Shown: positions 1 through 11,695 of the stretch, piece by piece | How positions within the stretch are numbered: the stretch's first letter is position 1 | Layout: every line of letters begins with the position of its first letter | Origin: an uncultured Polymorphobacter sp. | GTDB lineage: Bacteria; Pseudomonadota; Alphaproteobacteria; Sphingomonadales; Sphingomonadaceae | Direction of reading: 5' to 3' | NCBI GenBank assembly: GCA_937871645.1 | Contig: CALMPZ010000325.1 | Span: 1-11,695 of the forward strand | DNA length: 11,695 bases | Position numbers and translations under genes: made by a program | The notes under the pieces: generated by a model | Databases searched by the model: none | What the model was told of the DNA's origin: nothing | Seen by the model: only the letters and a program-made list of their open reading frames with translations

Positions 1-20
1 AGGCCAAGCCGGATATCCAT
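1..20 (-). CDS. 5' end of a gene leaving the window; possibly IMP dehydrogenase (guaB)
   Basis: Read on the minus strand from position 20, ATG begins the codons M-D-I-R-L-G-(L), and the gene runs out of the window at position 1. An AGGAGG ribosome site lies 12 bases upstream of the ATG, slightly far but strong, and no other in-frame start is present just upstream. The short sequence agrees with the usual N-terminus of alphaproteobacterial GuaB, which as I recall begins M-(D/E)-I-x-L-G-L-T-F-D-D-V. GuaB oxidises IMP to XMP in guanine nucleotide synthesis. With only six full codons visible the name is an inference; that a gene starts here is somewhat safer. The preceding TPR gene on the same strand ends at 196, so this gene would follow it after the terminator-like hairpin. 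Confidence 0.4.
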
Positions 21-139
21 GGGTCTTACGTGCCTCCTATGGGCACCTTCGGGAACCGAGTCCTTGGATGCACCGGGATCAAAAACCGAAAGCGGGTCGC
101 GCTCTATACGGAATGCCGCGCCGAAAAGCTACTGGCCAA

Positions 140-174
140 AATGCAACGGGCGGCACCATTGCTGGTACCGCCCG
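140..174 (-). terminator. Hairpin terminator after the TPR gene
   Basis: CGGGCGG (147-153) pairs with CCGCCCG (168-174), and ACC (155-157) with GGT (164-166) across one mismatch, leaving a 6-base loop. Read on the minus strand, the stem comes 22 bases after the TPR stop codon and is followed by TTGCATTTT, a short and interrupted U-tract. It is plausible as an intrinsic terminator but weaker than the one at 1623-1656. The rest of 21-195 shows no convincing gene; it is probably the leader and promoter of the minus-strand gene starting at 20. Confidence 0.55.
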
Positions 175-195
175 GAACATCAGCCGATGTTTGGC

Positions 196-1455
196 TCAGG
201 CCTTCTTGCTAAGCCAGATCAGCCAGTATTGCGCGAGCGTCTTGCGCGCGCCGGGGCCGGCAACCGCCTTGAACGCGGCTTCGGCGCCGGCCTTGTCGCC
301 CGACTTCGCCAGCACCATGCCGAGGCGGAGGTTGGCCGTATCGACGTCGATGCCGCCCTTGCTCATCGCTAGCTTGTACATCGCGGCGGCCTCGGCATAC
401 TGGCCGTAACCGTAGAACGCGTCGCCGGTCGACAGTGCGAGCTTGCCGTTGGCGGCCTTGGCGGCATCCTTGGCGAGGCCCGGCAGGCTGGCCTTGTCGG
501 CCGCGATCTTCGGGTTCACGACGCCCGACAGTTCCTTGACGAACGGCTTGCTGGTCGAAAGCATGCCCTTGGCGACACCTTCGTCGAGCGCCGTCTTGGC
601 TTCGCCGGGCAGACCGCGGTTCGATGCGGTTTCGGCATATTCAGCATAGTCGCGTTCGCCGTTGAGCGCACCGACCGTCGCCATCAGGCGCAGCGTATCG
701 AGGCTCGCCTGGTCATCAAGGTTGGCACCGTCACGGAAGATGGTCAGCGCATCGCGCCAGTTGACGGCGTTGGGATAGGCCGCAACCAGCGCCATCGCGG
801 CAGGCTGGACTTCGGCAGCGAGCTTGGCGTCATAGGCAATTGCCAGCCGGCGACGGAAGACGGTTTCGGGCGCCACGGTGCCATTGGCCTTGGCGGTATC
901 GATGACCTTGCCGAGCATCGCGACGGCCTTCACCGGCTGCTTCTGGCGCTGGTAAAGTTCGGCGAGCGCGATCATCGGCTCGGTATCGGCGGGGTTGAGT
1001 GCCGCGAGCTTTTCGAAGTCCGACGTTGCCGAGGCATAGTCGTTGTGCTGCAGCGCCAGCGCGCCGAGGTTGCGGTAGAACTTCGCCTGATCGTCGGGCG
1101 GCACCATGCCCGACGACAACGCGCCGCGCAGTGCCTGTTCAAGCAGCGTATTGTCCTTCGTCGCAATCGCGATGTTAATCTTGACGGCGTTGATCATATA
1201 GACTTCGTCGGGGGTCAGCGCCGGCAGCACCGCAGCTTCGTTGACCTTGGCGAGCGCACCGGCATTGTCACCGGCGGCCGACAGCTTTTGCGATTCGGAG
1301 AGCGCCTGCTGCACCGGCTTCGAAAGTTTGTACTTCGGTGCCGCAGGCTTGTCGGCGGCCTGTGCCGGCACGGCCACGCTGGCAAACACACCGGTTGTCG
1401 CCAGCAGCGCCGAAATCGCCAATGCCTTGAACGCTTTCGTCGTGAACGTCTTCAT
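196..1455 (-). CDS. Exported tetratricopeptide-repeat (TPR) protein
   Basis: This is a 419-residue protein of unknown specific function. Residues 1-33 form a clear Sec signal peptide: basic start (MKTFTTKAFK), hydrophobic core, and an A-Q-A cleavage site before ADKPAAP, so the mature protein is probably periplasmic. The body is helical and repetitive. Typical TPR signatures are visible around residues 125-185 (FYRNLGALALQHNDYASA, then ALNPADTEPMIALAELYQRQ) and near the C-terminus (YGYGQYAEAAAMYKLAM, then LRLGMVLAKSGDKAGAEAAF). Such superhelical scaffolds mediate protein contacts, and no catalytic motif is visible. The ATG at 1453-1455 is preceded by GGGGAG with a 9-base spacer. The gene is apparently monocistronic, with a terminator-like hairpin downstream. 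The partner is unknown; envelope assembly or quality control would be guesses. Confidence 0.85.
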   Translation of the reverse strand: MKTFTTKAFKALAISALLATTGVFASVAVPAQAADKPAAPKYKLSKPVQQALSESQKLSAAGDNAGALAKVNEAAVLPALTPDEVYMINAVKINIAIATKDNTLLEQALRGALSSGMVPPDDQAKFYRNLGALALQHNDYASATSDFEKLAALNPADTEPMIALAELYQRQKQPVKAVAMLGKVIDTAKANGTVAPETVFRRRLAIAYDAKLAAEVQPAAMALVAAYPNAVNWRDALTIFRDGANLDDQASLDTLRLMATVGALNGERDYAEYAETASNRGLPGEAKTALDEGVAKGMLSTSKPFVKELSGVVNPKIAADKASLPGLAKDAAKAANGKLALSTGDAFYGYGQYAEAAAMYKLAMSKGGIDVDTANLRLGMVLAKSGDKAGAEAAFKAVAGPGARKTLAQYWLIWLSKKA

Positions 1456-1517
1456 CGCATGAAACTCCCCAAAATGCCGCCTGACAGCGGGCGCTGTCCG
1501 CGTTTCAACATGTGTTT

Positions 1518-1546
1518 GCGCTAGCCCCGAGCGGCGTGCAGGTCAA
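1518..1546 (-). promoter_or_regulatory. Possible promoter of the TPR gene
   Basis: On the minus strand TTGACC (1541-1546, five of six matches to the -35 consensus) stands 17 bases before TAGCGC (1518-1523), a poor -10. Spacing and placement about 60 bases before the TPR start codon are right, but the weak -10 makes this a suggestion only. Confidence 0.25.
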
Positions 1547-1622
1547 TCGGCTACGGCCAATTGATTATTGTCGCGCGGCTGAATGGCGATTGAACCGGCA
1601 ACCGGCCTTTTCGCATGAAAGC

Positions 1623-1656
1623 AAAAAAGGGCCGGACGCGTATGCGCCCGGCCCTT
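1623..1656 (-). terminator. Intrinsic terminator of the alanine-rich lipoprotein gene
   Basis: AAGGGCCGG (1627-1635) and CCGGCCCTT (1648-1656) form a perfect 9-bp stem, extended inside by CGC/GCG (37-39/44-46 of the 1600s) around a GTAT loop after one mismatch. On the minus strand the stem is followed directly by a run of six T (complement of 1623-1628) and then GCTTTC. It lies 25 bases past the lipoprotein stop codon. This is a textbook Rho-independent terminator and also separates the lipoprotein gene from the TPR gene on the same strand. Confidence 0.9.
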
Positions 1657-1680
1657 CATGTTCGATTCGATGGTAGAAGC

Positions 1681-2019
1681 TTACTTCTTCATCGCGTCGG
1701 CAGCGGCCTTGACCTTGTCAGCGCCGTCGCTGACTGCGCCAGCAGCAGCCGTCGTTGCATCGGCCGCAGCAGCGGTCGCACCGGCAGCAGCGTCAGCAGG
1801 CGCAGCGGCCATTGCATCGGCAGCAGCGTCGGTGGCGACAGCAGCGTCGGTCGTGGCGACAGCGGCGGCGTCGGTTGCAGCAGCAGCAGCATCAACCGCA
1901 ACAGCGGCGTCGGTTGCAGGTGCTTCGGTCGTGGTTGCAGCGGTATCAGCAGCCTTTTCGCCGCAAGCTGCGAGCAAACCCAGGCTGGCGACTGCCACCA
2001 GCGTCATTGCCGTCTTCAT
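1681..2019 (-). CDS. Small alanine-rich lipoprotein
   Basis: This 112-residue protein has a lipoprotein signal peptide: MKTAM start, hydrophobic stretch, and the lipobox L-L-A-A-C with the lipidated Cys at 19. The mature part is low complexity. About 52 of 112 residues are alanine, with Thr, Asp and Val spaced in repeating blocks such as T-D-A-A-V-A, and a lysine-bearing tail (DKVKAAADAMKK). The composition suggests a long amphipathic helix or flexible spacer in the periplasm, reminiscent of Lpp-like or PAL-associated small lipoproteins, but no named family is recognised. Ribosome site AAGGAGA (complement of 2027-2033) lies 7 bases before the ATG. It is monocistronic with a strong terminator, which suits an abundant transcript. 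Whether it stays at the inner membrane or goes to the outer membrane cannot be settled; residue +2 is Gly, not Asp. Confidence 0.85.
   Translation of the reverse strand: MKTAMTLVAVASLGLLAACGEKAADTAATTTEAPATDAAVAVDAAAAATDAAAVATTDAAVATDAAADAMAAAPADAAAGATAAAADATTAAAGAVSDGADKVKAAADAMKK
1832..1919. repeat. Degenerate tandem repeats inside the lipoprotein gene
   Basis: GTGGCGACAGC occurs at 1832-1842 and again at 1853-1863, 21 bases (7 codons) apart. GGCGTCGGTTGCAG occurs at 1867-1880 and 1906-1919, 39 bases (13 codons) apart, with a GCA/CAG run between. All periods are multiples of three, so gain or loss of a unit would keep the reading frame. Confidence 0.7.
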
Positions 2020-2043
2020 GTGTGTTTCTCCTTAGACATTGAT

Positions 2044-2056
2044 GCGTGTGACACGC
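2044..2056. promoter_or_regulatory. Perfect short palindrome in a divergent intergenic region
   Basis: GCGTGT-G-ACACGC is a perfect inverted repeat with 6-bp arms and a single central base. It sits between the divergent lipoprotein and YhhN-type genes, 25 bases before the lipoprotein start. The one-base gap argues against an RNA hairpin and for a binding site of a dimeric regulator, if it is functional. No regulator is recognised. Confidence 0.3.
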
Positions 2057-2138
2057 GAGCGCCCCCATATACATTTCAGACACGGATGCGAAGCGTTTAT
2101 GCATCAACATTACGTGCTGTGCAACAGGAGAGACAATC

Positions 2139-2789
2139 ATGCCACAAGTCACCATCAACAGGCAAATCGCGCGCCTGCTGATTGCCGCCTCCTTGTTGCT
2201 CGGCAGCGTCTATCCGCTGATCGAAGCGCAGCTCGCGCAATTCGCCGGGCTGGTCCTGAAGGGGTCGTGCGTCGGATTGCTGGCACTGGCCGCGATATTG
2301 TGGGCGCGCAGCACCGACGGCTGGCTGCTTGCCGGTGTCATGGCGGCGGGCACGGCGGGCGACGTGCTGCTCGGCATCAGCTTCGAAACCGGCGCCGCCG
2401 CATTTGGCGTCGGGCACATCCTCGCGATCACGCTCTACCTGCGCAACCGCCAACGTCCGCTCGGCGCGCTGACGCTGGCCATCGTCGCGGCGTTGCTGGT
2501 CGCCGGCGTGGCGCTGCCGCAAATGCTCGTCGCCGGCAACACCGGGCTGGCGGTCTATGCGCTGCTGCTCACCGGCATGACGGCGGCTGCATTTGCCAGC
2601 CGCTTCGACCGCCGCGTACCGATCGGCGCGCTGATGTTCCTCGTCTCCGACGCGCTGATTGCCGTGCGCATGCAGCAGCCGGGGTCAGGCCTCGCGCTCG
2701 GGCTGGCCGTCTGGTGGCTCTATTACTTCGGCCAGTTCCTGATCTTCTGGTTTGTCGCCAAGGCTATTCGGTCGGGTCCGGCGCGGTGA
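2139..2789 (+). CDS. YhhN-family integral membrane protein (lysoplasmalogenase-like)
   Basis: The 216-residue protein is almost entirely hydrophobic, with about seven to eight predicted membrane helices, as is usual for the YhhN family (also called TMEM86). Family landmarks are visible: G-D-V-L-L-G near residue 75, F-G-V-G-H-I-L near 90, and a later [13 protein letters not shown] segment near 165-180; the conserved Asp and His residues are thought to form the active site. Characterised members hydrolyse the vinyl-ether bond of lysoplasmalogens at the membrane. The substrate here is unproven, because aerobic alphaproteobacteria are not generally known for plasmalogens. ATG at 2139 follows AGGAGAG with a 6-base spacer. 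The gene is divergent from the lipoprotein gene and its last 26 bases overlap the end of gyrA. Confidence 0.8.
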
Positions 2790-5517
2790 CGTCGCCGTCA
2801 ACGTCAATGACCGTGCCTTCGATCAACGTGCCTTCATCCGCCGCGTCATCTTCCGACTCGTCGTCGGTGATCTTCGCGGCCGACACAACATGCTCCTCGT
2901 CGGCAACGGTGAACAGCTTCACGCCCTGCGCGCCGCGACCCATGATACGGATCTGGTCGCAACGGATGCGGATCAGCTTGCCCTGGTCGGTGACGAGCAT
3001 CAGCTGGTCGGCATCGGTCGCCGGGAAGCTGGCGACCACCGGCCCGTTGCGTTCCGAATCGGCGATGTTGGCGATGCCCTGCCCGCCGCGCCCTGACTGG
3101 CGATATTCATAGGCGCTCGACCGCTTGCCGAAGCCGTTCGCGGTGATCGTCAGGATGAACTCCTCGGCAGCGGCAAACTGCGCCTGGCGGGTTTCGGAGA
3201 GCACGCGCTCGGCCTCGGCTTCCTTCCATGCGGCGGCCTTCAGGTAATCCTCGCGCTCCTGCGGCGTCGCCTCGAAGCGCTTCAAAATCGACATCGAGAT
3301 GACTTCGTCACCCTTGCCCAGCGACATGCCGCGCACGCCCGTCGAGGTCCGGCTCTGGAACTCGCGCACATCATCGACGGCAAAGCGGATCGCCTTGCGG
3401 CTGCGCGCCGCGAGGAACACGTCATCGCCCTCCTCGCACAGCGCGACGGCAATCAGCCGGTCGGCGTCGCCTTCCTCGAAGCGGATCGCCAGCTTGCCGT
3501 TCGACTGGATGTTGGTGAACGCATCCATCGAATTGCGCCGCACCGAGCCATGCGCGGTGGCGAACATCACGTGCAGGCGGCCCCATTCGGACTCATCCTC
3601 GGGCAGCGGTAGCACGGTGGTGATGGTTTCGTCGTCCGCCAGCGGCAGCAGCTGCTTCATGAAGCGGCCCTTGGCCTGGGGGCTGCTCAGCGGCAGCTTC
3701 CAGACCTTGAGCCGGTAAACCTTACCAGCGCTCGAGAAGAACAACACCGGCGTGTGCGTCATCGCCACGAACAAATTGGTGACGACGTCCTCGTCCTTGG
3801 TCGACATCCCCGACCGGCCCTTGCCGCCGCGGTGCTGCGCGCGATATTCGGACAGTGCGACGCGCTTGATGTAGCCCGTCATGGTGACCGTCACGACCAT
3901 TTCCTCGCGCGCGATCAGGTCTTCGTCATCGATGTCATCGCCGGCGACGACGATCTCGGTGCGGCGCTTGGTGGCGAACTGGTCGCTGACGGCTTCGAGT
4001 TCGGCGCGCAGCACGGCGTACAGGCGTGCGCGGTCACCGAGAATGTCGAGCAGGTCGGTAATCTGCGCCGCGAGTTCCTTGAGCTCGTCGGAGATTTCCT
4101 CGCGGCCCAGCGCGGTCAGCTTCTGCAGGCGCAGGTCGAGAATGGCACGGACCTGAAGCTCGCTGAGCCGGTAGGTATCGGCATAGTCGGCGTCGCCGAT
4201 CGCCAGCGTCGCGGTCGCATCGACCAGCCCGAGATAGGGGCGGATTTCGCCCATCGGCCACTCGCGCGCCATCAGCGCTTCGCGCGCGATAACCGGCGTT
4301 GCGGACGCGCGGATCATCGCCACCACTTCGTCGAGGTTGGCCACCGCAATCATCAGCCCGAGCAGGATGTGGGCGCGTTCGCGCGCCTTGCCGAGCTCGA
4401 ACTTCGAGCGCCGCGTGATGACTTCTTCGCGGAACTTGATGAACGCCTCGATGACGTCTTTGAGGTTGAGCAATTCGGGGCGGCCGCCACGAATCGCCAG
4501 CATGTTGATCGCGAACGATGATTGCGCCGGCGTGTGGCGATAGATCTGGTTGAGCACGACGTCGGACACCGCGTCGCGCTTGAGGTCGAGTACGACGCGG
4601 ACGCCTTCGCGGCTCGATTCGTCGCGGATGTCGCTGACGCCTTCGATGCGCTTGTCCTTGACGGCTTCGGCGAGCTTTTCGACGAGGCTGTTCTTGCCGA
4701 GCTGGTAGGGGATTTCGGTGAGCACGATCGAGCGCCGGTCGCCGCGACCTTCCTCGACGATGGCGCGCGCCCGCATGATGATGCTGCCGCGGCCGGTGTG
4801 ATAGGCGCTGCGCAAACCGGTGGTGCCGACGAGAATGGCGCCGGTAGGGAAATCGGGCGCCGGCAAATGCACCATCAGCTCGTCGATGGTGATCGCCGGA
4901 TTGTCGAGATAGGCGCGGCAAGCGTCGATGACTTCGCCGAGGTTGTGCGGCGGAATATTGGTCGCCATGCCGACGGCGATACCGCCAGCGCCGTTGACCA
5001 GCAGGTTGGGATAGCGCGCCGGCAGCACCGAGGGTTCGGATTCGGAACCGTCATAGTTGTCGATGAAGTCGACGGTATCCTTGTCGATGTCGTCGAGCAG
5101 CTCATTCGCCGCTTTTGCCAGCCGCGCTTCGGTGTAGCGCATGGCGGCGGCCTTGTCGGGGTCCATCGACCCGAAGTTGCCCTGCCCGTCGATGAGCGGC
5201 AGTCGCATCGACCAGTCCTGCGCCATGCGGACCAAGGCTTCGTAGATCGAGCTGTCGCCGTGCGGGTGGTACTTGCCCATGACTTCGCCGACGATGCGCG
5301 CCGATTTGCGGTAGGGCTTGCCGGCGACAAAGCCGCTTTCATGCGCGCCCCACAGGATGCGCCGGTGCACCGGCTTTAGCCCGTCGCGGACATCGGGCAG
5401 CGCGCGCGCGACAATGACGCTCATCGCATAGTCGAGGAAGCTGACACGCATTTCCTTGACGATCGAGACCGGCTTGATGTCGGGCTCGCCCGGAAGCTGC
5501 GATGTCGTTGAATCCAT
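2764..5517 (-). CDS. gyrA: DNA gyrase subunit A
   Basis: GyrA is the breakage-rejoining subunit of DNA gyrase (A2B2), which introduces negative supercoils using ATP hydrolysed by GyrB. The 917-residue protein has the N-terminal topoisomerase domain with catalytic Tyr128 in [10 protein letters not shown] (E. coli Tyr122) and the quinolone-resistance region [10 protein letters not shown] at 84-93. The C-terminal pinwheel domain carries the GyrA box Q-H-R-G-G-K-G at 561-567, which marks it as gyrase rather than ParC. Residue 89 (E. coli 83) is Ser and residue 93 (E. coli 87) is Glu. The protein is slightly longer than E. coli GyrA and ends in an acidic tail ([12 protein letters not shown]...). 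The start gives the normal position of the first helix ([17 protein letters not shown]). Upstream, only AAGG at a 12-base spacing resembles a ribosome site. No clear promoter was resolved. Confidence 0.97.
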
Positions 5518-5628
5518 GAGACTATTTAACCTTGACGTTCAGGCAGATTTCGAACCTCCGCTTCTAGGGGGTTTGCCTGCAAAACGCCAGTTTTTCCGCG
5601 CTTTTGCTGCGCGAAACCGGTGCCGGCG

Positions 5629-5653
5629 GGAACTTTGCAGGCCGGATTGCGTT
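5629..5653 (+). promoter_or_regulatory. EcfG-type (general stress response) promoter
   Basis: GGAAC (5629-5633), 16 bases, then CGTT (5650-5653) is a perfect match to the promoter consensus of the alphaproteobacterial general-stress sigma factor EcfG (GGAAC-N16/17-CGTT). Transcription would begin near 5660, giving a leader of roughly 30 bases before the micro-gene at 5692. Orientation and distance both fit. The identification rests on the consensus match; the sigma factor itself is not in the window. Confidence 0.72.
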
Positions 5654-5677
5654 GAAACCGACATCGGCAACGCAATC
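5645..5677. repeat. Long inverted repeat overlapping the EcfG -10 element
   Basis: GATTGCGTTG (5645-5654) and CAACGCAATC (5668-5677) are perfect 10-bp complements. Inside them CCG (5658-5660) and CGG (5665-5667) pair around a 4-base loop, leaving only an AAA bulge. The left arm contains the CGTT of the EcfG promoter and the right arm ends just before the GAGG ribosome site at 5681. It could be an operator, or a leader hairpin of transcripts starting further upstream. No U-tract follows on either strand, so it is not a classical terminator. Confidence 0.65.
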
Positions 5678-5691
5678 AACGAGGATATATT

Positions 5692-5772
5692 ATGGGCAAG
5701 GGCCTGATCTTATGGATGCTCGGGGTTCCGGGGATCATCGTCATCGGCTGGCTGCTGTTCAACGTCATCTGA
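5692..5772 (+). CDS. 26-residue single-helix membrane micro-protein
   Basis: ATG at 5692 opens a 26-codon frame ending in TGA at 5770-5772. It encodes a basic start (M-G-K-G), then one hydrophobic helix (LILWMLGVPG and IIVIGWLLF) and a short N-V-I end. GAGG at 5681-5684 with a 7-base spacer is a good ribosome site. From memory, small proteins beginning M-G-K-G-(I/L)-L-L-W-(L/M)-L-G-(I/V)-P are widespread and uncharacterised in Proteobacteria, so this is probably a real conserved gene that length filters drop. Its EcfG-type promoter suggests induction in stationary phase or under stress. It would insert in the inner membrane; the function is unknown. It is divergent from gyrA and upstream of the iron-regulated receptor, from which Fur-like sites separate it. 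Confidence 0.72.
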   Translation: MGKGLILWMLGVPGIIVIGWLLFNVI

Positions 5773-5791
5773 ACCGCGGGCGCGACGGTTA

Positions 5792-5836
5792 TTGCGATAA
5801 ATTCTCAATAGTCGTTGCAATTAATAACGACTCTCA
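5792..5836 (+). promoter_or_regulatory. Fur-box-like sites and promoter of the siderophore receptor gene
   Basis: Two 15-base stretches resemble the Fur core TGATAATNATTATCA: TGCGATAAATTCTCA (5793-5807, 9 of 14 informative positions) and TAATAACGACTCTCA (5822-5836, 10 of 14). A possible promoter, TTGCGA (5792-5797), 18 bases, TGCAAT (5816-5821), lies within and between them, so Fur with Fe(II) would block it. A perfect 7-bp inverted repeat, AGTCGTT (5810-5816) and AACGACT (5826-5832), lies across the same stretch. This AT-rich patch stands out from the surrounding GC-rich DNA. Matches are by eye, not scored. Confidence 0.55.
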
Positions 5837-5871
5837 TTAGCGGTGCTGTCAACGCCACTTCCCGGCGCGAC

Positions 5872-5875
5872 AGGA
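5872..5875 (+). promoter_or_regulatory. Ribosome binding site deciding the receptor start
   Basis: AGGA with a 6-base spacer to ATG at 5882. The alternative in-frame GTG at 5843 has no ribosome site, abuts the Fur-like region and would add 13 residues before a normal signal peptide. The ATG is therefore preferred. Confidence 0.75.
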
Positions 5876-5881
5876 TTGCCC

Positions 5882-8119
5882 ATGACATCGACCAGACTCC
5901 CGCTTTCGCTGCGCGCGAGCGCACGTGCCATTCCGATTGCAGCGGCGCTGTTCGCGCCATACGGCGCGGTTGCGGCCGATGACGCCTATGACGATGCCGC
6001 CTACCCGATCATCGTGTCGGCAGAACGCGGCGGCGACAATCCGTTCGCCGACGCAAATGCGCCGTACAAGATCGATCGCCTCGCCTCGGACAAGTTCACC
6101 GCGCCGCTGCTCGATATTCCGCGCAGTATCACCGTCATCCCCCAGGCCGTCATCCAGGACCTCGGCGCCACGACGTTCCGCGAAATCGTCCGTACCCAGC
6201 CCGGCATCACGCTCGGCACCGGCGAAGGCGGCAATGCGTTCGGCGACCGCATCTTCATCCGCGGCTTCGATGCCCGCAACGACGTCTATGTCGACGGGCT
6301 GCGCGACCCCGGCGTCACCAGCCGCGAAGTCTTCGCCGTCCAGCAGATCGAAATCGTCAAGGGTCCGGCGTCGAGCTACGGCGGCCGCGGCACCACCGGC
6401 GGCACCGTCAGCTTCGTCACCAAGGCGCCGCAAAAGGCCGGCTTCGAAGTCTTCGAGGCGACGCTGGGCACCGACAACACCAAGCGCATCACTGCCGACA
6501 TCAACCAGCCGCTCGGGCAAACCGTGCAGGTGCGATTGAACGGCGTCTTCCATGACGCCGATGTCGCCGGTCGCGACGAGGTCTGGACGCAGCGCTGGGG
6601 TGTGGCGGCCGCCATCGCCTGGCAACCCACCGACGAAATCGACTTCGGTGCCGACTATTACCATTTGCAAACCAGCGGCTTGCCCGATTGGGGGGTGCCG
6701 TTCGACAGCCGCACGCAGCAGCCGTTCGATGTGCCACGCGGCAATTTCTACGGCGTCACGGCGCGCGATTTCGCCTCGACCAATGTCGACATCGCGACAC
6801 TGAAGTTCGAAGCCCGCGCCGGCGATTTCTTCACCGTCGACAGCAAGCTGCGCTACGGCTCGAACCTCAATTCATACATTGCATCCGCCCCCGAACGCCC
6901 GGTGACGCCCAACCCCGATCCGGCGCAATGGTTCATCAGCGCCAACCCGAAGAACCGCAACGCCAACGCGCAAACCTATGCCAACGCCACCGATTTCCGC
7001 TTCAACTTCGCCACCGGCAGCGTCGCCCACGCGCTCGTCACCGGCTGGGAACTGACACGCGAGACGGTCACCAATTCGCCGTTCGCGTTCGCCAGCTCCG
7101 AAACCGTCGGCGCACCGATCGTGCCGACAACGCCGGTCTTCCAGAACCTGTGGACCCCAAACCCCGGCCAGCCATGGCTGCTGGCGCGCACCTTGTCGGG
7201 GGTCAGCGCCAACACCAAAGTCGTGTCGAAGGCGGTCTACATCGTCGACACCATCGATCTGTCACCCAGGTGGCAGTTGAGCGGCGGGCTGCGCTACGAT
7301 GACTATCAACTGCGCTTCCACCAGCGCAATCTCAACGGCAGCATTGTCGATCTCGGCAATGACAGCAGCTTCCTCAACTGGAACGCCGGGCTGGTGTTCA
7401 AGCCGGTGCCGGCGGGCACGCTGTATCTGTCGGCGAGCACCTCGTCGAACCCCAGCGGCGAGCAGACCGACGGCAGCGGCGTCGGCTACGGTGGCATCGG
7501 TACCGCCACCGCCAACCTTGACCCGGAAGAAAACGAAAGCTTCGAAGCCGGGGTCAAATGGCAGGTCGCCGACAACAACCTGCTGCTGACGGCGGCGCTG
7601 TTCCGCACCAACAAAACCAACGCCCGCGTCAATGACCCGGTCACCGCGACGATGCAGGTCCTCGCCGGCAAGCAGCGCGTGCAAGGCATCGACATCGGGC
7701 TGTCGGGCAACGTCACGCCGCGCTGGCAGGTCTATGGCGGCTATGTCTATCTCGATGCCAAGATCCTGGAATCGACCAACCCCGCCGAAGTCGGCGCGCA
7801 CTTCCCCAACATTCCCGCGCACAGCGCCTCGGTGCTGAGCACCTATCAGCTGACCGACGCGTTCACTTTCGGTGGCCAGGTCGGCTACACCGGCACACGC
7901 TACGGCGGCACCAACATTGCCGGCACCGCGCATCTGCCGGCCTATTGGCGCTTCGATGCGACGGCGCGCTACCGCTTCAGCCCCAAGGTCGAGGTCCAGG
8001 CCAATTTGCTCAACCTCACCGACGAGCTCTATTATGATGCGATCTACCGCAGCGCCACGCCGTTCGCCTATGTCGCGCCGGGGCGGTCAATGCTGGTGAC
8101 GCTGCGCGTCAACCTTTAG
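5882..8119 (+). CDS. TonB-dependent catecholate siderophore receptor, Fiu/PiuA type
   Basis: An outer-membrane beta-barrel receptor that imports ferric siderophores using energy from TonB-ExbB-ExbD. From the ATG it has 745 residues, about the size of E. coli Fiu. Residues 1-32 are a signal peptide (twin basic region, hydrophobic [14 protein letters not shown] before D-D). A TonB-box-like P-I-I-V-S-A follows at 42-47. The plug domain shows [10 protein letters not shown], then [29 protein letters not shown] and [14 protein letters not shown], the classic order for siderophore receptors. The barrel ends with [13 protein letters not shown]. The gene for a PiuC-type hydroxylase starts 17 bases downstream, the arrangement of piuA-piuC and fiu-ybiX; that context is the main reason for the Fiu/PiuA label. 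It is probably Fur-repressed. The exact ligand is not readable. Confidence 0.88.
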
Positions 8120-8136
8120 CCACGAAGGACCGCGCC

Positions 8137-8820
8137 ATGCTGCTCGCCATCCCCAATGTGCTGTCGCCTGCTCAAGTTGCAGCCTGCGTCGCCGATCTCG
8201 AAGCCGCCGAATGGGCCGACGGCCGCATCACCGCGGGCGCACAGTCGCGCACCGTGAAGCACAATGAACAGCTGCCTGCATCGTCGCCGGTGGCGCAGGC
8301 CTGGGGCGACCGCATCCTCGATGCTCTCGGCGCCGCGCCGCTGTTCGTCGCTGCTGCGCTGCCGCACCGCACCTTCCCGCCGCTGTTCAACCGCTACGGT
8401 CCGGGCCAGTCGTTCGGCACGCACATCGACAACGCCATCCGACCCGTCCCCGGCACCTCGATCAAGCTGCGCACCGACCTGTCGGCAACGCTGTTCCTGT
8501 CCGACCCCGATAGCTACGACGGCGGCGAGCTGCTGATCGAAGATGCCTTCGGCGTGCAGGCGGTCAAGCTCAACGCCGGCGACATGATCCTGTATCCGGC
8601 ATCGAGCCTGCACCGTGTCACCGCGGTAACGCGCGGCGTGCGGCTGGCGAGCTTTTTCTGGGTCCAGTCGCTGGTGCGCGACGACAGCGCCCGCGCCATG
8701 CTGTTCGACCTTGACCAGACCATCCAGCAGCTCGGCAGCGCGCAGGGAATCGATGACGCACATGTCGTGCGGCTGACCGGCATCTACCACAACTTGGTGC
8801 GGCGCTGGGCTGAAAGCTGA
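8137..8820 (+). CDS. piuC: Fe(II)/2-oxoglutarate-dependent hydroxylase, PiuC/YbiX (PKHD-type)
   Basis: This 227-residue cytoplasmic protein belongs to the PKHD-type hydroxylases, which use Fe(II), O2 and 2-oxoglutarate. The iron triad is complete: His96 and Asp98 in F-G-T-H-I-D-N-A, and His159 in S-S-L-H-R-V-T. Arg169 ([13 protein letters not shown]) is placed to bind 2-oxoglutarate. The start [10 protein letters not shown] and the [11 protein letters not shown] stretch are typical of PiuC/YbiX. Length equals the family norm. AAGGA lies 7 bases before ATG, and the gene follows the receptor by 17 bases, so they are almost certainly co-transcribed. Family members sit beside siderophore receptors and affect iron uptake, but their hydroxylation substrate is not established to my knowledge. 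Confidence 0.9.
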
Positions 8821-8839
8821 CTTGCCTATACCGTATTAT
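8810..8839 (+). promoter_or_regulatory. Possible internal promoter for the ABC transporter genes
   Basis: CTGAAA (8810-8815, four of six) and TATTAT (8834-8839, five of six) with an 18-base spacer straddle the end of the hydroxylase gene. The 62-base gap to the ABC ATPase start is strikingly AT-rich for this genome. The transporter genes may thus be expressed separately from the receptor operon. Read-through from upstream is not excluded, as no terminator is visible. Confidence 0.38.
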
Positions 8840-8882
8840 TTATGCAATACACCTGCCGGCAACAACAGGTGGCACGCAGTTC

Positions 8883-9524
8883 ATGGCGCTTCTTTCGCTC
8901 GACAATGTTTCGAAATCCTATGGCCGCAAAGCGGTTCTGAACGGCGTATCCCTGACTTTCCCTATGGGCCTGACGCTGCTCGTCGGGCCAAGCGGCGCGG
9001 GCAAATCGACGTTGCTGCGCCTGCTCGCCACCGCCGAACGCCCTGACCGTGGCACCATCGCCTGGGACGGCGCCGCGCTGCCCGCCGCACGTGCGACACT
9101 GCGCGCAACGCTCGGCTATGCCCCGCAAGCCGTCGACTTGCCCGATGACCTGACCGCCCGCGAATTCGCGCGCCACATGGCGAGCCTCAAGGGCCTCGAC
9201 CTCGGCACCGCCGACGCGCAATTCCTCGGACTCGCCGATGCCGTCGGGCTGCACGCCGACGTCAATGGCCGCATCGCCAGCTACTCGGGCGGCATGCGGC
9301 GGCGGCTGATCTTCGTGCAGGCGCTGCTCGGCCAACCGCAACTGCTGGCGCTCGATGAACCGACCGCCGAACTCGACGGCGAAACCGCGCGCAAACTCGG
9401 TGCGCTGATCATCGACCGCGCCCGCGAGGCGGTGGTCGTGATGACCACGCATTTGTCCGACGAACTGGCGCCGCATGCGGTGCAGGTGCTGCGCGTCGAT
9501 GTCGGCCAGGTGCTGCCGGCATGA
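8883..9524 (+). CDS. ABC transporter ATP-binding protein
   Basis: A 213-residue single nucleotide-binding domain, complete and with all motifs: Walker A G-P-S-G-A-G-K-S-T (35-43), Q-loop Gln82 (Y-A-P-Q), signature Y-S-G-G-M-R-R-R (134-141), Walker B L-L-A-L-D-E-P with catalytic Glu159, and switch His190 (T-T-H). The E-R-P-D-R-G-T-I strand and S-G-G-M-R-R-R signature are those of ABC-2-type exporters and related two-gene systems rather than binding-protein-dependent importers. It powers the permease encoded next, whose ATG overlaps this stop codon as ATGA, so the two are translationally coupled. AGGTGG stands 10 bases before the ATG, a longish spacing. Substrate unknown; the iron genes upstream suggest but do not show a metal or siderophore link. 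Confidence 0.92.
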   Translation: MALLSLDNVSKSYGRKAVLNGVSLTFPMGLTLLVGPSGAGKSTLLRLLATAERPDRGTIAWDGAALPAARATLRATLGYAPQAVDLPDDLTAREFARHMASLKGLDLGTADAQFLGLADAVGLHADVNGRIASYSGGMRRRLIFVQALLGQPQLLALDEPTAELDGETARKLGALIIDRAREAVVVMTTHLSDELAPHAVQVLRVDVGQVLPA

Positions 9525-10927
9525 GCGGTGTCGGCAGTGCTTTTGGGGCCGTCGCGCAGTCATCACTGGTCACCGCGCTCAAGCGCTATTCGCGCAGTTG
9601 GGGGCTGTGGCTGCTGCTGCTCGTCGGCCCGATCGGCGCGCGGTTTTTTGTCGGGCGCGATGACGGCTCGTCGGTCACCATCGCCGTCGGCAACCACCTG
9701 CCGGTGCTGACGTCGGCGATGCTCGGCGTGTCGCTGGGCATCGTCGTCTCGACGCTGCTGCTGCCGGTGGCGTTCCTCTACCTGCGCGCCAACACCACGC
9801 GATGCCAGCCGTGGCAAATCGAGGAGGTCAGCCCGGCATCGCGCGTCGCCATCACGCTCGGCCGCTTCGGCGCCGATATGCTGGTGCTGTTCGGCGTGCT
9901 CGCCGCGCTCAACCTCGGCGGCTGGCTGCTCGGCTGGCTGGTCATCACTGTCGAGCCGGTCAACTTCGCGCAGATCAGCTTCGCGCTGTGGCTCGTCGCC
10001 GCGCCCGCTGTCATGGGCCTCGCCGCCATCCGCCAGCTGTTCGACGCGCTGCCATGGACGCGCCGCGCACTCGGCGATTTTCTCTATCTGTGGGTCTGGC
10101 TCGCCTCGATCGCCGTCCACGCCGCCGCGCAGCACATGCCAGCCGGCTTTGCGTCGAATATGTACGACTTCGCCGGCTTCGTGCGGCCGCTGGTTTACGG
10201 CGCGCCCGCCGGCAGCGATGATTTTGCCATCGGCGGCGTCGATGCGCTGCCGGGCCGCGTATCGCTCGATGTCATGGCCGGGCTGCTATCGCCGGGCTAT
10301 ATCCCGTCGCGGCTGGCCTGGGCGGCGATTGCCGTCGCGCTTGCGGCGTTTGCCGGGCTGCTCTACCGCCCGCACCGCTCTGCCAAGCGCCGCTGGTATG
10401 CGACACTTGCCGACCGGCTGACCGCGCAACCCGTGCCGCCGCGCGCCAACCCCAACGCGCCGCCCGCCAGCGCTGCCCGTGTGCCGCTGCTCGAGCTGCT
10501 GCGCGCCGAGTTCACCCTCATCGGCGGCGGCCGGCTGCTGTTACTGCTCGGGCTGGGTGCCGCCATCGCCGGACTGGCCGCCGACTACCGCCACGTCGGC
10601 AGCGCCGCCGCCAATCTGTGGCTGATCTTCGCGCTCACCGCGCACGCCGGCCGCACCGAGCCCAAGGGCCTGCGTGCGCTGACCATGACCACCGCGCTTT
10701 CGCCAACCCTGCGCCGTGCCGCGTTCGTCGCGGCGGGAATGGTCTGGGCACTGGCGATGGCGCTACCCGGCGCACTGTGGAACGCCGACGCCGCACGACT
10801 GCCGCTGGCGCTCGCCACCGGCGGCGTCGTGGCGCTGGTCAGCATGGCACTGTCGGCGGTGTCGGGTAGCGGTTTCGCGGCACGCATGCTGCTGCTCGTC
10901 GTCTGGTACGGCTATCTGTCGACCTAG
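9521..10927 (+). CDS. Polytopic ABC transporter permease of unrecognised family
   Basis: A 468-residue membrane protein with roughly ten or eleven hydrophobic segments. The clearest are near residues 27-44, 64-88, 118-144, 148-172, 185-203 and 265-282; a second cluster follows a Pro/Ala/Arg-rich loop (about 295-320) and continues to the C-terminus. The cytoplasmic stretch T-R-C-Q-P-W-Q-I-E-E-V-S-P-A-S-R (93-108), just before a helix, resembles the coupling region of ABC-2-type permeases. The layout could be two six-helix halves fused in one chain, pairing with a homodimer of the upstream ATPase. No periplasmic binding protein or accessory gene is nearby, which favours export or a membrane-remodelling role. 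The start overlaps the ATPase stop by four bases. I do not recognise a named family. Confidence 0.75.
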   Translation: MSGVGSAFGAVAQSSLVTALKRYSRSWGLWLLLLVGPIGARFFVGRDDGSSVTIAVGNHLPVLTSAMLGVSLGIVVSTLLLPVAFLYLRANTTRCQPWQIEEVSPASRVAITLGRFGADMLVLFGVLAALNLGGWLLGWLVITVEPVNFAQISFALWLVAAPAVMGLAAIRQLFDALPWTRRALGDFLYLWVWLASIAVHAAAQHMPAGFASNMYDFAGFVRPLVYGAPAGSDDFAIGGVDALPGRVSLDVMAGLLSPGYIPSRLAWAAIAVALAAFAGLLYRPHRSAKRRWYATLADRLTAQPVPPRANPNAPPASAARVPLLELLRAEFTLIGGGRLLLLLGLGAAIAGLAADYRHVGSAAANLWLIFALTAHAGRTEPKGLRALTMTTALSPTLRRAAFVAAGMVWALAMALPGALWNADAARLPLALATGGVVALVSMALSAVSGSGFAARMLLLVVWYGYLST

Positions 10928-10967
10928 ACGACCTGCGTCCGCCATGCCAAAAATGCGGCGATTCGAC

Positions 10968-10971
10968 AGGA
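10968..10971 (+). promoter_or_regulatory. Ribosome binding site deciding the heme-barrel gene start
   Basis: AGGA with a 6-base spacer to ATG at 10978. The in-frame TTG at 10972 lies immediately next to this site and cannot be served by it, so the ATG is chosen. Confidence 0.75.
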
Positions 10972-10977
10972 TTGCGC

Positions 10978-11646
10978 ATGACCAAATTTCCAGACGACAT
11001 CTTCACCGAACCCGAGGATGTCGACCCCGACACGCTCGCCAACCTCGGCCCGCTACGGCCGCTCGCTGGCGTCTGGGAAGGCACTTTCGGCGTTGATCTC
11101 GCCCCAAAGGCCGACGGCCCCGAACGCCGCACCTTCATCGAACGCGCCGAATTCCAGCCCATCGATCCGCAAGCCAACGGCCCGCAACTCCTCTACGGCC
11201 TGCGCTACCACATCCACATCACCACGCTCGAAGAAGACATCACCTTCCACGACCAGATCGGTTATTGGTCATACGAACCCGCGACCGGCCTGATCCTGCA
11301 GTCGCTGACCATCCCGCGCGGCCAGTCGGTGCTCGCCAAAGGCACCGCCAAACCCGGCGACCGCAGCCTCAAGGTCAGCGCCGAACGCGGCAGCACCGAA
11401 AACGGCATTGTCTCGACCGCCTTCCTTGAGCACGCCTTCCGCACCGACGCCTACGCGCTGCAAATCACCTTCAACGATGACGACAGCTACAGCTATGTCA
11501 GCGACACGACGCTGATTGTCCGCGGCAATCAAGAACCCTTCCTGCACCGCGATACCAACACGCTGAAGCGTATCGCGCCGCCGAAGCCGAATCCGTTGTT
11601 CGAGATTGTTTCGAAGCGCGAAAGGGCCTCCGGCGGGCAGGCCTGA
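10978..11646 (+). CDS. Nitrobindin-like heme-binding beta-barrel protein (FABP-like)
   Basis: A 222-residue soluble protein without signal peptide. It fits the nitrobindin/THAP4-like heme-binding barrel family (formerly DUF1794): L-G-P-L-R-P-L-A-G-V-W-E-G at 23-35 matches the family start L-x-P-L-x-G-x-W-x-G. F-H-D-Q-I-G-Y-W (90-97) matches the central H-x-E-x-G-Y-W element, and P-A-T-G (101-104) follows. In characterised nitrobindins a His near the C-terminus is the heme ligand; His190 in F-L-H-R-D-T-N-T-L-K-R is the candidate here. Such proteins bind ferric heme and react with nitric oxide or peroxynitrite; the physiological role is unclear. This one is longer than minimal nitrobindins (about 160 residues) and has extra N- and C-terminal tails. 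It lies 50 bases after the permease gene on the same strand; co-transcription is possible but unproven. Confidence 0.72.
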   Translation: MTKFPDDIFTEPEDVDPDTLANLGPLRPLAGVWEGTFGVDLAPKADGPERRTFIERAEFQPIDPQANGPQLLYGLRYHIHITTLEEDITFHDQIGYWSYEPATGLILQSLTIPRGQSVLAKGTAKPGDRSLKVSAERGSTENGIVSTAFLEHAFRTDAYALQITFNDDDSYSYVSDTTLIVRGNQEPFLHRDTNTLKRIAPPKPNPLFEIVSKRERASGGQA

Positions 11647-11677
11647 GGCCTGCACCCATTTGATTTTATCCTCGTCA

Positions 11678-11695
11678 TCCCGGCGAAGGCCGGGA
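11678..11695. repeat. Interspersed palindromic repeat, cut by the window edge
   Basis: TCCCGGC (11678-11684) and GCCGGGA (11689-11695) form a perfect 7-bp stem with loop GAAG, preceded by CTCGTCA. The unit GTCATCCCGGCGAAGGCCGGGA is a very common intergenic repeat in sphingomonads and related alphaproteobacteria. It lies 31 bases past the heme-barrel stop codon and may also act as a transcription terminator or mRNA stabiliser. The element probably continues beyond the window. Confidence 0.7.

Follow-up and report, generated by a model that had tools for sequence, protein, structure and literature searches.

A frame of only 26 codons (5692..5772, forward strand) lies in the window, which is the whole 11,695-nucleotide stretch of DNA analysed here. 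Upstream of it is a gyrA-like frame (917 residues, 2764-5517, reverse strand) and downstream a TonB-type receptor frame (5843-8119), both recognised by inspection; after the receptor comes a frame which by eye resembles a PiuC-type dioxygenase (8137-8820). Annotation usually skips genes this short. Is this one a gene, what controls it, and what would its product do? Our reading, to which we give a probability of roughly 0.6, is that under stress the sigma factor EcfG drives production of a microprotein that tunes or stabilises a larger membrane protein.

The frame, its relatives and selection

The frame translates as MGKGLILWMLGVPGIIVIGWLLFNVI. Hydropathy of the peptide reaches 2.39 (19-residue window) and its start, MGKG, is basic: judged by sequence, it has a single hydrophobic helix some 20 residues long behind a basic N-terminus, as in a single-pass membrane protein. 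Homologues, selection and hydropathy all indicate that the frame encodes a single-pass membrane microprotein carrying a W-x-x-G-V-P core, and 5692-5772 is almost certainly a real, unannotated gene.

Searches of 58 other genomes found five full-length homologues with 73-92% identity (E 4e-6 to 6e-9). The other 13 of the 19 matching genomes had matches only inside long frames (E >0.06), and these were taken as chance. Among 12 homologues (66 pairs) pN/pS in the 5692-5772 frame was 0.23; the other forward frames gave 0.72 and 4.2, and those of the opposite strand 0.64, 0.50 and 4.5. Differences at codon positions 1/2/3 numbered 384/83/612. Among the frames compared, purifying selection thus appears to fit the microgene frame best. 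Within the genus, pN/pS was 0.69 and 0.49, on just 3 and 5 changed codons, which are too few to demonstrate selection. The earlier note had called the frame a gene and had looked to its relatives for synonymous-biased change, which the value of 0.23 bears out. One family copy, L031 (in G115, near 360-440), has an in-frame stop within the peptide. An EcfG-type motif is still found upstream of L031, and the stop reflects either decay of the copy or an error in sequencing. In the same-genus genome G001, promoter and frame are retained in the alignment and the likeness to the window does not extend beyond the stop codon; the microgene unit is therefore independent of the downstream receptor gene. 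The AT-rich stretch before the receptor frame (5780-5842), with ATAAATTCTCAATAG and AATAACGACTCTCATTA, resembles by eye a Fur-type iron box.

Profile searches widened the family. A six-row profile matched 49 of 397 genomes of the taxonomic family (own genome included, E <=0.01), the weakest of these matches being partly chance, e.g. one inside a 369-residue frame in G020. A genome scan confirmed 15 loci among 56 candidate stretches, including records of Sphingomonas, Sandaracinobacteroides, Phenylobacterium and Azospirillum. With a 25-row profile, again including the own genome, matches were obtained in 22/296 genomes of the order, 61/385 of the class and 46/299 of the phylum (the class and phylum counts at E <=0.01). 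The widest profile (44 rows) found the microgene in 12 of 127 close relatives; the gene is therefore patchy, not core.

Family peptides have 23-29 residues and a near-invariant W-x-x-G-[VI]-P core. In 100 distinct peptides W is present in 98, G in 99 and P in 100, the glycine is always followed by V or I, and a second proline occurs in 67. The basic column holds K or R in 97 of 100 aligned peptides. In the alignment named A2, a few rows are off register by one codon. The microgene is very probably, on these comparisons, a member of a family spread over various proteobacteria, often with a general-stress promoter.

No known identity was recovered. Pfam, searched with the window peptide, with 25 A2 members and with 8 more peptides, gave no match above cut-off, nor did NCBIfam for the window peptide and 8 others, and PDB sequences yielded no match up to E 10. 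Weak family hits, all below cut-off, were set aside (DUF4605, E 0.061; DUF5472, 0.17; Ost4, 0.034; PEF-CTERM, 0.035). For phrog_7867, a phage family of unknown function, 13 of the 44 members gave a match, the best at E 5e-4, but on a second look only 1 of 5 peptides did so (E 0.032), and the family was rejected. A phage gene was likewise rejected: blastn of the window stretch against phages returned 21 records, and the matches listed (E 0.6, 26-30 bases) were taken as chance. A tblastn search of plasmids with one 25-residue family peptide found nothing at E 0.1; such a search misses peptides of this length, because plasmid records fetched through the gene neighbour described below do carry microgenes.

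A full-text literature search for the peptide motif strings found none. The titles and abstract openings listed for EcfG with small proteins, or for a PhnA-like protein, mention neither the family nor the pair, and no passage located by term search in two Bradyrhizobium papers (PMC5082802, PMC4842269) concerns the microgene family. A stress-induced single-pass microprotein is a known kind of protein; the family and its pairing with a PhnA-like protein look new. The family may already be present, without a name, in large catalogues of small proteins.

The promoter and the general-stress regulators

Upstream of the frame, on the forward strand, are the -35 element GGAAC (5629..5633) and, after a 16-base spacer, the -10 element CGTT (5650..5653) of an EcfG-type promoter. 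GAGG at 5681..5684 is a ribosome binding site with the ATG 7 bases on. The coordinates in the earlier note (GGAAC-N16-CGTT at 5629-5653, GAGG at 5681, the frame at 5692-5772) were exact, and the frame runs from ATG to TGA. A transcript would be expected to start near 5660, given the position of the promoter. In the stress regulon of Sphingopyxis granuli the reported motif is GGAAC-N16-CGTT, and GCAAC, CATT and TGTT occur as variants (PMC7083833, excerpt); in Sphingomonas melonis, motifs of this type are concentrated in the 100 bases nearest the start (PMC6599016, excerpt). The site at 5629-5653 agrees with the pattern expected of EcfG regulon members, GGAAC-N16/17-CGTT no more than 100 bases from a start codon. 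A sigma-70-like hexamer pair also appears at 5664-5693, but it runs into the start codon and so could not yield the microgene messenger.

By itself the EcfG match is weak, within chance, and proves nothing. A shuffled window is expected to contain 0.34 matches to GGAAC-N15-18-CGTT, and at least one match occurred in 55 of 200 shuffles. There is no genome-wide enrichment of the motif either: the window genome has 27 sites with a 16- or 17-base spacer and 46 for a backwards control pattern. A lone match is uninformative, and conservation must therefore judge the single site. Aligned with G001 and G002, the two genomes of the same genus, the site retains GGAAC and the CGTTGAAAC block, and the first part of the spacer differs. 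The motif is also found at a similar position before homologues in other genomic contexts. Because it is conserved both within the genus and before homologues elsewhere, the motif at 5629-5653 is more than chance.

The excess before homologues is large. In 45 of 107 distinct loci the strict motif starts 45-85 bases ahead of the ATG, and in 60 a loose form does, against 4 and 21 of 7496 other ATGs of the same loci. This count leaves out the chance matches L007-L019, the locus with the in-frame stop (L031), one in an odd frame (L056), duplicates, and matches with E >1e-5, L077 and L079 among them. A stricter set of 90 non-redundant upstreams also drops L055, L127, L128 and L132, taken as non-Alphaproteobacteria, and any upstream shorter than 120 bases or with a common 16-base word. 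In these 90, the strict motif occurs in the same range in 38, a form with any NGTT in 52, and a form with GCAAC or CATT also allowed in 61; the corresponding counts at control ATGs (n=6275) are 4, 18 and 30, in a comparison that does not model phylogeny and in which the retained upstreams have no 16-base word in common. L058, with GGAAC-N17-CGTT just beyond the allowed range, was scored as a miss. That the strict motif is some 660 times as frequent before homologues as before control ATGs (38/90 against 4/6275) answers the earlier note's call for promoter conservation in relatives and upholds its assignment to EcfG, and from these sequence comparisons the microgene is most probably EcfG-driven.

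Even the relaxed motif is lacking in 29 of the 90 upstreams, and 7 of these 29 are loci linked to the neighbour gene described below; EcfG control is therefore common, not universal. In three genomes of genus g2 (L029, L033 and L034) the loci have a common family member without an upstream EcfG motif, and control of the microgene seems to differ there. Many homologues have purine-rich stretches, seen by eye, at the position of the ribosome site.

The window genome (G000, a draft of 657 contigs) gave no NepR or EcfG match, and only sub-threshold matches to PhyR domains; NepR was searched for in this genome only. G001 has PhyR above cut-off with an adjoining full EcfG-like sigma gene. G002 also has PhyR above cut-off, together with a match to residues 2-73 of the G001 sigma protein that is 88% identical and apparently truncated by a contig end. 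A gap in the draft is a likelier cause of the missing PhyR, NepR and EcfG in G000 than true absence. The EcfG-like gene of G001 (L137 309-1115, reverse strand) is one 269-residue frame whose first ~75 residues resemble, by eye, an NepR-type anti-sigma segment, and the matches to this protein in G006, G011 and G013 extend into the NepR-like part. Pfam detected sigma domains only in the G001 protein. A fused anti-sigma/sigma protein would be unusual, if that is what it is.

A recurrent membrane-protein neighbour

Clustering of the genes around 106 loci revealed one dominant common neighbour, a membrane protein of ~300 residues (PhnA-like protein), whose gene adjoins the microgene in 17. The microgene comes first in 14 of these, the partner first in 2, and in 1 they lie on opposite strands. 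The set of 106 also omits L002-L006, L020, L021, L023, L028 and L059, nearly all duplicates of kept loci, the exception being L006, of which no copy was kept. The PhnA-like neighbour is absent at 89 of the 106 loci and in the window, where the microgene does not lie directly beside such a gene. A profile search of the window genome, run with no positive control, found no PhnA-like match; the same profile gave matches in the class sample, and G000 was empty again.

In that class sample (n=385), 35 genomes have both genes, 26 the microgene only, 12 the partner only and 312 neither (Fisher p 4e-23, kinship ignored); the partner search scored at most 5 candidates per genome and may miss some. The gap between the two matches is <=136 bases in 15 of the 35 genomes with both, and 1755 in one more.

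Plasmids carry the pair as well. Nine plasmid loci reached through the partner were chosen for organism diversity among the matches listed (overlapping sets of 63 and 64 records), and in 8 of them the microgene is beside the PhnA-like gene: Ensifer, Aminobacter, two Rhizobium, Variovorax, Pandoraea, Pantoea and Paraburkholderia, spanning Alpha-, Beta- and Gammaproteobacteria. At the Bosea plasmid locus the PhnA-like gene has no microgene beside it. The six plasmid gene tables available, which are incomplete, list no coding feature at the microgene. Stress-type genes were noticed near some of these loci: CsbD (L157), manganese catalase (L160) and ferritin-like proteins (L155, L159).

The PhnA-like protein is itself poorly described. 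Among the PhnA-like proteins (L083-L132, L152-L160), the six tested matched no Pfam or NCBIfam family above cut-off, and no PDB sequence matched better than E 0.086. Relatives numbered 7545 among 8000 scored candidates, and the public names among the 120 relatives listed are mostly hypothetical protein, with some PhnA-like protein. An AlphaFold model was poor (mean pLDDT 60.7) and contained helices only. This uncharacterised neighbour is a concrete partner candidate, and the pairing may help explain both proteins.

Proposed mechanism and alternatives

We infer the following course of events. Under stress EcfG would bind at 5629-5653, and a short messenger would start near the position predicted above. 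The 26-residue peptide translated from it would be inserted in the inner membrane as one helix, with the basic N-terminus MGKG probably on the inner side and the helix bent or packed by the W-x-x-G-V-P core. The helix would then dock on a larger membrane protein, tuning or stabilising it. In some family members this partner is likely the ~300-residue PhnA-like protein encoded by the adjacent gene; in the window lineage, where that gene was not found, the peptide would have a different partner or a direct effect on the membrane. A role in modulating or stabilising a larger membrane protein fits best because the helix is stress-made, its proline core is near-invariant and a membrane protein is its repeated neighbour; taken alone, this part of the explanation is about an even bet. 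It is possible, somewhat short of even odds, that the microprotein and the PhnA-like protein form an unrecognised proteobacterial stress module of which the helix is an essential subunit, and that stand-alone copies were captured by EcfG and re-used on another partner.

The main rival is that the stress peptide, like YohP or like DinQ and TisB, acts on the bilayer with no fixed protein partner, lowering membrane potential and fluidity and slowing metabolism. Its size, single-helix character and stress promoter agree with such action, as do the loci without a PhnA-like neighbour (the window and 89/106), and YohP and DinQ are reported to act on membranes (PMC12719787, PMC3567139, excerpts). However, the near-invariant W, G and P suggest specific packing and the pairing with one membrane protein is repeated, and we regard the bilayer as an unlikely sole target. 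That the transcript serves as a regulatory RNA or leader, with the peptide incidental and the frame a by-product, is highly improbable. The unit is short, and no terminator-like stem is found in 5500-5960, as might suit an RNA, but selection matches a protein in one frame, the protein is retained where flanking DNA and neighbours differ, and no Rfam family reached its gathering score in the window. As for a chance open frame next to a chance promoter match, the shuffled-window frequency of the motif and its lack of genome enrichment would permit it; against this stand the homologues in many genera, the frame-fitting selection and the motif kept upstream of homologues, and these comparative data leave the chance reading with negligible probability, refuted in practice.

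Known systems resemble the proposed partner-binding microprotein in different respects. TisB and DinQ are short hydrophobic stress peptides of the type I toxin class, whose members are silenced by antisense RNAs that overlap them or diverge from them. DinQ depolarises membranes (PMC3567139, excerpt). Unlike these two, the microgene family has a fixed motif and a gene neighbour; the check for an antisense RNA was the Rfam search, which covered the window only. YohP of E. coli (27 residues) lowers membrane potential and fluidity (PMC12719787, excerpt), and it and similar stress-induced small membrane proteins share with the microprotein a length of ~27 residues, one helix and a link to stress (PMC12719787, PMC7549839, excerpts). 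What sets the family apart from YohP, to which it is likened by description only, is the W-x-x-G-[VI]-P core and, often, the EcfG-type promoter. AcrZ (of AcrB) and KdpF (of the Kdp pump) are single helices that bind a larger membrane protein; the KdpF gene lies beside the gene of its partner, and that of AcrZ apart. For AcrZ, such binding is described in an excerpt of PMC7267776. In contrast to both, again likened by description only, the candidate partner here is putative and itself uncharacterised.

Many genera carry this very short gene, frequently downstream of a stress promoter, and alphaproteobacterial stress regulons may therefore miss a member that is invisible to gene-based transcript tables. 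One candidate relative is SEP6 of Sinorhizobium meliloti, detected by ribosome profiling, with fewer than 30 residues and one predicted helix; it is conserved in Hyphomicrobiales, and tagged SEP6 was found in the membrane/ribosome pellet (PMC10117765, excerpt). By that description SEP6 is like the microprotein in size and in its single helix, and it may be a member of the family.
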